Source: Bacteroidota bacterium (GTDB lineage Bacteria; Bacteroidota; Ignavibacteria; UBA10030; UBA6906). From it: a DNA stretch of 64,000 nt. This document shows positions 1-64,000 of the stretch, one piece after another (the stretch's first letter is position 1; every line of letters starts with the position of its first letter). Under the pieces are notes generated by a model, which searched no databases, was not told the origin of the DNA, and worked only from the letters and a program-made list of their open reading frames with translations. The translations under genes were made by a program, and so were the position numbers. Location: NCBI GenBank assembly GCA_019637975.1, contig JAHBUR010000003.1, positions 62,001 through 126,000 of the forward strand. The letters run 5' to 3'.

Positions 1-183
1 TTCATCCGTCGAATCTGCGATGTTGCGTTTCGCAAGCTGCATGAGGGAGGCTCATTGCTCATGGAGATTGCCCATAATCAGTCTGGGCAGGCGATAACGA
101 TTGCAGAAATGGCGGGGTTTGCAAATGCTCGCGTTCTTGCCGACTATTCAGGACATTCGCGGATTATTGTTGTCGAGAAATAG
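1..183 (+). CDS. prmC: PrmC/HemK release-factor glutamine methyltransferase, C-terminal 60 residues
   Basis: Only the tail is in the window; the gene starts upstream. The readable end has GGSLLMEI and then the closing block DYSGHSRIIVVEK, which matches the end of PrmC/HemK (D-x-x-G-x-x-R near the C-terminus). PrmC uses S-adenosylmethionine to methylate the Gln of the GGQ motif in peptide-chain release factors. The SAM site and NPPY motif that would settle the call lie outside the window. The TAG stop is followed directly by the ATG of dtd, so the two are probably co-transcribed. Another class I methyltransferase is possible but less likely. Confidence 0.72.
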   Translation, partial: FIRRICDVAFRKLHEGGSLLMEIAHNQSGQAITIAEMAGFANARVLADYSGHSRIIVVEK

Positions 184-630
184 ATGAGAGCTGTCATTCA
201 GCGGGTAAGCGAAGCCAGCGTGACTATTGATGGAACAGTTCACGCAAGCATCAAAAAGGGCTTCGTGATACTGCTTGGAATTCGGACAGGCGACACAAGA
301 GACGCCGCTGTTTTTCTTGCTGATAGATGTTCGTCGCTTCGTGTGTTCGAGGATGGAAACGGAAAGATGAATCTCGACCTGAACGATGTCGGCGGAAGCG
401 TCATCGTGGTTTCCCAATTCACGCTGTACGGCAATGTGCAAAAAGGGAACCGCCCCAGCTTCATCGAAGCAGCCCGTCCGGAAGAGGCGGAGCCGCTGTA
501 TGATTGTTTTGTTGAGAGGATGAAGACGTTGCTCTGCAACGATCGTGTTGCTACGGGGATATTCCGTGCAATGATGGAAGTGAAGATTGTGAATGATGGT
601 CCGGTAACGATTCTGATGGAAAGCAAGTAG
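184..630 (+). CDS. dtd: D-aminoacyl-tRNA deacylase
   Basis: 148 residues, the normal Dtd length. The family landmarks are present: MRAVIQRVSEASV at the start, SQFTLYG at 77-83 followed by KGNRPSF, and the Gly-cisPro block NDGPVT at 137-142. Dtd removes D-amino acids (and mischarged glycine) from tRNA in the cytoplasm, a translation quality-control step. The ATG touches the stop of prmC. One residue is odd: the usual G-x-F-G-A-x-M before the Gly-cisPro block reads GIFRAMM (125-131), with Arg where Gly is normal. The start is fixed by the conserved N-terminus. Confidence 0.95.
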   Translation: MRAVIQRVSEASVTIDGTVHASIKKGFVILLGIRTGDTRDAAVFLADRCSSLRVFEDGNGKMNLDLNDVGGSVIVVSQFTLYGNVQKGNRPSFIEAARPEEAEPLYDCFVERMKTLLCNDRVATGIFRAMMEVKIVNDGPVTILMESK

Positions 631-633
631 TTC

Positions 634-1551
634 ATGGGCGTTCTCATGCTCTTTCTTGATGGGGTGGGGATTGGTACAGCGGATGCGTCGGTTAATCCTT
701 TCTTTCAAGCAGAGCTTCCTTCACTTCGCTCGCTGTTCGGCGGCGAACTGCCCGGCTTGAATCGCCCGTTTCTGCAAAACGGCACAGCCTCACTCATCCC
801 TCTTGATCCCAACCTCGGAATTGAAGGGCTTCCACAAAGCGGAACGGGACAAACCGCTCTATTCACGGGAGTCAACGCCCCGCAGTTGATAGGGAAGCAT
901 TTTGGCCCGTATCCCTACTCAACATTGCGTCCGGTTGTGCGGGAGAGGAACATCTTTCGTCAACTGATTAATGCCGGTAAGAAGGGGTATTTCGCCAACG
1001 CCTATCCGCAACGCTTCTTCGATTACTTCAAGGACAAGCAAACACGTCTCACCGTCACAACCCTCTCGTGCAACTATTGTGACATGCCGCTTCATCAGGT
1101 TACGGAACTCGAGAAGGGCGTCGCCGTTTCTGCCGACATTACGAACGCCGGATGGCCGCGCATGGGGTATTCTCACATTCTACCCATCGAACCTGCCGAG
1201 GCCGGACGGAGACTTGTGCGCCTTACCGCCGAGTTTGATTTCGTGCTGTTTGAGTATTGGAGAACCGACAAGGCGGGACATTCGGAAAAAATTAGTGAGG
1301 CCGTCGACTCGCTTGAAGTCTTCGACGGAATGTTAGGCGGTATTCTTCAATCAATTGATGCAACAAGAACGTTGCTGCTCATTACAAGCGACCACGGCAA
1401 TATCGAGGATATGTCAACGAAGGTGCATACGCGCAATCCTGTCCCGGCAATACTGTTCGGCTTCCGTCAGCACGAGGTAGCGCAAACATTGCGGGAAAGA
1501 CCCGATCTTACAGGCGTCACGCCGGCGCTTATGGAACATCTTGTTTCTTAA
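634..1551 (+). CDS. Alkaline-phosphatase-superfamily metalloenzyme (phosphopentomutase/iPGM-like)
   Basis: 305 residues. The N-terminal LFLDGVGIG (metal-binding Asp at residue 9), the GTGQTALFTG segment (residues 70-79, where this superfamily carries its Ser/Thr nucleophile), and the C-terminal SDHGNIEDMS (from residue 252) with a later His are the metal and catalytic blocks of the superfamily that includes phosphopentomutase and cofactor-independent phosphoglycerate mutase. It is much shorter than iPGM (about 510) and lacks an obvious cap insertion, so the substrate is unknown. No signal peptide is seen. It begins three bases after dtd and is likely in the same transcript. Confidence 0.8.
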   Translation: MGVLMLFLDGVGIGTADASVNPFFQAELPSLRSLFGGELPGLNRPFLQNGTASLIPLDPNLGIEGLPQSGTGQTALFTGVNAPQLIGKHFGPYPYSTLRPVVRERNIFRQLINAGKKGYFANAYPQRFFDYFKDKQTRLTVTTLSCNYCDMPLHQVTELEKGVAVSADITNAGWPRMGYSHILPIEPAEAGRRLVRLTAEFDFVLFEYWRTDKAGHSEKISEAVDSLEVFDGMLGGILQSIDATRTLLLITSDHGNIEDMSTKVHTRNPVPAILFGFRQHEVAQTLRERPDLTGVTPALMEHLVS

Positions 1552-1595
1552 GGGGGAATGATATCTTGTAAATAGTTCCACCTGTTCTTGGCCAA

Positions 1596-4031
1596 ATGAA
1601 GAAGCGGACGATTCGTACAACTCCTGCTCTCATCGTTGCGTTACTCTTCGCAATCGGAATCCTCCTCGGCAAAGCCGGCGGCTTGCCCTTCGCGTTTCTT
1701 TTTGTACTCTCTTTGTTCTTCCTCAACGCTGCGGTCTTTCAGTTTCTCATTGGGAGGGACGGACACCCCCTCTTTTCGTTCACTCTTGGATTCCTTGTTA
1801 TTTGCTCGGGCGCTGCCAAAGTACAGCTCGATTTCCAATCCACACCCTCCCCGATACAATCAAACAGGGTAGTTGAAGTTGTCGGGAGAATTGTTGAGCC
1901 GCCATCACAACTCGACAACAAAACGCGATTCACCTTCCAGGCAATATCGTATGCGGATTCGTCCGTCACCCGCGCTATGGATTCACAGATTCTTGTTACC
2001 GTTGTGCGGCGCAAGAAGGATACGCTTGATGTTCCGTTCCGGTATGGTGCCACGATGGAGTTGAAGGGGCAACTCGCCCGCCCCTCACCACAACGGAATC
2101 CCGGAGAATTTGATGCCCGAAAGTACTATGACGCACAGGGCATCGCCTTCGTGATGAGAGTTCGCGGATATGAAAACGTTGCGATTCTTGACTCATCATC
2201 AACACGGAATGTATTCGAGTGGTTGATGCAGCATGCGGTCATTCCCGTCCGCCACTACATGATCTTGCTCTTTGACAACATCGTGGGAGGTGAGGAGGCT
2301 GAGTTGCTGAAAGGAATCTTTGTTGGAGATCGAAGCGGAATTTCCTATTCAACGCGTAATGCGTTTGCAAACTCCGGCATTTCGCATCTTCTGGCCGTTT
2401 CAGGGGCTCACGTAGTTATTGTGTGGGGAGTCGTCACGATGGTGTTGACGCTGGTTCGCCTTCCGAGGCAAATGGTGATTGTTGGAGCGCTTATCGCAGT
2501 TGCGTTCTATATGCTCCTGACAGGCAGCAATCCGCCGATTGTTCGGGCGACGATTATGGGCGGGATCTTCCAGGGGGCGAGACTGCTGGGAGTGAAATCG
2601 GACGGACTCAACTCGCTGGGCTTTGCTGCTTTGCTCATTCTCGGATATGATGCCCGCCAAATCTATGATGTGGGATTTCAACTTTCCTTCGCAGCGGTGT
2701 TTTCACTGGTCTATCTCTTTCCGATTGCCAAGGATATTCTTCCGACAATCAAGCCGTCAGTGTGGTGCGGAAAGATTGTTACGCGTTCAATCGAGTTATC
2801 GATGGTAACATTTGTTGCGACAGTCGGCACATTCCCTTTGATGGCCGTGTACTTTGGCAAGGTGTCGGTCGTCGGGCTTCTCACGAACATTGCTGTTGTA
2901 CCGGCAGTAGCCGGAAGCATCACTTTGGGATTTCTGTCTGCACTTTTCGGGTGGCTCAGTCCGTTTGTTGCAGAGACTTTTGCCCAGCCGAATGTACTGC
3001 TTCTGCGCTTTGTGTTGTGGACGGCCGAATTTTCCGGCAGCTTGCCGTGGGCATACATCAATACCCTGCAGTTCAGGCCGATTCACACGCTCCCCTTTTA
3101 CGCGATGCTCGGCGTTCTTTTCCATCTGCACGCAATTGGCTACGCGAAGAAATTCGTGATTGGGTTCGTGGCATCCCTCAACTTGCTTCTGATAGTTCCC
3201 GTCTCAACATTCGACAGGCCGCTCGAAGAGCATCTCCGCGTGAGCTTTATCGATGTCGGGCAAGGCGATGCCGCGCTGATCGAGTTTCCGGGCGGCGAAA
3301 CGATGTTGATTGATGCGGGCCCGAAAAGTGAGGAGTATGATGCGGGCGAGCGAGTTGTTGCGCCGTTTCTTAGGCGGAGAGGCATTTCTTCGATTGACTA
3401 TCTTGTTGCCTCGCATCCCCATGCCGATCATATTGGCGGATTCAAATACATTTTCGACCGGTTCGAGGTAAAGGAAGTAATCGAAAGCGGCCAACCTGCA
3501 CGGGATCCAATCTACATTGAGTATGCCGAAGCTGTAAGAAACGAGGGATGCAATGTGAACATAGCAAGGACACTCGATTCATCTATCCACATCGGAGAGG
3601 CGAAGGTGTACCTGCTGTATCCGACAACAACATTCATCGATACCGACACGACACGCCGTCATCCCAATCTCAATAACACATCGGTTGTTTTCAAGTTGTG
3701 TTTTGGTGAGATATCGTTTTTGTTCACAGGCGACGCGGAGATGGACGCTGAACTCGAAATGACAGACATTCATGGAGAGTTCCTCCAATCCACACTTCTC
3801 AAAGCAGGGCATCATGGCAGCAAAACCAGCAGCACGCAGGAATTTCTCGACTATGTGAAACCGGCGTTTGCCGTGATTTCTGCGGGTGTGAACAACAAGT
3901 TCAATCATCCGTCTGAAGAAGTTGTAGGGCGTCTGCGAGCAATGAATGTTGAAATACTCCGCACCGACGAGGAAGGGGCAATTCTGTTTGAAACGAACGG
4001 AAAGGAATTGTATCGAGTTGATTGGCGTTGA
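1596..4031 (+). CDS. comEC: ComEC/Rec2 DNA-uptake channel with metallo-beta-lactamase domain
   Basis: 811 residues, full length for the three-part ComEC. Residues 1-60 hold hydrophobic helices and are followed by an OB-like DUF4131 region. Residues about 230-520 form the multi-helix Competence domain, including the conserved SGISHLLAVSGAHV stretch. From about 545 there is a soluble MBL-fold domain with the metal motif HPHADH at 607-612. ComEC carries single-stranded DNA across the inner membrane in transformation, and the MBL domain is thought to degrade the non-transported strand. No other competence genes are in the window, so natural competence is inferred only from this gene. Confidence 0.95.
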   Translation: MKKRTIRTTPALIVALLFAIGILLGKAGGLPFAFLFVLSLFFLNAAVFQFLIGRDGHPLFSFTLGFLVICSGAAKVQLDFQSTPSPIQSNRVVEVVGRIVEPPSQLDNKTRFTFQAISYADSSVTRAMDSQILVTVVRRKKDTLDVPFRYGATMELKGQLARPSPQRNPGEFDARKYYDAQGIAFVMRVRGYENVAILDSSSTRNVFEWLMQHAVIPVRHYMILLFDNIVGGEEAELLKGIFVGDRSGISYSTRNAFANSGISHLLAVSGAHVVIVWGVVTMVLTLVRLPRQMVIVGALIAVAFYMLLTGSNPPIVRATIMGGIFQGARLLGVKSDGLNSLGFAALLILGYDARQIYDVGFQLSFAAVFSLVYLFPIAKDILPTIKPSVWCGKIVTRSIELSMVTFVATVGTFPLMAVYFGKVSVVGLLTNIAVVPAVAGSITLGFLSALFGWLSPFVAETFAQPNVLLLRFVLWTAEFSGSLPWAYINTLQFRPIHTLPFYAMLGVLFHLHAIGYAKKFVIGFVASLNLLLIVPVSTFDRPLEEHLRVSFIDVGQGDAALIEFPGGETMLIDAGPKSEEYDAGERVVAPFLRRRGISSIDYLVASHPHADHIGGFKYIFDRFEVKEVIESGQPARDPIYIEYAEAVRNEGCNVNIARTLDSSIHIGEAKVYLLYPTTTFIDTDTTRRHPNLNNTSVVFKLCFGEISFLFTGDAEMDAELEMTDIHGEFLQSTLLKAGHHGSKTSSTQEFLDYVKPAFAVISAGVNNKFNHPSEEVVGRLRAMNVEILRTDEEGAILFETNGKELYRVDWR

Positions 4032-4073
4032 CGCGTGCTTCTATAACGCCGATCACGCGCTCAACCCCGTTGC

Positions 4074-4102
4074 TTGCATCTCCCCATAGTCTTGGTTATT
4101 AT
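4074..4102 (+). promoter_or_regulatory. Promoter for methylmalonyl-CoA mutase
   Basis: TTGCAT (4074-4079), 17-base spacer, TATTAT (4097-4102). This puts the transcript start near 4109, about 28 bases before the ATG at 4137, and rules against translation starting at the in-frame TTG at 4074. Confidence 0.5.
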
Positions 4103-4136
4103 TTTCTACATCCTCCACATCAGCTTTGGAAAGAAC

Positions 4137-5780
4137 ATGTCTTCATCATTAGAAAATAAGAAACGTGCGTGGAACGAAAAGCGAGTCAAACCCGTTGTTG
4201 ACAGGTTCGGCGAACGGCGTAAGCAGTTTACAACAGATTCGGGAATTCCGATTGAGCGCTTGTACATTCCTACGGGTGAAGATCACCATGACACGATAGG
4301 TTTTCCCGGCGAATATCCGTTTACAAGAGGCGTCTACCCGACAATGTATCGCGGGAAATTCTGGACGATGCGTCAGTACGCCGGATTTGGCACGCCGGAA
4401 GAATCCAACAAACGCTATCGATTTCTTCTCGGTCAGGGAACAACCGGACTTTCCGTTGCCTTCGATCTGCCTACACAAATCGGGTACGACTCCGACCACA
4501 AACTTGCGGAAGGCGAAGTCGGGAAAGTCGGTGTTGCTATTGATACCCTCGCGGATATGGAAGTAGCGTTCGACGGTATCCCTCTGGACAAAGTTACAAC
4601 CTCCATGACGATTAATGCGACGGCGGGCGTTTTGTTGTGCATGTACGTTGCATTGGCAAAAAAACAAGGAGTGGATCTCAAGAAAATCTCCGGCACGATC
4701 CAGAATGATATTCTGAAGGAATACATTTCACGCGGCACGTACATCTACCCGCCCGTTCCGTCGATGCGCCTTGTGACGGATATTTTTCAGTGGTGCAGCG
4801 AACACGTCCCGAAGTGGAACACAATTTCCATCAGCGGATATCACATCCGTGAAGCGGGGGCGACAGCCGTTCAAGAAGTAGCGTTCACGCTTGCGAACGG
4901 CATCGCATACGTTCAAGCCGCCGTCGATGCGGGACTCGACATCGATACCTTCGGCTCGAAGTTGTCGTTCTTCTTTAACGCTCACAACAACTTCTTTGAG
5001 GAGATTGCGAAGTTCCGTGCAGCACGCAGGCTTTGGGCCCGCATTATGAAGGAACGATTCGGAGCAAAGAATGATGAGACTCTCAAACTCCGCTTTCATG
5101 CACAAACGGGCGGCGCGACGCTGACTGCCCAGCAAATCGACAACAACGTTGTCAGGGTAACTATGCAGGCGCTTGCCGCCGTGCTTGGCGGTTGCCAGTC
5201 GTTACACACCAACGGAAGGGACGAAGCTCTTGCGCTACCGACACAACAATCGGCGGCCCTCGCGCTGCGCACACAGCAGATAATAGCACACGAGTCCGGC
5301 GTTGCAGATACTATTGACCCGATCGGAGGATCCTATTTTGTCGAATCGTTCACCAATGATATCGAAGCGAAGGCGAAGGAACTTATCGATAAGATTGATG
5401 CATTGGGCGGAGCTGTGTCGGCAATAGAGCAGAAATTCTTCCAGCAGGCAATTGCGGAAAGTGCATACCGGTATCAGCTTGCAATTGAGCAGAAGGAAAA
5501 AATCATTGTCGGCGTGAATGAATTTGTTTCCAACGATGAGAGTGATGTTGACATTCTGAGAATAGGAGATTCTGCAACGAAACGTCAGCTTGAGCGGCTT
5601 CAGGAGATACGTTCCCGGAGAAACAACGACGACGTTCGCCGCATGCTGAATGCCTTGCGAGCCGCAGCAGAAGGGACAGAGAATCTTATTCCCTATATCC
5701 TTTCCTGTGTTGAGGTGTATGCCTCGATAGGCGAAATATCGGATGTTCTCAGACAAACGTGGGGGGAATACGCTGAATGA
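4137..5780 (+). CDS. Methylmalonyl-CoA mutase, large-subunit catalytic chain without B12 domain
   Basis: 547 residues from the ATG at 4137, chosen because an SD-like GGAAAG lies just upstream and the open frame before it overlaps a promoter. The sequence is the substrate-binding TIM-barrel half of acyl-CoA mutases: [19 protein letters not shown], then [18 protein letters not shown], then [16 protein letters not shown]. It ends at the linker and has no DxHDRG cobalamin-binding domain, so the B12-binding partner must be a separate small protein not in this window. It would interconvert succinyl-CoA and methylmalonyl-CoA (propionate metabolism). A related isobutyryl-CoA-type mutase cannot be excluded. 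Confidence 0.9.
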
Positions 5781-5801
5781 CGGGGGTGGCCACTTAAACA
5801 A

Positions 5802-5822
5802 TTCTCACAATGGAGGTGAGAA
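5802..5822 (+). promoter_or_regulatory. Hairpin presenting the Shine-Dalgarno of the RNA methyltransferase gene
   Basis: TTCTCAC (5802-5808) pairs with GTGAGAA (5816-5822) as a 7-bp stem around the loop AATGGAG, which holds the GGAG core of the ribosome-binding site; the ATG is at 5824. If it folds, the stem would limit ribosome access. This is a pairing seen by eye, not a tested switch. Confidence 0.4.
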
Positions 5823-5823
5823 G

Positions 5824-6615
5824 ATGACATTGACCAAAGCAAAAATCAAATCGCTGAAGCATCTTGCCGACAAGAAACATCGTGACAGCGAAAGGAAGTT
5901 CCTTGTAGAGGGCATCAGGTTTGTGCAGGAAGCGGCAAGTTCTGATTTTCCCATCATCGAAGCGTTCTATACCGAAGAAGTGGAGAAGGATGCAAGTGGC
6001 AGAATTGCTCTTCAGGCATTGAAGAAGAAATGCCGCGATGTTCACAAAGTGGCTCCGAGAGAGCTTGACGCGATATCTGATACCGTGAATGCCCAGGGTA
6101 TTGTGGCGGTTCTGCAGCAACGGGAATTCCCCGCCGAGTCGTTGTTGCATTGCCCGGATGGCCAATGCACCATTGTTGCTTTCGACGGCGTATCCGACCC
6201 CGGGAACGTCGGTTCAATGGTGAGAACGTGCGATTGGTTTGGAGTAGATGGGATTTTGATCGGACGGAACTCCGTCGAGCTCTACAATCCGAAAGTTCTG
6301 CGCGCAACAATGGGCGGCGTCTTCCATCTGCCCATTGTTGAAGAGGTGGATCTCCTCTCAATCCTTTCACAGGCGAAAGACTTGGGGTACCGCATCTATG
6401 TCACGGATCCGAGCGGCGAGACACATTTCGATCATGTTACCTACGAAAGCAAGTCGATCATCGTATTCGGTAATGAAGCATGGGGTGTTTCCGATCAGGT
6501 GAGGCAATTAGCCGATGCCCGGCTCGTAATTCGGAGATACGGGGCCGGCGAATCGCTCAATGTCAGTGTGGCGTGCGGAATCGTCCTTTCCGCCTTGCAT
6601 CGCTTGTATGACTGA
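5824..6615 (+). CDS. TrmH/SpoU-family RNA 2'-O-methyltransferase
   Basis: 263 residues from the ATG at 5824, which has GGAGG seven bases upstream; an open frame extends 27 codons further but overlaps the mutase gene. Residues 1-95 match the SpoU substrate-binding domain (KIKSLKHLADKKHR...LVEG). Residues about 115-263 are the knotted SPOUT domain, with VAFDGVSDPGNVGSMVRT (motif 1), FGNEAWGVS (motif 2) and ESLNVSVACGI (motif 3, SAM and dimer face). It probably methylates a ribose in rRNA or tRNA; the exact nucleotide cannot be read from the sequence. Confidence 0.9.
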   Translation: MTLTKAKIKSLKHLADKKHRDSERKFLVEGIRFVQEAASSDFPIIEAFYTEEVEKDASGRIALQALKKKCRDVHKVAPRELDAISDTVNAQGIVAVLQQREFPAESLLHCPDGQCTIVAFDGVSDPGNVGSMVRTCDWFGVDGILIGRNSVELYNPKVLRATMGGVFHLPIVEEVDLLSILSQAKDLGYRIYVTDPSGETHFDHVTYESKSIIVFGNEAWGVSDQVRQLADARLVIRRYGAGESLNVSVACGIVLSALHRLYD

Positions 6616-6662
6616 CGGTTTCTGTTGTCCGAATCGATTCCGATCGATTTCCATTCAGCAGA

Positions 6663-6690
6663 AAGTCCGGTTCCGGATGGAGCCGGACTT
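6663..6690. repeat. Strong intergenic hairpin
   Basis: AAGTCCGGTTCC (6663-6674) and GGAGCCGGACTT (6679-6690) pair over 12 positions with one G-T wobble around the tetraloop GGAT. It lies between the RNA methyltransferase and the next promoter. No run of T follows on either strand, so it is not a classic intrinsic terminator. Apart from this and the promoter, nothing else is seen in 6616-6818. Confidence 0.6.
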
Positions 6691-6745
6691 CCGTACTCGT
6701 ATAGCGTGATGTTCAGCAACACTGATTCGAGCGGGCATCTTTTCG

Positions 6746-6774
6746 TTGCTAATCAGGCGCGCTTTCTGTAAATT
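6746..6774 (+). promoter_or_regulatory. Promoter for pfkB-mtnA-recO
   Basis: TTGCTA (6746-6751), 17-base spacer, TAAATT (6769-6774), about 45 bases before the TTG start of the sugar kinase. Confidence 0.45.
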
Positions 6775-6818
6775 TGTTCGGTTTTTTACTTCCTCAACAG
6801 TCATATCGGAGAAATCAA

Positions 6819-7731
6819 TTGGGTGTACTCGTTGTTGGTTCCGTTGCATTGGATTCCATAGAAACGCCGTTCGGTTCGGCGAAAAATGCTCTCGGTGGCT
6901 CTGCAACATATATTGCCGCCGCAACCAAGTTGCTTCTGCACCCATCGGCTTGTGGGAGTAGTAGGAGGAGATTTCCCAAAATCAGGGATGGAATTCCTCG
7001 AATCGCGTGGCATCGACCTTGACGGTCTCGAAGTAGTGAAGGACGGGAAGACATTTCATTGGGCGGGAAAGTATCACTACGACCTCAACAACCGTGACAC
7101 GCTTGCAACGGATTTGAATGTGTTCGAAAAGTTCAATCCGAAGATTCCGGAGAAGTACAAGAAGAGCAAGTATGTCTGTCTCGGGAATATCGATCCCGTG
7201 TTGCAGCGGCGTGTGCTGGAGCAGATTGACAAACCCCGTCTGGTTATTTGCGACACAATGAATTTCTGGATTGAGGGGAAGAATGCCGAGCTGAAGAAGA
7301 CTCTTGAACTGATCGATGTGATCGTGTTGAACGATTCGGAAGCACGTTTGCTTTCGAGAGAACCCAATCTCATCAAGGCGGCACGCGTCATTCGGGCAAT
7401 GGGCCCCAAAATCGTGATCATCAAGAAAGGTGAACATGGCGCAATGCTGATAACGGAACAAACAATCTTCACGGCGCCGGCGTATCCGATGGAAAATATC
7501 TTTGATCCGACGGGAGCAGGCGATACATTTGCGGGAGGATTTGTCGGATGGCTGGGCAAGACAGATGATTTTTCGGAAGAGAATTTGAAGCGCGCCGTCA
7601 TTTACGGCAGCGCAATGGCATCATTCTGTGTTGAGAAGTTCAGTGTTGAAGGCCTCACAGATCTGACATACCTCCAAGTTCAGGACCGGTTCCGGGCATT
7701 TCGCGAACTCTCCCGTTTTGATGGCGACTGA
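6819..7731 (+). CDS. PfkB-family sugar/nucleoside kinase, interrupted by a frameshift
   Basis: The start is the TTG at 6819, with GGAG seven bases upstream, giving MGVLVVGSVALDSIETPFG and then LGGSATYIAAATKLL. The frame breaks near 6930-6950 and resumes one frame on with RLVGVVGGDFPKSGMEFLES. The rest is a normal PfkB kinase: substrate-lid region, VIVLNDSEARLL, IIKKGEHGA, and the catalytic anion hole DPTGAGDTFAGGF. Removing one C from the CCC near 6939 would restore one uninterrupted protein of about 300 residues. It phosphorylates a sugar or nucleoside at ATP's expense; the substrate is unknown. It sits directly before mtnA. Either an active gene misread by one base or a very recent pseudogene. 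Confidence 0.82.
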
Positions 7732-7755
7732 CACATTTTATTCGGAGACCACACC

Positions 7756-8841
7756 ATGGTATCGGTTGAGTGGCGCAATGGCGTTGTTCGCTTTATCGAC
7801 CAGACAAGACTCCCTCATGAAGAAGTATATGTTGAAACATCAGACTATCGTGTCGTAGGGGAGGCGATCCGGAAGCTTCAGATTCGCGGGGCGCCTGCCA
7901 TTGGAGTTGCTGCTGCATACGGACTGGTTCTCGTGGCGCATGCAAGTTCGCTCACGACAATGCAGGAGGTGACCGAAGAATTCTATTCCGCCATCAACTA
8001 CTTCTCTCAAACTCGTCCCACAGCGGTAAATCTTTTCGGTGCTCTCGAGCGGGTTCGCCGGACCTTCGATCTGAATCCCCGGGCGGAGTTGGCCGACATG
8101 CGACGGTATCTGCTCAATGAAGCAAAGATGATGCAGGAAGAAGATGCTGACGCTTGCAGGAAGATAGGCGAATTGGGCGCCGGTCTGATCCAGATTCCTT
8201 CTTCAATCCTCACCCATTGCAACACCGGTGCGCTTGCAACCACAGGCAGCGGCACGGCGCAGAGCGTGATCACGACAGCGGCAAAAAAAGGCAATGTTCT
8301 TCGTGTGTTTGCCGATGAAACACGCCCCCTTTTTCAGGGTGCACGGTTAACTGCGTGGGAATTGCTTCGTGCCGGCATCGACGTTACCGTAATAACGGAC
8401 AGTACGGCAGGACTGCTGATGCAAAACCGGGAAGTTGATTTGGTGATTGTCGGAGCCGACCGTATTGCCGCCAACGGCGATACAGCCAACAAGATCGGGA
8501 CGTACGTTCTCGCTGTGCTTGCACGCCAACATGGCGTTCCATTCTATGTTGCTGCCCCGACAACAACCATCGACTTCAAATCACGCAACGGCAGAAACAT
8601 ACCGATTGAGGAACGCGACCCAAGAGATGTGACGCATATTGGCAACCTGCGAATTGCTGCCGAAGGTGCGGGGGTATTTGCCCCTGCTTTTGATGTAACC
8701 CCGAACGAATTCATTCATGGCATTGTTACAGAGGTAGGCGTGCTGCGGCCCCCGTTTGTTAAATCAATAGCGGGGCTGCGAACAGAGGCCGGAAAACCCG
8801 AGGGCAATCAGCCCGCCATACCGGGAGGGCAACGGGCATAG
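7756..8841 (+). CDS. mtnA: S-methyl-5-thioribose-1-phosphate isomerase (MtnA family)
   Basis: 361 residues with GGAG before the ATG. Family blocks are all present: IRGAPAIGVAAAYG, THCNTGALATTGSGTA (catalytic Cys155), DETRPLFQGARLTAWEL, and GADRIAANGDTANKIGTY (catalytic Asp235). MtnA turns 5-methylthioribose-1-phosphate into the ribulose form in methionine salvage. No other salvage genes are in the window, and the partner upstream is a PfkB kinase. Relatives of MtnA isomerise ribose-1,5-bisphosphate or 5-deoxyribose-1-phosphate, so the natural substrate could differ. Confidence 0.92.
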   Translation: MVSVEWRNGVVRFIDQTRLPHEEVYVETSDYRVVGEAIRKLQIRGAPAIGVAAAYGLVLVAHASSLTTMQEVTEEFYSAINYFSQTRPTAVNLFGALERVRRTFDLNPRAELADMRRYLLNEAKMMQEEDADACRKIGELGAGLIQIPSSILTHCNTGALATTGSGTAQSVITTAAKKGNVLRVFADETRPLFQGARLTAWELLRAGIDVTVITDSTAGLLMQNREVDLVIVGADRIAANGDTANKIGTYVLAVLARQHGVPFYVAAPTTTIDFKSRNGRNIPIEERDPRDVTHIGNLRIAAEGAGVFAPAFDVTPNEFIHGIVTEVGVLRPPFVKSIAGLRTEAGKPEGNQPAIPGGQRA

Positions 8842-8845
8842 CACC

Positions 8846-9610
8846 ATGATTGTCAAGACCGAAGGAGTTGTTCTTTCCAAAATGAAATACCGCGATACGA
8901 GCAAGATCCTTCGCTTGTACACACGCGAATTCGGCAAGATATCCGTCATCGCAAAAGGTGCGCGCGAGGCGAAAAGCAAATTCCGGTCTGCCCTTGAGCC
9001 CATGAACCATGTGGCATGTGTAATCTACAAGAAAGACAATAGGGATTTGCAACTGCTCTCCCAATGTGATGTTGTAACCCCGTTTCGATACCTGTCGGAA
9101 GACATGGAGAAAATGCGGGTAGGCCTTTCCGTGGTTGAGCTGGCAGATATCGCAAGCCACGCCGAAGAGAGGAATGAAATTCTGTTCTCATTGCTCGTTG
9201 ATGTTTTACAGACGGTGAATGCTGCAACAAAAAACGCCGTTTATGCGTTATATTACTTTGAAATGAAGATGTCGGCCATTTTGGGGTTCGATCCTCAACT
9301 TGAGAGTTGCGTGCATTGCAATGTTGGGATTCCGGAAGGTCTGGAGGAATCCGGACGTTATGTTGTCACTCACGACGGAATTCTCTGCAAGAATTGCTCG
9401 GATAATTCCGGTCGCAAAGGGATTTCAGCTTCTTCAGTACGCTCGCTACAACAGATGCGACACGCCACGACATCAGAATCAGTGATGAATATGAATCTGT
9501 CACCCTCGGTGAATGAAGAAGTGCAGTATTCATTGCATCGTCACTTGCGGCATCATATTGAAGGATTTCGAGGACTTCGTTCCGAGGAGGTGTTTGCAAC
9601 TCTTTTGTAA
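8846..9610 (+). CDS. recO: DNA repair protein RecO
   Basis: 254 residues, the usual length. It begins with the OB-fold segment VKTEGVVLSKMKYRDTSKIL and GKISVIAKGARE, followed by a helical region and a four-cysteine zinc site (CVHC near residue 153, CKNC near 182). RecO loads RecA onto SSB-covered single-stranded DNA with RecR and anneals complementary strands. It follows mtnA by four bases and so is probably the last gene of the pfkB-mtnA-recO transcript. Confidence 0.93.
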   Translation: MIVKTEGVVLSKMKYRDTSKILRLYTREFGKISVIAKGAREAKSKFRSALEPMNHVACVIYKKDNRDLQLLSQCDVVTPFRYLSEDMEKMRVGLSVVELADIASHAEERNEILFSLLVDVLQTVNAATKNAVYALYYFEMKMSAILGFDPQLESCVHCNVGIPEGLEESGRYVVTHDGILCKNCSDNSGRKGISASSVRSLQQMRHATTSESVMNMNLSPSVNEEVQYSLHRHLRHHIEGFRGLRSEEVFATLL

Positions 9611-9669
9611 ACGCTGATGTGCGCAGTTGTGATATTGGAATGTCTAATAACAATATGTAGGGAGAAGAA

Positions 9670-11198
9670 ATGACGAAGAAATCAGTTTTTGTTTCACTGT
9701 TTTTGATTACCATCGGGATTATCTTCGGTGCGTTGCTTGTATCGAATTCAGGTTTAGGTGTTGGTCCGGGCGTTGCAGGAAGCAAGGACGACATCAAGCT
9801 CGGTGCAGCAGCTCCGCCGGTAGTGAATAATGTGGATCTAAAAGCGGCGAGCAACAACTTCATCGCTGTATCAAAGGCGGTTACGCCGACCGTCGTGTCC
9901 ATCACCGTGACGACAGCAGCCCGAAGCGACCGTGGTAATATGCCGCAGGATTTCTGGCATTTTTTTGGCCCGGAGCGGCGTGAATCCCCGCGATCACAAG
10001 GAGCGGGTTCCGGTGTCATTGTTACCTCTGACGGATATATCGTCACAAACAATCATGTTGTCGAGAATGCTGACGCGAACGGCATCAAGGTTCTGCTTGA
10101 CAATCAGAAGGCAACATATGATGCAAAGTTGATCGGAACTGATCCGACAACTGATCTTGCTGTCATCAAGATCGAAGGCAAGGATTTTCCGGTTGCAGCC
10201 CTCGGCAACTCAGAATACGTGCAGGTTGGCGAGTGGGTTCTCGCAATCGGTAATCCGTTGGGCTTGACCTCCACTGTAACGGCCGGAATTGTCAGTGCGT
10301 TGGGCCGCAACATTCGGATCATCAACGACCAGTACGGTATCGAGAACTTCATTCAAACCGATGCTGCCATCAATCCGGGAAACAGTGGCGGCGCCTTGGT
10401 GAACATGAACGGCGAAGTGATCGGCATCAACACTGCCATCGCAACGACGAACATGCGGTATCAGGGATACGGCTTTGCTGTGCCGATCAATATCGTCAAG
10501 ACGGTTGCAATGGACTTGATTCAGGATGGTAAGATTCGTCGCGGATACATCGGGGTCACTATTCGTGCCGTAGATCAGACGATGGCGAGTGCTATCGGGT
10601 TGGACAGGGCCCGGGGCGTGTTGGTGAATGAATTGCGAAAAGGCGGTGCGGCTGAAACTGCCGGCATCAAGCCCGGCGACGTGATTCTCTCCATTGACGA
10701 CAAGGACGTGAATGAGCCGAATGAATTGCAGAGCTATATCGCAACAAAGCGCGCTGGCGTTGTTGTTGCCCTGAAAATCTTCCGGGATGGCAAGAACATC
10801 GAACGAAAAGGGATTACACTGAAGGAGCTGGAGGAAGAAAGAACGACCGTCAGGGCATCAGACAAAAAGAAGAAACCGACAGAGACAGTGAACGAAAACC
10901 GTCCGTTGTCAAATTTGACAAGTTGGGATTGACAGTCCGCCCGATGACGCAGGAAGAGAAAAAGGTAAGCGAAACAGAAAGTGGTGTCATGGTGTCGGAA
11001 GTGACCCGCTTCAGTGAGGCATCGAACCAGGGTATTACAGAAAGTGATATTATCATCGAAGCAGATCGGAAGGCTGTCGGTAGTACGTCCGAGTTTCTAA
11101 AATTAGTGGATGCAAAGAAACCCGGCGATGCATTACTGCTGCGAGTAAAGAAGCAGCAAGGCGTATCAGTGTATATTGCAGTTCAGATTCCGCGATAA
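9670..11198 (+). CDS. HtrA/DegP-type periplasmic serine protease with two PDZ domains, frameshifted between PDZ1 and PDZ2
   Basis: The start follows the SD GGGAG. Residues 5-28 are a signal peptide or anchor. The trypsin-like domain has the triad His129 (VTNNHVVEN), Asp162 (DPTTDLAVIKI) and Ser239 (NPGNSGGALVN). PDZ1 spans about 284-380. The frame ends in TGA at 10930-10932, but the -1 frame continues with VKFDKLGLTVRPMT and a complete second PDZ domain to 11198. One missing base, for instance in the A run at 10864-10868, would join them into about 509 residues. The enzyme degrades or refolds damaged envelope proteins. A strong terminator follows. Confidence 0.9.
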
Positions 11199-11222
11199 GC
11201 TCAACATCCATGAATTCTGAAG

Positions 11223-11250
11223 AAAGCCCCGGCCGTACCCGGGGCTTTTT
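11223..11250 (+). terminator. Intrinsic terminator after htrA
   Basis: AAAGCCCCGG (11223-11232) pairs perfectly with CCGGGGCTTT (11239-11248) around a six-base loop and runs into a T tract. Confidence 0.92.
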
Positions 11251-11295
11251 GTTTGTGATATATGAAAGAGGCTTGCAGCGTCAACCTCATGTTGC

Positions 11296-11324
11296 TTGAC
11301 AATACTTCCCTTTAGTGCTATATT
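11296..11324 (+). promoter_or_regulatory. Near-consensus sigma70-type promoter for the HNH gene
   Basis: TTGACA (11296-11301), 17-base spacer, TATATT (11319-11324). It follows the htrA terminator and gives a leader of about 95 bases before the HNH ATG. Confidence 0.8.
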
Positions 11325-11370
11325 TTTCCAGATACTAGTCCACGGCGATCGATTAACGAATTGCGACAGC

Positions 11371-11378
11371 AAGGAGGT
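11371..11378 (+). promoter_or_regulatory. Perfect Shine-Dalgarno with no start codon behind it
   Basis: AAGGAGGT lies 47 bases before the HNH ATG. No ATG, GTG or TTG occurs within the next 20 bases, and the HNH frame has a TAA straight after it. It could be a ribosome standby site or a relic. Confidence 0.5.
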
Positions 11379-11425
11379 AAGTCAACTTCAGCGCATACGC
11401 GGCACAGCGGACGGCTCTTGGCAAG

Positions 11426-11929
11426 ATGAACGCAAAAGTTCTGATTCTGAATCAGAACTACGAGCCAATGAGTGTGATTAACGTGAAGAAGGCAATCATT
11501 CTGTTGTATCTCGGTAAAGCGGAATTGATTGAAGCGTACGACGGACGGGCTGTACATTCCGTGTCGGCCACGATGCCGTTTCCAAGCATCGTGAAGTTGT
11601 CGTTCTACGTCAAAGTTCCGTTCAAGCGGATTATTCTCTCACGAAAGAATATCCTCCGTCGCGACGGACACAGATGTCAGTATTGCGGCCGGGGTGACTT
11701 GACGCTCACGCTCGATCATGTGTGGCCGGTTTCCCGCGGCGGCGAGGAGGCGTGGGAGAACCTTGTGTGCGCGTGCGTCAAATGCAACAACAAGAAAGGT
11801 GACCGGACTCCGGACGAAGCCGGCATGCCTTTGTTGCGCAAACCCATGAGGCCGAATCATGTCTCGTTCATCAGCCACTTTGTGGGAAGGATGGATGAGC
11901 GGTGGAAGCCGTACCTCTTTCTCCAGTAA
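11426..11929 (+). CDS. HNH endonuclease-fold protein
   Basis: 167 residues. Residues 1-70 are a conserved N-terminal region (VLILNQNYEPMSVINVKKAI) seen in stand-alone HNH proteins of Bacteroidota and Cyanobacteria. Residues 80-125 are the HNH core: zinc pairs C84-x2-C87 and C117-x2-C120, LDHVWP with Asp97-His98, and ENLVCACVKCNNKKG. These proteins are annotated as nucleases, but their cellular role is not established; no restriction, toxin or mobile-element partners lie next to it. Its stop codon overlaps a terminator hairpin. Confidence 0.85.
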   Translation: MNAKVLILNQNYEPMSVINVKKAIILLYLGKAELIEAYDGRAVHSVSATMPFPSIVKLSFYVKVPFKRIILSRKNILRRDGHRCQYCGRGDLTLTLDHVWPVSRGGEEAWENLVCACVKCNNKKGDRTPDEAGMPLLRKPMRPNHVSFISHFVGRMDERWKPYLFLQ

Positions 11930-11963
11930 CCCGTCTGCACGCGACGGGTTCTTTGTTCTTTTG
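11928..11963 (+). terminator. Terminator-like hairpin overlapping the HNH stop codon
   Basis: AACCCGTC (11928-11935) pairs with GACGGGTT (11943-11950) around a seven-base loop, then a T-rich stretch. The 5' arm starts inside the TAA. trpS begins only about 28 bases later with no visible promoter between, so it may be leaky or regulated by translation of the HNH gene. Confidence 0.7.
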
Positions 11964-11990
11964 CCAAACGGGATTTTCAGGGAAGATTTA

Positions 11991-12971
11991 TTGACGACAA
12001 AAAAAACCATTCTGAGCGGTATGCGGCCGACAGGAAAGTTGCATTTGGGCCATCTTGTCGGAGCGCTGGAAAATTGGGTCTCTCTCCAACACGAATTCAA
12101 CAACTACCACCTTATCGCTGATTATCATGCTCTGACGACAAAGTTGGATTCGTCGGACATTTACCGGAATTCAATCGATATGTTGATCGACTGGCTTGCA
12201 GCCGGTATTGATCCTGCAAAAAGCCCTGTGTTTCGCCAATCGCAAATCAAAGAACATACGGAGTTGCATCTCATCTTCTCGATGCTGATTACGCAGGCGC
12301 GCCTTGAGCGAAACCCTGCCGTGAAGGATCAGGTGAGAGATTTGAATATCGAAAACGTGAGCTACGGCCACCTCGGTTATCCCGTCTTGCAGGCGGCGGA
12401 TATTCTCTTGTACAAAGGCGAGTATGTTCCTGTTGGCGAAGATCAGGTTCCGCACGTTGAAATCACACGGGAGATTGCCCGCAAGTTCAATAGCGAGTAC
12501 GGGCGGGTGTTCCCCGAACCCGAAGCGAAGTTGACGAAGTTTGCACGCTTGACCGGATTGGACGGCAGGCGCATGAGCAAATCCGTCGGCAACACGATTC
12601 TTCTTTCAGATTCTCCCGACGAGATACAAAAGAAGATGCGAACAGCGGTAACAGATCCGCAGAAAGTACGGAAGAATGACCCCGGGCGGCCGGAAATCTG
12701 TCTGGTGTTTACATACCATCAGAAATTCAATCCGACTGAAGTCCCTCAGATCGAGGCAGATTGCCGGAGTGGAGCGTTGGGATGTGTTGATTGCAAAAAG
12801 CGGGCGGCAACAAGGATTGCAGACGAGTTGGCTCCAAACCGCGAGAAACGCTCCTACTTCGAAACACATATGAATGAAGTTCAAGCCATCCTTGCCGACG
12901 GCGAAACAAAAGCCCGCACGCGGGCACAAGAAACAATGCACGAAGTCCGTACAGCAATGAACCTGGGATGA
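11991..12971 (+). CDS. trpS: Tryptophanyl-tRNA synthetase
   Basis: 326 residues from the TTG at 11991, which has GGGAAG nine bases upstream; the frame stays open further back but into the preceding hairpin. The class I signatures are present: SGMRPTGKLHLGHLVGAL (HIGH region) at the N-terminus and RMSKSVGN (KMSKS loop). VGEDQVPHVEITRE and AADILLYKGEYVPVG are TrpRS blocks. It charges tRNA-Trp. The 3' end overlaps scpA by four bases (ATGA), so trpS and scpA are translationally coupled. Confidence 0.96.
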   Translation: MTTKKTILSGMRPTGKLHLGHLVGALENWVSLQHEFNNYHLIADYHALTTKLDSSDIYRNSIDMLIDWLAAGIDPAKSPVFRQSQIKEHTELHLIFSMLITQARLERNPAVKDQVRDLNIENVSYGHLGYPVLQAADILLYKGEYVPVGEDQVPHVEITREIARKFNSEYGRVFPEPEAKLTKFARLTGLDGRRMSKSVGNTILLSDSPDEIQKKMRTAVTDPQKVRKNDPGRPEICLVFTYHQKFNPTEVPQIEADCRSGALGCVDCKKRAATRIADELAPNREKRSYFETHMNEVQAILADGETKARTRAQETMHEVRTAMNLG

Positions 12972-13717
12972 CGATGTACCGAGTCAAGCTTACAGACTTT
13001 GAAGGCCCTCTTGACTTGCTTCTCTTTTTCATCAAGAGAGATGAGCTGGATATCTACAATATTCCCATCTCGAAAATCACGCAGGAGTTTCTCGAATATC
13101 TTCACCTGATGGCGACGCTCGACCTGGAGATTGCCGGGGACTTTATTGTTATGGCGGCAACGCTGATGCAAATCAAGGTGAAGATGTTGCTCCCCCGCGA
13201 GATCGGACCCGACGGCGAAGAAGAAGACCCGCGTGCAGAGCTTGTCCGTCGTTTGATCGAGTACAAGCGGTACAAGGAAATGTCGTTTGAACTTTCGAAG
13301 TTTGAGGATGAACAACGCAAAATCTATTATCGTAGATTCTTTCAAGCCGATCCGGTGGTGTATGCTGAAGAAGAGGAGAAGGATTTCCTCAAGGATATCA
13401 CGGTGTTCAACCTGATTGCCGCCTACAAAAAAGCATTGGACAGCATGCCGAAGAAAGTTGTCCATGAGGTACAGCTCTTCAACGTCACGATCGAAGAACA
13501 AATGAGCTACACGCTGGATTACTTGCGTGTCAACAAGAATGTCACGCTGTTGAAGCTTGTCGGGCACATGACAGAGAAAATGCGGATCATTGTGACCATC
13601 ATTGCGTTGCTCGAAATGACGAAGAACAAGGTCATTTCCCTGCTGCCGATGGAGTCTGAAGACGATATCATCATCGCGCCAGTCCCTTCGCAGAGTACCG
13701 TGCCGGAGAATGCATGA
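12968..13717 (+). CDS. scpA: Segregation and condensation protein A
   Basis: 249 residues. The N-terminal FEGPLDLLLFFIKRDELDIYNIPISKIT is the kleisin motif that contacts the SMC neck. The middle is acidic and helical, and the C-terminal residues about 175-240 form the winged-helix end that binds the SMC head. ScpA bridges SMC heads in the bacterial condensin that organises newly replicated origins. It overlaps trpS by four bases and scpB by four bases (ATGA). An alternative start is the ATG two codons later. Confidence 0.95.
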   Translation: MTMYRVKLTDFEGPLDLLLFFIKRDELDIYNIPISKITQEFLEYLHLMATLDLEIAGDFIVMAATLMQIKVKMLLPREIGPDGEEEDPRAELVRRLIEYKRYKEMSFELSKFEDEQRKIYYRRFFQADPVVYAEEEEKDFLKDITVFNLIAAYKKALDSMPKKVVHEVQLFNVTIEEQMSYTLDYLRVNKNVTLLKLVGHMTEKMRIIVTIIALLEMTKNKVISLLPMESEDDIIIAPVPSQSTVPENA

Positions 13718-14451
13718 CGGGGGAACAACCGACAACCATACGGCAGATCATCGAAGCGTTGCTGTTTGCAACGGATGAGCCTTTATCTGTCAAGGATATG
13801 CTCGCGATATTCGGCGAGTTTCAATCAGGAGAGCTTCCCCAAAAACGTATCACCGAGCAGGTTATTCTCGACGGCATTGAACAGTTGAACAAGGAATACG
13901 AGGCGTCAGGGCGCTCGATGCACATCGTGAAAGTCGCAGGCGGCTACCAGTTTGCAACCCTTCCGCTGTATGCCGTGTGGCTTGGCAAAATGATGAAGGA
14001 GAAGTCGAAACGCAAATTGTCCGCTTCCGCACTGGAGAGCCTCGCCGTGATAGCATACAAACAGCCCGTGACCAAACCGGAAATCGAATCCATACGCGGC
14101 GTGAATGCGGATTACATCATTCGCTCGCTGTTGGAGCGGAACATGATCACGATTGTGGGAAGAGCCGCAACGCCCGGTCGTCCGTTGTTGTACGGCACCA
14201 CTGCGGAGTTTCTCAAACATTTCGGCCTGAATGACCTTTCGGAACTTCCCAAACCCCGCGAAATTGACGAGCTGTTGGCGGAAGCGGAGTTTGAGGTCGA
14301 GAAGCAGCTGTTGAAGGAGCAGGAAGCGAAAGCCTCGGCCAATGAAGAAGCGGACGACGATGACGACGTTCGCATTGTCGTCAGTGAGGATGGAAGATTG
14401 CGCAAGGTTGATCCTGACGAGGACACGGAAGAACCGGAACACAATGATTGA
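13714..14451 (+). CDS. scpB: Segregation and condensation protein B
   Basis: 245 residues. Two winged-helix domains cover about residues 1-185 (RQIIEALLFATDEPLSVKDM, then SASALESLAVIAYKQPVTK with IRGVNADYIIRSLLERN, the ScpB signature). Residues 190-245 are a highly charged, mostly acidic tail that is probably disordered. ScpB dimers bind the central region of ScpA in the SMC complex. Overlap with scpA by four bases suggests the two are made in step. Confidence 0.95.
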   Translation: MTGEQPTTIRQIIEALLFATDEPLSVKDMLAIFGEFQSGELPQKRITEQVILDGIEQLNKEYEASGRSMHIVKVAGGYQFATLPLYAVWLGKMMKEKSKRKLSASALESLAVIAYKQPVTKPEIESIRGVNADYIIRSLLERNMITIVGRAATPGRPLLYGTTAEFLKHFGLNDLSELPKPREIDELLAEAEFEVEKQLLKEQEAKASANEEADDDDDVRIVVSEDGRLRKVDPDEDTEEPEHND

Positions 14452-14475
14452 GCCCGACCGGTACGAAATCCTCCC

Positions 14476-15234
14476 ATGAAACGTAATCCGAAAGAGAGCC
14501 CGAAAGAACTCATCCGCATCAATCGGTACATCAGTATGTGCGGGGTCGCCTCACGGCGCAAGGCCGATGACCTTGTGCTGGAGGGGAAAGTCGAAGTCAA
14601 TGGCAACGTGCTGCAGGATCTTGGTGCCAAGATCGACCCGCGCAAGGACAAAGTCTTCGTCGATGGCAAACAGGTTGCTCACGTCCACGACTATCTCTAT
14701 CTGGTCATGAACAAACCGAAGGATGCCATTACCACACTCAGCGACGAAAAGGGGAGAACAACGGTGATGAGCCTCGTCAAAACGAAACAACGCGTCTATC
14801 CCGTGGGCCGCCTTGACCGGAACACGACGGGGGTATTGCTGCTGACCAATGACGGCGAGTTTGCACATCACTTGATGCATCCGAAGTTCGGGATTCCGAA
14901 GTCGTATCAAGTCGCCCTGGAAACGCCATTGACACACGAGCATGCAGCTCAACTCAGAAAAGGAGTGAAACTTCAGGACGGCAAGACTGCACCCGCGGAA
15001 ATCTACGTCATCCCTCATGGCAAGGGGAAGGACATTGGCATCACTATTCATGAGGGACGCAACCGGCAGGTTCGTCGCATGTTCGAATCACTCGGGTACG
15101 AAGTGAAGAAACTCGACCGGGTTGCGTACGGGCCCGTGACGAAAGAAGGACTGAGCAGAGGAGAAACACGCAGCCTGACTCGTCCCGAAATCCGAAAGCT
15201 GAAACAAATGGCAGGAATGCCTGAAGAATTCTGA
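14476..15234 (+). CDS. RluB/RsuA-family rRNA pseudouridine synthase
   Basis: 252 residues. An S4 RNA-binding domain ([19 protein letters not shown], residues about 13-60) is followed by the catalytic domain with [18 protein letters not shown], whose Asp is the nucleophile of all pseudouridine synthases, and the closing [11 protein letters not shown]. The scpA-scpB-rluB order is conserved in many bacteria, which favours RluB (23S rRNA) over RsuA (16S). It starts 24 bases after scpB. Confidence 0.92.
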
Positions 15235-15283
15235 CTCATCCATTCGCCGTACGGTTCATATTGTTAAGAGATTGGGAGAAACC

Positions 15284-16798
15284 TTGGAAGTAAAGCAGGA
15301 ACACCAGGATATCAACGAACTCATGCTTCGCCGGCGCGAAGAGCTTGAAGAACTGAAGAAGATCGGCGTCAATCCTTACCCGTATCAGTTTCCGCGTAAC
15401 GCATTCTCGAAGGAAATCATCAACTCATTCCAGGACGATGCGCCGCAGAGAACGGTGGCTGTTGCCGGTCGAATCATGTCTATTCGAAAGATGGGCAAGG
15501 CATCATTCTGTCACATTCAGGATTCGCAGGGGAGGATTCAGATTTATCTGAAGAAAGATGATCTTGGCGCGATGTACGACGCGTTCAAGCTCTTCGATAT
15601 TGGCGACATTGTGGGAGTAGAAGGTTTCATCTTCAGAACGAAAATGGGCGAAGTGTCCGTTCATGCTCAAACAATCGCGATGCTGGCGAAATCCCTCCGC
15701 CCGTTGCCGATAGCAAAAGAAACGAAAGACGAACAAGGAAACAGTGTCGTTCACGATCCGTTCTCGGACAAGGAACTTCGCTACCGGCAACGCTACATCG
15801 ATCTGGTCGTCAACACGCAGGTGAGGGATGTGTTCATCAAACGGTCGAAGATCATCTCTACGATGAGGGCGTTCTTTGAGGGGAAGGGGTATCTTGAAGT
15901 CGAGACCCCGATTCTTCAGCCGCAATACGGCGGCGCGTTCGCACGCCCGTTCATCACGCATCACAACACGCTTGATGTGCCGATGTTCCTGCGTGTTGCG
16001 AACGAATTGTATCTCAAACGACTGATCGTCGGCGGCTTCGACGGCGTGTTTGAGTTTGCAAAGGACTTTCGCAATGAAGGAATGGACCGCACGCACAATC
16101 CTGAATTCACGATGCTTGAGGTGTACGTTGCCTACAAGGATTATTTGTGGATGATGGAGATGGTTGAACAGATGATCAGCCGCGTAGCGACGGCAATCAA
16201 CGGCTCGATGAAAGCCGTTGTGGGAAAGAACGAGATTGACTACACGCCACCCTGGACGCGGCTGACGATGTTTGATGCAATCGAAAAGTACACCGGAAAG
16301 CAGCTCAGGGGAAAAAGCGAAGAAGATCTCCGGCGGATTGCGAAAGAGATGCATCTTGACATTCCGCCGGGCGAGGGTTCGGGCGCAATTATCGATGAGA
16401 TGTTCAGCGAGAAGGTTGAGCATCATCTCATCCAACCGACATTCATTACCGACTATCCTCTCGAAATGTCGCCGTTAGCAAAGAAACACCGTTCGGAAGA
16501 GGGACTCGTCGAGCGATTTGAGGCAATCGTCAACGGGCAGGAAATCTGCAATGCATTCAGTGAGCTGAACGATCCCCTCGATCAACGGGCCCGCTTTGAG
16601 GAACAGATGAAGGCTCGTGCCCGCGGACAGGCAGAAATTCAGCCGCTCGACGAGGATTTCCTGCGGGCGCTCGAGTACGGCATGCCGCCGACAGCAGGCC
16701 TCGGCATCGGGATCGATCGCCTGACGATGCTGCTCACCGGACAGGAATCGATTCGCGACGTGATCTTCTTCCCGCAGATGAAGCCGGAGAAATTATGA
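15284..16798 (+). CDS. lysS: Lysyl-tRNA synthetase, class II
   Basis: 504 residues from the TTG at 15284, placed behind GGGAG; the in-frame TTG at 15272 is an equally possible start four codons earlier. Residues about 55-150 are the OB-fold anticodon-binding domain. The catalytic core has the class II motifs: [21 protein letters not shown] (split around motif 1), [18 protein letters not shown] (motif 2) and [15 protein letters not shown] (motif 3). It charges tRNA-Lys. The last codons overlap the ATG of a TonB-dependent receptor by four bases, an unusual coupling. Confidence 0.96.
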
Positions 16799-19308
16799 GT
16801 CGCGTTCTTGTATTCCTCACATTTCTCTCTTTTGTCTCGCCTGCAGTTGCCGGCACCAACGGTATTCTCGAAGGTGTTGTGCGCGACAAGAAGACGAACG
16901 AGAAACTTCCGGGCGTTATTGTTCTTGTTGTCGGAACACAGCAGGGTACAAGCAGCGACGTCGAGGGATATTTTCAGGTACAGAATATCCGGGCCGGCAC
17001 GTATGATATCCGACTTAGCCACGTCGGCTATCAAACGCTGATCGTGAAGAATGTCGTCATCAATCCGGACTTGCGCACGAAGCTGAATCCCCAGCTTGAT
17101 GCGGCCGATGTTCAAATGAACGAGATCATTGTCATTCAAGAGAGACCACCTATACAACGTGACGTTACGGGAACAACATTTTCCTTTAGCAGCGAAGATG
17201 TGACACTTCTTCCTGTAACGAAAGTCGCGGATGTAGTTACCTACAAGGCGGGCGTCACGGCTGAGGGAAATATCCGGGGGGGAAAGACCACGGAAGTTGT
17301 GTATCTCGTTGACGGGCTTCCCGTGCAGGATGCTCTTTCGGGAGGATTGAAAACCGAGTTGCCCAATAGTTCCATCTCGGGACTGAGTCTGTACACCGGC
17401 GGATTTGAACCCGAATACGGCAATGCGCTCTCCGGCGTTGTCAACATTGTCACCAAAACCGGAACGGAAGATCATCGCTTTCTGGTCAAAGGATCGAAAG
17501 ATAATCTGTTCGGCGGAAAGCAATCCAGCAAGACGAATGAGATAGAGATTGCCGCGTCAGGGCCGGTTCTGGAAGAACAGCTCTACTACTTCGTATCAGG
17601 AAGCGGCGTTCTTTCCGATACGCGGTGGTGGCAGGATATGCAATATTTTTTCAAGACTCCCGTCGAAAAATCTTTCAGCGGGTTTGGAAAATTGGATTAC
17701 ATTGTTTCGCCGAGCATGAGGTTCGGCGTGCAACTGCTGTATGCCGATCGTGATTGGCGCGATTATGAATTCAACTGGCGCTACAATCTTGCGGGATTGC
17801 CGCCGCAACACCGGACTTCGTACAGGTTGGCTGCAATCCTTTCGCAGACTCTATCCGACAATTTCTTTTATACGGCGAGTCTCAGCCGGTTTTCTCTAAA
17901 ATCACAAATCGGGGAGGGTTCAAAAGAGAGTCTGCCTGCGGATGATCCCTACCAATACGATTTCTACTTGCAGTACATCGTGAGCGGGCAGCGGGCTTGG
18001 TGGAGCAGAACCGAGCAGGAAAATTACACGGCGAAGTTCGACGCCACGTACAAGGTCAGCAGCGCGCATTTGCTGAAGGTGGGAGCCGAGATGAATTTCT
18101 ACGATGTGAACTCCGACATCGTGAAGTATGAGCCGCGCAAAACCTTTTTCGGAAAGCCGCTTGTCAATGAGCCGCAGTTGAATTTCAGTTCTTCCTACAA
18201 CTACAAGCCGAGAACGGGAGCGGTGTATATCCAGGACAAGTACGATGTGCCGGAAAGCGGCATACTTCTCAATTTCGGCGTGCGATATGATTTTCTCGAC
18301 CCGACAGCAAGCAGGCCGGCAATCGAGGCGATTCCGTCGAGCGACACGGCATTTACGTTTGCGATCAAGCAGGATGTTCCGGCGCGGTTGAAGCAGCAGT
18401 TCAGTCCGCGCATCGGCGCCGCTACGCAACTTGCCGAGAACGGCTATCTCTTTCTCAACATCGGCTGGTATTTTCAGTATCCGTTGTTCGATTATCTTTA
18501 CAGCGGATTGGATCGTGTGTCGATTGCGCGAGGGTTGAGTGCCGTGACTGGCAATCCTGATCTTGAGCCCGAACGGACAAAGTCGTACGAAATCAGCGTG
18601 AAGTACAGCTTCGATTACAATATCGTCGGTTCAATCACCTACTTTAAGAAGGAGACGACGAATCTCATCGACACGAAAACATTCGTGCCCGGCGACAGCA
18701 AGCTTGCCGGTACATACGGCTTTGCAGAGTATGTCAATACGCCGTTTGCGGATGCTTCCGGATTTGAGATCATCATCAGCCGCGACCGTGGGGATTGGCT
18801 GACGGGGGAAATGTCGTACACATTTATGACGGCAGAGGGTGTCAGTGGCAGCGCCGATGACGGATTCTACATCGCGCAATTCGGGCTTCCCCCTGCAACG
18901 CGTGTATACCCGCTCAGTTGGGATCAGCGTCATACCGTCAAGGCAACGGCCTCGCTGGCCTTGCCGTGGGATTTTACGTTCAACCTTTTTGCGCAGTATC
19001 ATTCCGGCAGACCGTACACGAATTATCCCACCGCAACCGGATTCGAGCCTGTAAGTCAGAAGGCATTCTCGCAGAACAACAGCCGCATGCCTCGCTACTT
19101 CAATCTCGATCTTCGGGCAACACAGAAATTGAAATTCGATTGGTGGCCAAACTCGTTGATAAGCCTCTACTTGGATGTTCGCAACGTGTTCAATGAGAAC
19201 AACGTCAAGTGGATCGACTCCAACGGACGAATAGGCGGTGAACTGAGTGATCCGGGCGGGTATTACATTGGAAGAAGAACAACACTGGGAATGCAAGTTG
19301 AATTCTAA
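16795..19308 (+). CDS. TonB-dependent outer-membrane receptor with carboxypeptidase-regulatory-like domain
   Basis: 837 residues. Signal peptide 1-20, then a CarboxypepD-reg-like beta-sandwich ([19 protein letters not shown] ... [15 protein letters not shown]) to about 100. The plug domain spans about 115-220, with [16 protein letters not shown] and [15 protein letters not shown]. The rest is a 22-strand-type barrel ending in the terminal Phe typical of outer-membrane barrels. It is a TonB-driven importer of unknown ligand. No SusD is adjacent; instead a lipoprotein gene overlaps its 3' end. It overlaps lysS by ATGA. Confidence 0.92.
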
Positions 19309-19918
19309 ACCAAGATATTTGCCGGCATTCCTGCTCTTGATGCTGGCATTCACAAGTTGTGATGAATTGTTGCCGCCGCGTATCGAGCCTGAACGGTTCT
19401 TGAAGGCATCAGTTTACGTAGCTCCGAACAGTGTCGTGAATGTGTTCATCGATTCGAACGCGTCGGGGTTCCCGATTACGATCAACGGCTCGTCGGGGAG
19501 TCTTGGCCTTGTTCTCAAGAGTTTCTTCAACGAAGTCTTGGAAGACAGGCCCTTCATCAAAGGTGAAATTGATGTGTGGTTGACGAGCCAGCCGACGATA
19601 CGAACATCAGTGTTACTGACGGAGATCAATGTTGATTATCCGTACATCGAACCGGGTGGGTTTCTTACACTTCTGCCGGGTGACTCAGTATCGATGTCTA
19701 AGCAATGGAACCACATCGCGGACGTCGGGAGAGGGTTCTGGAACTTTATTCAACTGCGGGGAAGGGTGGATGGAACGGGCCGGTTCTATTTCGAATCGGC
19801 GCCGGTACGATTTACTGCAACTGCATCGATGCAGGTTTATGAGAATGTTCCGGCCGAAAAAACCGGGGCGTACGAGTTCGAACTCATTTATCATGTGTAC
19901 GTTCGCTACCCGCCGTAG
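19298..19918 (+). CDS. Lipoprotein of unknown function (DUF4249-like), partner of the TonB receptor
   Basis: 206 residues if it starts at the TTG at 19298, which gives a short basic N-terminus, a hydrophobic stretch (YLPAFLLLMLAF) and a TSC lipobox with Cys21; the frame is open to a GTG at 19247. The mature part is beta-rich with no catalytic motif that I recognise. It overlaps the receptor gene by 11 bases, so the two are probably co-translated and may form a receptor-lipoprotein pair. The family suggestion (surface lipoproteins accompanying TonB receptors) rests on context, not motif. Seen: signal and overlap. Inferred: partnership. Confidence 0.65.
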   Translation: MNSKPRYLPAFLLLMLAFTSCDELLPPRIEPERFLKASVYVAPNSVVNVFIDSNASGFPITINGSSGSLGLVLKSFFNEVLEDRPFIKGEIDVWLTSQPTIRTSVLLTEINVDYPYIEPGGFLTLLPGDSVSMSKQWNHIADVGRGFWNFIQLRGRVDGTGRFYFESAPVRFTATASMQVYENVPAEKTGAYEFELIYHVYVRYPP

Positions 19919-19924
19919 AGTGTG

Positions 19925-19950
19925 CTAAAACCCGTTCGGGTTTTCCTTCC
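19925..19950. terminator. Bidirectional terminator between convergent genes
   Basis: AAAACCC (19927-19933), loop GTTC, GGGTTTT (19938-19944) is a perfect hairpin with A/T runs on both sides, so it can stop transcription from either direction. It also encodes the last codons of the minus-strand gene. Confidence 0.75.
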
Positions 19951-22900
19951 CTTGTATCACAATGAGTTTCAGTGTCTTCGTCGCGCCGAACTCCGGCAGC
20001 TCGATATAGGCGATGTACACGCCGCTGCCCACTTGCAGCCCGAACTCATTCTGCAAGTCCCACTCGACAAACTGCGAGCCCTCCGTTCCGTCATCCTTCA
20101 CCAGTGTCCGAACAAGCTGTCCCGCCAGATTGAAAACGCGTATTGTTGCTTTCGCGGGTAGTCGCGTGAACGTCACGCGGCGTTTCGACAATCCTGTCGG
20201 CGTAACAGCTTCTCCGTAGTAGGGATTGGGGACAACGTTGATCGCCGCAATATCGGCGCGGATTTGATTCTTGTCGTTGAAAACAGGGCCTTGCGGTGTT
20301 ATCTCCTTGATGTCACCGTGCCTGATTTCGTGGAATTTGATGAACTTGATCACGGTTCCGACCGGGGGAGGCAAGCCGTCGTTGTCCTTGTCGGCGATTT
20401 GGATTCCCCACAAAGCATTGCCCTGCTCGTCAGGACTTTGTGATGCTCGGAAGACGTCAGTCAGAAGACCTGATACCCCAATCGAATCATTCCCCCCAAC
20501 CGGATATCGAATATCTGTAACATGAATCGGCTCGAAGATTTTGAACAGCGTATCCGTGTACAACACGCCGTACGGCGTCACGTTCCACGTATCGGGCGTG
20601 TTGCCCGAATCCCGGAACGATGCAATCACCTGAACAGGAACATCATCGGGCCCCCGCCCGACATCCCATACCGAGAACGGAACCTTCACGGGTTTGGATT
20701 GGATATTGAGAACGATCAGGCGTACCGCATAACTCCCCACCCCATCGAACCGGATTTCGTAATCACGCTGTGTTGTTCCGACGCCGTTCAGCGAGCGAAG
20801 TGTACGCCGCTGACTGAGAACCGTGTAGTTCTGATTCGGGTTATCGGGCCCGTAGGCATTGTTGCCCCGTTCATCCAACACATACCGCAACCCTACAGGC
20901 GGAATGCCGATCGTGACATCAAATCCACCTTCTGCCACTTTGTAGGGGACCCTGCCGCTGAGGTCGGTGATGTTGGAGAAGATGGATGTGCCGCTTGTGG
21001 CATTGATGATGCTCCACTTGTACGACTTGCTTGATGTCGTTGTGTCGAAACGAATATGGTACGGAGCGCCGGATTGTCCCCGCGGATTGTAGATTACGGG
21101 CACAACAACCGCGTCGCTGTTGCCGACGATATTCTTGACGAGAACCGTATCCCCAACGTTGTAGGGATACAACGCTCCGGGCGTTTTTGATTGGGGGATG
21201 ACGGTGATAATTTCCGGGGCGCTTTCAACACTTCTGATGATGGTTGTGTTATCCATTGTGTAGTTGTAGGCCGTCACCGCAAAATGGTACTGCTGACCGT
21301 TTACAAGCGATCTGTTCCGGAGTATATCCTGATTGATGAGAAGGCTTCGTTGAATGCCGCTATCGGTTCCGTATTGCACAGGCCTGAGGTAGATGTCGCC
21401 TGCCTGAGGATCAAACACTTCTTGGGATATGGTTTTGACATTGTTTACGAGATCGAACGTCGCAAGTCGCTGCGCGTTCGTCAAATCCGTTGTGCCATCA
21501 GGAATCTGATACACATTGTATCCTTCAAAACGATATCCGCCGAAGAGTAGAGGGACTTCCGTTTCAGCGATGCTCGCAGAATCCAAACTCCAATCCAGCA
21601 AAACCTGACGGTCAAGCCCGAATGCCTTGACCTTCGGCGGGGCGGGGGCTTTTGGCTGATTGAAGCCGTTGTTGTAAGCGAGTTGCGCTGCCTTGTCGTT
21701 ATACTTCATGACTTTAATGCTGGAGATGTTGTCGGTTCCCAAGCCTCCGACAACGGCAAGTACAACTTCCTGCGTGTCGCCAATAGCCATTGTGAAGGGA
21801 CCCGACGAGAGTGTAATCTCTCTGTCTCCGGGAAGCAGCGGCGATCCATCGAGCCAGCCGTAATTCAGAACGGGGTCGCCGTGAGCCCAATACTTCGAAG
21901 CAGTCTGAGTTGTAGGATTGATAAGCGGAGCCGGATCGGGCGGCCCGATGGGTGATGGCGGCAAACCGCGCAGCACTTGATACCATCCATTCACCCAAAA
22001 ATTCCCGCTAAGCGGTGGTTGATAGCGCGAGCCGTTTCGTACATGCCGGTCGTAATAAACGAACGATGTCATCGGAAGATTGATGTAGCCCGGACCTTTT
22101 GTTTTCAGATTGATGATGGCAAAATCCGATGCGTCATCAATTCCATTTTTATCCCGATCCTGTCCCGCAACACCGGGAACTACGGGCCCTTGAATAAAAT
22201 CGAAACCCACGGCAGGCGGAGGAAGAAGGAAGTTGTTGAACAAACGATCCGTGACGGCTGCATTGTACACATAGCCGAGATTCAGCAGGGTATCGCAAGC
22301 AGCGTAGTCGTCGGTGGCGTCGCCGATATCCGGATCCGACATTTGCGCGATATACATGCTGTCGATGCGGGCCGCGGCAGAGGTTGATGACAGGCCCTTG
22401 TAGATGAGCCGGAACCGCTTGTACACAACGTTCGCCAATGCGTCTGTCCGGTTGTAGCCCCAGAGTGTTCCCTGCAACTCCATGCCAACAGGCTGTGAAG
22501 AGAACGGCCGCGACGCAATCACATCATTGCAAACATACCACAATACCATATCGGCATCGGCGTAACCGGGAGTTTCACCATCGAGTTTGCCGTTGCGGTT
22601 TAGGTCTTCGCCCGGGTCAAGAACGCTGTTGCGGTTGACATCTTCGCCCCAATCAAGTACGCCATTGTTGGCGTCCACAAGTTGTCCGTTCTGATCAAGA
22701 TAACCTGTGTCATAAAACGGGGCGCCGAATTCCCACGGCCATTCAGCCCAATCCTTTTGGTACGCGTTCCGAAGCGCGATGATGTCGGCTGTTGTCACGT
22801 TAGTCGGGATTTTTCGGTAGGTTTCTGCCGCATCCTGACGCAAATCTATTTTGCGAAAATCACGCCGAATTCTGTACATCCGAACCGTGCTGTCATTCGG

Positions 22901-23269
22901 ATTCTGCACAGTGCTTGTCCGCAACCCGAGAATCGCGCCTTGCCGCATTCCGCTTGTGAAATATTGTCCGTTCACGTGAAGCCGGTTGATGTTGCCGTCA
23001 CGCAATCTTCCACCCCAAATCAACCCCGAGGCAAACACAATGTTCGATGTTTCTTTCGGATAAAACATGCCAGCCCCGGAAAAGAGGCCGGCCGGATATT
23101 CCTGGTTGCCGTTTGAATTGTACCATCCGATCATTCGATTGATATTTAGGGGCTGAATAATCGGTGTGCCGGCAATTCCTTCAGTCCCCGTCGGGAGAAA
23201 TGGTTTGTCTTGCGAGATGAGAGTGAACGGCAGGATGAACACTGCAGCTACAACAAGTAATCGCTTCAT
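19925..23269 (-). CDS. Large secreted protein with calcium-binding-like repeats and FlgD-like C-terminal Ig domain
   Basis: 1114 residues. Signal peptide MKRLLVVAAVFILPFTLIS. Near residues 200-235 there are Asp-rich loops of the EF-hand/thrombospondin-3 kind (DWGEDVNRNSVLDPGEDLNR), with further DRDKNGIDD and DKDNDG loops later. Fibronectin-like beta regions fill the middle. Residues about 1030-1105 form a FlgD-like Ig domain (IRVFNLAGQLVRTLV, GSGVYIAYIEL), the arrangement of surface or secreted proteins with C-terminal sorting domains in this branch. It is not a clean T9SS type A tail. No enzyme domain is recognised. It is the longest gene in the window and one of two on the minus strand. Confidence 0.8.
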   Translation of the reverse strand: MKRLLVVAAVFILPFTLISQDKPFLPTGTEGIAGTPIIQPLNINRMIGWYNSNGNQEYPAGLFSGAGMFYPKETSNIVFASGLIWGGRLRDGNINRLHVNGQYFTSGMRQGAILGLRTSTVQNPNDSTVRMYRIRRDFRKIDLRQDAAETYRKIPTNVTTADIIALRNAYQKDWAEWPWEFGAPFYDTGYLDQNGQLVDANNGVLDWGEDVNRNSVLDPGEDLNRNGKLDGETPGYADADMVLWYVCNDVIASRPFSSQPVGMELQGTLWGYNRTDALANVVYKRFRLIYKGLSSTSAAARIDSMYIAQMSDPDIGDATDDYAACDTLLNLGYVYNAAVTDRLFNNFLLPPPAVGFDFIQGPVVPGVAGQDRDKNGIDDASDFAIINLKTKGPGYINLPMTSFVYYDRHVRNGSRYQPPLSGNFWVNGWYQVLRGLPPSPIGPPDPAPLINPTTQTASKYWAHGDPVLNYGWLDGSPLLPGDREITLSSGPFTMAIGDTQEVVLAVVGGLGTDNISSIKVMKYNDKAAQLAYNNGFNQPKAPAPPKVKAFGLDRQVLLDWSLDSASIAETEVPLLFGGYRFEGYNVYQIPDGTTDLTNAQRLATFDLVNNVKTISQEVFDPQAGDIYLRPVQYGTDSGIQRSLLINQDILRNRSLVNGQQYHFAVTAYNYTMDNTTIIRSVESAPEIITVIPQSKTPGALYPYNVGDTVLVKNIVGNSDAVVVPVIYNPRGQSGAPYHIRFDTTTSSKSYKWSIINATSGTSIFSNITDLSGRVPYKVAEGGFDVTIGIPPVGLRYVLDERGNNAYGPDNPNQNYTVLSQRRTLRSLNGVGTTQRDYEIRFDGVGSYAVRLIVLNIQSKPVKVPFSVWDVGRGPDDVPVQVIASFRDSGNTPDTWNVTPYGVLYTDTLFKIFEPIHVTDIRYPVGGNDSIGVSGLLTDVFRASQSPDEQGNALWGIQIADKDNDGLPPPVGTVIKFIKFHEIRHGDIKEITPQGPVFNDKNQIRADIAAINVVPNPYYGEAVTPTGLSKRRVTFTRLPAKATIRVFNLAGQLVRTLVKDDGTEGSQFVEWDLQNEFGLQVGSGVYIAYIELPEFGATKTLKLIVIQGKENPNGF

Positions 23270-23310
23270 TCGTTGATGAGTATGTGAGAATGGGTTTCTG
23301 CTGGTGATTC

Positions 23311-23339
23311 AATGTACGTACACAATGAAAAACTTGCAA
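23311..23339 (-). promoter_or_regulatory. Promoter for the 1114-residue secreted protein
   Basis: On the minus strand TTGCAA (23339-23334), 17-base spacer, TACATT (23316-23311), about 42 bases before the ATG. A clear promoter for the divergent GH57 gene was not found in 23340-23405. Confidence 0.5.
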
Positions 23340-23405
23340 TGCACATTGTTGCATCTCTGATGATTCTTTTGTTGTTTTTCGGAGTCGTTTTATTGCTGGG
23401 AATAC

Positions 23406-25526
23406 ATGAAAGTCATCAACACAGTCTTTGCAGTTCACAATCATCAGCCCATCGGTAATTTCGAGAAGGTATTTGAAGAGGCGTACCGGCATTCCTACAA
23501 ACCGTTTCTGGATGTCATTGCGCAGCATCCTGACATCAAGATCACCCAGCATTGGACAGGAACATTGCTCGAATGGCTTGTTGCGAAGCATCCCGAGGTG
23601 ATTGAAATAATGAGAGAGATGGTGAAGCGGGGACAGTTGGAACTGCTGACCGGCTCATACTATGAGGCTATTCTTGCCATCATTCCCGAATCCGACCGGA
23701 TCGGGCAGATCAAGAGACTCTCCGACTACATCCACAAAATCTTTGATTACGAACCGCGGGGAATGTGGCTCGCCGAAAGGGTCTGGGAACAGCCCCTGGT
23801 TGCTTCATTGGCGAAGGCCGGCGTCGAGTTTGTGACTGTCGACGACACGCATTTCCGTCACGTCGGGTTGCATGATGAGGAATTGCTCGGCTACTACGTT
23901 ACCGAAGAGCAAGGGCACACACTCCGTGTTTTACCTATCGACAAAATGCTGCGTTACACTGTGCCATTTCGTCCGCTCGAAGAAACCTTGCATTATCTCC
24001 AAAATGTCTCATCCGAAAACGGCGCACGAATCGTTATCAATGCCGACGACGGGGAGAAGTTCGGCGTGTGGCCCAAAACGTACAACACTGTTTACACAAA
24101 CGGGTGGCTTGAATCTTTCTGCAAGATGGTCGAAGACAATGCGTGGATCAATATGCTGCATCTTGTCGACGTTGTTGACACATTCGCGCCGCAAGGAAGA
24201 ATCTATCTTCCAACGGCTTCATACTCCGAGATGTTGAAATGGGCGTTGAATCCGACGGCATTTCTACAGCTTGAGAATTTTGAACGAGAGTTGAAGGAAC
24301 ATCATCACGACGAAGAACATTTGATGTTCGTTCGGGGAGGATATTGGAGGAATTTTCTGGCAAAATACCCCGAATCGAATCACATGCACAAGAAGATGCT
24401 GCGTATTGCTAAACGGGCTGAGAGACTATCGGGACAACAGAGAATGCCGCAGGATGTTTTCGACAACATCTGGGCGGGGCAATGCAACGATCCATACTGG
24501 CACGGTGTTTTTGGAGGATTGTATCTGCCGAACCTGCGTTTTCCCGTGTACCGGAATCTGCTTCAGGCCGAAGCCAAACTTGATGCAATCGAAAAGCTTC
24601 CTCCGATCAGGGTGGAAGAATCGGATTTTGATTGCGATGGCATGAATGAAAGCCTGCTCGAATCAGATATTATCAACTTGTACTTCAAGCCTGATGTCGG
24701 AGGTAGTCTCGTGGAATTGGATTACAAACCCGCCGGGTTCAATCTGCTTGATATTCTCAGCAGAAGGGAAGAGGGCTATCACCGCCGCCTGATGGCGCAG
24801 GGGGGAAAGTTGGAGGATCCGGCGAATGTTCACGACAGCGTGCTGGTGAAGGAGTTGGGACTTGAGAATCACCTGCACTTCGATTGGTACCGTCATGCTT
24901 CGTTGGTTGATCATTTCTTCGGACCGAATACAACGCTCGAACACTATGCCCAATGCAAGTATCTTGAGTTGGGCGATTTCGTGAACCAGCCGTATACGCA
25001 CAAAGTTTCTGTTGGAAAAGAGGGAGTCAAGATAACCATGAGACGGGACGGGGCCTTGTGGTTTGGTGAGAAGCCCCACCGCATTACTGTGCAAAAAGTC
25101 GTGACGGTGAAGAAAGGCGACGCCGCATTCACCGTTGACTATACGATTACGAACCGCGAGCAGAATGCAGTTGATATCTGGTTCGGTGCAGAATTTTGCG
25201 TCGGCATGATGGCGGGCGATGCACATGATCGGTACTATGAGATTGAGAAGCGGCCGCTTGAGGATAAGCGGCTTCGGAGTACCGGTGCGGAAGAGAATGT
25301 AAAGCGCTTCGGGCTGGTTGATGAATGGCTGGGTATCGAAACCGCATTTGCCGTGAAACAGCCTGCCACATTGTGGCGTTACCCCATCGAAACAGTTTCG
25401 CTCTCCGAAGCGGGATTCGAGCGAATATACCAATGCTCGGTTGTCACGCCGACGTGGAAGACGACGTTGTTGAAGGAGGTGAAATATCAGATTGTCCAGA
25501 AAGTGAGGACGTTGAGTCCGGCATGA
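23406..25526 (+). CDS. GH57 4-alpha-glucanotransferase / alpha-amylase-like enzyme
   Basis: 706 residues. The GH57 (beta/alpha)7 barrel covers about 1-300, with HNHQP (10-15), the nucleophile in WLAERVWEQ (Glu124), and the acid/base Asp in NADDGEKFG (Asp214). These positions match those reported for the Thermococcus litoralis glucanotransferase (Glu123, Asp214). The remainder holds the DUF1925 and DUF1926 beta domains usual for this subfamily. It rearranges or hydrolyses alpha-1,4-glucans (glycogen, maltodextrin) in the cytoplasm; no signal peptide is seen. It overlaps the next gene by ATGA. Confidence 0.92.
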   Translation: MKVINTVFAVHNHQPIGNFEKVFEEAYRHSYKPFLDVIAQHPDIKITQHWTGTLLEWLVAKHPEVIEIMREMVKRGQLELLTGSYYEAILAIIPESDRIGQIKRLSDYIHKIFDYEPRGMWLAERVWEQPLVASLAKAGVEFVTVDDTHFRHVGLHDEELLGYYVTEEQGHTLRVLPIDKMLRYTVPFRPLEETLHYLQNVSSENGARIVINADDGEKFGVWPKTYNTVYTNGWLESFCKMVEDNAWINMLHLVDVVDTFAPQGRIYLPTASYSEMLKWALNPTAFLQLENFERELKEHHHDEEHLMFVRGGYWRNFLAKYPESNHMHKKMLRIAKRAERLSGQQRMPQDVFDNIWAGQCNDPYWHGVFGGLYLPNLRFPVYRNLLQAEAKLDAIEKLPPIRVEESDFDCDGMNESLLESDIINLYFKPDVGGSLVELDYKPAGFNLLDILSRREEGYHRRLMAQGGKLEDPANVHDSVLVKELGLENHLHFDWYRHASLVDHFFGPNTTLEHYAQCKYLELGDFVNQPYTHKVSVGKEGVKITMRRDGALWFGEKPHRITVQKVVTVKKGDAAFTVDYTITNREQNAVDIWFGAEFCVGMMAGDAHDRYYEIEKRPLEDKRLRSTGAEENVKRFGLVDEWLGIETAFAVKQPATLWRYPIETVSLSEAGFERIYQCSVVTPTWKTTLLKEVKYQIVQKVRTLSPA

Positions 25527-26182
25527 ACCCACTTTCTGACGAGCAAAAACGACAAAAGCTCCACTCCCGGGCGTTTGCCCTTGCCATCTTCACTATCATC
25601 TACAACATCATCGAGGGGGTAATCTCAACATACTTGGGATACGAGGATGAAACGCTGGTGTTGTTCGGCTTCGGGCTGGATAGTTACATCGAGGCGATTT
25701 CGGGATTGGGCATCGCCCACATGGTGCTGCGTATCAGGCGGAATCAGAATGTTGTCCGCGATGACTTTGAGCGGACAGCGTTGCGTATAACCGGCTCGGC
25801 ATTCTACGGTCTCACGATTGTCCTCACAGCGATGGCAATCAACAACATCGTAATCGGTCACGTGCCCGCGACAACATTCTGGGGTGTTGTTATTTCGTGC
25901 ATTTCCATTCTTGTGATGATAGGGTTGATGCGTGCGAAAAACAATGTGGGCCGCGAACTCGGATCAGATGCTATCATGGCCGACGCCCGATGCACGATGA
26001 TCTGCATTTACATGTCGATTGTATTACTCGCAGCCAGCGCAATCTACGAGCTGACCCATATTGCGTATGTTGACGCCCTCGGCACGGCAGGGCTTGCGTA
26101 CTTTTCCTTTACCGAGGGGAAGGAATGTTTCGAGAAAGCGAAATCGGATGCTCTGTGCGGATGCGAGCATGAACTGACTTGA
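25523..26182 (+). CDS. CDF-like cation transporter, membrane domain only
   Basis: 219 residues from the ATG at 25523, overlapping the GH57 stop. Five to six hydrophobic helices are visible. GLDSYIEAISGLG resembles CDF helix 2 (metal ligands D-x3-E/D) and SDAIMADARCT resembles helix 5 (D/H-x3-D). The C-terminal cytoplasmic metal-sensing domain is missing; instead the tail ends in a short CGCEHE segment that could bind metal. Probably exports a divalent cation in exchange for protons. Coupling to a glucan enzyme is unexplained. Assignment is by motif and topology only. Confidence 0.7.
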   Translation: MNPLSDEQKRQKLHSRAFALAIFTIIYNIIEGVISTYLGYEDETLVLFGFGLDSYIEAISGLGIAHMVLRIRRNQNVVRDDFERTALRITGSAFYGLTIVLTAMAINNIVIGHVPATTFWGVVISCISILVMIGLMRAKNNVGRELGSDAIMADARCTMICIYMSIVLLAASAIYELTHIAYVDALGTAGLAYFSFTEGKECFEKAKSDALCGCEHELT

Positions 26183-26207
26183 GAAATGAATATATTGGCA
26201 TTATGAC
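26179..26207 (+). promoter_or_regulatory. Possible promoter for the glycosyltransferase gene
   Basis: TTGAGA (26179-26184), 17-base spacer, TATGAC (26202-26207). It overlaps the previous stop codon and is about 55 bases before the TTG start. The -10 is weak. Confidence 0.3.
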
Positions 26208-26259
26208 ATCTTCTATCTCTACTTGAATTACCACTGCCCTGAATTCCTCTGAATCACAT

Positions 26260-26988
26260 TTGCTGCGCTACAGCATCATCATCCCCGCCCTCAACGAGGA
26301 GAAGCTTCTCGAAGGGATGTTGAAGCAATTTACGTCTGACATCATCCGGCAATACAACATTGAACTTGTTGTCAGCGATGGCGGCAGCACCGACCGCACG
26401 CTGGAGATTGCCCGCAAATATGCTCACGTGGTTGTTGAGAATACCGCAAAGATCAAGCAGACCATTTCGCTAGGCAGGAATGAAGGCGCAAGGCATGCAT
26501 CCGGCCGGATATTCGTGTTTCTGAATGCTGACACGCTTGTGAAGGATGTTCCGCATTTCTTTCGTCGGATTAACGAGGAAATACAGACTGAGGGCCTTGC
26601 CGCCATCACATGCAGCGTTGAGATTTACCCGCATGAGAGAAGAACCATCGATACATACTATCACGGATTCTACAACCGGTTTTTCTACATGATGAACGTT
26701 GTGGGAATGGGCATGGGAAGGGGCGAATGCCACATCATGAAACGTGACGTGTTTGAGCAAGTGAACGGCTATGCGGCGAGAATTGCCGCCGGTGAAGATT
26801 ATGATATGTTTCGCCGCCTTGAGAAAATCGGACGCATCAAGTTTCTGAAAGACGTGGTTGTCTATGAGTCTCCCCGCCGCTACCGCAAGTACGGCTACGC
26901 GTACGTTACGGCATCATGGTTCATGAACTTCCTTGCCGTGCAATTCCTTCGCCGATCCATTCTGGACGAGTGGAAGCCTGTACGGTAA
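26260..26988 (+). CDS. Family 2 glycosyltransferase
   Basis: 242 residues, apparently starting at the TTG at 26260. The GT-A fold is clear: YSIIIPALNEEKLLEG at the N-terminus, VVSDGGSTDRTLEIA, FLNADT as the DxD-type metal site, and a later GEDYDMFRRL near residue 180. One hydrophobic segment near the C-terminus (WFMNFLAVQFL) suggests membrane contact. It would transfer a sugar from a nucleotide donor to a lipid or polysaccharide. No pathway partner lies beside it, so the acceptor is unknown. Confidence 0.88.
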   Translation: MLRYSIIIPALNEEKLLEGMLKQFTSDIIRQYNIELVVSDGGSTDRTLEIARKYAHVVVENTAKIKQTISLGRNEGARHASGRIFVFLNADTLVKDVPHFFRRINEEIQTEGLAAITCSVEIYPHERRTIDTYYHGFYNRFFYMMNVVGMGMGRGECHIMKRDVFEQVNGYAARIAAGEDYDMFRRLEKIGRIKFLKDVVVYESPRRYRKYGYAYVTASWFMNFLAVQFLRRSILDEWKPVR

Positions 26989-27076
26989 CCGGCAGCATTG
27001 CAACTGAGCCGCGCATTCCCTATCCTTCGTGCAACATCCCCTCACTGTACGCTTTCAGTTCTTTCCTCGATCATCT

Positions 27077-28828
27077 ATGTCAACGAACAACACAGCCGAA
27101 CTTGCTGCGCAGATAGTGTTGGAAGCATTTGAAGCCTTTGATGCCGCATTCCGGTCCATCACGCGCCGGGCAAAACACCGGTTCGAGCAGCGGGACTGGC
27201 AAGGCGGGAGGCATGATGCAATCGAGCGGCTGGATTCGTACGAACGTTCGCTCGATCAAGTTGTCAGGAAGCTTGATACCTCAATCGGGTCTCAGGCACG
27301 TGAAACGCCGTTGTGGGTTGATGCCAAGCCCCGGTTTGCAGCGCTGTTGGCGCGACGCTACGATATTGGCCGCGGTGAAACCTACTTCAACTCTGTAACG
27401 AGAAGGATGCTGCGTACCGTCGGCCTGAACCGCGACGTCGAGTTTTTCTACCTCCATCCGAAACCGCATGCGCCGTATGCCGTGGAGTCGGTGTACAAAT
27501 CTTACTCGAGAAGCTTAGATACTGAGTCTCTCATCAGACTCATCCTCGATGATTGTTCCTTTGGTGTCGGATTTGAGGATCTTGATCGTGATGTCGGCCT
27601 CGTTGCACAGGAAATCGATCTGCATCTCTGGCCTGTAATCGGCGCCGAAAACTCCTTCTCAATAGATGTCGTAAAGGCGATCTTCTACCGCAACAAGGAA
27701 GCGTATATCGTCGGAAGGATCAACGCTTCCGACAAATCGTTTCCGCTTATTATTCCACTTGTCAACGGCGAGTCGGGAATTCATGTGGATACCGTGCTAT
27801 TGGAGAAAGCGGAAGCCGGTATTGTTTTCAGTTTTGCCTATTCCTATTTCTTTGTGGATATCGAGCGATATGATGCGCTGATCCAATTTCTTCGCTCGAT
27901 AATTCCGCAATCGCAAACGTCGGAATTGTACATCTCGCTGGGCTACAATCATCATGGCAAAACCGGATTCTATCGTGATCTTCACAGGTACGTTCACGTC
28001 TCGAAAGAACAATTCGTGATTGCACCCGGACTGGAGGGAGCCGTCATGAACGTGTTCACCTTACCGAATTACGGTTTCGTGTTCAAAGTCATTAAGGATC
28101 GCCCCTGCTTTCTTCGGTCCAACAATCAAACCTCGAAAGTCATCACGCAGGAAAGGGTTCGCTACCAGTACGGATTTGTTTCGCATCGCGATCCTGCAGG
28201 GAGAATGGTAAACACCCAGGAGTTTGAGAATCTGCGCTTCAAGAAGAAGCGTTTCACAAGCCAGGTGCTGGAAGAATTTCAACAGGCGGTGACGAGAAAC
28301 GTGACGATTCTTGAAGACTATGTCATCATCAAACATGTGTATGTGCAGAGGAAGGTGGTTCCGTTGCCTCTGTATTTTCGTAACGAAAAGAATCCTGAAG
28401 CCATCCGTCATGTGTTGATTGACTTCGGATATTTCCTGAAGGATCTTGCTGCAAGCGGCGTTTTTCCCAGTGATTTGTTCAACACGTGGAACTACGGCGT
28501 CACGCAATGGGGGCGTGTTGTTTTGTACGACTATGATGATGTGTTGCCGATTGAGCGTATCAGGTTTCGCGAGAAGCCGCAGCCTCGTGATGAACTGCAG
28601 GAAAGCGAGCCCGAAGAAAACCGGATTCTTGCGACGGAAGATGATTTTTTCATGGACGAGATTGAGCGGTACTCCGGCATTCCGCATCCGCTGAGGGGCG
28701 TGTTCAAGTCGGTTCACGGCGATCTCTATACTCTTGATTTCTGGAAGAATCTGACCGGGAAGCTTTGCAAAGGAGAAATCTTCGACGTGATTCCGTATGA
28801 CAGAGCGAAGCGCTTCCGGGGGGAGTGA
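27077..28828 (+). CDS. aceK: Isocitrate dehydrogenase kinase/phosphatase
   Basis: 583 residues from the ATG at 27077 (the frame is open to a GTG at 27029); AceK is usually 570-600. The N-terminal regulatory domain is recognisable (ILEAFEAFDAAFRSITRRA, then RYFNSVTRR-like YFNSVTRRMLRT). The ATP loop reads APGLEGAVMNVFTLPNYG followed by FVFKVIKDR, and the catalytic/metal segment is YDYDDVLPIERIRFRE. AceK phosphorylates isocitrate dehydrogenase to divert carbon into the glyoxylate bypass, and reverses it. No aceA, aceB or icd is in the window. The gene is best known from Proteobacteria, so its presence here is notable. Confidence 0.92.
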   Translation: MSTNNTAELAAQIVLEAFEAFDAAFRSITRRAKHRFEQRDWQGGRHDAIERLDSYERSLDQVVRKLDTSIGSQARETPLWVDAKPRFAALLARRYDIGRGETYFNSVTRRMLRTVGLNRDVEFFYLHPKPHAPYAVESVYKSYSRSLDTESLIRLILDDCSFGVGFEDLDRDVGLVAQEIDLHLWPVIGAENSFSIDVVKAIFYRNKEAYIVGRINASDKSFPLIIPLVNGESGIHVDTVLLEKAEAGIVFSFAYSYFFVDIERYDALIQFLRSIIPQSQTSELYISLGYNHHGKTGFYRDLHRYVHVSKEQFVIAPGLEGAVMNVFTLPNYGFVFKVIKDRPCFLRSNNQTSKVITQERVRYQYGFVSHRDPAGRMVNTQEFENLRFKKKRFTSQVLEEFQQAVTRNVTILEDYVIIKHVYVQRKVVPLPLYFRNEKNPEAIRHVLIDFGYFLKDLAASGVFPSDLFNTWNYGVTQWGRVVLYDYDDVLPIERIRFREKPQPRDELQESEPEENRILATEDDFFMDEIERYSGIPHPLRGVFKSVHGDLYTLDFWKNLTGKLCKGEIFDVIPYDRAKRFRGE

Positions 28829-28875
28829 GAGAATGCCCGATCAATCCATTCTTCTCTTCCGGGTGGATTCAACGG

Positions 28876-28906
28876 GCCCCCCTTTCTTGCGTGAGTGGGG
28901 CTTTTT
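28876..28906 (+). terminator. Possible terminator after aceK
   Basis: GCCCC (28876-28880) can pair with GGGGC (28897-28901) and is followed by TTTTT. The stem is only five pairs with a long loop, so this is weak, but its place just before a strong promoter fits. Confidence 0.4.
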
Positions 28907-28907
28907 A

Positions 28908-28936
28908 TTGACTTTGTAGGCATATTTGGATATACT
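28908..28936 (+). promoter_or_regulatory. Near-consensus promoter for the S41 protease gene
   Basis: TTGACT (28908-28913), 17-base spacer, TATACT (28931-28936); leader of about 83 bases. Confidence 0.75.
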
Positions 28937-29025
28937 CGCTTGAGAACTCAACCTTCGATTTGAATGTTAGAAGAAGTGTGGGCGAACAACATTCTTCAGT
29001 TTTTAGTACTCTTTTGGGGATTCTT

Positions 29026-30642
29026 ATGAGAAAGCGATTTTCGCTGTTGAGCGTCGGGTTGTTGGTGGTAATGAGTCTGGTGGCGGGAGCGTGGCTCAAC
29101 CAGCTTATTTCGGGAGATAACATCTACGAACAGATCAATAAGTTCAAGGATGTTCTCAGCATGGCCCAAAAGAGCTACGTTGAGGATGTTGACACCAAAA
29201 AGCTCACAGAATCCGCAATCAAAGGAATGTTGGGAGAACTTGACCCCCATTCGGTGTACATACCTGCCTCGGAAATGCAGACCATCAAAGAACAATTCCA
29301 AGGCAGCTTCGAAGGAATCGGAATCGAGTTTGTTGTTCTCAACGATACGTTGATGGTAGTTACGCCTATCGTCGGCGGACCCAGCGAAGCGCTCGGCATC
29401 GAGGCGGGCGACAAGATTGTGAAGATCAATGATACTTCTTCGGTCGGGATTTCTCAAGATGCTGTGCCGAAGAAGTTGCGCGGCCCAAAGGGAACAAAGG
29501 TGAAGGTTTCCATATCGCGTGCCGGCATTGCGAATCAGCTCGATTTCGAAATTATCCGCGACAAGATTCCGTTGTACACCGTTGATGCGGCCTTCATGGT
29601 GAATGAAGAAGTTGGGTACGTAAGCGTTACGCGTTTTGCTTCAACAACACACTCCGAATTTGTGGAGGCGGTAAGCAAGCTGAAGCAGGAGGGTCTCAAA
29701 CGGCTCGTGCTCGACCTCCGTTATAATGGCGGCGGGTATCTCGATCAGGCGTTCAAGATGGTTGATGAACTCTTGCCGAGGGGAAAGAAGGTGGTCTATA
29801 CGAAAGGCCGTCTGCCGCAATTCAATGAAGAGTATCTCTCCTCCGGTTCCGCCAAGTTTGCGGATGTGTCTCTGGTGGTGATGGTAAACAACGTCTCAGC
29901 GTCCGCAAGCGAGATTGTTTCCGGAGCGGTACAAGATTGGGATAGGGGTTTGGTTGTTGGCGAAACCACCTTCGGCAAGGGGCTTGTCCAGCGCCAATTC
30001 GACCTTTCGGATGGGTCAGGCTTCAGGTTGACCACGGCACGATACTATACACCCAGCGGACGATTGATTCAGCGACCCTATTCTCAAGACAAAGCAAAAT
30101 ACCAGCGGGAAGCATTCGAGCAGAATGAGGAAGAAGGCGAAAACATAACACACACTGCCGAAAAGGATACCAACCGTCCAAAGTATAAAACTGCCGGGGG
30201 CAGGGTTGTGTACGGTGGCGGTGGAATTACACCAGACTATATTATCAAAGCCGAGCGGCTCGGCGAATATGCTGTACAGCTTCGCAGCCGTCAGGTGTAC
30301 CTCGACTATGCCAACAAATACATGGATAGCAAAGGGGCTGAGTTGCGGAAAACCTATAGCAGCGACAGCAGGAAGTTTGCCCGCAATTTTGAAGTGACTG
30401 TTGACATGGTTGAAGGACTTCTCAGAGTTGCAAAGGCAAAGGGGATTGAATTCAAACAAGAATCGTACGAGAAGGATCTGCGTTACATTAAGGCCTTTAC
30501 GAAAGCGAACATCGCGAGGGCAATCTGGGGGAATATTGGCTCATCGCGCGTGATGTTGCAGGAAGACAATCAGTTTGCAAAAGCCATGAGCTTGTTCCCC
30601 GAAGCTGAGAGAATTTCGAAAAATCTGACAAGCTTGAAGTAG
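29026..30642 (+). CDS. S41-family carboxyl-terminal processing protease (CtpA type)
   Basis: 538 residues from the ATG at 29026, chosen because it starts a proper signal anchor (MRKRFSLLSVGLLVVMSLV) behind GGGG; the frame extends 22 codons upstream. Residues about 75-170 hold a PDZ domain (GIGIEFVVLNDTLMVV ... SEALGIEAGDKIVKIND). The S41 core has DLRYNGGGYLDQA, the catalytic Ser in NNVSASASEIVSGA and the catalytic Lys in TTFGKGLVQ. Residues 400-538 are an added helical region. It cleaves proteins at C-termini in the periplasm. Confidence 0.95.
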   Translation: MRKRFSLLSVGLLVVMSLVAGAWLNQLISGDNIYEQINKFKDVLSMAQKSYVEDVDTKKLTESAIKGMLGELDPHSVYIPASEMQTIKEQFQGSFEGIGIEFVVLNDTLMVVTPIVGGPSEALGIEAGDKIVKINDTSSVGISQDAVPKKLRGPKGTKVKVSISRAGIANQLDFEIIRDKIPLYTVDAAFMVNEEVGYVSVTRFASTTHSEFVEAVSKLKQEGLKRLVLDLRYNGGGYLDQAFKMVDELLPRGKKVVYTKGRLPQFNEEYLSSGSAKFADVSLVVMVNNVSASASEIVSGAVQDWDRGLVVGETTFGKGLVQRQFDLSDGSGFRLTTARYYTPSGRLIQRPYSQDKAKYQREAFEQNEEEGENITHTAEKDTNRPKYKTAGGRVVYGGGGITPDYIIKAERLGEYAVQLRSRQVYLDYANKYMDSKGAELRKTYSSDSRKFARNFEVTVDMVEGLLRVAKAKGIEFKQESYEKDLRYIKAFTKANIARAIWGNIGSSRVMLQEDNQFAKAMSLFPEAERISKNLTSLK

Positions 30643-30649
30643 TTTACAC

Positions 30650-31495
30650 TTGCTACATCTCTCCCAAAACAGCATCGGATGTACCACGAACGGCCGTGCA
30701 CTTGGTCGCATTGCCGTTTTTTTATTGATACTCGTGCTGCTCCCGTTTCCATCATCCAGCCAGCAACACACACCGGCCTCACATGTTCTTGTCGAAGGCG
30801 AGGACTTGATCTACAACGTCAGGTATGGGATATTTGACCTCGGGCAGGTAAGAATTAAGACCATTAAGAAGTTGAATTCGAACGGTACAGTTGCTTATCA
30901 GACAATAGCTTACATCGATTCATACAAGAAAGTACCTTTCGTAAAGCTGAATGCGGTTTTTGAGAGTCTGATAGATAGCGAAGTGTTTTCCCGGTTCTTC
31001 GTCGGGAAGAGCAGGGATGGTGATTACTGGAATTTTGGCCGCTATACTTTTGATTATGTGAAGAAACTTGCCTACCTCGAATCCGGAAGCAAGGATACGC
31101 TTGTTGAGAAGCGGGACACCCTCTTCCTCGACGGGAGCACGCAAGACGGGCTTTCGTTGTTCTTCTACGCCCGTGACCATTTGTTCTCCGGCAAAAGGCA
31201 TGTTATTCCCGCCATAGTCAAAGAGAAGAAAGTCTATACAACAATCCAATTCCATGGTAGGTCACGCGCTGTGGAGTACGATCTCATTGACTACCCGGTA
31301 GATGCGGTAGGATTTGAGGGAACAATGGAATTTACCGGAATTTTCGGGCTCACCGGGGATTTTGAGGGGTGGTTCAGTAATGACGACGCCCGTATTCCCA
31401 TTATTGCAAAAATGAAGGTGATTCTCGGAAGCGTAACGATTGAGCTTATGCAATGGAAAAGGGATGGTTGGAAGCCTCCCGTTGCGAAGAACTGA
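30650..31495 (+). CDS. DUF3108 secreted protein
   Basis: 281 residues, start TTG at 30650, with a signal peptide (GRIAVFLLILVLLPFPSSS). The mature part begins with GEDLIYNVRYGIFDLGQVRI, the entry of DUF3108, and is beta-rich throughout, consistent with an envelope lipid-binding or barrel-like fold. Function is not established for the family. It lies seven bases after the protease stop and just before the carbonic-anhydrase-like gene, so all may share the promoter at 28908. Confidence 0.75.
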   Translation: MLHLSQNSIGCTTNGRALGRIAVFLLILVLLPFPSSSQQHTPASHVLVEGEDLIYNVRYGIFDLGQVRIKTIKKLNSNGTVAYQTIAYIDSYKKVPFVKLNAVFESLIDSEVFSRFFVGKSRDGDYWNFGRYTFDYVKKLAYLESGSKDTLVEKRDTLFLDGSTQDGLSLFFYARDHLFSGKRHVIPAIVKEKKVYTTIQFHGRSRAVEYDLIDYPVDAVGFEGTMEFTGIFGLTGDFEGWFSNDDARIPIIAKMKVILGSVTIELMQWKRDGWKPPVAKN

Positions 31496-31499
31496 CGCT

Positions 31500-32006
31500 A
31501 TGACCATCATTTCCTACAGAGGTATCTCGCCAATAATTGATCAGACTGCATTTGTTGCCGAAGGAACCCGGCTGATTGGAGATGTAACGCTTTCCAAGGA
31601 CTCAAGCATTTGGTTCAATTCGGTGCTCCGGGGTGACATTAATCGTGTTGAAATCGGGGAGAGAACCAACATACAGGACTGCTCTGTTCTCCATGTGACG
31701 GAGGAGTATCCCGTGATTGTCGGTAATGATGTAACAGTCGGGCATCGGGCAATCATTCACGGCTGCACAGTCGGCGATTGTTGTTTGATTGGGATGGGCG
31801 CCGTGATTCTGGATAATGCAAATGTTGGGTCGCACTCGCTTGTCGCAGCCGGAGCTGTGGTGTTGCAGAATTTTGTTGTGCCTGAAGGAGTGCTTGTTGC
31901 GGGCGTGCCCGCGAAAGTCATCCGCCCGTTGACGGAAGAAGAAAAAAGGCAAATACGTGAATCGGCGTTGCGCTACGTTGAGTACGCAAGGGGATATCGT
32001 TCATGA
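31500..32006 (+). CDS. Gamma-carbonic-anhydrase-like hexapeptide-repeat protein
   Basis: 168 residues from the ATG at 31500. Left-handed beta-helix hexapeptide repeats run through most of the protein (WFNSVLRGDINRVEIGERTN, then VTVGHRAIIHGCTVGD and GMGAVILDNANVG). The His residues of HVTEEYP, VGHRAIIHGC match the zinc ligands of the gamma-CA family (YrdA/CaiE group). Many members are inactive as anhydrases or act as acyltransferases, so the reaction is not certain. It overlaps the next gene by ATGA. Confidence 0.88.
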   Translation: MTIISYRGISPIIDQTAFVAEGTRLIGDVTLSKDSSIWFNSVLRGDINRVEIGERTNIQDCSVLHVTEEYPVIVGNDVTVGHRAIIHGCTVGDCCLIGMGAVILDNANVGSHSLVAAGAVVLQNFVVPEGVLVAGVPAKVIRPLTEEEKRQIRESALRYVEYARGYRS

Positions 32007-32899
32007 GACTGAAATTCTGGGGGACCCGCGGTTCAATACCAACTCCTGGGAAGGATACCGTCCGGTACGGCGGCAACACCCCCTGCGTTGAAGTCCGGTT
32101 GAAGAACGACAAGCTGGTGATACTCGATGCCGGCTCGGGCATTCGCGGCCTCGGCGAAGCCTTGACGGCAAAAGGGGAATCGGTCAACGCATACGTAATT
32201 ATCGGACATCCGCACTGGGATCACATACAGGGGTTTCCGTTTTTCAAGCCCGCGTTCATTTCCGGAAACGAACTGACTATTATGGGTGCCCAATCGAAGG
32301 ATGTTACGTTGCGGCGGATGGTTGCCGACCAGATGAACAAAATCTATTTTCCGGTTCAGCTCAACGAACTGAAAGCAAAGATAAACTTCCGCCCGCTCAG
32401 GGAAGGGAAGACGCAGATCTTCGACGCCGATCTGACGTCGATCTATGTAAATCACCCGTCGTTTGCTCTCGGCTACAGACTTGATGTGGGGGGACGCTCA
32501 CTTGTCTACATCAGTGACAACGAGCCGTTTGATCGGGAAGTCGCACGCTCGCTCAAGAACGTCGAGAAAGTTATCACGGACAAGTACTCCGAAAGCAAAG
32601 GGGACCCGAACCAACGGATTTTCGATTTTGCCCGCGGTGCGGATATTCTGATTCATGATGCAACCTACACGCCGGAAGAATACGTGAATCGTGTCGGCTG
32701 GGGACACTCGCACTATCTCTTTACCTTGAAGGTTGCGGCAGAAGCTCAGGTGAAGAAACTGATTCTCTTCCATCACGATCCTTCACACAGCGACGAGAAA
32801 ATTGACGAAATTGTCGAGACCTGCAAGAAGGAAGTGAAGAACCGCGACTACAAGTTTGAATGCTTCGCGGCGGAAGAAGGGATGGAGTTGCAGTGGTGA
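32003..32899 (+). CDS. MBL-fold metal-dependent hydrolase
   Basis: 298 residues. It opens with KFWGTRGSIPTPGKDTVRYG and GGNTPCVEV, a hallmark of a phosphodiesterase-like MBL subgroup, followed by the metal motif in IIGHPHWDHIQGFPFF, ILIHDATYTPEEY and GHSHYLFTLKVAAEA, and LFHHDPSHSDEKIDE. Two metal ions are expected. The substrate is unknown; cyclic nucleotide or phosphonate esters are possibilities for this subgroup. Four-base overlap with the upstream gene. Confidence 0.88.
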   Translation: MRLKFWGTRGSIPTPGKDTVRYGGNTPCVEVRLKNDKLVILDAGSGIRGLGEALTAKGESVNAYVIIGHPHWDHIQGFPFFKPAFISGNELTIMGAQSKDVTLRRMVADQMNKIYFPVQLNELKAKINFRPLREGKTQIFDADLTSIYVNHPSFALGYRLDVGGRSLVYISDNEPFDREVARSLKNVEKVITDKYSESKGDPNQRIFDFARGADILIHDATYTPEEYVNRVGWGHSHYLFTLKVAAEAQVKKLILFHHDPSHSDEKIDEIVETCKKEVKNRDYKFECFAAEEGMELQW

Positions 32900-32944
32900 T
32901 GAGTACTCAGCCTTCGCGTAACGCCGACGTTTCGGAGAAAATTC

Positions 32945-32973
32945 TTGACAATCGCTCCGATGCTGTTTATATT
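32945..32973 (+). promoter_or_regulatory. Near-consensus promoter for the cold-shock gene
   Basis: TTGACA (32945-32950), 17-base spacer, TATATT (32968-32973), leader of about 47 bases. Confidence 0.8.
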
Positions 32974-33026
32974 GCCGCAAGTTCGCAACGGCACTTCGCA
33001 AACCCTCACAACATTCCGGAACGCTG

Positions 33027-33227
33027 ATGGAACGCGGCAAAGTCAAGTGGTTCGATGAGAAAAAGGGGTATGGCTTCATCGAAACAGAATCCGGGGGAGA
33101 TGTTTTCGTGCACGTGAGCGGTCTGCAGAACAAGGAGTTGAAGAGTCTGCAGCCGGGTGCCGCTGTCGAGTTTGAAATCAAGACCGGTAAGAAAGGTCCC
33201 CAGGCAATGAATGTTGTTCTCGTATGA
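33027..33227 (+). CDS. Cold-shock-domain RNA chaperone
   Basis: 66 residues, a single cold-shock domain. The RNA-binding motifs are intact: RNP1 as KGYGFIE (residues 14-20) and RNP2 as VFVHVSGL (27-34), with the opening GKVKWFDEKKG. These proteins bind single-stranded RNA and DNA and melt secondary structure. It has its own strong promoter and terminator, so it can be a single-gene unit. The leader is too short for the long cold-shock leader known from E. coli cspA. Confidence 0.95.
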   Translation: MERGKVKWFDEKKGYGFIETESGGDVFVHVSGLQNKELKSLQPGAAVEFEIKTGKKGPQAMNVVLV

Positions 33228-33253
33228 GAAGCGTTCAGTCCCAGAATGTCATG

Positions 33254-33296
33254 AACCCCGAGTATTGATGCTGCGTCGGGGTTTTGTTGTTTTTTC
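33254..33296 (+). terminator. Intrinsic terminator after the cold-shock gene
   Basis: AACCCCGA (33254-33261) pairs with TCGGGGTT (33276-33283) around a 14-base loop, then a long T-rich run. The next ATG is only 13 bases on. Confidence 0.82.
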
Positions 33297-33308
33297 GATG
33301 AGAGAACC

Positions 33309-33824
33309 ATGTCGTTTACTTTTTCGCCGGCTGACGTCAGAAGAATCGGCAAGTTACTAAACGCGCGTCCGAAAGTGATGGGCGCAAACTATCGCTATGA
33401 AGTGGGCGGAGCGGATCCGCATCGAAGGCTTGCCCTGGAAATTTTCCCGCAAATCCGTATCGGCAATGAGAAAGGGAATCTGATTTCCGTGTACACGGAA
33501 TCGTCTCATTTGCAGTTACATTTCTGTTCGGGATTTGTTGTGAGCGAAATGCTCGGCGAGGTGACATTCATCGGGGAACACGACGGAAAACTCTCGGGCC
33601 TGATCATCGAAAAAGGAGGCGGATGTTCCTTGTACGCGAATGTCGATCGTGAATTGCTTTCCGGAGATTTCACAAAACTCGGCCCCGAAGTGATGTTGTC
33701 CGGGATTGCACTCTCACTGACGGACAGTATTCTGGAAGGGTCTGTCGCACCACCGAGGAAATCACGAACAAACCGGACTGCGGCGAGAAACAAAAGAAGA
33801 AAGTCAGGAAAGAGCAGGGTGTGA
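33309..33824 (+). CDS. Unrecognised protein with basic tail
   Basis: 171 residues; I do not recognise the family. GAGAGAA precedes the ATG. Residues 1-140 look like a compact alpha/beta domain with many beta strands (ISVYTESSHLQLHFCSGFVV) and a Gly-rich turn; no catalytic motif is seen. Residues 145-171 are strongly basic (KSRTNRTAARNKRRKSGKS), suggesting nucleic-acid or ribosome contact. It overlaps ybeY by four bases (GTGA), and its neighbours ybeY and the cold-shock gene are RNA-related, so a role near RNA or ribosomes is a reasonable guess. Confidence 0.7.
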   Translation: MSFTFSPADVRRIGKLLNARPKVMGANYRYEVGGADPHRRLALEIFPQIRIGNEKGNLISVYTESSHLQLHFCSGFVVSEMLGEVTFIGEHDGKLSGLIIEKGGGCSLYANVDRELLSGDFTKLGPEVMLSGIALSLTDSILEGSVAPPRKSRTNRTAARNKRRKSGKSRV

Positions 33825-34255
33825 TAGCTGCGGTTACTGTGATTAACGCTCACCGCAAATACCGGCTTCCCAAGAAGCGGATTGAGCGGTACGTACAACG
33901 GGTTATGGGGAAAAGGAAGTCGGATATAACGGTCATTTTCATCGATTCACGCTACAGCAAGGCTATCAACACACGCTATCTGAACCATAATTACTCAACC
34001 GACGTTATAAGTTTTGCTCTCGAATCAACGCCGGTGTTGGAGGGCGAAATCTACGTTAATCTCGACAAGGCAAGAAAGCAGGCGCGTGAATACGGCGTAA
34101 GCCTTTCCAATGAAGCGGCCAGGCTTGTTATTCATGGTGCGCTTCACCTGATCGGGTATGACGATACGACAACGCGAACGCAGCGCGTACTGAAGAACAT
34201 GGAAGATTTGCACGTACAGCATTGGTTTCCTTTGAAGAAGGAAAATGCGATATGA
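33821..34255 (+). CDS. ybeY: rRNA-maturation endoribonuclease YbeY
   Basis: 144 residues from GTG at 33821. The metal site reads HGALHLIGYDD: the first two His of the H-x3-H-x5-H motif are kept but the third is Asp, as in many Bacteroidota homologues. The preceding TDVISFAL and EGEIYVNLDKARKQA blocks are family-typical. YbeY is a single-strand endonuclease needed for 16S rRNA 3'-end maturation and late 70S quality control. Overlaps both neighbours by four bases. Confidence 0.93.
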   Translation: MIAAVTVINAHRKYRLPKKRIERYVQRVMGKRKSDITVIFIDSRYSKAINTRYLNHNYSTDVISFALESTPVLEGEIYVNLDKARKQAREYGVSLSNEAARLVIHGALHLIGYDDTTTRTQRVLKNMEDLHVQHWFPLKKENAI

Positions 34256-34707
34256 AAGAACGTGTCGTGGAAATATTGGTGATTCTCATGTCGGAGATTG
34301 AAGCAAACAAACGTCTCAGCGACATCGACCTTGAAGTCCTGAAGAGGAGGGGATACACGCAAACCGAGATCAGTGCTGCATTCAGTTGGCTGTATGATAA
34401 CATGCCTGTTCAAGACGGCATTGTTGTGCGCGGGGCGCTTCCGGCAAAGGAGTCTCACCGCATTTTGCATGAGGCGGAAAAACTGATGATGTCCACCGAA
34501 GCGCAGGGCTACTTGATGCAACTCTGCGAAGTAGGACTGCTCGACAATCGTGATCTGGAAAATGTTATCGAACGGGCAATGATGTCCGGATTGGAACAGC
34601 TTACCATGTACGAAGTGCGGGAGATTGCAGCTTCAGTGCTGTTTGCGCGTCCAAGCAAGTGGCATGAAAGCCGTTCGATTCTTGATAACAACGATACTGT
34701 TCATTAA
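34252..34707 (+). CDS. smg: Smg/DUF494 family protein
   Basis: 151 residues from the ATG at 34252, overlapping ybeY by ATGA. The entry KERVVEILVILMSEIEANK and the following DLEVLKRRGYTQTEISAAFSWL are diagnostic of DUF494 (Smg). The protein is all-helical with no known reaction. In many bacteria smg lies next to dprA and topA; here topA follows directly, its ATG sharing one base with the smg stop codon, which supports the call. Confidence 0.9.
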   Translation: MKERVVEILVILMSEIEANKRLSDIDLEVLKRRGYTQTEISAAFSWLYDNMPVQDGIVVRGALPAKESHRILHEAEKLMMSTEAQGYLMQLCEVGLLDNRDLENVIERAMMSGLEQLTMYEVREIAASVLFARPSKWHESRSILDNNDTVH

Positions 34708-37082
34708 TGGCAAAACGCAAAGCAGCAGTACCCTCAAACGGCGAAGTGCAGGTTGAGGAGAAGAAGAAGAAAACCGTGAGGGCGCGTGCAAAGAAGGCTC
34801 AACCGGAACCCGAAGCCGGCACATCGCTGATTATTGTCGAGTCTCCCTCCAAAGCAAAAACCATCAACAAATATCTCGGCAAGAACTACTTCGTCGAGGC
34901 ATCGGTGGGTCACATCAAAAATCTCCCCAAAAGCAAACTGGGCGTTGATGTGGAAAACGGGTTTGCTCTTTCGTACGAAACAATCAAAGGCAAAGACGAA
35001 GTGTTGGTCAAACTGCGCCAGCACGCGGCAAAAGCATCAACCATTTATCTTGCCACCGACCCTGACCGCGAAGGCGAAGCCATTGCATGGCATCTGGCCA
35101 AGGAAATTGAAGACGTCAACACGAATGTATACAGGGTATTGTTTCACGAAATTACCGAGCGCGGCATCACCGAAGCGATGGAGAATCCGAGCAAGATCAA
35201 CAAGAGACTCGTGGATTCACAACAGGCTCGCCGTGCCATGGATCGGCTCGTCGGATATAAGGTGACACCGTTTCTCTGGAAGACGATGTTTTTTGGTGTT
35301 CTCTCGGCAGGCCGTGTTCAATCGGTTGCAGTCAGGCTTGTCTGCGAGCGAGAAGAGGCGATACGGTCGTTCATTCCCGAAGAATACTGGTCAATCGTTG
35401 GCGAATTCGAGGTACAAGGAAGCGACCCGTTTCTTGCCAAGCTCTTCAAAGTTGCCGGTGCAGATCCAAAGATCGGCGACACGAAAACTGCCGAGGGGTA
35501 TGTCAACGACATCAACAAGCAGAAGTACCGCATTGCTGATGTTCAACGCAAGCCTGTCAAACGCAATCCTCCCGCACCATTTATTACCAGCACTCTGCAG
35601 CAGGAAGCTGCCCGCCGTCTCCGGTTCAACGCAAAGCGTACCATGATGCTTGCGCAGAAATTGTACGAAGGTCAGGACCTTGGTGATGAAGGCCGGGTCG
35701 GGTTGATTACTTACATGCGAACGGATTCAACCCGGCTGAGCGATGATGCCGTTCGGGACGTTCGTGAGTTCATCTTTTCCAACTACGGAAAGGAGTATGT
35801 TCCCGAGACGCCCCGACAATTCAAGAAGGGGAAGAGTTCGCAAGATGCGCACGAGGCAATCCGCCCGACATCAATCAAATACACGCCGAAGTTTGTCAAA
35901 CGCTTTCTCGACAAAGACATGTATGAACTGTATGAGTTGATTTGGAACCGGTTTGTTGCGTGCCAGATGAATCCGGCAGTATTCGAGCAAACCACCGTCG
36001 ATGTTGCGGGAGGAGACTATCTTTTCCGGGCAACCGATTCCATTCCGAAATTCCGGGGCTTCCTGCAGGTGTATGATGATATTGTGGATGAATCGGAAAA
36101 AGATACCGAAAGTGACCAGGACCCGAAATCGAAGCTTCCGGATAATTTGAAGCAGGAAGACAAAGCCTCGTTGACGAACATCCTTCCCAACCAACATTTC
36201 ACAAAACCTCCGGGGCGGTATACCGATAGTTCGCTTATTAGAGAACTCGAAGCGCTTGGCATCGGACGTCCGAGTACATATGCAATGATTGTTGATACGA
36301 TTCAGGCGCGAAAATACGTCGAGTCGAAAGAACGACGCCTGTATCCGACTGAACTCGGGATGACGGTGAACAGGATTCTGACTCGAAGCTTTCCTCATCT
36401 CTTCAATGTTGAGTTTACGGCGAAGATGGAGGATGAACTCGAAACGGTTGCTACCGGCGAGCAGTCCTATCAGCAGGCGATGGAGGATTTCTATCATCCG
36501 TTTATGGATGACCTTGCTGCTGTCGACAAGACTGCCGGGGACATCAAGAAGTCGCTTCAGGAATCCACCGATGAGTTGTGCGAAGTGTGCGGCAAGCCGA
36601 TGATTATCAAGTGGGGGCGCAACGGCCGGTTTATGGCGTGCAGCGGTTATCCAAAATGCAAAACAACAAAACCGCTCAAGGAAGATCAGGATGCATTAAA
36701 GCACGCCGTAGGGGTGAAGTGTGATGTGTGCGGCGCGGATATGGTGGTGAAGGGCGGAAAGTTCGGGGCGTTTCTCGGCTGTTCGCAATACCCGACCTGT
36801 ACCAGTACTCGCCCGATTGGCATTGGCGTGAAATGTCCGAAGTGCAAGGAAGGTGATGTGATTGAGCGGAAAACGAAACGGAAGCGTTCCTTTTTTGGAT
36901 GTTCAAAGTATCCGAATTGTGACTTTGCATCGTGGGACAGGCCTGTTCTCCGCCCCTGCGATACATGCGGAAATCCCTACATGGTTCAGAAGTTCACACA
37001 AACCCGGGGCGATTTTCTGTTGTGTCCCGCCTGCAAAGCCGAAGTGGCAAAAGAAGAAGTCAGCGAAGAGGTTGCCGGTTAA
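34707..37082 (+). CDS. topA: DNA topoisomerase I
   Basis: 791 residues. Basic N-terminal extension (1-35), then the TOPRIM domain (SLIIVESPSKAKTINKYLG, ATDPDREGEAIAWHLA), and the catalytic Tyr336 in LITYMRTDST. Four zinc-ribbon-type cysteine clusters close the protein (CEVCGKPM, CDVCGADM, CPKCKEGD and CDTCGNPY). It relaxes negative supercoils by cutting one strand. Its stop-start junction with smg is TAATG. Confidence 0.96.
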   Translation: MAKRKAAVPSNGEVQVEEKKKKTVRARAKKAQPEPEAGTSLIIVESPSKAKTINKYLGKNYFVEASVGHIKNLPKSKLGVDVENGFALSYETIKGKDEVLVKLRQHAAKASTIYLATDPDREGEAIAWHLAKEIEDVNTNVYRVLFHEITERGITEAMENPSKINKRLVDSQQARRAMDRLVGYKVTPFLWKTMFFGVLSAGRVQSVAVRLVCEREEAIRSFIPEEYWSIVGEFEVQGSDPFLAKLFKVAGADPKIGDTKTAEGYVNDINKQKYRIADVQRKPVKRNPPAPFITSTLQQEAARRLRFNAKRTMMLAQKLYEGQDLGDEGRVGLITYMRTDSTRLSDDAVRDVREFIFSNYGKEYVPETPRQFKKGKSSQDAHEAIRPTSIKYTPKFVKRFLDKDMYELYELIWNRFVACQMNPAVFEQTTVDVAGGDYLFRATDSIPKFRGFLQVYDDIVDESEKDTESDQDPKSKLPDNLKQEDKASLTNILPNQHFTKPPGRYTDSSLIRELEALGIGRPSTYAMIVDTIQARKYVESKERRLYPTELGMTVNRILTRSFPHLFNVEFTAKMEDELETVATGEQSYQQAMEDFYHPFMDDLAAVDKTAGDIKKSLQESTDELCEVCGKPMIIKWGRNGRFMACSGYPKCKTTKPLKEDQDALKHAVGVKCDVCGADMVVKGGKFGAFLGCSQYPTCTSTRPIGIGVKCPKCKEGDVIERKTKRKRSFFGCSKYPNCDFASWDRPVLRPCDTCGNPYMVQKFTQTRGDFLLCPACKAEVAKEEVSEEVAG

Positions 37083-37103
37083 CCACGTGCACTTCGCAAG
37101 GTG

Positions 37104-38015
37104 ATGCAAGAATACGTCCGCACATTTCTGTCCTCGCTCGGGGGAGAGCGCAACTACTCACCCCATACCGTTGCGTCGTACGAAGACGATCTCCGGCAGT
37201 TTGCCGATTTTCTGAGGAGACATTTTTCCGATTCAGGTGTTGCAGTAGCGAAGGTTGATCAGGTCACTATCCGGTTGTTTCTTCATGACTTGGTAGAACA
37301 GGGATTTTCACGGCGCAGCATTGCAAGGAAACTCGCTTGTCTGAAGTCGTTCTTTCGATATTTACGCAAGCAGAAAATCGTTCCAACAAACCCGGCGACA
37401 TCGGTTCAATCGCCGAAATTAAGCAAGCCGCTGCCTTCTGTTCTGAGCGAGGCGGATGTGTCGGCATTGATGGAGCAGCCGGACATCTCCACACCGGAAG
37501 GAATGCGTGACCGTGCGATACTCGAGTTGTTCTATGGATCGGGAATACGTTTGAGCGAGTTGATAGGCCTCGATTGGAAGGATGTCAATCTTTCCGATGC
37601 AACACTCAAGGTGACGGGCAAGGGAAGCAAGCAACGAATCATTCCGTTGGGGCGGCAAGCAAAGCAGTCACTGAAGCAATACTCGAAGTCGCGTCATCAC
37701 ATTTTGCACGGAAAGTTTCACGACGAAACGGGAGGGGCTGCCGTCTTTATTACGCTGCGCGGCAAGCGGCTTTCTCCCAAAGCGGTAAATGTTCTGATGA
37801 ACAGGTATATTGGCCGTGTTTCTGAAATCAAGAAGAAGAGTCCGCATGTGTTGCGTCACAGCTTTGCAACACATTTGCTCGATCATGGGGCAGACCTGCG
37901 TGCGGTGAAAGAGCTGCTCGGGCACGAGAGCCTTGCAACAACGCAGATATACACGCATGTAAGCGTAGAGCGTCTCAAGAAAGTGTACACTCAGGCACAT
38001 CCGAAAGCATCCTAA
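37104..38015 (+). CDS. XerC/XerD tyrosine recombinase
   Basis: 303 residues from the ATG at 37104 (a GTG precedes it by one codon). The N-terminal SAM-like core-binding domain (about 1-95) is followed by the catalytic domain with the active-site residues: Arg in SGIRLSELIGLDW, His-x-x-Arg in HVLRHSFATHLL, His in LGHESL, and the nucleophile Tyr in TTQIYTHV. Xer recombinases resolve chromosome dimers at dif. The gene sits in a core-gene operon behind topA with no mobile signature. Whether it is the XerC or XerD partner is not certain. Confidence 0.93.
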   Translation: MQEYVRTFLSSLGGERNYSPHTVASYEDDLRQFADFLRRHFSDSGVAVAKVDQVTIRLFLHDLVEQGFSRRSIARKLACLKSFFRYLRKQKIVPTNPATSVQSPKLSKPLPSVLSEADVSALMEQPDISTPEGMRDRAILELFYGSGIRLSELIGLDWKDVNLSDATLKVTGKGSKQRIIPLGRQAKQSLKQYSKSRHHILHGKFHDETGGAAVFITLRGKRLSPKAVNVLMNRYIGRVSEIKKKSPHVLRHSFATHLLDHGADLRAVKELLGHESLATTQIYTHVSVERLKKVYTQAHPKAS

Positions 38016-38050
38016 TTCCACAACTTATTGGCAAGTGAAAGGAACCTACC

Positions 38051-38383
38051 ATGGATATTAATTTCACGGCACGACGGTTCAGAGCTCATTCCGAGATCAA
38101 GGAATATGCAATTGAAGAAGTGAAGAAGTTGCAGAAGCTGTACGACGGCATTGTGCGGGCCGATATTATTCTGTTTTACGAGCGGGGTGTCAATAGCGTG
38201 AAGACTGCCGAGATCGGACTTCATGTGTACGGAACAAAATTGCTCGCGCACCACGGTTCCAACGATTACATCAAATCCATCGACAACACAGTAGAGAAAC
38301 TGGGAAGACAACTGAGCAAATATAAATCAAAATTGCGCGGGAAAGACAAGACGAAAGTGCGTCGAATTCAAGAAAAAGTGTGA
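38051..38383 (+). CDS. hpf: Short ribosome hibernation-promoting factor (HPF/RaiA)
   Basis: 110 residues, the short HPF/YfiA form. It starts MDINFTARRFRAHSEIKEYA, with the beta-alpha-beta-beta-beta-alpha layout of the family and SIDNTVEKLGRQLSKYKSKL at the end. It binds the 30S decoding channel and inactivates ribosomes in slow growth. AAAGGAA is upstream. It overlaps hprK by GTGA, recalling the hpf-ptsN-hprK order in Proteobacteria, but no ptsN is present. Confidence 0.92.
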   Translation: MDINFTARRFRAHSEIKEYAIEEVKKLQKLYDGIVRADIILFYERGVNSVKTAEIGLHVYGTKLLAHHGSNDYIKSIDNTVEKLGRQLSKYKSKLRGKDKTKVRRIQEKV

Positions 38384-39414
38384 ACGCCTTTGGGAGTACA
38401 CGGGTGAAAGCAGACAAGAACAGAGAAACGCGCAAGAAGTATATTACGGTACGCTCATTTTTTGAAGCGAACCAGGAGCGGTTCAAGCTCCGGCTGCTGA
38501 ACGGGGATGACGGGTTTGACAATCAGATAAACGACAGAAATCTTCATCGCCCGGGGCTTGCGCTTGCCGGTTACGTTGAATTGTTCACATTCGACCGTGT
38601 GCAGATCATCGGAAACACGGAGGTGAACTATCTCAAATCGTTGCCCCCGGAAAAGCGCCGCTCGGCATTCTCGAAATTGCTGGAATTTAAGATTCCGTGC
38701 ATTGTGTTGACGGATAACAATACGCTGGAACCGGAAATGCTGGACGTGGCTGACCGGAAGCATGTTCCGATATTCGGGACATCGTTCGAGACAACAAAGA
38801 TATCGTACTTCATTGCGGACTTTCTGGACGATCAATTCGCTCCGCAGATTGTCTTGCATGGCTCGTTTGTTGATGTGTACGGAATCGGCGTTTTGCTTAT
38901 CGGGCGATCGGGTATCGGCAAAAGTGAAATTGCGCTCGATTTGGTTGAACGAGGCCATCGCCTCGTGGCCGACGATGTTGTCAACGTTACGCGCAAAGGA
39001 GAGGGAATCCTTATGGGATCGGGAACCGATCTCGTAAAGCACTTCATGGAGATTCGCGGGTTGGGACTCATCGATGTTCGCAGTATGTTCGGGATTCGTG
39101 CCATTCGCTTTCAGAAGCGAGTTGAAATTATCATTGAGTTGGAGGATTGGAAGGCCGGGCAGGAATATACACGAACGGGGTTGGATGATGAAACGGTTCC
39201 TGTTCTTGAAGTGGAAATTCCCCACGTGCGTTTACCTATTTTCCCTGGTAAAAACGTCACCGTCATTACCGAGGTGATCGCTTTGAACTACTTACTTCGC
39301 CACTACGGATACGACGCGGCGAAAGAGCTTGCCAAGAGATTGGAGGGGACGATCGCGGAAAAGAAGAAGAAGGGGAACAGGGCCATCAACTACTTTGAGC
39401 ACGATTTCGAGTAG
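38380..39414 (+). CDS. hprK: HPr kinase/phosphorylase
   Basis: 344 residues from GTG at 38380; another GTG at 38404 is possible. The N-terminal domain (about 20-150) is followed by the kinase core with the Walker A LLIGRSGIGKSEIALDLVE, HRLVADDVV and the HprK signature EIRGLGLIDVRSMFG. HprK phosphorylates a serine of HPr in carbon regulation. No PTS gene is in the window, so the partner (HPr-like or NPr) must be elsewhere. The C-terminus is Lys-rich. Confidence 0.94.
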   Translation: MNAFGSTRVKADKNRETRKKYITVRSFFEANQERFKLRLLNGDDGFDNQINDRNLHRPGLALAGYVELFTFDRVQIIGNTEVNYLKSLPPEKRRSAFSKLLEFKIPCIVLTDNNTLEPEMLDVADRKHVPIFGTSFETTKISYFIADFLDDQFAPQIVLHGSFVDVYGIGVLLIGRSGIGKSEIALDLVERGHRLVADDVVNVTRKGEGILMGSGTDLVKHFMEIRGLGLIDVRSMFGIRAIRFQKRVEIIIELEDWKAGQEYTRTGLDDETVPVLEVEIPHVRLPIFPGKNVTVITEVIALNYLLRHYGYDAAKELAKRLEGTIAEKKKKGNRAINYFEHDFE

Positions 39415-39500
39415 AAGGGGCATATTTGCCTACGTGAAAGAGCGTACGCGTTTCTCCCCGGGGAAAAATCGTTAAAAAACTCTAATACCGAAAAAACACC

Positions 39501-39529
39501 TTGACAAATCATGAGGGTTTTTTTATAAT
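39501..39529 (+). promoter_or_regulatory. Perfect consensus sigma70-type promoter
   Basis: TTGACA (39501-39506), 17-base spacer, TATAAT (39524-39529), both hexamers exact. It drives the M23 peptidase gene with a leader of about 135 bases. A second TATAAT (39630-39635) in the leader lacks a -35 at the right distance. Nothing else is seen in 39415-39670 apart from a T-less palindrome at 39455-39464. Confidence 0.88.
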
Positions 39530-39670
39530 TTCACAGCCCGTAAAGAGTTGCACGCCCCAACACCTTGTTTTTCAGTTCTTCTTTTTTTCTGATTCCAAGG
39601 ACCAAACGCCAACGTAGGCATCCAATTTGTATAATCTATGCTTCGGGGAGAGACACAAATTCACTGAAGC

Positions 39671-40645
39671 ATGAAGCAAACACGAGAGGTGTCAGTGCTA
39701 CGGAAGATCAAGATTTTTTATTTCTCTGATTCGACGCTCGGCTATCACGAAGTCAAGTATTTCAAAACCAAAGCTCTGCTTTCTGTAGTTGTACTTGGAT
39801 GTGCACTCTTCGGTGCATTCTATGGAATCAACTACCTTCTGGGCGATCCGCTCAACGTCACACACCAAAACAATCTTGCCACCGAGAACACCGTTCTTAA
39901 AGATCAACTCCGGCAATTGACGGCAAAGGCAGCATCAGTTCAAAAGAATCTGGTCGAGCTTGCAAATCACAGCAATCAACTTCGTTTGATGGTTGATCTG
40001 AAAACGATCGACTCGGAAACACGGAAAGCCTCGGTTGGCGGCTCCTTGAATACTGCCGAGTTCGGGTTTCTTGGTCGTGAAGCCGGAACCCTTCTGGCAA
40101 GTTCATACGACATCCTTTCGAAGTTGGAACGCGAGGTACGACTTCAGAAGAAAAGTTACGAAGAAATCAACAGGCAGTATGTTGCAAACCAGACCAAGTT
40201 CAAACATTTGCCCGCCATCAAGCCCGCGCAAGGACCTTATTCGATAAATGGTTTCGGTATGAGAGTACATCCGGTGCTGGGAGTATGGAGAATGCATGAG
40301 GGGGTCGATATCATAGCAGATATTGGCGCGCCAGTGTATGCGGCAGGCGACGGCATGGTTCGCTTTGCAGGAAGGACGATGGGCGGGTACGGCTCCGTAG
40401 TTGAGATCGACCACGGATACGGTTATACTACACTGTATGCCCATCTCTCGAAGGTTCAGACAAGACAGGGTGCGCGCGTGAAGCGGGGGGAACTTATTGG
40501 ACTGGTCGGTCGTTCGGGTTTGGTGAGCGGGCCGCACCTGCATTACGAGGTCCGCTTGAACGGACGGCAGCAAAACCCGGTTGATTACTTCTTCGATGAC
40601 GTGGATGCGACCCGTTACCGTGCGCAGCTGGCGAATGCAAAGTGA
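39671..40645 (+). CDS. M23-family (LytM-type) peptidoglycan endopeptidase, membrane-anchored
   Basis: 324 residues. One transmembrane segment at about 38-58 (LSVVVLGCALFGAFYGINYLL), a coiled-coil region (70-180), and a C-terminal LytM domain with the zinc ligands in HEGVDIIADIGAPVYA and the active-site pair in SGPHLHYEVRLNG. Such proteins cut peptide cross-links or activate amidases at division. The start at 39671 has no clear SD; the GTG at 39692 is an alternative. It is followed within 40 bases by the DUF2795 gene. Confidence 0.92.
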   Translation: MKQTREVSVLRKIKIFYFSDSTLGYHEVKYFKTKALLSVVVLGCALFGAFYGINYLLGDPLNVTHQNNLATENTVLKDQLRQLTAKAASVQKNLVELANHSNQLRLMVDLKTIDSETRKASVGGSLNTAEFGFLGREAGTLLASSYDILSKLEREVRLQKKSYEEINRQYVANQTKFKHLPAIKPAQGPYSINGFGMRVHPVLGVWRMHEGVDIIADIGAPVYAAGDGMVRFAGRTMGGYGSVVEIDHGYGYTTLYAHLSKVQTRQGARVKRGELIGLVGRSGLVSGPHLHYEVRLNGRQQNPVDYFFDDVDATRYRAQLANAK

Positions 40646-40684
40646 ACGTAGTGTTAATTACTTTAGAAAGGAAGTGGTACAGCG

Positions 40685-40909
40685 TTGATTTGGACGATGG
40701 AACTTGCTTCGTATTTGGATGATGCTCCATGGCCTGCGACGAAGGAAGAGTTGATTGATTACGCGGTTCGAACCGGCGCGCCGGTTGAGGTTGTAGAAAA
40801 TCTCCAGGAATTGGAAGACAGCGAAGAGCCGTACGAAAGTATGGAAGAAATCTGGCCCGATTATCCGACGGATGAAGACTTTTTCTTCGAGGATGAGGGA
40901 GAATACTAA
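40685..40909 (+). CDS. DUF2795 small acidic protein
   Basis: 74 residues from TTG 40685, or 70 from the ATG at 40697; AAAGGAAG lies upstream. The N-terminal 50 residues (ELASYLDDAPWPATKEELID and then VVENLQEL) match DUF2795, a small helical domain often fused to or found near other regulators. The tail is extremely acidic (DYPTDEDFFFEDEGEY). Role unknown. A terminator follows 48 bases later. Confidence 0.8.
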   Translation: MIWTMELASYLDDAPWPATKEELIDYAVRTGAPVEVVENLQELEDSEEPYESMEEIWPDYPTDEDFFFEDEGEY

Positions 40910-40956
40910 CCTGCACTACCTCCCTTGATACACTTAGAGCAATCCACCATTGGTGC

Positions 40957-40992
40957 AACCCATTCCGAGTGGTCGGGATGGGTTTTGTGTTT
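40957..40992 (+). terminator. Intrinsic terminator before bamA
   Basis: AACCCAT (40957-40963) pairs with ATGGGTT (40977-40983); the stem continues through a T-G wobble and CCGA/TCGG around a GTGG loop, then TTTT. The ATG of bamA is only 18 bases beyond, leaving no room for a promoter between. Confidence 0.8.
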
Positions 40993-41009
40993 CTTTACCG
41001 TACCTTGCC

Positions 41010-43172
41010 ATGAAGGCTGAACGCGCCCGAACATATCGAGTCCTGAACCGCTGCTTCGGATACCTTCCTGCTGCGGCTCTGTGCTTGAACGTACTCGCCG
41101 TGCTTTCAATACTCTTGCCCTCCTCCACTCTGGCGCAGGTCATTCCTTCTGATTACGAAATAGCCTCCATCAGGTTCGAAGGGAACGAGACCTTCAGCAA
41201 CAACGAGTTGCTGCAGCAAATTCAAACCAGGGAAACGCCCGGTTTCATCAACAAGTTTCTTCACAACAGCATAAGTGAACGACTGGGAAGGAAGAGTGAG
41301 TTTCTCGACGAGCGGATGCTCGCTGAAGATCTCGATCGCCTCCGACAATTCTACAAAGATCACGGGTTTCAAGAAGTGAAGATCGACAGCCTCCTCTCGT
41401 TCACCGAGCGTGAACGTGTCATGGACGTCGGTATCCGCATTAATGAGGGATATCGTTCTGTCATCGATACTCTTGTTTACAGAGGAATTGTTGATGTCCC
41501 GCCGGCAGTTCTCGAAGAAATCATATCAGACAGCAAAATTGCGGTTGGCGATCCGTTCAACAAGGGCCTCATCGAGGAGGATGTTCGGCACGTTCTCCAG
41601 GTTCTTAAGAATAACGGCCACGGGCAAGCAGCTTTTGCCCGACAGCATTCTACGATAACGTATTACACGAGTACACGCAATTTCAGTGTGGTTCTGCAAT
41701 TTGAACTCGGTAAGTTCCATCGGTTCGGGGAGATTACGGTTCAGCAAGAACTGGATCCTATCAGGGAGGATATCCGGGAAGAAGATGTTCTGCGCCAGCT
41801 CGATTACACACCCGGCGAGGACTTCAGTCTCGATAAACTCAAGGCCAGCGAGCGCAATCTCAATCGAATCGGCATTTTTGACCGCGCTTGGATTGAGACC
41901 GCGTTTCCCGACGCTGCCCCCAATCCTGAATCGATCCATGTGACGACACATGTCAAGATTCGTCCCCGCGACAAACACGAGCTTGCTCCGGAGGTTCTGT
42001 TCGGCAGTGACGACAACAATAACTTCACACTCGGAACCGGTATCGGCTATACGAACAGAAACTTTCTCAGCGGAGCACGGACGTTCACCACGCATCTTCG
42101 CTTTCGGACGCGGAATTTCAGGGATTTTCCTGATGTGTTTAACGCGAACAACAATGCAATTGCCAACGCCGACCTGACCTTTGAACTCATCCAGCCGTAC
42201 ATTTTTTCGAACAAGATCAGGGGCTCGTGGTCGTTTTCGGCAATTGTGGACAAGCAGACTTTCTACATCAACCGCATTCTGCAAAACAAGTTCGGCTTCG
42301 TCAACAGGTTTGCGGAGTTCACAACGGGATATCTCGATTGGACAACACAGCTTGTCAGCCTGGAGAAGAAAAGCTCGATAGCTATTGACTCGACAAATCT
42401 TGAGGTGCTACGCGGCCTTCGCGATCTTGAATTGCAGGATTCGCTTCAGCAATTCAACTCGATTCTCTCATTTACAATCCAACGGGATATGACGGATGAT
42501 ATTTTTTCACCATCCCGCGGGTTCTTCCATTCTCTCACATTGGAGGAATCCGGCTTGCTTCCTCTCATTCTCCAACGGTGGCGGCCTGATTTGCCGTTCA
42601 CGCAGTTCTATCGAACAAGTTTCCTCCTTCGGTGGTATCTTGATCTCACCGGAAGCAGCCGGTTTTCCATTCTCGCACTCAAGCTGAAGGGCGGCTACGA
42701 AGGCAAGTACGGCATGAGTTTCTCTGATTCCACAAGAACTATTCCGCAAACTCATCGCTTTTATGCCGGAGGCGGCGGCAGCGTCCGCGGGTGGCGCTCG
42801 CGTGATTTAGGTATTGGAGGAAATCCGCAGTTGGGGGGCAATGTTCTCGCCGAGGGAAGTCTGGAACTTCGAACGAATGTTCTGCAAAGTTTAAGGGACG
42901 ATTTCTGGGACAAACTGTGGACGGTGCTTTTTATTGATGTCGGAAACGTGTGGGCGGAAACGAGAAATCTGCAGGTTCGAACTACCGCCATTGCAGCCGG
43001 GTTCGGAATCCGGTACGATACGTTCTTCGGTCCGTTTCGGATTGACTACGGAATTCAGATCCACGACCCGCGAGGCAGCGTCAGCGGAAAGAACTGGGTA
43101 ACGCAGCGGAAGTTCTGGAGTGAGACACTCCGCCTCGGCGTACTCCATTTCGGCATCGGTCACGCCTTTTAA
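41010..43172 (+). CDS. BamA/Omp85-family outer-membrane protein with POTRA domains
   Basis: 720 residues from the ATG at 41010; the open frame upstream runs through the terminator and is rejected. A signal peptide is present (about 20-43, LNVLAVLSILLPSSTLAQ). Residues about 48-330 hold beta-alpha-alpha-beta-beta POTRA-like repeats, including YEIASIRFEGNETFSNNELL. Residues about 360-720 are the 16-strand barrel with the Omp85 feature GGGGSVRGWRSRDLG (lid-lock VRGW motif) and a C-terminal Phe. It could be BamA, TamA or a patatin-free relative; three or four POTRAs fit BamA-like insertion of outer-membrane proteins. Confidence 0.88.
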   Translation: MKAERARTYRVLNRCFGYLPAAALCLNVLAVLSILLPSSTLAQVIPSDYEIASIRFEGNETFSNNELLQQIQTRETPGFINKFLHNSISERLGRKSEFLDERMLAEDLDRLRQFYKDHGFQEVKIDSLLSFTERERVMDVGIRINEGYRSVIDTLVYRGIVDVPPAVLEEIISDSKIAVGDPFNKGLIEEDVRHVLQVLKNNGHGQAAFARQHSTITYYTSTRNFSVVLQFELGKFHRFGEITVQQELDPIREDIREEDVLRQLDYTPGEDFSLDKLKASERNLNRIGIFDRAWIETAFPDAAPNPESIHVTTHVKIRPRDKHELAPEVLFGSDDNNNFTLGTGIGYTNRNFLSGARTFTTHLRFRTRNFRDFPDVFNANNNAIANADLTFELIQPYIFSNKIRGSWSFSAIVDKQTFYINRILQNKFGFVNRFAEFTTGYLDWTTQLVSLEKKSSIAIDSTNLEVLRGLRDLELQDSLQQFNSILSFTIQRDMTDDIFSPSRGFFHSLTLEESGLLPLILQRWRPDLPFTQFYRTSFLLRWYLDLTGSSRFSILALKLKGGYEGKYGMSFSDSTRTIPQTHRFYAGGGGSVRGWRSRDLGIGGNPQLGGNVLAEGSLELRTNVLQSLRDDFWDKLWTVLFIDVGNVWAETRNLQVRTTAIAAGFGIRYDTFFGPFRIDYGIQIHDPRGSVSGKNWVTQRKFWSETLRLGVLHFGIGHAF

Positions 43173-43186
43173 TAATTGGACGAACT

Positions 43187-44314
43187 ATGTGGCATCGGGT
43201 TATCGGGCAACAACGTGTTAAGAACATTCTGCTCAGCGCATTGCGCACCGGGCGGCTGCCGCACGCCTATTTGTTCGCAGGGAACGAAGGCGTCGGCAAG
43301 GATGCAATGGCTCTCGAGCTTGCGCGCGCGCTTCATTGTGAAAAGGAGAAAGAAAACGCCTGCGGGGAATGTGCCTCATGCCTGAAGTTGAACACGCTTC
43401 AGCATCCCGATGTCAAGCTCATCACCGCATTGCCCGTGGGGAAAAGCGAAAAAAGCGACGATCCGCCGATGGAAAAACTCACTGCGGCGGATGTTGAATC
43501 TGTTCAGGAGCAATACAGACGTAAAGGCGAAAATCCGTATCACCGCGTAGCGATAGCGAAAGCAAACATCATTAAGATCAACAGTATCCGGGAAGTTCGC
43601 CGCGAGTCGGCAATGAGCTCGTTGTACGGCGGAAAGAAAGTATTCATCATTTCCAACGCCGACGAAATGGGCGATGAGGCGTCCAATACGTTGCTCAAAA
43701 CTCTTGAAGAGCCGCCCGGTGATACGCTTCTCATTCTTACAACATCCCGCCCCGAAACGTTGCTGCAAACAATCATCTCACGATGTCAGCTTGTTCGTTT
43801 TGACCCGTTGACAGAACTTGACATCCGGGCTGCGCTGATGGAACGCGAGCTGGTTGATGATCTCAAGGCAACGCTGGTGGCACGACTCGCTAACGGCAGC
43901 TACGTCCGTGCATTGGAATTGTTGAAGGATGATGTAGCGGCATTGCGGCAGGATGTTGTGAATTTTGTCCGGACAACGCTTACGGGCAACGCTGTGGCTA
44001 TCTCGGAACAGGTTGAGCAGTTGGCATCATCGAAGGACCGGGAGTTTGTTGTTCGTTTCCTGACGCTTATGCTTGTATGGTTTCGTGATGCTTTTGTGCT
44101 GCTCCAGGGCGGCAGCATTATCAATCTCGATCAGCAAGATGATCTGAAGAGATTCACTGCGAAATTTCCGGATGCGAACCTCAATGGCGTAATGAATGCC
44201 GTTGAACAGTCTATTTCTCTTATCTACAAAAATGGCTACATTCTTCTCACGCTTATTCAGCTTACAGTGAGGCTGCGGCGTGCTATCCTTGAACAATCAT
44301 TGCAACGGATATAA
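43187..44314 (+). CDS. holB: DNA polymerase III delta' subunit
   Basis: 375 residues. The AAA+ fold has the degenerate P-loop FAGNEGVGKDAMA, the zinc cluster CGECASCLKL, EASNTLLKTLEEPP and the SRC motif ISRCQLVRF. HolB is part of the clamp loader that places the beta clamp on DNA. It starts 15 bases after bamA and ends 15 bases before metG, so all three may be transcribed together. Confidence 0.94.
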   Translation: MWHRVIGQQRVKNILLSALRTGRLPHAYLFAGNEGVGKDAMALELARALHCEKEKENACGECASCLKLNTLQHPDVKLITALPVGKSEKSDDPPMEKLTAADVESVQEQYRRKGENPYHRVAIAKANIIKINSIREVRRESAMSSLYGGKKVFIISNADEMGDEASNTLLKTLEEPPGDTLLILTTSRPETLLQTIISRCQLVRFDPLTELDIRAALMERELVDDLKATLVARLANGSYVRALELLKDDVAALRQDVVNFVRTTLTGNAVAISEQVEQLASSKDREFVVRFLTLMLVWFRDAFVLLQGGSIINLDQQDDLKRFTAKFPDANLNGVMNAVEQSISLIYKNGYILLTLIQLTVRLRRAILEQSLQRI

Positions 44315-44329
44315 ACGGCATCAGGTTCC

Positions 44330-46402
44330 ATGGCTGAATGTATTCTGGTTACTGCCGCACTACCATACGCTAACGGGCCCATCCATCTCGGACATTTGGC
44401 GGGAGCGTACCTGCCTTCCGATATCTACGTCCGGTTTCAAAGGCTGAAGGGTCGTGAGGTCGTCTTCATCTGCGGCTCCGACGAACACGGCGTTCCCATC
44501 ACGCTTACTGCGGATAAGGAAGGCATCACTCCGCAGGCGGTTGTCGATCGGTATCACGCGATGAACAAAGCGGCGTTTGAGAGGTTCAGCATGAGTTTCG
44601 ACAACTACTCGCGGACTTCGTTGCCTTTGCATCACGTGACTGCATTGGAATTCTTCCTTGATTTCCATAAACGAGGGATTCTGAGGGAGAAGAAGGAACG
44701 GCAGTTTTTCGATCCAAAAGCAAACATGTTTCTTCCTGACCGTTATGTGGAAGGAACGTGCCCCGTGTGCAGCAACCCGGAAGCCCGCGGCGATCAATGC
44801 GAACGTTGCGGATCGTATCTGAATCCGACCGAACTGATCAATCCGAAAAGCAAAATCTCGGGCGAAGTTCCCGTGTTGCGCGAAACGTCGCACCTCTACT
44901 TTCCTCTGGGGGATTACCAGAAGAAACTGGAGTCGTATATTGATGCCCGCAACAAGCGCGACGGATGGAAAGACAATGTGCTGAAGTACTGTCAATCATG
45001 GTTCAAGGAGGGCTTACAGGATCGCGCCGTTACGAGGGATTTGGATTGGGGGGTCAAGACTCCGCTGCCCGGCTATGAGAGCAAAGTTCTGTACGTTTGG
45101 TTTGATGCCGTGCTGGGCTATATCTCATCCACGAAGGAATGGTCGCAGCGTATAGGCAAGCCGGATGAGTGGAAAAAATTCTGGCTCGATGAATCGACGA
45201 AGTATGTGGCATTTATCGGGAAGGATAATGTTGTGTTTCACTGCATCGTTTTTCCCGCAATGCTTATGGCGTGGAACGAAACGCATCCGAAGAAATATGT
45301 GTTGCCCGGGAATGTGCCCGCCAACGAATTTCTCAACTTCGAGGGTCAGAAGTTTTCAAAGAGCCGCGGCATCGGAATTGACGTGCAGGATTTTCTTGAA
45401 CGGTTTCCGGCCGATCCGCTTCGCTACTACCTGGCCTCATCCTTGCCGGAGTATCGTGATTCGGATTTCTACTGGAAGGATTTTCAGTCGAAAAATAACA
45501 ACGAGCTTGCCGATATTCTTGGGAATTTTGTCAATCGAACACTGGCGTTTGCCGGCAGAACATTCAACGGTGTTGTGCCCGAACGAGGTGACATTACATC
45601 GCTCGACCAAACCATCCTTGATGCGCTGAAGGCGACTCCGACCGCGGCCGGACAGTGCTTTGAAGAATATCGTTTTCGTGACGCATTACTGGAAGTGATG
45701 AACCTTGCCCGTGCCGCGAACAAGTATTTCAATGACAGCGAGCCATGGAAAACAGCAAAATCCGACACCCCGCGTTGTGCGACTACTATCAACGTGAGCA
45801 TACAGATTGCCCGCTCGCTTGCTGTGTTGATGTTTCCATTTATTCCTTCTTCATGCGAGAAAATCTGGCGCATGCTTGCGCTTGAAGGAGCGGCCGCAGC
45901 ACAGTCGTGGGGCTCTGCCGGGTCGGCTGTAATTCCCTCCGGCCACAAATTAGGCACACCCGAGATTCTCTTCACCAAAATTGAGGACGACGTGATTGAA
46001 CAGGCAATTCGCGAGACTACAAATCAACAACCGGCACAGGCACCGGCCGCGGCAGCAAAGCAGGTTGAGGAGGAACCGTCGATCACCATCGATGATTTCA
46101 AGAAAGTAGAACTGCGAGTCGCGAAGATACTTGAATGTGAGGCGGTCCCGAAATCGGAAAAGCTGCTCAAGCTGCAGGTGGAAATCGGCAAGGAAAAAAG
46201 GCAAATTGTCGCCGGCATCGCAAAACACTACAAGCCGGAGGATCTCATCGGCAAAAGTGTTGTGGTGGTGTACAACCTGCAGCCTGCAAAGCTGATGGGT
46301 CAGGAGTCGAAAGGGATGATTCTCGCGGCATCGGATGACGATGGCAGGCTGTTCGTTGTTTCCCCTTCGGGCGAAATAGCCAGCGGAAGCGTAGTTCGTT
46401 GA
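44330..46402 (+). CDS. metG: Methionyl-tRNA synthetase with C-terminal tRNA-binding domain
   Basis: 690 residues. HIGH region ANGPIHLGHLAGAYLPSD, the zinc knuckle CPVCSNPEARGDQCERCG, and the KMSKS-type KFSKSRGIG. After a Pro/Ala-rich linker (about 565-585), residues 590-690 form an EMAP/Arc1-like OB domain (DDFKKVELRVAKILECEAV) that binds tRNA and dimerises the enzyme. It charges both initiator and elongator tRNA-Met. Confidence 0.96.
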   Translation: MAECILVTAALPYANGPIHLGHLAGAYLPSDIYVRFQRLKGREVVFICGSDEHGVPITLTADKEGITPQAVVDRYHAMNKAAFERFSMSFDNYSRTSLPLHHVTALEFFLDFHKRGILREKKERQFFDPKANMFLPDRYVEGTCPVCSNPEARGDQCERCGSYLNPTELINPKSKISGEVPVLRETSHLYFPLGDYQKKLESYIDARNKRDGWKDNVLKYCQSWFKEGLQDRAVTRDLDWGVKTPLPGYESKVLYVWFDAVLGYISSTKEWSQRIGKPDEWKKFWLDESTKYVAFIGKDNVVFHCIVFPAMLMAWNETHPKKYVLPGNVPANEFLNFEGQKFSKSRGIGIDVQDFLERFPADPLRYYLASSLPEYRDSDFYWKDFQSKNNNELADILGNFVNRTLAFAGRTFNGVVPERGDITSLDQTILDALKATPTAAGQCFEEYRFRDALLEVMNLARAANKYFNDSEPWKTAKSDTPRCATTINVSIQIARSLAVLMFPFIPSSCEKIWRMLALEGAAAAQSWGSAGSAVIPSGHKLGTPEILFTKIEDDVIEQAIRETTNQQPAQAPAAAAKQVEEEPSITIDDFKKVELRVAKILECEAVPKSEKLLKLQVEIGKEKRQIVAGIAKHYKPEDLIGKSVVVVYNLQPAKLMGQESKGMILAASDDDGRLFVVSPSGEIASGSVVR

Positions 46403-46416
46403 TTCAGAACGTTCCG

Positions 46417-46641
46417 CTATTTTGTGTAGTGAAAGAGAATCGGAAGCAGAATATAGGCTGCACTCATACCCGAAACAATTAATGCAGCCATTGAGCCTAC
46501 AGCCCAGAAGAACATCTTGATATCGCCATCCCGCTCTCCGGACACGTTCAGGGCTTTGCGAAAGCAGAACGCGGCGACAGCAAGTCCGATGAGTGCCAGC
46601 ATTCCGAAAAGGACGGAAAGAGTAATGTCGAGAGTCGCCAT
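46417..46641 (-). CDS. Small two-helix membrane protein of unknown function
   Basis: 74 residues from ATG at 46641. Two hydrophobic helices (LSVLFGMLALIGLAVAAFCF and MFFWAVGSMAALIVSGMSAA) flank a charged loop (RKALNVSGERDGDIK). No family is recognised. It is convergent with metG and divergent from the DPP III-like lipoprotein gene. The well-formed helix-loop-helix layout supports a real gene, but it is short and lacks a clear SD. Confidence 0.55.
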   Translation of the reverse strand: MATLDITLSVLFGMLALIGLAVAAFCFRKALNVSGERDGDIKMFFWAVGSMAALIVSGMSAAYILLPILFHYTK

Positions 46642-46673
46642 AACAAATTGAGAGATACGTGACGTCCAAATAT

Positions 46674-48341
46674 ATGAAAAAAATGAAACAGTACCGGCTG
46701 AGTCTGGTCGCAGCATTTGTTGCTGTCTCCCTATTGGGATGTTCCGGGGATTCGGATCCTCGCACGAAGGATATTGATACCCGGCTCGCCCGGCTGGAGA
46801 GAGTGCAAATAAACTTCGATGCCCGCGGGTTTTCGCAGCAAACGAAAGAACTGCTCATGACGCTCATGGAAGCGGGCCAGTTGTTGCATGAGGCATACCT
46901 GTATCAATACGCGCCGGAAGGCATTGAAATACGCGACAGCCTCAGCAGACAAGACGGTGATCTGAGCAATAAGCTGCTTCGACTCGTCGAGAGGAACGGC
47001 GGCCCTTATGACAAGATGGATGACTTCACAAATTTTGTCAACAACATGCCCAAGCCTCCCGGCTCGGGTTTCTATCCCGCAGATCTGACGAAAGAGGAGT
47101 TTGAAGGCTACCTCGCCCGGTACATGCATCGATCGAAGGCCTTGATGAGTCCGTACACGGTTGTCAGGCGTGACAACGGCGGACTGAAGGCGATTCCTTT
47201 CCACGAGGAATACGCGCAATACGTAGTCCCCGCAGCCGAGCTGCTGAGAAAAGCAAGCACGCTGACCGACAATGCCAGCTTCAAGAGATTTCTCGAGTTG
47301 CGAGCCAAGGCATTGCTTACCGATGACTACTATGACAGTCACGTGGCCTGGCTTGACGTTATCGATTCGGATATTGATCTTCTGATGGCTCCCGATGAAG
47401 TGTACGACGACGGGTTGATGGGGTTGAAGGCATCGTATGAAGTTTCTGTGATGGTGAAGGATTCTGCCGCAAGCGCAAAAGTGGACTTTTTCGGCAGCTA
47501 CCTGAACGAGCTCGAAATGAATCTGCCGATTGACGAGAAATATAAGAGCCGTTCCGTGACGCTAAAATCGCCGATGTACGTTGTCAACGACATTTTCCGC
47601 GGGGGTGATATCGCCACAGGGTACCAGGCCGTAGCCACAACATTGCCTAACGATCCGATGGTCCGGAATACAAGGGGGACCAAAATCATCTTCTGGAAGA
47701 ACATGATGGTGGCGCGTGTCGAGAAGATCATTCTGCCGATAGCCTATGAGCTCATTTCCTCCGACCAGATCGGATACGTTTCGACCCAAGGCGTGTTCAG
47801 CAACACCATCATGCACGAGCTATGTCATTCCGTCGGCCCCATCTTTGTCCACGGTACAGGGGACACGCTTTCCGTGAACGAGGCGCTCAAGGAACACTAC
47901 ACAACCATCGAAGAAGCGAAAGCCGATGTCGCCGGGTTGCATTCGATGCGATACTTCGTCCGGAAGGGGATTCTCGGGAAGGAAATGGAACAGATTCATG
48001 CGGTGTCTGCGCTTGCATCGATTTTCCGCACCATCCGTTTCAGTACAACGGAGGCGCATGCAAAAGCCTCACTCTGCGCGTTGAACTATCTGCGCAACGC
48101 CAACGCAATCCGGTTTGATCCAAACACGAAGAGATGGTCGGTGATATTTGACAGATTCGGGCCCGCTGTTGCCGACCTTGCCGGGGAACTCCTGTTGCTT
48201 GAAGCTACGGGAGATTTCGAGGGAACGGTGAAGTTTCTGAATCGATGGTCGGCAATGTCGATCGACGTGGAACAATCGCTTCGGCGATTGGATCATGTGC
48301 CGGTTGATATTGAGCCGGTATATCACGTGAAGTGGAAATGA
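46674..48341 (+). CDS. Dipeptidyl-peptidase III-like zinc lipoprotein
   Basis: 555 residues from the ATG at 46674 (GTG at 46659 also in frame). A lipoprotein signal ends in LLGC. Near residue 380 a zinc motif reads HELCHSVG, followed about 40 residues on by EEAKADVAGLH, the layout of DPP III relatives (M49: HELLGH and EECRAD). The His spacing here is the four-residue HEXXH form, not the five-residue HEXXGH of true DPP III. Probably an envelope-anchored peptidase of unknown specificity. An inactive binding role is possible. Confidence 0.75.
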   Translation: MKKMKQYRLSLVAAFVAVSLLGCSGDSDPRTKDIDTRLARLERVQINFDARGFSQQTKELLMTLMEAGQLLHEAYLYQYAPEGIEIRDSLSRQDGDLSNKLLRLVERNGGPYDKMDDFTNFVNNMPKPPGSGFYPADLTKEEFEGYLARYMHRSKALMSPYTVVRRDNGGLKAIPFHEEYAQYVVPAAELLRKASTLTDNASFKRFLELRAKALLTDDYYDSHVAWLDVIDSDIDLLMAPDEVYDDGLMGLKASYEVSVMVKDSAASAKVDFFGSYLNELEMNLPIDEKYKSRSVTLKSPMYVVNDIFRGGDIATGYQAVATTLPNDPMVRNTRGTKIIFWKNMMVARVEKIILPIAYELISSDQIGYVSTQGVFSNTIMHELCHSVGPIFVHGTGDTLSVNEALKEHYTTIEEAKADVAGLHSMRYFVRKGILGKEMEQIHAVSALASIFRTIRFSTTEAHAKASLCALNYLRNANAIRFDPNTKRWSVIFDRFGPAVADLAGELLLLEATGDFEGTVKFLNRWSAMSIDVEQSLRRLDHVPVDIEPVYHVKWK

Positions 48342-48342
48342 T

Positions 48343-48813
48343 ATGGCAAAGCGACACCCCGGCCTTGTACCGTTATCACACGATCATCATCACGGACTTG
48401 CGCTCGCCATCCGGTTGCAGCAAGGGAACAACGCACTTCTGAACGACGGATGGACCCACGATAGGGTTGAACAGGCGAAACGGGTACGGCATTTCTACGA
48501 GCACGATCTGCGTCGGCATTTCAAGTCCGAAGAGGAGGTTGTGTTTCCGCTGATGAGCCGCCATGCTCCCGGTTCGTCATTGCTGATTGTCGAGTTGATT
48601 CGTCAACATCGCGAGATGGAGCGGCTGATTGATATGCTTGACCATCTTGAAGGAGATCAGTTGGAAAAGAATCTTACAGCATTAGGCGAAGTTCTTGAAA
48701 AGCACATTCGCAGCGAAGAGCGTGAATTATTCGAGATGATGCAGCAACAACTCACTGCTGATCTTCTTGATGAGATCGGAGAAGGTGTCAAGAAGTCGTT
48801 GAGAGCTGACTGA
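48343..48813 (+). CDS. Hemerythrin-like HHE cation-binding protein
   Basis: 156 residues forming a four-helix bundle. Iron-ligand candidates follow the HHE pattern: LSHDHHHGLALA, then HDLRRHFKSEEEVVF, LIRQHREMER and KHIRSEERELFE. Such domains bind a di-iron centre and react with O2, NO or reactive species. The gene begins one base after the stop of the preceding lipoprotein and is followed by a response regulator. Confidence 0.9.
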   Translation: MAKRHPGLVPLSHDHHHGLALAIRLQQGNNALLNDGWTHDRVEQAKRVRHFYEHDLRRHFKSEEEVVFPLMSRHAPGSSLLIVELIRQHREMERLIDMLDHLEGDQLEKNLTALGEVLEKHIRSEERELFEMMQQQLTADLLDEIGEGVKKSLRAD

Positions 48814-48864
48814 AACAAGCGCCGCGCATATCCAATAGTACTTCTCACAATCGAATCATCCCCG

Positions 48865-49245
48865 ATGGAAGATAAGCAACTGACCATCCTGATTTCTGAA
48901 GATGAAGTCGATATCAACAACCTTCTCACACTTGTTCTTCAACTCGAGAACTTCAACGTCCTTCAGGCTTTCGACGGGCTCACGGCTTATGAAACATTCC
49001 TTGCCCACAAGGATGAAATTGATTTGGTGGTAACAGATCTCGGCCTGCCAAAAATGGGCGGAGTGGAGTTAATTGAAAAAGTGCGGGGATTGAAGCCCAC
49101 GGTGAAGATTATCGGCGCAAGCGGGTTTGGCAGAGTGAACGTTCGCGAAGAAGTGATGAAGGCCGGAGCCGATGAATTCATGCCGAAGCCGTACATTACG
49201 GCAGATTTGCTTCTTCTTGCCAAGAAACTCCTCGGTCGTTCCTGA
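48865..49245 (+). CDS. Single-domain response regulator
   Basis: 126 residues, one receiver domain with no output domain. Acidic pocket ISEDEVD, phospho-acceptor Asp in [12 protein letters not shown], the switch Ser in IGASGFG, and Lys in FMPKPYI. It would be phosphorylated by an unknown kinase; no histidine kinase is nearby. A stand-alone receiver may act by protein contact. The stop overlaps the next ATG (TGATG). Confidence 0.92.
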
Positions 49246-49658
49246 TGAGATTCCACACCGAATACCTCTGGTTCAACACCAAAACGCAGCGTGAGTACAT
49301 CAATATCACTGAAACGGTGGAGGATATTGTTCGTAAGAGTGGTGTGAAGGAAGGCATGGTGTTGGTGTCGGCAATGCACATCACAGCCGGCGTGTACGTC
49401 AATGATGCCGAGGCCGGACTGATTCAGGATATAGACGAGTGGCTCGACCGGCTGGCCCCGTTCAAGTCCGGCTATCGCCACCACCGTACCGGAGAAACCA
49501 ACGGCGATGCACATCTGAAAAGTCTGATTATCCATCATGAAGTCATCGTTCCCATCACAAACGGAAAACTCGATTTCGGTCCGTGGCAGCAAATCTATTA
49601 TGCCGAGTTCGACGGGCAGCGCCGCAAAAGAGTTATTGTGAAGGTGATGGGAGAATAG
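49245..49658 (+). CDS. YjbQ/UPF0047 family protein
   Basis: 137 residues. Family blocks [37 protein letters not shown] and [19 protein letters not shown] are intact, with several conserved His that likely form a metal site. YjbQ proteins can show a weak thiamine-phosphate synthase activity, but the cellular role is not settled. It overlaps the response regulator by one base. Confidence 0.92.
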
Positions 49659-49738
49659 ATTGCAATTCGTGCCGGCCTTCAGTAGATTTTCAGTTGAACA
49701 CCATCCTCATTGAATTCAATACATATTCAGGCAGAGTC

Positions 49739-51097
49739 ATGAACTATCAGGCAAGAATGTTTGCTGTTCTTTTCGCCATCTGTCTTGTTCTGGCGCCCGG
49801 CGTTGCGCAAGTAAACGGACAAGGAACTCTGGGAATCCAGGTAGACGTTGCCCGCTTCCGCGGAGATGACCTCCGCAGCTACGTGGAGGTGTACTACGCT
49901 TTTCCTCAACGGTCTCTGACATATACTCAGAGCCCCGAAGGTTTCAGGGGCGGGGTCGAGTTGCTCGTGGTCGTACGATCGAAGGACTCTATTCACTTTG
50001 CCGACCGTTTTGTGATGCCGCACGTGACACAAGATACGGTGGCGGGCAGCATGAATCTCGTCAGCTTGTCCGGAATGATGTTACCCGATGGCAACTATAC
50101 ATTGACTGTGTCAGGAAAGGATGTCAACAACCCGTCACGCAGCGACAGTGTGGCGGTACAGATTGCGGCCAGAGTACCGCCTGCGAACAATGTCGTCCTC
50201 AGCGATATCGAATTTGCATCCAACATCAAAAAAGGTGAAAAGGTCTCGCCGTTCTTCAAGAATACTCTCGAGGTAATCCCCAATGTCGACGGAGTGTTCG
50301 GCAACGGAAAGAACTGCTTCTTCTACGCCGAGGCGTACAACCTGCTTGCAAACAACGAAATGTCCGACTTGACATTGAGGACGACCGTATTGAATGCAAT
50401 CGGAAAAGAGGTGATTTCACGGGAACGCCCCCGCAAGCGGAGCGGTGAATCGACAGTGCTTGTGGACAATATCGACGTCTCAAATCTCACGAGTGGCACA
50501 TATACTCTAATGCTCTCCATCGACGATTCGAGCAAGAAGACCTTGACAACAAGCTGGAAAAAGTTCTTCGTCTTTAACGATGCAATGGGAATAGACTCAT
50601 CACTGCTTGCGCTGGATCCGACCCTGGCTGTGACGGCGTATTCCACAATGCAAGAGGCGGAACTTGATAATGAGTTCAAGCGTACGCGCTGGGAGGCTCG
50701 TGACATTGAGAAGGACCAGTATGCAAAGTTGAAGGGCGCTGAACCAAAGCGGAGATTCTTGGCGGATTTCTGGTCGAAACGCCCGGTCGGTGCCCGTGAA
50801 GTATATTTCCAACGTGTGAACGCCGCAAACTCGGCATACGCGAGCATGGGAATCGAGGGCTATCGCAGCGATCGCGGGAGAGTCCACATCACGTACGGTC
50901 CCCCGGACGACGTTGATCGCCATCCGAACGAGGCAGGAACAAAGCCGTATGAAATTTGGACGTATAACAATATTCAAGGCGGAGTGATTTTTGTTTTCGT
51001 TCAGCGCCAGAACAGCGGCGACTACGAGTTGATGCATTCAACTCACCGCAGCGAATTAAATGACGAAAACTGGATGCGCTACGCCCGCACAAATTGA
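49739..51097 (+). CDS. GWxTD-domain secreted protein
   Basis: 452 residues from the ATG at 49739, which opens a signal peptide (ARMFAVLFAICLVLAPGVAQ); the longer frame upstream overlaps yjbQ and is not used. The C-terminal part (from about 310) has the family's elements: helical ELDNEFKRTRWEA, then GYRSDRGRVHITYGPPDDVD and KPYEIWTYNN. GWxTD proteins occur mainly in Bacteroidota-related and Acidobacteria-type genomes and have no known reaction. A terminator follows. Confidence 0.88.
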   Translation: MNYQARMFAVLFAICLVLAPGVAQVNGQGTLGIQVDVARFRGDDLRSYVEVYYAFPQRSLTYTQSPEGFRGGVELLVVVRSKDSIHFADRFVMPHVTQDTVAGSMNLVSLSGMMLPDGNYTLTVSGKDVNNPSRSDSVAVQIAARVPPANNVVLSDIEFASNIKKGEKVSPFFKNTLEVIPNVDGVFGNGKNCFFYAEAYNLLANNEMSDLTLRTTVLNAIGKEVISRERPRKRSGESTVLVDNIDVSNLTSGTYTLMLSIDDSSKKTLTTSWKKFFVFNDAMGIDSSLLALDPTLAVTAYSTMQEAELDNEFKRTRWEARDIEKDQYAKLKGAEPKRRFLADFWSKRPVGAREVYFQRVNAANSAYASMGIEGYRSDRGRVHITYGPPDDVDRHPNEAGTKPYEIWTYNNIQGGVIFVFVQRQNSGDYELMHSTHRSELNDENWMRYARTN

Positions 51098-51119
51098 GCA
51101 TGAGGGGAACGTGATGCTT

Positions 51120-51150
51120 GAAGCCGCCCGATGAAGGCGGCTTCTTTGTT
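51120..51150 (+). terminator. Intrinsic terminator after the GWxTD gene
   Basis: GAAGCCGCC (51120-51128) pairs perfectly with GGCGGCTTC (51136-51144) around a seven-base loop, followed by TTTGTT. Confidence 0.88.
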
Positions 51151-51168
51151 CCATGCAGATCGGTTAGA

Positions 51169-51197
51169 TTGTAACTTGGAATCGAATTATGTAAGTT
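51169..51197 (+). promoter_or_regulatory. Promoter for the acyltransferase-GT9-tsaC group
   Basis: TTGTAA (51169-51174), 17-base spacer, TAAGTT (51192-51197), about 13 bases after the terminator's T tract and 19 before the ATG, so the leader would be short. The -10 is imperfect. Confidence 0.4.
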
Positions 51198-51216
51198 AGC
51201 CCAAGCGTTTTCTTCC

Positions 51217-52128
51217 ATGAGAGAATACATCGAATATTTTCTGTTCAGTTGTGTTGATTGGCTTGCCCGGCGGTTGTCGTTCCGGTGGGCCGGAAAAATC
51301 GGAGCGTGGTTGGGCGGCGTTGTGTTTTCGGTAATCGGCTATCGCAAAGAAATCACACTCGACAACCTGAGAAAGGCCTTCCCGGAAAAGCATGAAGAGG
51401 ACCTGCAAGTAATTGCGCGCCGCGCGTACAGGAACTACGGCATCGCGTTGGTTGAATCATTGTGGGCAAGCGGCCAGTCTGCCGAGGAGTTGAGGAAGAT
51501 CGTCCGCGCGACAAATCCCGAAATAGTGCATAATGCCAGGAAGGCCGGGAAAGGCGTCCTGCTTCTCTCGGCTCACTTCGGCTCGTGGGAGTTTCTTTCG
51601 ACAAGTGTACCGCTTGTTCTGGAGCTCCCGTTCGGGATGATTGCTCAGCGTCAGCGTAACAAGCATATCGATGCCTTGTTTGAAACAAATAGGTCCCGTT
51701 TTGGGAATTTCATCATCGGCATGGGAACATCGACTCGCAAAGTGCTAAAGGCGCTTGCAGACAACCACGTTGTCTTGATACTCGGCGATCAAAGCGGGCC
51801 AAAAGAAGCCGTGTTTGTCGAGTTCTTCGGTCGTCCCTCGGCAACGCACAGAGGCGCTGCCGCATTCAGTCTCAAAACAGGGGCTCCGATTGTAATGGGC
51901 GTTCTCGTCCGGCAACCGGACGGGACGTACACAATCACGTTCGAAGAAGTAGATCAAAGCGGATTGGATTCGTCGTCTGAAGAAGACATCACGAAACTGA
52001 CCCAACGTCACGTGGCGATTCTTGAACGATGGATTCGCACCAACCCGGACCATTGGTTGTGGATGCACAAACGTTGGAAACACACACCGTTCTTTCAGGC
52101 CCGGCAAGAAGTTGAGGAGGTTCGTTAG
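51217..52128 (+). CDS. LpxL/HtrB-family lysophospholipid/lipid A acyltransferase
   Basis: 303 residues. A hydrophobic/amphipathic N-terminus precedes the acyltransferase core with SAHFGSWEF (H-x4-E catalytic motif), LGDQSGPKEAVFVEFFGRPSATHRGAAAF and GAPIVMGVLV. It would add a secondary acyl chain to lipid A or a related lipid at the inner membrane. Next comes a GT9 heptosyltransferase-like gene sharing one base, so an LPS-assembly function is likely. Confidence 0.92.
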   Translation: MREYIEYFLFSCVDWLARRLSFRWAGKIGAWLGGVVFSVIGYRKEITLDNLRKAFPEKHEEDLQVIARRAYRNYGIALVESLWASGQSAEELRKIVRATNPEIVHNARKAGKGVLLLSAHFGSWEFLSTSVPLVLELPFGMIAQRQRNKHIDALFETNRSRFGNFIIGMGTSTRKVLKALADNHVVLILGDQSGPKEAVFVEFFGRPSATHRGAAAFSLKTGAPIVMGVLVRQPDGTYTITFEEVDQSGLDSSSEEDITKLTQRHVAILERWIRTNPDHWLWMHKRWKHTPFFQARQEVEEVR

Positions 52129-53183
52129 TGCAGACTCCCGGACGAATTCTCGTCGTTCAAACAGCGTTTACGGGGGATGTGGTACTGACATTACCGCTCA
52201 TCCAGCACCTGCATGAAACGTTGAACGGAGTGTTCATCGATGTTGTTGCCGTGCCCGCCGCCGCACAGGTTCTCCGCGGACATCCGGCGATTAACAAAAT
52301 AATCGAGTATGACAAGAAGGGTAGACAGAAAGGCCCCGCCGCTGCGTATTCGCTTGTTCGCCATTTGCAGGAATCGCAATACGGTGTTGCTATTGTGCCG
52401 CATCGATCGATACGGAGTGCGGCGATATGCTATTTTGCCGGCATACCCCGCAGGATCGGTTTCTCAACAAGCTCGGGTAGATTTCTTTTCACCGATATTG
52501 TGCCGTATCAAAAAGAGGCGCACGAGGTTTTGCGGAACCTGAGTCTGGCAGAACCCTTGGATGTGTATCCGAACGATGATCTGCTGCCCCGCCTGTATCC
52601 CTCGGATGATGATAAGCGGGCAGTCGAGGCGTTGCTGGGTTTGAAACCTTCCGCGAGAGACAGTTCGATAGTGGCCATAGCCCCGGGTTCAGTGTGGGCA
52701 ACGAAACGCTGGCTGCCGGAGCGATATGCCGAGTTGACCGGGCGACTCATCCGTGAAGGATTATTTGTTGTCTTGATTGGGGGAGAAGAAGATCTTTCCG
52801 TCGGCAACATGATTCTGTCAGGTGTTCAGAGTGACCGGGTTCTCAATGCGATGGGGAAGTTGACTCTTCTTCAGTCTGCAGAAATGATTGGCCGCTGCAA
52901 AATTGCGGTCACGAATGACAGTTCGCCCATGCACTTTGCCGTTGCGATGCGGACTCCGGTTGTCGCTATCTTCGGCGCAACAGTTCCCGAATTCGGTTTT
53001 GCGCCAATCGGGTCACGTGACGAGATTGTCCAAACCTCGGGGCTGGATTGCCGTCCATGCGCGATCCACGGCGGGAACTCGTGCCCCGTCAAGACGTTTG
53101 TGTGTATGAAGAACATTACCGTTGAGGCTGTTCTCGGCAAGGTACACACCGTTCTCTCAAAGACAGGAGTGGAAGTCGCGTGA
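52128..53183 (+). CDS. GT9-family heptosyltransferase-like protein
   Basis: 351 residues from GTG at 52128, one base inside the previous stop. RILVVQTAFTGDVVLTLPLIQHL is the N-terminal GT9 entry; residues near 185 read AIAPGSVWATKRWLPERYAEL, and the donor site TNDSSPMHFAVAMRTPVVAIFG is typical of WaaF/WaaC. It likely transfers a heptose or other sugar to the lipopolysaccharide core. The ending CPVKTFVCMKNIT has the Cys-rich segment common in WaaF. The exact donor is not fixed by sequence. Confidence 0.92.
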   Translation: MQTPGRILVVQTAFTGDVVLTLPLIQHLHETLNGVFIDVVAVPAAAQVLRGHPAINKIIEYDKKGRQKGPAAAYSLVRHLQESQYGVAIVPHRSIRSAAICYFAGIPRRIGFSTSSGRFLFTDIVPYQKEAHEVLRNLSLAEPLDVYPNDDLLPRLYPSDDDKRAVEALLGLKPSARDSSIVAIAPGSVWATKRWLPERYAELTGRLIREGLFVVLIGGEEDLSVGNMILSGVQSDRVLNAMGKLTLLQSAEMIGRCKIAVTNDSSPMHFAVAMRTPVVAIFGATVPEFGFAPIGSRDEIVQTSGLDCRPCAIHGGNSCPVKTFVCMKNITVEAVLGKVHTVLSKTGVEVA

Positions 53184-53824
53184 ACCGGATTCTGAGCGTG
53201 TCGTATGATGTTCCCGAACATGAAGTACTGGATGATGCTGCAACGGTTGTGTTGAATGGCGGAGTGATTGTGTATCCGACCGAAACCCTCTATGGCATTG
53301 GTGCAGATGCCACCAACGCGACTGCTATTAGGAATGTTGTAAAGGCAAAAAGGAGAAGTGACGAAAGGCCGATTCTCGTTATCATCCATTCACGTGACCT
53401 GCTAAAGAACCTTGTTGCCGGCATACCGGACTTTGCGGAACAATTGATGCAGCACTTCTGGCCCGGGCCTCTCACGCTTGTCTTCAAGTCTGCTCACGGC
53501 GTGCCACCCGAACTCACGCGAGGTAGCGGAACAATAGGTGTTCGTATTCCTTCCAACACATTCTGCCTGGAACTTCTGACACGATGTAACCGTCCTCTCA
53601 CCTCAACGAGCGCCAACATCTCCGGGGAGCCTGTGCATCGGACTGTTGACGAGATCCGCCTTGTTATGACTGATGGAATTGATTTGTATATCGACGCCGG
53701 CAGGTTACCCGAAAGCAAGCCATCAACCGTTGTATCTGTTGTTGGAAAGAAGCCAAAACTCTTACGTGAAGGAGTCATTCCATTTGATGTACTTCAAGAA
53801 GTTCTTCCGGCCATTGAGATGTAA
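53180..53824 (+). CDS. tsaC: L-threonylcarbamoyladenylate synthase (TsaC/Sua5/YrdC)
   Basis: 214 residues from GTG at 53180, overlapping the GT9 gene by four bases. GGVIVYPTETLYGIGADATN, KRRSDERPILVIIH, and STSANISGEPV are the YrdC signatures. It makes threonylcarbamoyl-AMP for the t6A37 tRNA modification. It is the short YrdC form without the Sua5 C-terminal domain. It is translationally coupled to lipid-envelope genes, so it is likely co-transcribed by chance of operon layout. Confidence 0.94.
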   Translation: MNRILSVSYDVPEHEVLDDAATVVLNGGVIVYPTETLYGIGADATNATAIRNVVKAKRRSDERPILVIIHSRDLLKNLVAGIPDFAEQLMQHFWPGPLTLVFKSAHGVPPELTRGSGTIGVRIPSNTFCLELLTRCNRPLTSTSANISGEPVHRTVDEIRLVMTDGIDLYIDAGRLPESKPSTVVSVVGKKPKLLREGVIPFDVLQEVLPAIEM

Positions 53825-53825
53825 T

Positions 53826-56173
53826 ATGTCCGTCACGCACGCTTTTCTCTGTTTTTTGCTGTCCGGCAATGTGATATTTGCCCGACAATCCTCAGAACTC
53901 CGGCAGGCATTCCTTGATCTTTCGAACGACGCCGTTGTCATGAATATCTCCGCTCATCCGGACGATGAAGATGGTTCTACGCTCGCCTATTACCGGATGA
54001 AGTATGGCGTGAAGACGTATTCTGTTCTGTTCACACGGGGCGAGGGTGGACAAAATGAAACAGGGCCGGAATTGTACGAAGAACTCGGCGTTTTGCGTAC
54101 CGACGAGACGCACGAAGCCGGAACGATACTCGGGGCGGAGGTTCATTTTTTGAACCTGAGCGATTTCGGATACTCCAAAACGGCGTCCGAAACATTTCAG
54201 AAATGGGGAGGCGCAAAGGAGGTGTTGCGCAGATTGGTGTATGTGATTCGGAAGTACAAGCCGGATGTTCTCTTCACAAACCACAACACAATCGGCGGCC
54301 ACGGTCACCACCAGGCCGTAGCCATTACTGCTATCGCAGCGTTCGATGCCGCAGCGGATTCAACAATGTTTCCTGAGCAACTTCAACTTCCGGGAATGGC
54401 TTGCTGGCAGCCGAAGAAATTGTTCTTCAGAAATTTCGGGGCGGCTGATCAGACTGCAGATGTTGTGAATCAAATTGGCGAAACAGATCCGGCGAGCGGA
54501 TTATCGTATCTCGACATAGCGTCGGAGGCGCTGACCCGACACAAGACACAGGGCATGGACAGGGCCGATTTGCGTCGCTTCACACGAGGGCTCAGTTTGT
54601 ACAGGCTGATCCGGGCCAACAGCATGTATGTCCGGGACACAACAACCTTTCTCGGCGGGGTTGATGTGTGGCGTGATCCGGGATTGACTCCGTTGCAGAA
54701 CAGCAGGGCAGTATTGTCGCGGCTGCATCACGGAATGAGTCGGGATTCGGTGTTGGAAATCGCTTCGCAGATCATGCGATTCAGCACTCGCAAAATGCAA
54801 TTGAGCCCTCTTGCGCACCGTGTCCTTTCCCGCTGGCAGGAGGGGCTCGAAGCACTTGTCATTCAACTTTGCGCTATCCAGGCAACATGGGAGTTTGCCG
54901 ACCAGGTGGTTGTCCCGACACAGAAAGTGAAGAGTACGCTTACTCTGAGCGCTTCAGAATGTGTGTTGAGCGAGTTTCGTTACTCGGTAACAGTTCCACA
55001 AGGTTGGGCAGTCAATGAGAGTGCAGAAGTTGTTCCTGTTCCCCACAAAGGAGTATTGACAAGGGGCTACGACGTATTTGTGGGCGATAACGCTACTCTC
55101 ACACTTCCCAAAACAGTAGCCCAGTACAATTCGCTTGAATCGGAACAGACTGTGGCGTTGCACGCGCATGTTCTTGCAAACGGAAAACCGCTCACACTGA
55201 CAGTGCGGCCTCGATTTGACGTTGCGCCGTTTCAGGTGATGAATGTGACTCCGAATGTAGCGCGTTTTTCGCCGGATGATGCACAAGGGGGAAAAGGTTC
55301 TCGTTTTCACTGACCAATTATGCACCGCGAAAATCCGCGGGCAGAATTTCGGTTCAGATGCCTCCGGGGTGGCTTTCGGAACGGGCTTCGTACGTAATTC
55401 AAGGGGAAGACAGTTCGGCAACCGGCCAGTTGACGATTCAACCCCCAAAAAACGTGAAGCCGGGTGTTTATCAACTGCGAGTCAAATCAGAATATGCGTG
55501 GAACGACATAACAGCAAAAGTGTTTGATGTGAGAGTGGAGAAGAGCATTACGGTCGGCATTATCAAAAGCTACGATACCACGCTCGAGACTGCTTGCGAA
55601 GAACTGGGTCTGAGCTACAAGCTGCTCGGCCCGGCAGATCTTGAACGGGATATTTCGTCTTTCACGTCAATTATTGTTGACATTCGTGCGTATCTCGTTC
55701 GTGAAGATTTGAAGAAGAACAACCATCGCCTTCTTGACTACGTTCACAAGGGGGGACATCTCGTGGTGATGTACCACAAGGATCAGGAGTGGAAGCCGGA
55801 GTACGCACCGTTTCCGATCAAGTTGAGTCGCCGACGTGTCACCATTGAAGAGGCTCCGGTCCAAGTTCTGCAACCGGCGCACCCTCTCTTCAATCATCCT
55901 AACACCATATCGGAGGGAGATTGGGAGGATTGGATTCAAGAACGTGGAGTGTATTTTCCGGGCGAAGTGGCAAAAGAATACGTTCACCTCATTTCTTCAA
56001 ACGATCCTGACGAGCCGCCGCTCACAACCGGATATCTGCTTGCAAGCCACGGGGCGGGGTCATATATCTATACGTCATACGTTTGGTATCGCCAACTTAA
56101 GGAGTTCAATGCCGGTGCCTTCCGGTGTTTTGTGAATATGATTTCTTACCCAAAATACCGCTCAACACCGTGA
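53826..56173 (+). CDS. Large PIG-L deacetylase, frameshifted near 55289-55297
   Basis: ATG at 53826, two bases after the tsaC stop, then a signal-like stretch (AFLCFLLSGNVIFA). The PIG-L domain has ISAHPDDEDGSTLA and a later HGHHQAVA that complete the zinc site. The frame ends at 55313, but the adjacent frame continues as FSLTNYAPRKSAGRISVQMP and runs to 56173 with a beta-sandwich and a glutamine-amidotransferase-like end. One added base in GGGGGAAAA (55289-55297) would join both into about 782 residues. It likely removes an N-acetyl group from a sugar outside the cytoplasm; the substrate is unknown. The stop overlaps the ABC binding-protein gene. Confidence 0.82.
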
Positions 56174-57261
56174 GAACACAAAGCCGCAGACTGAAGTGGA
56201 AAGAACCGGAGTTCCGATCGTTGGCCGCGGTAATTGCATGTACGCTGTACTTTGCCGTTCTGCTTGTCCCCGTTGGCGGCTGTTCAACGGACACCGGCAA
56301 GCGGAAGCTTGTTGTGTATTCTCCGCACGGGAAAGAAATGCTTTCGGCTTTCGAAAAGCAATTTGAAGCCCGCTATCCTGATGTTGACGTACAATGGCTC
56401 GACATGGGCTCGCAGGATGTCTATGATCGGGTTCGGACAGAGAAAGTGAACCCCCAAGCCGATATCTGGTGGGGCGCTCCGCTTACAACATTTGCGAAAG
56501 CCGAGGCCGAGAGTCTTCTCGAACAGTACACGCCAAGCTGGGCTGAGTTTGTTGAAGCAGAGATGAAAAGCCACGCCGGTTTCTGGTACGGAACGTTTGC
56601 AACTCCCGAAGTGATTATGTACAACAATCGCCTCGTGCATGAGGAGGAAGCTCCCCGGGATTGGGATGATTTGCTCCACCCCAAATGGCGGAACAAGATC
56701 ATCATCCGGAATCCTGTAGCATCGGGAACCATGCGGGTCATCTTTTCGGCAATCATTCAGCGGGAAGCAGCCCGAACGGGGGATCCTGACGCCGGGTTCG
56801 CGTGGCTCCGCAGACTCGATGCAAACACGAAAACATACGCGGCTGATCCGACGCAGTTGTATTTGAAGATTGCGCGAGAGGAGGGACTTGTATCCCTTTG
56901 GAACCTGCCTGATGTCGTGCTGCAGAAGGAAACCAATGGCTACCCGTTCGGCTGGAATATTCCTGTGAGCGGAACTCCCCTTATCACGGATTGCATCGCT
57001 ATTGTGCGCGGAACGAAGAACCGGGCTGATGCTGAACTGTTCTATGAATTCGTCACTTCGAGGGATGCAATGATTCAGCAGGCTTCCGAATTCTTCCGCA
57101 TTCCCGCCCGGACCGATATTCTTCGGGATGACTTGCCTGATTGGATCAGAAGTTTGAATTTCGTCACGATGAAACTCAATTGGCAGGAAATCGAAGCACA
57201 GGAAAGAGCCTGGATGAGAAAATGGGATGAAGAAGTGAAAGGCAAGGGAATATCACATTGA
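56170..57261 (+). CDS. Periplasmic ABC substrate-binding lipoprotein (iron(III)-type)
   Basis: 363 residues from GTG at 56170, overlapping the PIG-L gene stop (GTGA). A lipobox LLVPVGGC follows a hydrophobic stretch. The mature protein has the type II binding fold of the iron(III)/2-aminoethylphosphonate group (KLVVYSPHGKEMLSAFEKQF, then PQADIWWGAPLTTFAKA, EVIMYNNRLV). With the two following genes it forms a complete importer. Iron is the best guess from the family; other small anions are possible. Confidence 0.87.
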   Translation: MRTQSRRLKWKEPEFRSLAAVIACTLYFAVLLVPVGGCSTDTGKRKLVVYSPHGKEMLSAFEKQFEARYPDVDVQWLDMGSQDVYDRVRTEKVNPQADIWWGAPLTTFAKAEAESLLEQYTPSWAEFVEAEMKSHAGFWYGTFATPEVIMYNNRLVHEEEAPRDWDDLLHPKWRNKIIIRNPVASGTMRVIFSAIIQREAARTGDPDAGFAWLRRLDANTKTYAADPTQLYLKIAREEGLVSLWNLPDVVLQKETNGYPFGWNIPVSGTPLITDCIAIVRGTKNRADAELFYEFVTSRDAMIQQASEFFRIPARTDILRDDLPDWIRSLNFVTMKLNWQEIEAQERAWMRKWDEEVKGKGISH

Positions 57262-57300
57262 ACGCGAAATAACCACTATTCATCTCCACAAGTCAACTCT

Positions 57301-58359
57301 GTGTCCCGAATATCGCTTCATAACATTTCCCGGCAATTCGACGATACTCTTGCAGTTCACGATGTGAGTCTTGAGATTGCATCCGGCGAGTTCTTTTCAA
57401 TTCTGGGACCGAGCGGATGCGGCAAGACGACACTCCTTCGCATGATTGCCGGTTTCGAGCGGCCGACTTCCGGTACCATCTCCTTTGACGCAAGCGACGT
57501 GACACATGTTCCGACGCAATACCGCGGAGTGGGGATGGTGTTTCAGAACTATGCGTTGTTTCCTCACATGACGGTGTTCGAGAATGTCGCCTTCGGACTC
57601 GAAACAAAGAGGATGGAGAGAAGGGCCATAAGGAAACGGGTTGAAGAAATTCTCGATTCAGTACATTTGTCGGGGAAGATCGATGTTCCCGTCCCTTTGT
57701 TGAGCGGGGGGGAACAGCAGCGTGTGGCGGTGGCCAGGGCAGTTGTTGTTGAGCCTGCCGTGCTGCTGATGGACGAGCCGTTAAGCAACCTTGATGTGGC
57801 ACTGCGGCTGAAAACGCGGGAGGAAATACGCCTGCTGCAGAAAAAAACCGGCATAACAACTGTGTACGTGACTCACGATCAATCGGAAGCCATGAGTCTC
57901 TCCGACAGAATTGCGGTAATGCGCTCCGGAACGATTGAGCAGGTCGGGGCACCTGCGCAAATGTATGAAGCCCCGGTGTCTGCTTTCGTCGCCGAATTTT
58001 TGGGAGGAGCAAATGTTCTCCCCGCAACAGTATCTCGTTCCGAACTGACAATTACAGCCGGCAAACTTGTGCTGCACGTTCCTGCAACGTTTTTGGATAG
58101 ATATGGAGATGGGGATGCGAGGCTGGTGGTGAGGCCGGAAGCAATCGTGCTATTGCCATCGGTTGGTGAAGGAGATAACGCGGCCCTGATTGTCCATAAA
58201 GAGTATCTCGGATTCACGACGAACTTTTTTGCACAAGTTGGAGAGGTGACCCTGCGTATCACGTCAATGACTTCCGGGCTGACGAAACGCCTTCGTTCCG
58301 GCGATGTGGCCGGCATCCGGTTCGATCTGTCGCGCTGTACAGTACTTCCTCATGACTGA
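57301..58359 (+). CDS. ABC transporter ATPase (iron(III)/spermidine type)
   Basis: 352 residues from GTG at 57301. Walker A GPSGCGKTT, Q-loop MVFQNYALFPHMT, signature LLSGGEQQRVAVARA, Walker B VLLMDEPLSNLD, and H-loop VTHDQSEAMSLSDR. Residues about 270-352 form a TOBE-like domain, as in FbpC and PotA. It powers import through the fused permease that starts six bases later. Confidence 0.95.
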   Translation: MSRISLHNISRQFDDTLAVHDVSLEIASGEFFSILGPSGCGKTTLLRMIAGFERPTSGTISFDASDVTHVPTQYRGVGMVFQNYALFPHMTVFENVAFGLETKRMERRAIRKRVEEILDSVHLSGKIDVPVPLLSGGEQQRVAVARAVVVEPAVLLMDEPLSNLDVALRLKTREEIRLLQKKTGITTVYVTHDQSEAMSLSDRIAVMRSGTIEQVGAPAQMYEAPVSAFVAEFLGGANVLPATVSRSELTITAGKLVLHVPATFLDRYGDGDARLVVRPEAIVLLPSVGEGDNAALIVHKEYLGFTTNFFAQVGEVTLRITSMTSGLTKRLRSGDVAGIRFDLSRCTVLPHD

Positions 58360-58365
58360 CGCCGC

Positions 58366-60063
58366 ATGAACAGCTTCGCAGTCAAACGATTGATTCCGGT
58401 TCTGTTGCTCGGAGCCGTGTACGTGGGATACGTTATTTACCCGCTGACAGAAACCCTCCGTGAAAGCGTGAATATCGGCGGTGCCTTCAGCGTGGCAAAC
58501 TACATCAATATTCTCAGCCCGGGCAATTCGGCGAACTTCGAAGCATTGTGGAATTCTATTGTTGTTTCGATTCTCTCTGTGTTGTTCAGCGGAATTCTGG
58601 GAACCTTTCTTGCATTTGTCCTGACGCAATTCACGTTTCCGTTGCAGCGGTTGTTGACCGGGCTTGCGGTTCTTCCCATTGCGTTGCCTCCGCTTGTAGG
58701 GGTGATCGCATTTCTTTTTGCGTTCGGAGAATCCGGAATTCTCCCCCGGATTGCGCAGGAAGTATCCGGCATGAACGGAAATGTATTCGCGTTGGAGGGA
58801 TTCAGCGCCATTGTTGCCGTGCACACATATTCATTCTATGTCTACTTCTACCTTTTTGTCTCAACAACGCTGCGTCAACTTGACGCGGCACAGCTTGAGG
58901 CGGCGCAAACGCTCGGAAGTACGACGCTTCGAACACTCAGAGCGGTTGTTCTGCCAGAATTGAAACCTGCTTTGCTGGGCGCGGCAATCCTGACGTTCAT
59001 GGCCAGCATGGCATCATTCTCGGCTCCCCTGTTGTTTGGCGGCGACATGCGATTCATGACACTGCAAATCTACAATGCCAAACTCAACGGGGAACTTGAT
59101 GTTGCGGCATCCCATTCAGTGGTTCTTGCCGCCGTCTCAATCACCTTCTACATCCTTCTCAAGATCGTCACTCCGCGTACATCGGGCGTTCGTCGGAGCA
59201 AGGGAACCGGAAGGAGCGGGTTGATATCACTGCCGATTCCGGTGCGCAGGGTATTGATAGCCTGTTGCATTGCATTGCTTGCGTTGGAGTTGCTGCCGAT
59301 AGCAATAATCATCCTGATTTCATTTGCCAAAGAAGGCTCGTGGACGTGGCAAATTCTGCCTGCAGCATACACGTCGGAAAACTACCATAAGCTTTTTGCC
59401 GATCCCCATGTGTTCGATCCGATCATCAACAGTTCGCTGATGAGTCTTGTTGCCGTGACAGCGTGTATTCTCGTCGGCGTCAGCATCTCGTATTTGCTTG
59501 TGAAAGGAAGCCTTCGACGTGTCAGGCATATCGGCGATGTTCTGGCGACTCTATCCTTTGCCATTCCCGGAACAGTCATCGCGCTCAGTCTCATTCTCGC
59601 ATTCAATTCGCCCGGCATATTTACCGCCCAGACTGTTCTGGTAGGAACGTTCTGGATATTGCCGTTAGCGTATTTCATTCGCATGTTCCCGTTTGTTGTT
59701 CGATCGACTTCAGCATCGTTGGATCAATTGGATGATTCCTTGCTTGAGGCGGGAGAATCGTTCGGTGCCGGGAGCTTCAGGCGGTTTCGAAAGATCGTAC
59801 TTCCCGGCATCTTGCCGGGCATAGTCGCTGGGGCTCTCCTGGTAATCATCACTGCCATTGGCGAGTTTGTTTCCTCTGTTCTTCTGTATACCTATTCCAA
59901 TCGACCTATTTCGGTAGAAATTCTCGCTCAAATGCGGACGTATAATTTCGGCGCGGCTGCCGCGTACTCGGTGTTTCTTCTGATTCTGGTCATGGTGCTT
60001 TCCGTTCTGGCGGGTCTTGTCGGTAGAGAGGAAAAATCCCATCCATCACCCGTCAATATTTAG
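58366..60063 (+). CDS. ABC transporter permease, two membrane domains fused
   Basis: 565 residues with about 12 transmembrane helices. Two EAA loops, the ATPase-contact sites, are visible: EAAQTLGSTTLRTLRAVVLP (about 185) and EAGESFGAGSFRRFRKIVLP (about 465). This duplicated layout is that of FbpB-type iron(III) permeases. A single gene thus supplies both halves of the channel. It ends just before the tRNA. Confidence 0.94.
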   Translation: MNSFAVKRLIPVLLLGAVYVGYVIYPLTETLRESVNIGGAFSVANYINILSPGNSANFEALWNSIVVSILSVLFSGILGTFLAFVLTQFTFPLQRLLTGLAVLPIALPPLVGVIAFLFAFGESGILPRIAQEVSGMNGNVFALEGFSAIVAVHTYSFYVYFYLFVSTTLRQLDAAQLEAAQTLGSTTLRTLRAVVLPELKPALLGAAILTFMASMASFSAPLLFGGDMRFMTLQIYNAKLNGELDVAASHSVVLAAVSITFYILLKIVTPRTSGVRRSKGTGRSGLISLPIPVRRVLIACCIALLALELLPIAIIILISFAKEGSWTWQILPAAYTSENYHKLFADPHVFDPIINSSLMSLVAVTACILVGVSISYLLVKGSLRRVRHIGDVLATLSFAIPGTVIALSLILAFNSPGIFTAQTVLVGTFWILPLAYFIRMFPFVVRSTSASLDQLDDSLLEAGESFGAGSFRRFRKIVLPGILPGIVAGALLVIITAIGEFVSSVLLYTYSNRPISVEILAQMRTYNFGAAAAYSVFLLILVMVLSVLAGLVGREEKSHPSPVNI

Positions 60064-60064
60064 G

Positions 60065-60093
60065 TTGAACACAATCCCGTTTTTCGGTACCTT
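60065..60093 (+). promoter_or_regulatory. Possible promoter for tRNA-Arg
   Basis: TTGAAC (60065-60070), 17-base spacer, TACCTT (60088-60093), ending 17 bases before the tRNA. It could also serve the TPR gene. Confidence 0.45.
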
Positions 60094-60110
60094 CAATGGA
60101 CACTGTTCAC

Positions 60111-60184
<74 letters not shown>

Positions 60185-60233
60185 CAAAGAATAACCATCT
60201 CATACATATTCCAGGAGGCAGTTCGTATTCGCC

Positions 60234-60923
60234 ATGCTCAAAGCGCAGAAAAAGATTTCGAAGAAACAACTCAAACAGGATGCACTGCTGACAAATGTCG
60301 CCAAGATCACTTCGTACTACGAAGACAACAAGCGAACGATCGGCGTTATTCTCGTCGCGCTCGTGGTAGGAGTGGCCGGTACTCTCATCTATGCGAGAAA
60401 TCAGGCGGCGAATAATGAAAAAGCCGTGACGGCATTGGGCAAAGTGCTCGAGTTCTATGATACGAACCAACTTCAACTCGCGATTGATGGATCCGCCGAG
60501 AGGGGAATTGTCGGCTTGAAGTCCATCGTCGATAATTACGGCAGCACCGATGCCGGGAATCTCGCCAGATTCTATCTGGCCGACGCCTATTTCCAGTTGC
60601 GCAAGTATGATGAAGCGCTCGAACAGTTCGACAAATTCAGCGCGAGCGAACAATTGGTTGCCGTATCGCGGTTGACCGGAATGGCAGGGTGCTACGAGGC
60701 GAAGGGTGAATACGAGAAGGCCGCGGAGCAGTATGAGAAGGCGGCCACGAAATATCCCAAGGATGTTGATGCAGCAGGAAACCTCAATCACGCGGCCGAT
60801 AATTACGCGCGTGCCGGGAAGAAGGATCGTGCGCTGGATATCTACAAAAAACTCAAGAAAGAATACCCGACCACGCAATTCGGTCGCGATGCCGACCGCG
60901 GCATTGCCCGGCTTTCCGTGTGA
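60234..60923 (+). CDS. TPR-repeat membrane protein (YfgM-like)
   Basis: 229 residues. One transmembrane helix near 35-55 (RTIGVILVALVVGVAGTLIY) follows a basic cytoplasmic part; residues 100-229 are tetratricopeptide repeats (ARFYLADAYFQLRKYDEAL and AGCYEAKGEYEKAAEQY). It resembles YfgM-type proteins that work with envelope chaperones, but it also fits general TPR scaffolds. AGGAGG is 15 bases before the ATG, longer than usual. The following 200 bases (60924-61124) contain no gene and no clear promoter or terminator. Confidence 0.85.
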   Translation: MLKAQKKISKKQLKQDALLTNVAKITSYYEDNKRTIGVILVALVVGVAGTLIYARNQAANNEKAVTALGKVLEFYDTNQLQLAIDGSAERGIVGLKSIVDNYGSTDAGNLARFYLADAYFQLRKYDEALEQFDKFSASEQLVAVSRLTGMAGCYEAKGEYEKAAEQYEKAATKYPKDVDAAGNLNHAADNYARAGKKDRALDIYKKLKKEYPTTQFGRDADRGIARLSV

Positions 60924-61124
60924 CTTTCTCTGCAAAAACAATCCCGGCGACGGAACATGACACACGGCCATCCGGCTGTCTGCACTGAAGTTCTGTCGCC
61001 TTTGTTTTTTGGCGGCGGGAGTGCGCCATTGTACCGTGCAGGCATACTGTGCAACTTTTCCCGATATTTGCCGAACAATCACATGCCGACGCCTGAACCG
61101 GCATACAACCATCACTAAGCCCCG

Positions 61125-63278
61125 ATGAAGCTTCGTCGCATCATATATCTCGGTGTTTCAGCCTCGCTTCTTCTCTTCGTGTTTGTGATTGATGTGATGA
61201 GAAAGAACGTGGAGTTGAACGTCATCGGGCTCCCTCTCGTCCGGGATCTTCTCATTATTGCATCGTTTGTCCTGATCTACCTGTATCTTGAAGCGAGACA
61301 AGTGCATCGGGCGCTGACGCCGATCAAGCGCATTGGGTTGATGATGATCTACACGGTCATCACGGGGTTTGTCTGCTTTGTCATTGCCTTTATCTCCGAA
61401 GACAATTTCGATCAGAAGGACTTTGCCCTCATTCCGTTGACATACGGTCAGCTTTTTCTCGCGACATTCCTTTCGGTTCTTCTCGGCATCTTTGCGATTC
61501 TGATGTTCCGCCTTGCACGCGGATTGGTGCTGTTCAAACGCAAGCGGGGAACAGAACGGAACTTCACCATCTTCATCGGATTGGCGCTGGCAACAGCCGC
61601 CTCGACAATGACGCTTGAGCCTCTTGAGTACAGCTTGTTCACGAATATTCTTTTCGGTTTTGCGATCCTGTTTGCTGTACTCAACTCGTTCCGCCTTCCG
61701 TGGATTGTCTACCTGACAAAACGCGAGAAGATCTTCGGGTTGATTTACGGGCTGATCCTGTTTCTTGTTCTGATCGGGTTGAATGTCGGTGTCGGTATGG
61801 AACGCAGCCTGTTGGGGAAATCGCTGCTGTATCATTCGTACCCGCTCAGCCGCTTCATTCTGCTGACGACGATCTTCGCAAATATCTACTTTGGGATGGC
61901 GTTCATCAGCACGCTGTTCCATTTACCAACCGCGGAGGCGTTCGATAGAAAATCCACCGAGGTGACTTCGCTTCACAACCTGGGCAAGCTCGTAACGCAG
62001 GTGTTTGATTTCAATGAACTGGTCGAGACCGTAACATCAATGACGCTCCAGGTGTGCGAAGCACAAAGCTGCTGGCTTGAAATCATCCACCATGAACATG
62101 ACCAGGATCGCAACACATCCGGCCCAAAGGAGCTTGTTGTACTCAACGATGCGGGCGGGAAGTACTCTGTGCAGTTGGCAGGCATGAAGAACATTTCCCA
62201 ACTGGAAATCATTACGTTGCTGCCTGCCGGAGAGCGAACATTGCGTGACGAAGTGATCGAAGAACGAAAAGCCATTGTGGTTGACGACCTGGCGCGGGAT
62301 TCCCGGTTCCGACGCGTTGAAAAATCAAAAGCGCAAATTGGGTCGATGGTCGTGGTTCCGCTTGTTTCACACGCAGGATTGATCGGTGTTTTGTATGCCA
62401 CAAAGGAGAATGCCTACGGCTTTTTCAAGGATGATGTTGATGTGATTTCGGCATTTGCTGATCAGGCTACTGTGGCAATCGAAAACTCACGCCTCATCAA
62501 GAAGTCGATTGAGCGCGAGCGCCTGTTGCGCGAGATGACACTCGCCCAGGAAATTCAACGCAGACTGCTGCCGCAGTGCCTTCCTTCATACGCGGCAATG
62601 GACATTGATGCGAGTTCCATTCCTGCCTTCGAGGTGGGGGGCGACTATTACGATGTTGTTGAACTCGACGACAACAAATGCGGCATCGTCGTTGGCGATG
62701 TTTCGGGAAAGGGAGTGTCGGCGGCCTTCTACATGTCTGAAGTGAAAGGCATCTTTCAATCGCTCAGTCGTCTCTATCCCTCTCCCCGGGAATTCATGAT
62801 CAGGGCGAATGAAGCCCTCTCAAGCTCTATTGACAAACATTCTTTTGTTAGCTTAATTTATGCTGTTATCGACATGGCCAACGGCACGTTGACCTTAGCG
62901 CGTGCCGGGCATTGCCCGCTGTTGCACCTTTCGGGGGAGAACGCCGCCTACCTTCGTCCCGGCGGTATGGGACTCGGACTTTCGAACGGAACAGCATTTG
63001 CACAAAGTATCGAGGAGAGTACGATCCGACTCAACCCCGGGGATGTATGCGTGTTTTATACCGACGGCATCACCGAGGCGCGGCGGGGCGACGACGACGA
63101 ATACGGATATGATCGTTTGATGCATACAGTGATAAGTGCGAAACAGGAGGCCGTGTCGGCGCTCAAAGAACATATCCTGCACACGGTTCGGTCGCACGCC
63201 GACAAGCCGGAGAATGACGATGACATGACGGTGGTGGTGGTCAAATGGCGGGGTGGGGGTTCACAGAAGTCTGCATGA
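61125..63278 (+). CDS. Membrane-bound GAF-SpoIIE (PP2C) phosphatase, RsbU type
   Basis: 717 residues. The N-terminal part (about 1-260) has eight or so hydrophobic helices. A GAF domain spans about 290-450 (VDDLARDSRFRRVEKSKAQI, VVVPLVSHAGLIGVL). The C-terminal SpoIIE domain (about 490-710) has the PP2C metal motifs (VGGDYYDVVELDDN, GIVVGDVSGKGVSAAFYM, VFYTDGITEARRGDDDEYG, NDDDMTVVVV). It dephosphorylates a STAS antagonist, and the two next genes are a STAS protein and an RsbW-type kinase. Signal input is probably through the membrane and GAF parts. Confidence 0.93.
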   Translation: MKLRRIIYLGVSASLLLFVFVIDVMRKNVELNVIGLPLVRDLLIIASFVLIYLYLEARQVHRALTPIKRIGLMMIYTVITGFVCFVIAFISEDNFDQKDFALIPLTYGQLFLATFLSVLLGIFAILMFRLARGLVLFKRKRGTERNFTIFIGLALATAASTMTLEPLEYSLFTNILFGFAILFAVLNSFRLPWIVYLTKREKIFGLIYGLILFLVLIGLNVGVGMERSLLGKSLLYHSYPLSRFILLTTIFANIYFGMAFISTLFHLPTAEAFDRKSTEVTSLHNLGKLVTQVFDFNELVETVTSMTLQVCEAQSCWLEIIHHEHDQDRNTSGPKELVVLNDAGGKYSVQLAGMKNISQLEIITLLPAGERTLRDEVIEERKAIVVDDLARDSRFRRVEKSKAQIGSMVVVPLVSHAGLIGVLYATKENAYGFFKDDVDVISAFADQATVAIENSRLIKKSIERERLLREMTLAQEIQRRLLPQCLPSYAAMDIDASSIPAFEVGGDYYDVVELDDNKCGIVVGDVSGKGVSAAFYMSEVKGIFQSLSRLYPSPREFMIRANEALSSSIDKHSFVSLIYAVIDMANGTLTLARAGHCPLLHLSGENAAYLRPGGMGLGLSNGTAFAQSIEESTIRLNPGDVCVFYTDGITEARRGDDDEYGYDRLMHTVISAKQEAVSALKEHILHTVRSHADKPENDDDMTVVVVKWRGGGSQKSA

Positions 63279-63300
63279 TTTTTTTTCGGAGGAATCTCGA

Positions 63301-63654
63301 ATGAATGAATTCAAAATCGCCCAGCGCGAGGCAAGCAATGTGAATGTGCTTGAGCTGAGAGGATATCTGGACGCGCACACTGCGCCCAAATTGGAGGAGG
63401 CATTCCAAACCCTCCTGAAAACAAATCGCACAAACATTGTCGTCAACTGCAAAGATCTCTCGTATATAAGTAGTGCAGGGCTTGGTGTGTTTATGGCCTA
63501 TATCGAGGACGTCCGGAACAAATCGGGCGATATCAAACTGACGAATATGTCGAACAAGGTGTACAATGTGTTCGATTTGCTGGGTTTTCCGCTTCTGTAC
63601 GAGATTTTCAAAGACGAGTCGGAAGCGGTAAAGAAATTCAACGACAAGAAATGA
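63301..63654 (+). CDS. STAS-domain anti-sigma-factor antagonist (RsbV/SpoIIAA-like)
   Basis: 117 residues from the ATG at 63301 with GGAGG eight bases upstream. The STAS fold ends its third strand in DLSYISSAGLGVF, whose Ser57/58 is the site phosphorylated by RsbW-type kinases. When unphosphorylated, the protein binds the kinase and frees the sigma factor or other target. It lies 22 bases after the phosphatase and 21 before the kinase, so the three are one functional unit. Confidence 0.94.
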   Translation: MNEFKIAQREASNVNVLELRGYLDAHTAPKLEEAFQTLLKTNRTNIVVNCKDLSYISSAGLGVFMAYIEDVRNKSGDIKLTNMSNKVYNVFDLLGFPLLYEIFKDESEAVKKFNDKK

Positions 63655-63675
63655 GGGCCTTCTGACGGCATTGCT

Positions 63676-64000
63676 GTGAAGAAACAAACCCTGAAAATAG
63701 ATAGCAAAACCGAGCAGCTTATCACCGTGCGCGACTTCGTTTCGCAGGCGGCGTATGCCTCCGGGTTCAACGACGAAGAGGTGAGCAAAATCGCCCTCGC
63801 AGTCGATGAAGCCTGCACAAACGTCATCAAGCATGCGTATCAGTATGACGCGAAGAAGAAAATTTCAATTACCGTTGGCGACTCGAACGGCAACTTCGAG
63901 GTGTCGATTGTTGACAGCGGCAAGCAGTTCGATCCGAAAAAAATCAAACAGCCCGATATGAAGGAGTACCTCAGTTCGTACCGCCGCGGCGGACTGGGTG
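63676..64000 (+). CDS. RsbW/SpoIIAB-like serine kinase (anti-sigma factor), truncated by window end
   Basis: Only the first 108 codons are in the window; start GTG at 63676. It is a GHKL-type ATPase with the N box in VDEACTNVIKHAYQY, the G1 box VDSGKQFDP and the G2 start RRGGLG at the window edge. This kinase phosphorylates the adjacent STAS protein. The target sigma factor (or other partner) is not seen here. Confidence 0.9.
   Translation, partial: MKKQTLKIDSKTEQLITVRDFVSQAAYASGFNDEEVSKIALAVDEACTNVIKHAYQYDAKKKISITVGDSNGNFEVSIVDSGKQFDPKKIKQPDMKEYLSSYRRGGLG

Follow-up and report, generated by a model that had tools for sequence, protein, structure and literature searches.

AfuABC of Actinobacillus is an importer of hexose and heptose phosphates whose binding protein coordinates the sugar through an H205, D206 and E229 motif (PMC4546632). 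The binding protein P5PA, which binds pyridoxal-phosphate, was also described in Actinobacillus (PMC8427247). To judge from parts of a review of the LmbE superfamily (PMC4101496), the enzymes identified up to its date, which include Mca/Bca and MshB/BshB, act on N-acetyl- or N-acylglucosamine cores. Archaeal diacetylchitobiose deacetylases have the same fold and deacetylate a small GlcNAc compound. We analysed a window of 64,000 nucleotides from a bacterium of the Ignavibacteria, in which an AfuA-like importer lies directly downstream of a large PIG-L deacetylase; we know of no PIG-L enzyme beside AfuABC. We propose, with a probability of roughly 60%, that these four genes form an uptake unit in which the PIG-L enzyme would deacylate an N-acylglucosamine conjugate outside the cell and the importer would take up the freed product.

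All the genes described here lie on the forward strand. The deacetylase is encoded in two pieces. The first (53826..55313; PF02585 at 75.1 bits against a cut-off of 28.2) carries a signal-like N-terminal region, the whole PIG-L domain with its AHPDDE and HGHH motifs and the start of a beta-sandwich, and ends early. The second (55286..56173, in another frame) shares 88% identity with the C-terminal region of the intact deacetylase encoded by the nearest relative, genome G001, and contains the end of a NEW3-like region (PF10633 at 21.6 bits, slightly below its cut-off of 24.4) and a C-terminal amidotransferase-like domain. Downstream are an AfuA-like substrate-binding lipoprotein with a GTG start (56170..57261; PF13416 and PF13343 above cut-off), an ABC ATPase with a TOBE domain (57301..58359; PF00005 and PF08402 above cut-off) and a fused permease with two BPD_transp_1 halves (58366..60063; PF00528 in two stretches). 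The order, orientation and short spacing of these three genes, as described in an earlier note on this DNA, are borne out, with gaps of 39 bp between lipoprotein and ATPase and of 6 bp between ATPase and permease. The direct upstream neighbour, a Sua5/YrdC gene outside the unit (53180..53824; PF01300), is probably on the same transcript as the deacetylase; its stop is at 53824 and the deacetylase ATG at 53826. Since the upstream genes equally overlap or abut, tight packing alone is nothing special at this locus.

The deacetylase frame opened at 53826 stops at 55313, and its continuation runs in another frame to 56173. With the intact G001 protein (L054) as a tblastn query, residues 1-545 align to 53673-55307 and residues 539-833 to 55286-56170, in different frames that overlap at 55286-55307. 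In the alignment with G001, which is 86% identical and has one intact deacetylase gene, the window has one base fewer near 55282, placing the break within 55282..55307. Divergence from G001 at codon positions 1-3 is 0.080, 0.059 and 0.279 before the break, and 0.086, 0.056 and 0.332 after it. This equal codon periodicity on both sides points to a break that is either very recent or an assembly error. Programmed frameshifting on the potentially slippery G- and A-rich run found there was considered, but the unbroken frame of G001 and of almost every other relative speaks against it. The TGA at 56171-56173 that overlaps the first bases of the lipoprotein GTG belongs to the second piece; the stop-start overlap claimed in the earlier note therefore holds for the ancestral frame only, and not for the frame opened at 53826. 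As the enzyme gene is frame-broken, a working unit in the window would require the break to be an error, very recent or bypassed.

The deacetylase belongs to the PIG-L/LmbE-like family, with PF02585 and the HxDD...H metal motif, and we observed AHPDDE and two histidines to be invariant in the alignment rows of 27 relatives. The PIG-L fold of the intact relative best matches MshB (Z 24.2), LnmX, the chitobiose deacetylases (Z about 22) and BshB being also among the closest. While fold and metal motif are shared, known Mca/Bca and MshB/BshB enzymes are single-domain and, as far as is known, cytoplasmic, whereas the protein described here is multidomain: about 780-830 aa long, it begins with a signal-like region and has an amidotransferase-like domain in addition. 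It also falls far below the corresponding NCBIfam cut-offs: Mca (TIGR03446), its best match, is reached at 55.6 bits against 277.15, BshB1 at 33.4 against 182.5 and BshB2 at 26.2 against 195.25. The true BshB1 of this genome is located elsewhere (286.1 against 182.5), and inspection of its neighbours provided no useful clue. The diacetylchitobiose deacetylases differ as well, those being single-domain, and we recognised no chitin-type genes beside the unit. The predicted enzyme is probably secreted and would remove the acyl group of a glucosamine compound.

On the importer side, Cys38 of the lipoprotein is invariant in 65 aligned rows. AfuA (4r72) is the best PDB match of the binding protein by phmmer, P5PA is the top match of both the family profile and Foldseek, and VcA0625 is also among the best solved relatives; the ligands of the nearest ones are glucose-6-phosphate (AfuA) and pyridoxal-phosphate (P5PA). 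The phosphate-site residues S37 and T150 of AfuA are largely kept as S81 and T187, which would also fit a phosphorylated ligand. The best NCBIfam matches of the fused permease are Mo_ABC_porter and PhnU2, both below cut-off. The earlier note had called this importer iron-type. In ferric-binding proteins of the FbpA/FutA type, two adjacent tyrosines in the C-terminal lobe are iron ligands. These ligands are missing here: the Tyr-Tyr of 1y4t aligns with Pro247-Asp248, with Asp in 65/65 rows. The fold does not decide between iron and non-iron ligands, because FutA1, FbpA and the metal-citrate-binding MctA are as close as AfuA; by sequence score, the iron binders are well below AfuA and P5PA. A search of the window for a Fur-like control site, a check raised in the earlier note, gave no match to a 19-base Fur consensus with up to 3 mismatches, although this phylum may use a different one. 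An iron importer was rejected on the residues, with no match to that Fur consensus in the window; as far as its sequence tells, the importer does not look iron-type.

Further clues come from Bacilli, in which the importer and a large PIG-L enzyme are accompanied by a NagC-like ROK regulator and by a member of the fumarate-releasing lyase superfamily; some units also have a NagK-like kinase. This lyase keeps the RND, TH and SSIMPQK motifs of the argininosuccinate lyase superfamily, which includes EDDS lyase, and its score passes TIGR00838 (336.1 against 279.5). Nonetheless, it is probably not a true ArgH: the QEDK stretch, an arginine contact in ArgH, is found in 0/32 unit lyases, all 32 having (T/A/V)EDD instead, while it is kept in 10/10 control ArgH. 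Its best PDB match is 6rx8/6g3d; we take 6rx8 to be EDDS lyase, whose substrates belong with the aminocarboxylate chelators. Together, the regulator, the lyase and the NagK-like kinase suggest a glucosamine whose substituent is released as fumarate, most simply glucosamine-malate, the bacillithiol core. No orthologue of the lyase was found in the five Ignavibacteriota genomes examined.

The alternative that survives best, although we consider it rather unlikely, is that the importer takes up sugar phosphates (or phosphonates) in the manner of AfuA, and that the deacetylase acts extracellularly on acetylated glycans to release phosphorylated amino sugars. It agrees with the solved relatives AfuA, P5PA and VcA0625 and with the phosphate site, and the best NCBIfam match of the ATPase is PhnT2, below cut-off, as are the PhnS2 and PhnS matches of the binding protein (108.8 against 392.75 and 98.4 against 395.3 bits). 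While the binding protein belongs to the AfuA family, D206 alone of the full sugar-coordinating motif is kept (D248, 65/65). Indeed, H205 is replaced by P247 (58 Pro, 6 Ser and 1 Asn in 65 rows, never His) and E229 aligns with I272. P5PA, for its part, has ~21-23% identity in structural alignments and a different neighbourhood, and the histidine with which it binds the ring, H203, falls around Pro247/Asp248 in the alignment. Moreover, it is hard to see what the lyase and the NagK-like kinase that adjoin the importer in Bacilli, unlike in AfuABC, would do with a sugar that carries a phosphate from the outset.

The pairing of deacetylase and importer is observed well beyond the window. The comparison covered 20 importer loci, with 19 of 120 related genomes represented, and the deacetylase is directly upstream of the importer in 19/20, the 20th being cut by a contig end; gene-order linkage is therefore above chance. 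These loci include two families, f1 and f5, with different flanks and the same deacetylase-importer order; Sua5/YrdC is kept upstream in the f1 loci and in 2/5 f5 loci. The four-gene order that the earlier note wished to see in relatives is thus conserved, and unlinked orthologues of the two parts, which it would have taken as contrary evidence, were found in none of the 120. Acidobacteria, Gemmatimonadota, KSB1 and Bacilli have the pair in other arrangements, with PIG-L upstream, downstream or divergent. In the wider set, PIG-L is linked in 27 of the 38 loci that have importer genes and full flanks, and none is within reach in the other 11; incomplete flanks included, 40/80 importer loci have no PIG-L in the sequence covered. 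In relatives without the importer, the gene after this deacetylase encodes an APC permease of the amino-acid type, unrelated to the importer (9/9). That the two parts belong together, as the earlier note held, is supported by these observations. Of its suggestion that the deacetylase processes the importer's substrate, the acetyl-sugar or non-iron branch fits best, and the chelator branch gained no positive evidence.

It could be argued that the genes stand together only through a conserved region or operon, without shared function, as conservation in f1 extends to the flanks, from GWxTD to STAS, the upstream genes are as tightly packed, and a PIG-L tree does not unite the linked enzymes in a single clade; in that tree, the incomplete rows L060 and L039, like row L084, sit on long branches and are not reliable. 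We find this improbable, since the pair persists with the other flanks of f5 and in other phyla, and since another transporter occupies the same place beside the nine importer-less orthologous deacetylases. Finally, an iron- or metal-chelate importer whose deacetylase would remove the chelator's N-acyl group is very improbable: the FutA1, FbpA and MctA folds and the 6rx8 match of the Bacilli lyase are in its favour, but the Tyr pair is replaced, the Fur consensus used finds no site in the window, the iron-binder sequence scores are low, and sugars are the substrates suggested by the ROK regulator and the NagK-like kinase.

We therefore retain the uptake of a deacylated glucosamine conjugate as the preferred reading. 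On the outer side of the inner membrane, an N-acylglucosamine conjugate would first have its N-acyl bond, acetyl or aminoacyl, hydrolysed by the PIG-L enzyme. The AfuA-like lipoprotein, the ATPase and the fused permease would then import the freed anionic glucosamine conjugate, so that the product of the enzyme would be the cargo. This cargo may possibly be glucosamine-malate from bacillithiol. More tentatively, the unit could belong to a dedicated salvage and breakdown route for bacillithiol-type compounds, made of a secreted LmbE-type enzyme, the importer and downstream steps. Acted on by the LmbE-type amidase/deacetylase, bacillithiol, N-methyl-bacillithiol, conjugates of either or GlcNAc-malate would yield glucosamine-malate for the importer to take up. 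The argininosuccinate-lyase relative would split off fumarate in Bacilli and some Acidobacteria, and in some Bacilli the NagK-like kinase would phosphorylate the glucosamine under the NagC-like regulator. Ignavibacteriota, apparently without the lyase, would pass the imported core straight to their own encoded BshC for reuse, and in sister lineages APC and SSF transporters would take the importer's role.

The distribution of BshC, an enzyme of bacillithiol synthesis, was compared with that of the binding protein, kinship being uncorrected. BshC is present in 24/24 binding-protein genomes against 176/273 in the phylum of G126 (p 5e-5) and, more weakly, in 41/43 against 205/256 in Bacilli (p 0.008); a control transporter family, DctP, displays no such enrichment (68/104). 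Several of the genomes counted look closely related. Within the window's own group the association is uninformative (17/19 against 95/101, p 0.89), because 112/120 relatives have BshC. G124 and G146 have the binding protein and lack BshC.

Altogether, an importer that would otherwise be labelled as iron uptake appears, in a number of phyla, to be the partner of a large and probably secreted enzyme that would deacylate glucosamine compounds, and this pairing gives it a concrete, testable substrate class. To our knowledge, no uptake or breakdown route for bacillithiol is known, and we recognised no paper on its import or breakdown by such a gene cluster in a literature search. If the bacillithiol reading is true, these genes would show how a thiol that is very widespread among bacteria can be taken up and broken down.

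On the forward strand, gene order and family searches place a large PIG-L protein, derived from one ancestral gene (53826-56173), ahead of a binding lipoprotein with a GTG start (56170-57261), an ATPase (57301-58359) and a fused permease (58366-60063), confirming the coordinates and order given in the earlier note. Among 120 related genomes, the window's own included, the binding protein occurs in 19, at 20 loci, and in 19 of these the gene immediately 5′ of it, in the same orientation, is the deacetylase. The linkage that the earlier note had drawn from a single window is borne out with much stronger support. At the 20th locus (genome G006) the contig starts within the binding-protein gene and a deacetylase is located at the end of a different contig; in three of the 19 (G005, G009, G076) the deacetylase is partial, at a contig end. 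In family f1 of the relatives the flanks are also kept (GWxTD, LpxL, GT9 and Sua5 upstream; TPR, SpoIIE and STAS downstream), and in the five loci of family f5 conservation is limited to the four-gene unit, with Sua5 upstream in two. The upstream genes kept across f1 (GWxTD protein, LpxL acyltransferase, GT9 glycosyltransferase, Sua5) are tightly packed head-to-tail at 49736-53824, and a tRNA-Arg (CCG; 60111-60185) lies directly 3′ of the permease. Two loci carry a second SpoIIE-domain protein 3′ of the SpoIIE and STAS pair (L054:18407-20000, L055:18156-19928). In G008 the whole neighbourhood is present twice, on different contigs (L058, L059), which may reflect a duplication or mixed strains.

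The deacetylase stands where the earlier note placed it, but not as a single open frame: the frame ends at 55313 and continues in a different one, the PIG-L domain being contained entirely in the first piece. The nearest relative, G001 of the same genus, has an unbroken deacetylase of 833 aa (86% identity to the first piece, 88% to the second), and compared with it the window is short by one base near 55282; this single-base break maps to 55282-55307, within a G- and A-rich run. Codon periodicity continues past the break and, since codon-position divergence is alike on both sides, the interruption is either recent or an assembly error. Among the 19 linked loci the frame is also broken in G018 (L065), through an internal loss and a frame change. 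The deacetylase of the Bacilli locus L213 (G146) is split into two ORFs sharing one reading frame.

The PIG-L domain scores above cut-off, and no variation in its metal motif is seen across 27 aligned rows. The model of the intact relative's enzyme (mean pLDDT 86.5) best matches the fold of the mycothiol enzyme MshB (Z 24.2), followed by LnmX, diacetylchitobiose deacetylases and BshB, and residues 624-829 resemble amidotransferase-like folds (STM3548, Z 17.4; N-acetyl-(R)-beta-phenylalanine acylase, Z 14.8). According to an LmbE review, the superfamily enzymes identified to its date use N-acetyl- or N-acylglucosamine cores (PMC4101496). Judging by its N-terminus, the deacetylase is probably secreted.

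Related enzymes neighbour other transporters. Nine deacetylase orthologues (L074-L082) comprise all the matches with E 1e-64 to 1e-79 from relatives lacking the binding protein, and in every one of them the gene that follows, in the same orientation, encodes an APC amino-acid-type permease (spacing -14 to 387 bp). At five large PIG-L loci that are further removed (L084-L088), which make up a minor share of the deacetylase matches, an SSF symporter comes next in three (L085-L087), a short ORF without family match in one and neither in one. These neighbours tie the enzyme to uptake generally rather than to one transporter, and this replacement is the strongest argument from which we infer that the importer's cargo is what the enzyme produces, or a close compound.

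Contigs of named genomes were scanned with a binding-protein alignment, the best 80 of 343 loci being retained, and nearby PIG-L genes were scored with our own HMMs. PIG-L was present in the flanking DNA covered at 40 of these best 80 loci. Full flanks and importer genes were available for 38 of the 80, and 27 of these carry PIG-L: upstream on the same strand in 11 (as in Gemmatimonadota), divergent in nine (as in the Bacilli Heyndrickxia, Neobacillus and Kroppenstedtia) and downstream in seven (as in Acidobacteria and KSB1). The HMMs found no PIG-L at the other 11 full-flank loci, many of them from Latescibacterota. Several Rhodothermales loci have the binding protein with no importer genes seen. 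At five loci of Rhodothermales and Bacteroidetes (L107, L112, L115, L118, L121), it adjoins a UvrD/PcrA-type helicase, importer genes being absent from the flanking DNA covered. In the PIG-L tree, linked enzymes are spread over several clades with unlinked ones in between, so the pairing arose more than once or was often lost.

The 20 Bacilli loci that we read show an extended unit, either as lyase, permease, ATPase, binding protein, often a ROK regulator, and PIG-L, or as ROK, binding protein, ATPase, permease, PIG-L, lyase and BadF-type kinase, the latter sometimes with a creatininase-family gene (within L208, L209 and L213) or a second small PIG-L. Among these loci, PIG-L was not seen at L207 and L218, nor the regulator in some, and at L214 the binding protein stands alone, the rest of the unit not being seen. 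ROK glucokinase and NagC are the models that fit the regulator best. In NCBIfam the kinase matches NagK alone, at 109.9 of 370 bits; for the small PIG-L the top model is BshB2 (118.9 of 195). The lyase scores above the ArgH cut-off and keeps the RND, TH and SSIMPQKRNP motifs in 32/32 sequences. Its QEDK stretch, which we take to contact the arginine half of the ArgH substrate, is replaced by (T/A/V)EDD in all 32 and kept in 10/10 control ArgH proteins. A fumarate-releasing lyase and a GlcNAc-type kinase beside PIG-L point to glucosamine bearing a malyl or aspartyl group. No Bacilli-type lyase turned up in the five Ignavibacteriota genomes searched; the closest proteins there are ArgH-like ones (29-34%), the rest being more remote members.

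The simplest known compound fitting the Bacilli gene set is glucosamine-malate, the bacillithiol core. That the unit serves bacillithiol is possible but, in our estimation, less likely than not. The window's genome encodes BshB1 and BshC. PMC6282198 describes bacillithiol or N-methyl-bacillithiol pathways for Ignavibacteriae, Acidobacteria, Gemmatimonadetes and Firmicutes, and the importer occurs in these lineages. With kinship ignored, BshC is found in 41/43 Bacilli genomes with the binding protein vs 205/256 without (n=299), and in the phylum of G126 (n=297) in 24/24 vs 176/273, a control transporter family, DctP, giving 68/104. Of the two Bacilli exceptions lacking BshC, G124 has no PIG-L near the binding protein (L161) and G146 has the interrupted PIG-L. 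BshC is present in 18/19 genomes reached through the loci, but 112/120 relatives carry it as well, which leaves this test empty in Ignavibacteriota.

The importer falls below cut-off for all NCBIfam equivalogs. By sequence, the nearest solved proteins of its binding protein are AfuA and P5PA, which bind sugar phosphate and pyridoxal-phosphate, and iron-binding proteins rank lower; by fold (model mean pLDDT 93.4) the two groups are level. Residues were compared with those given in PMC4546632 (AfuA) and PMC8427247 (P5PA). AfuA S37, T150 and D206 correspond to S81 (55/65 rows), T187 (62/65) and D248 (65/65), yet H205 and E229 are replaced by P247 (His in 0/65) and I272, so that the protein is AfuA-like but does not carry the AfuA motif of PMC4546632. 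The "iron-type" label of the earlier note lacks support, the ferric-binding Tyr-Tyr pair aligning with Pro247-Asp248. A search of the window for Fur-like sites gave none.

Altogether, we favour, with a probability of about 0.6, a unit in which extracellular de-acylation of an N-acylglucosamine conjugate would be coupled to import.
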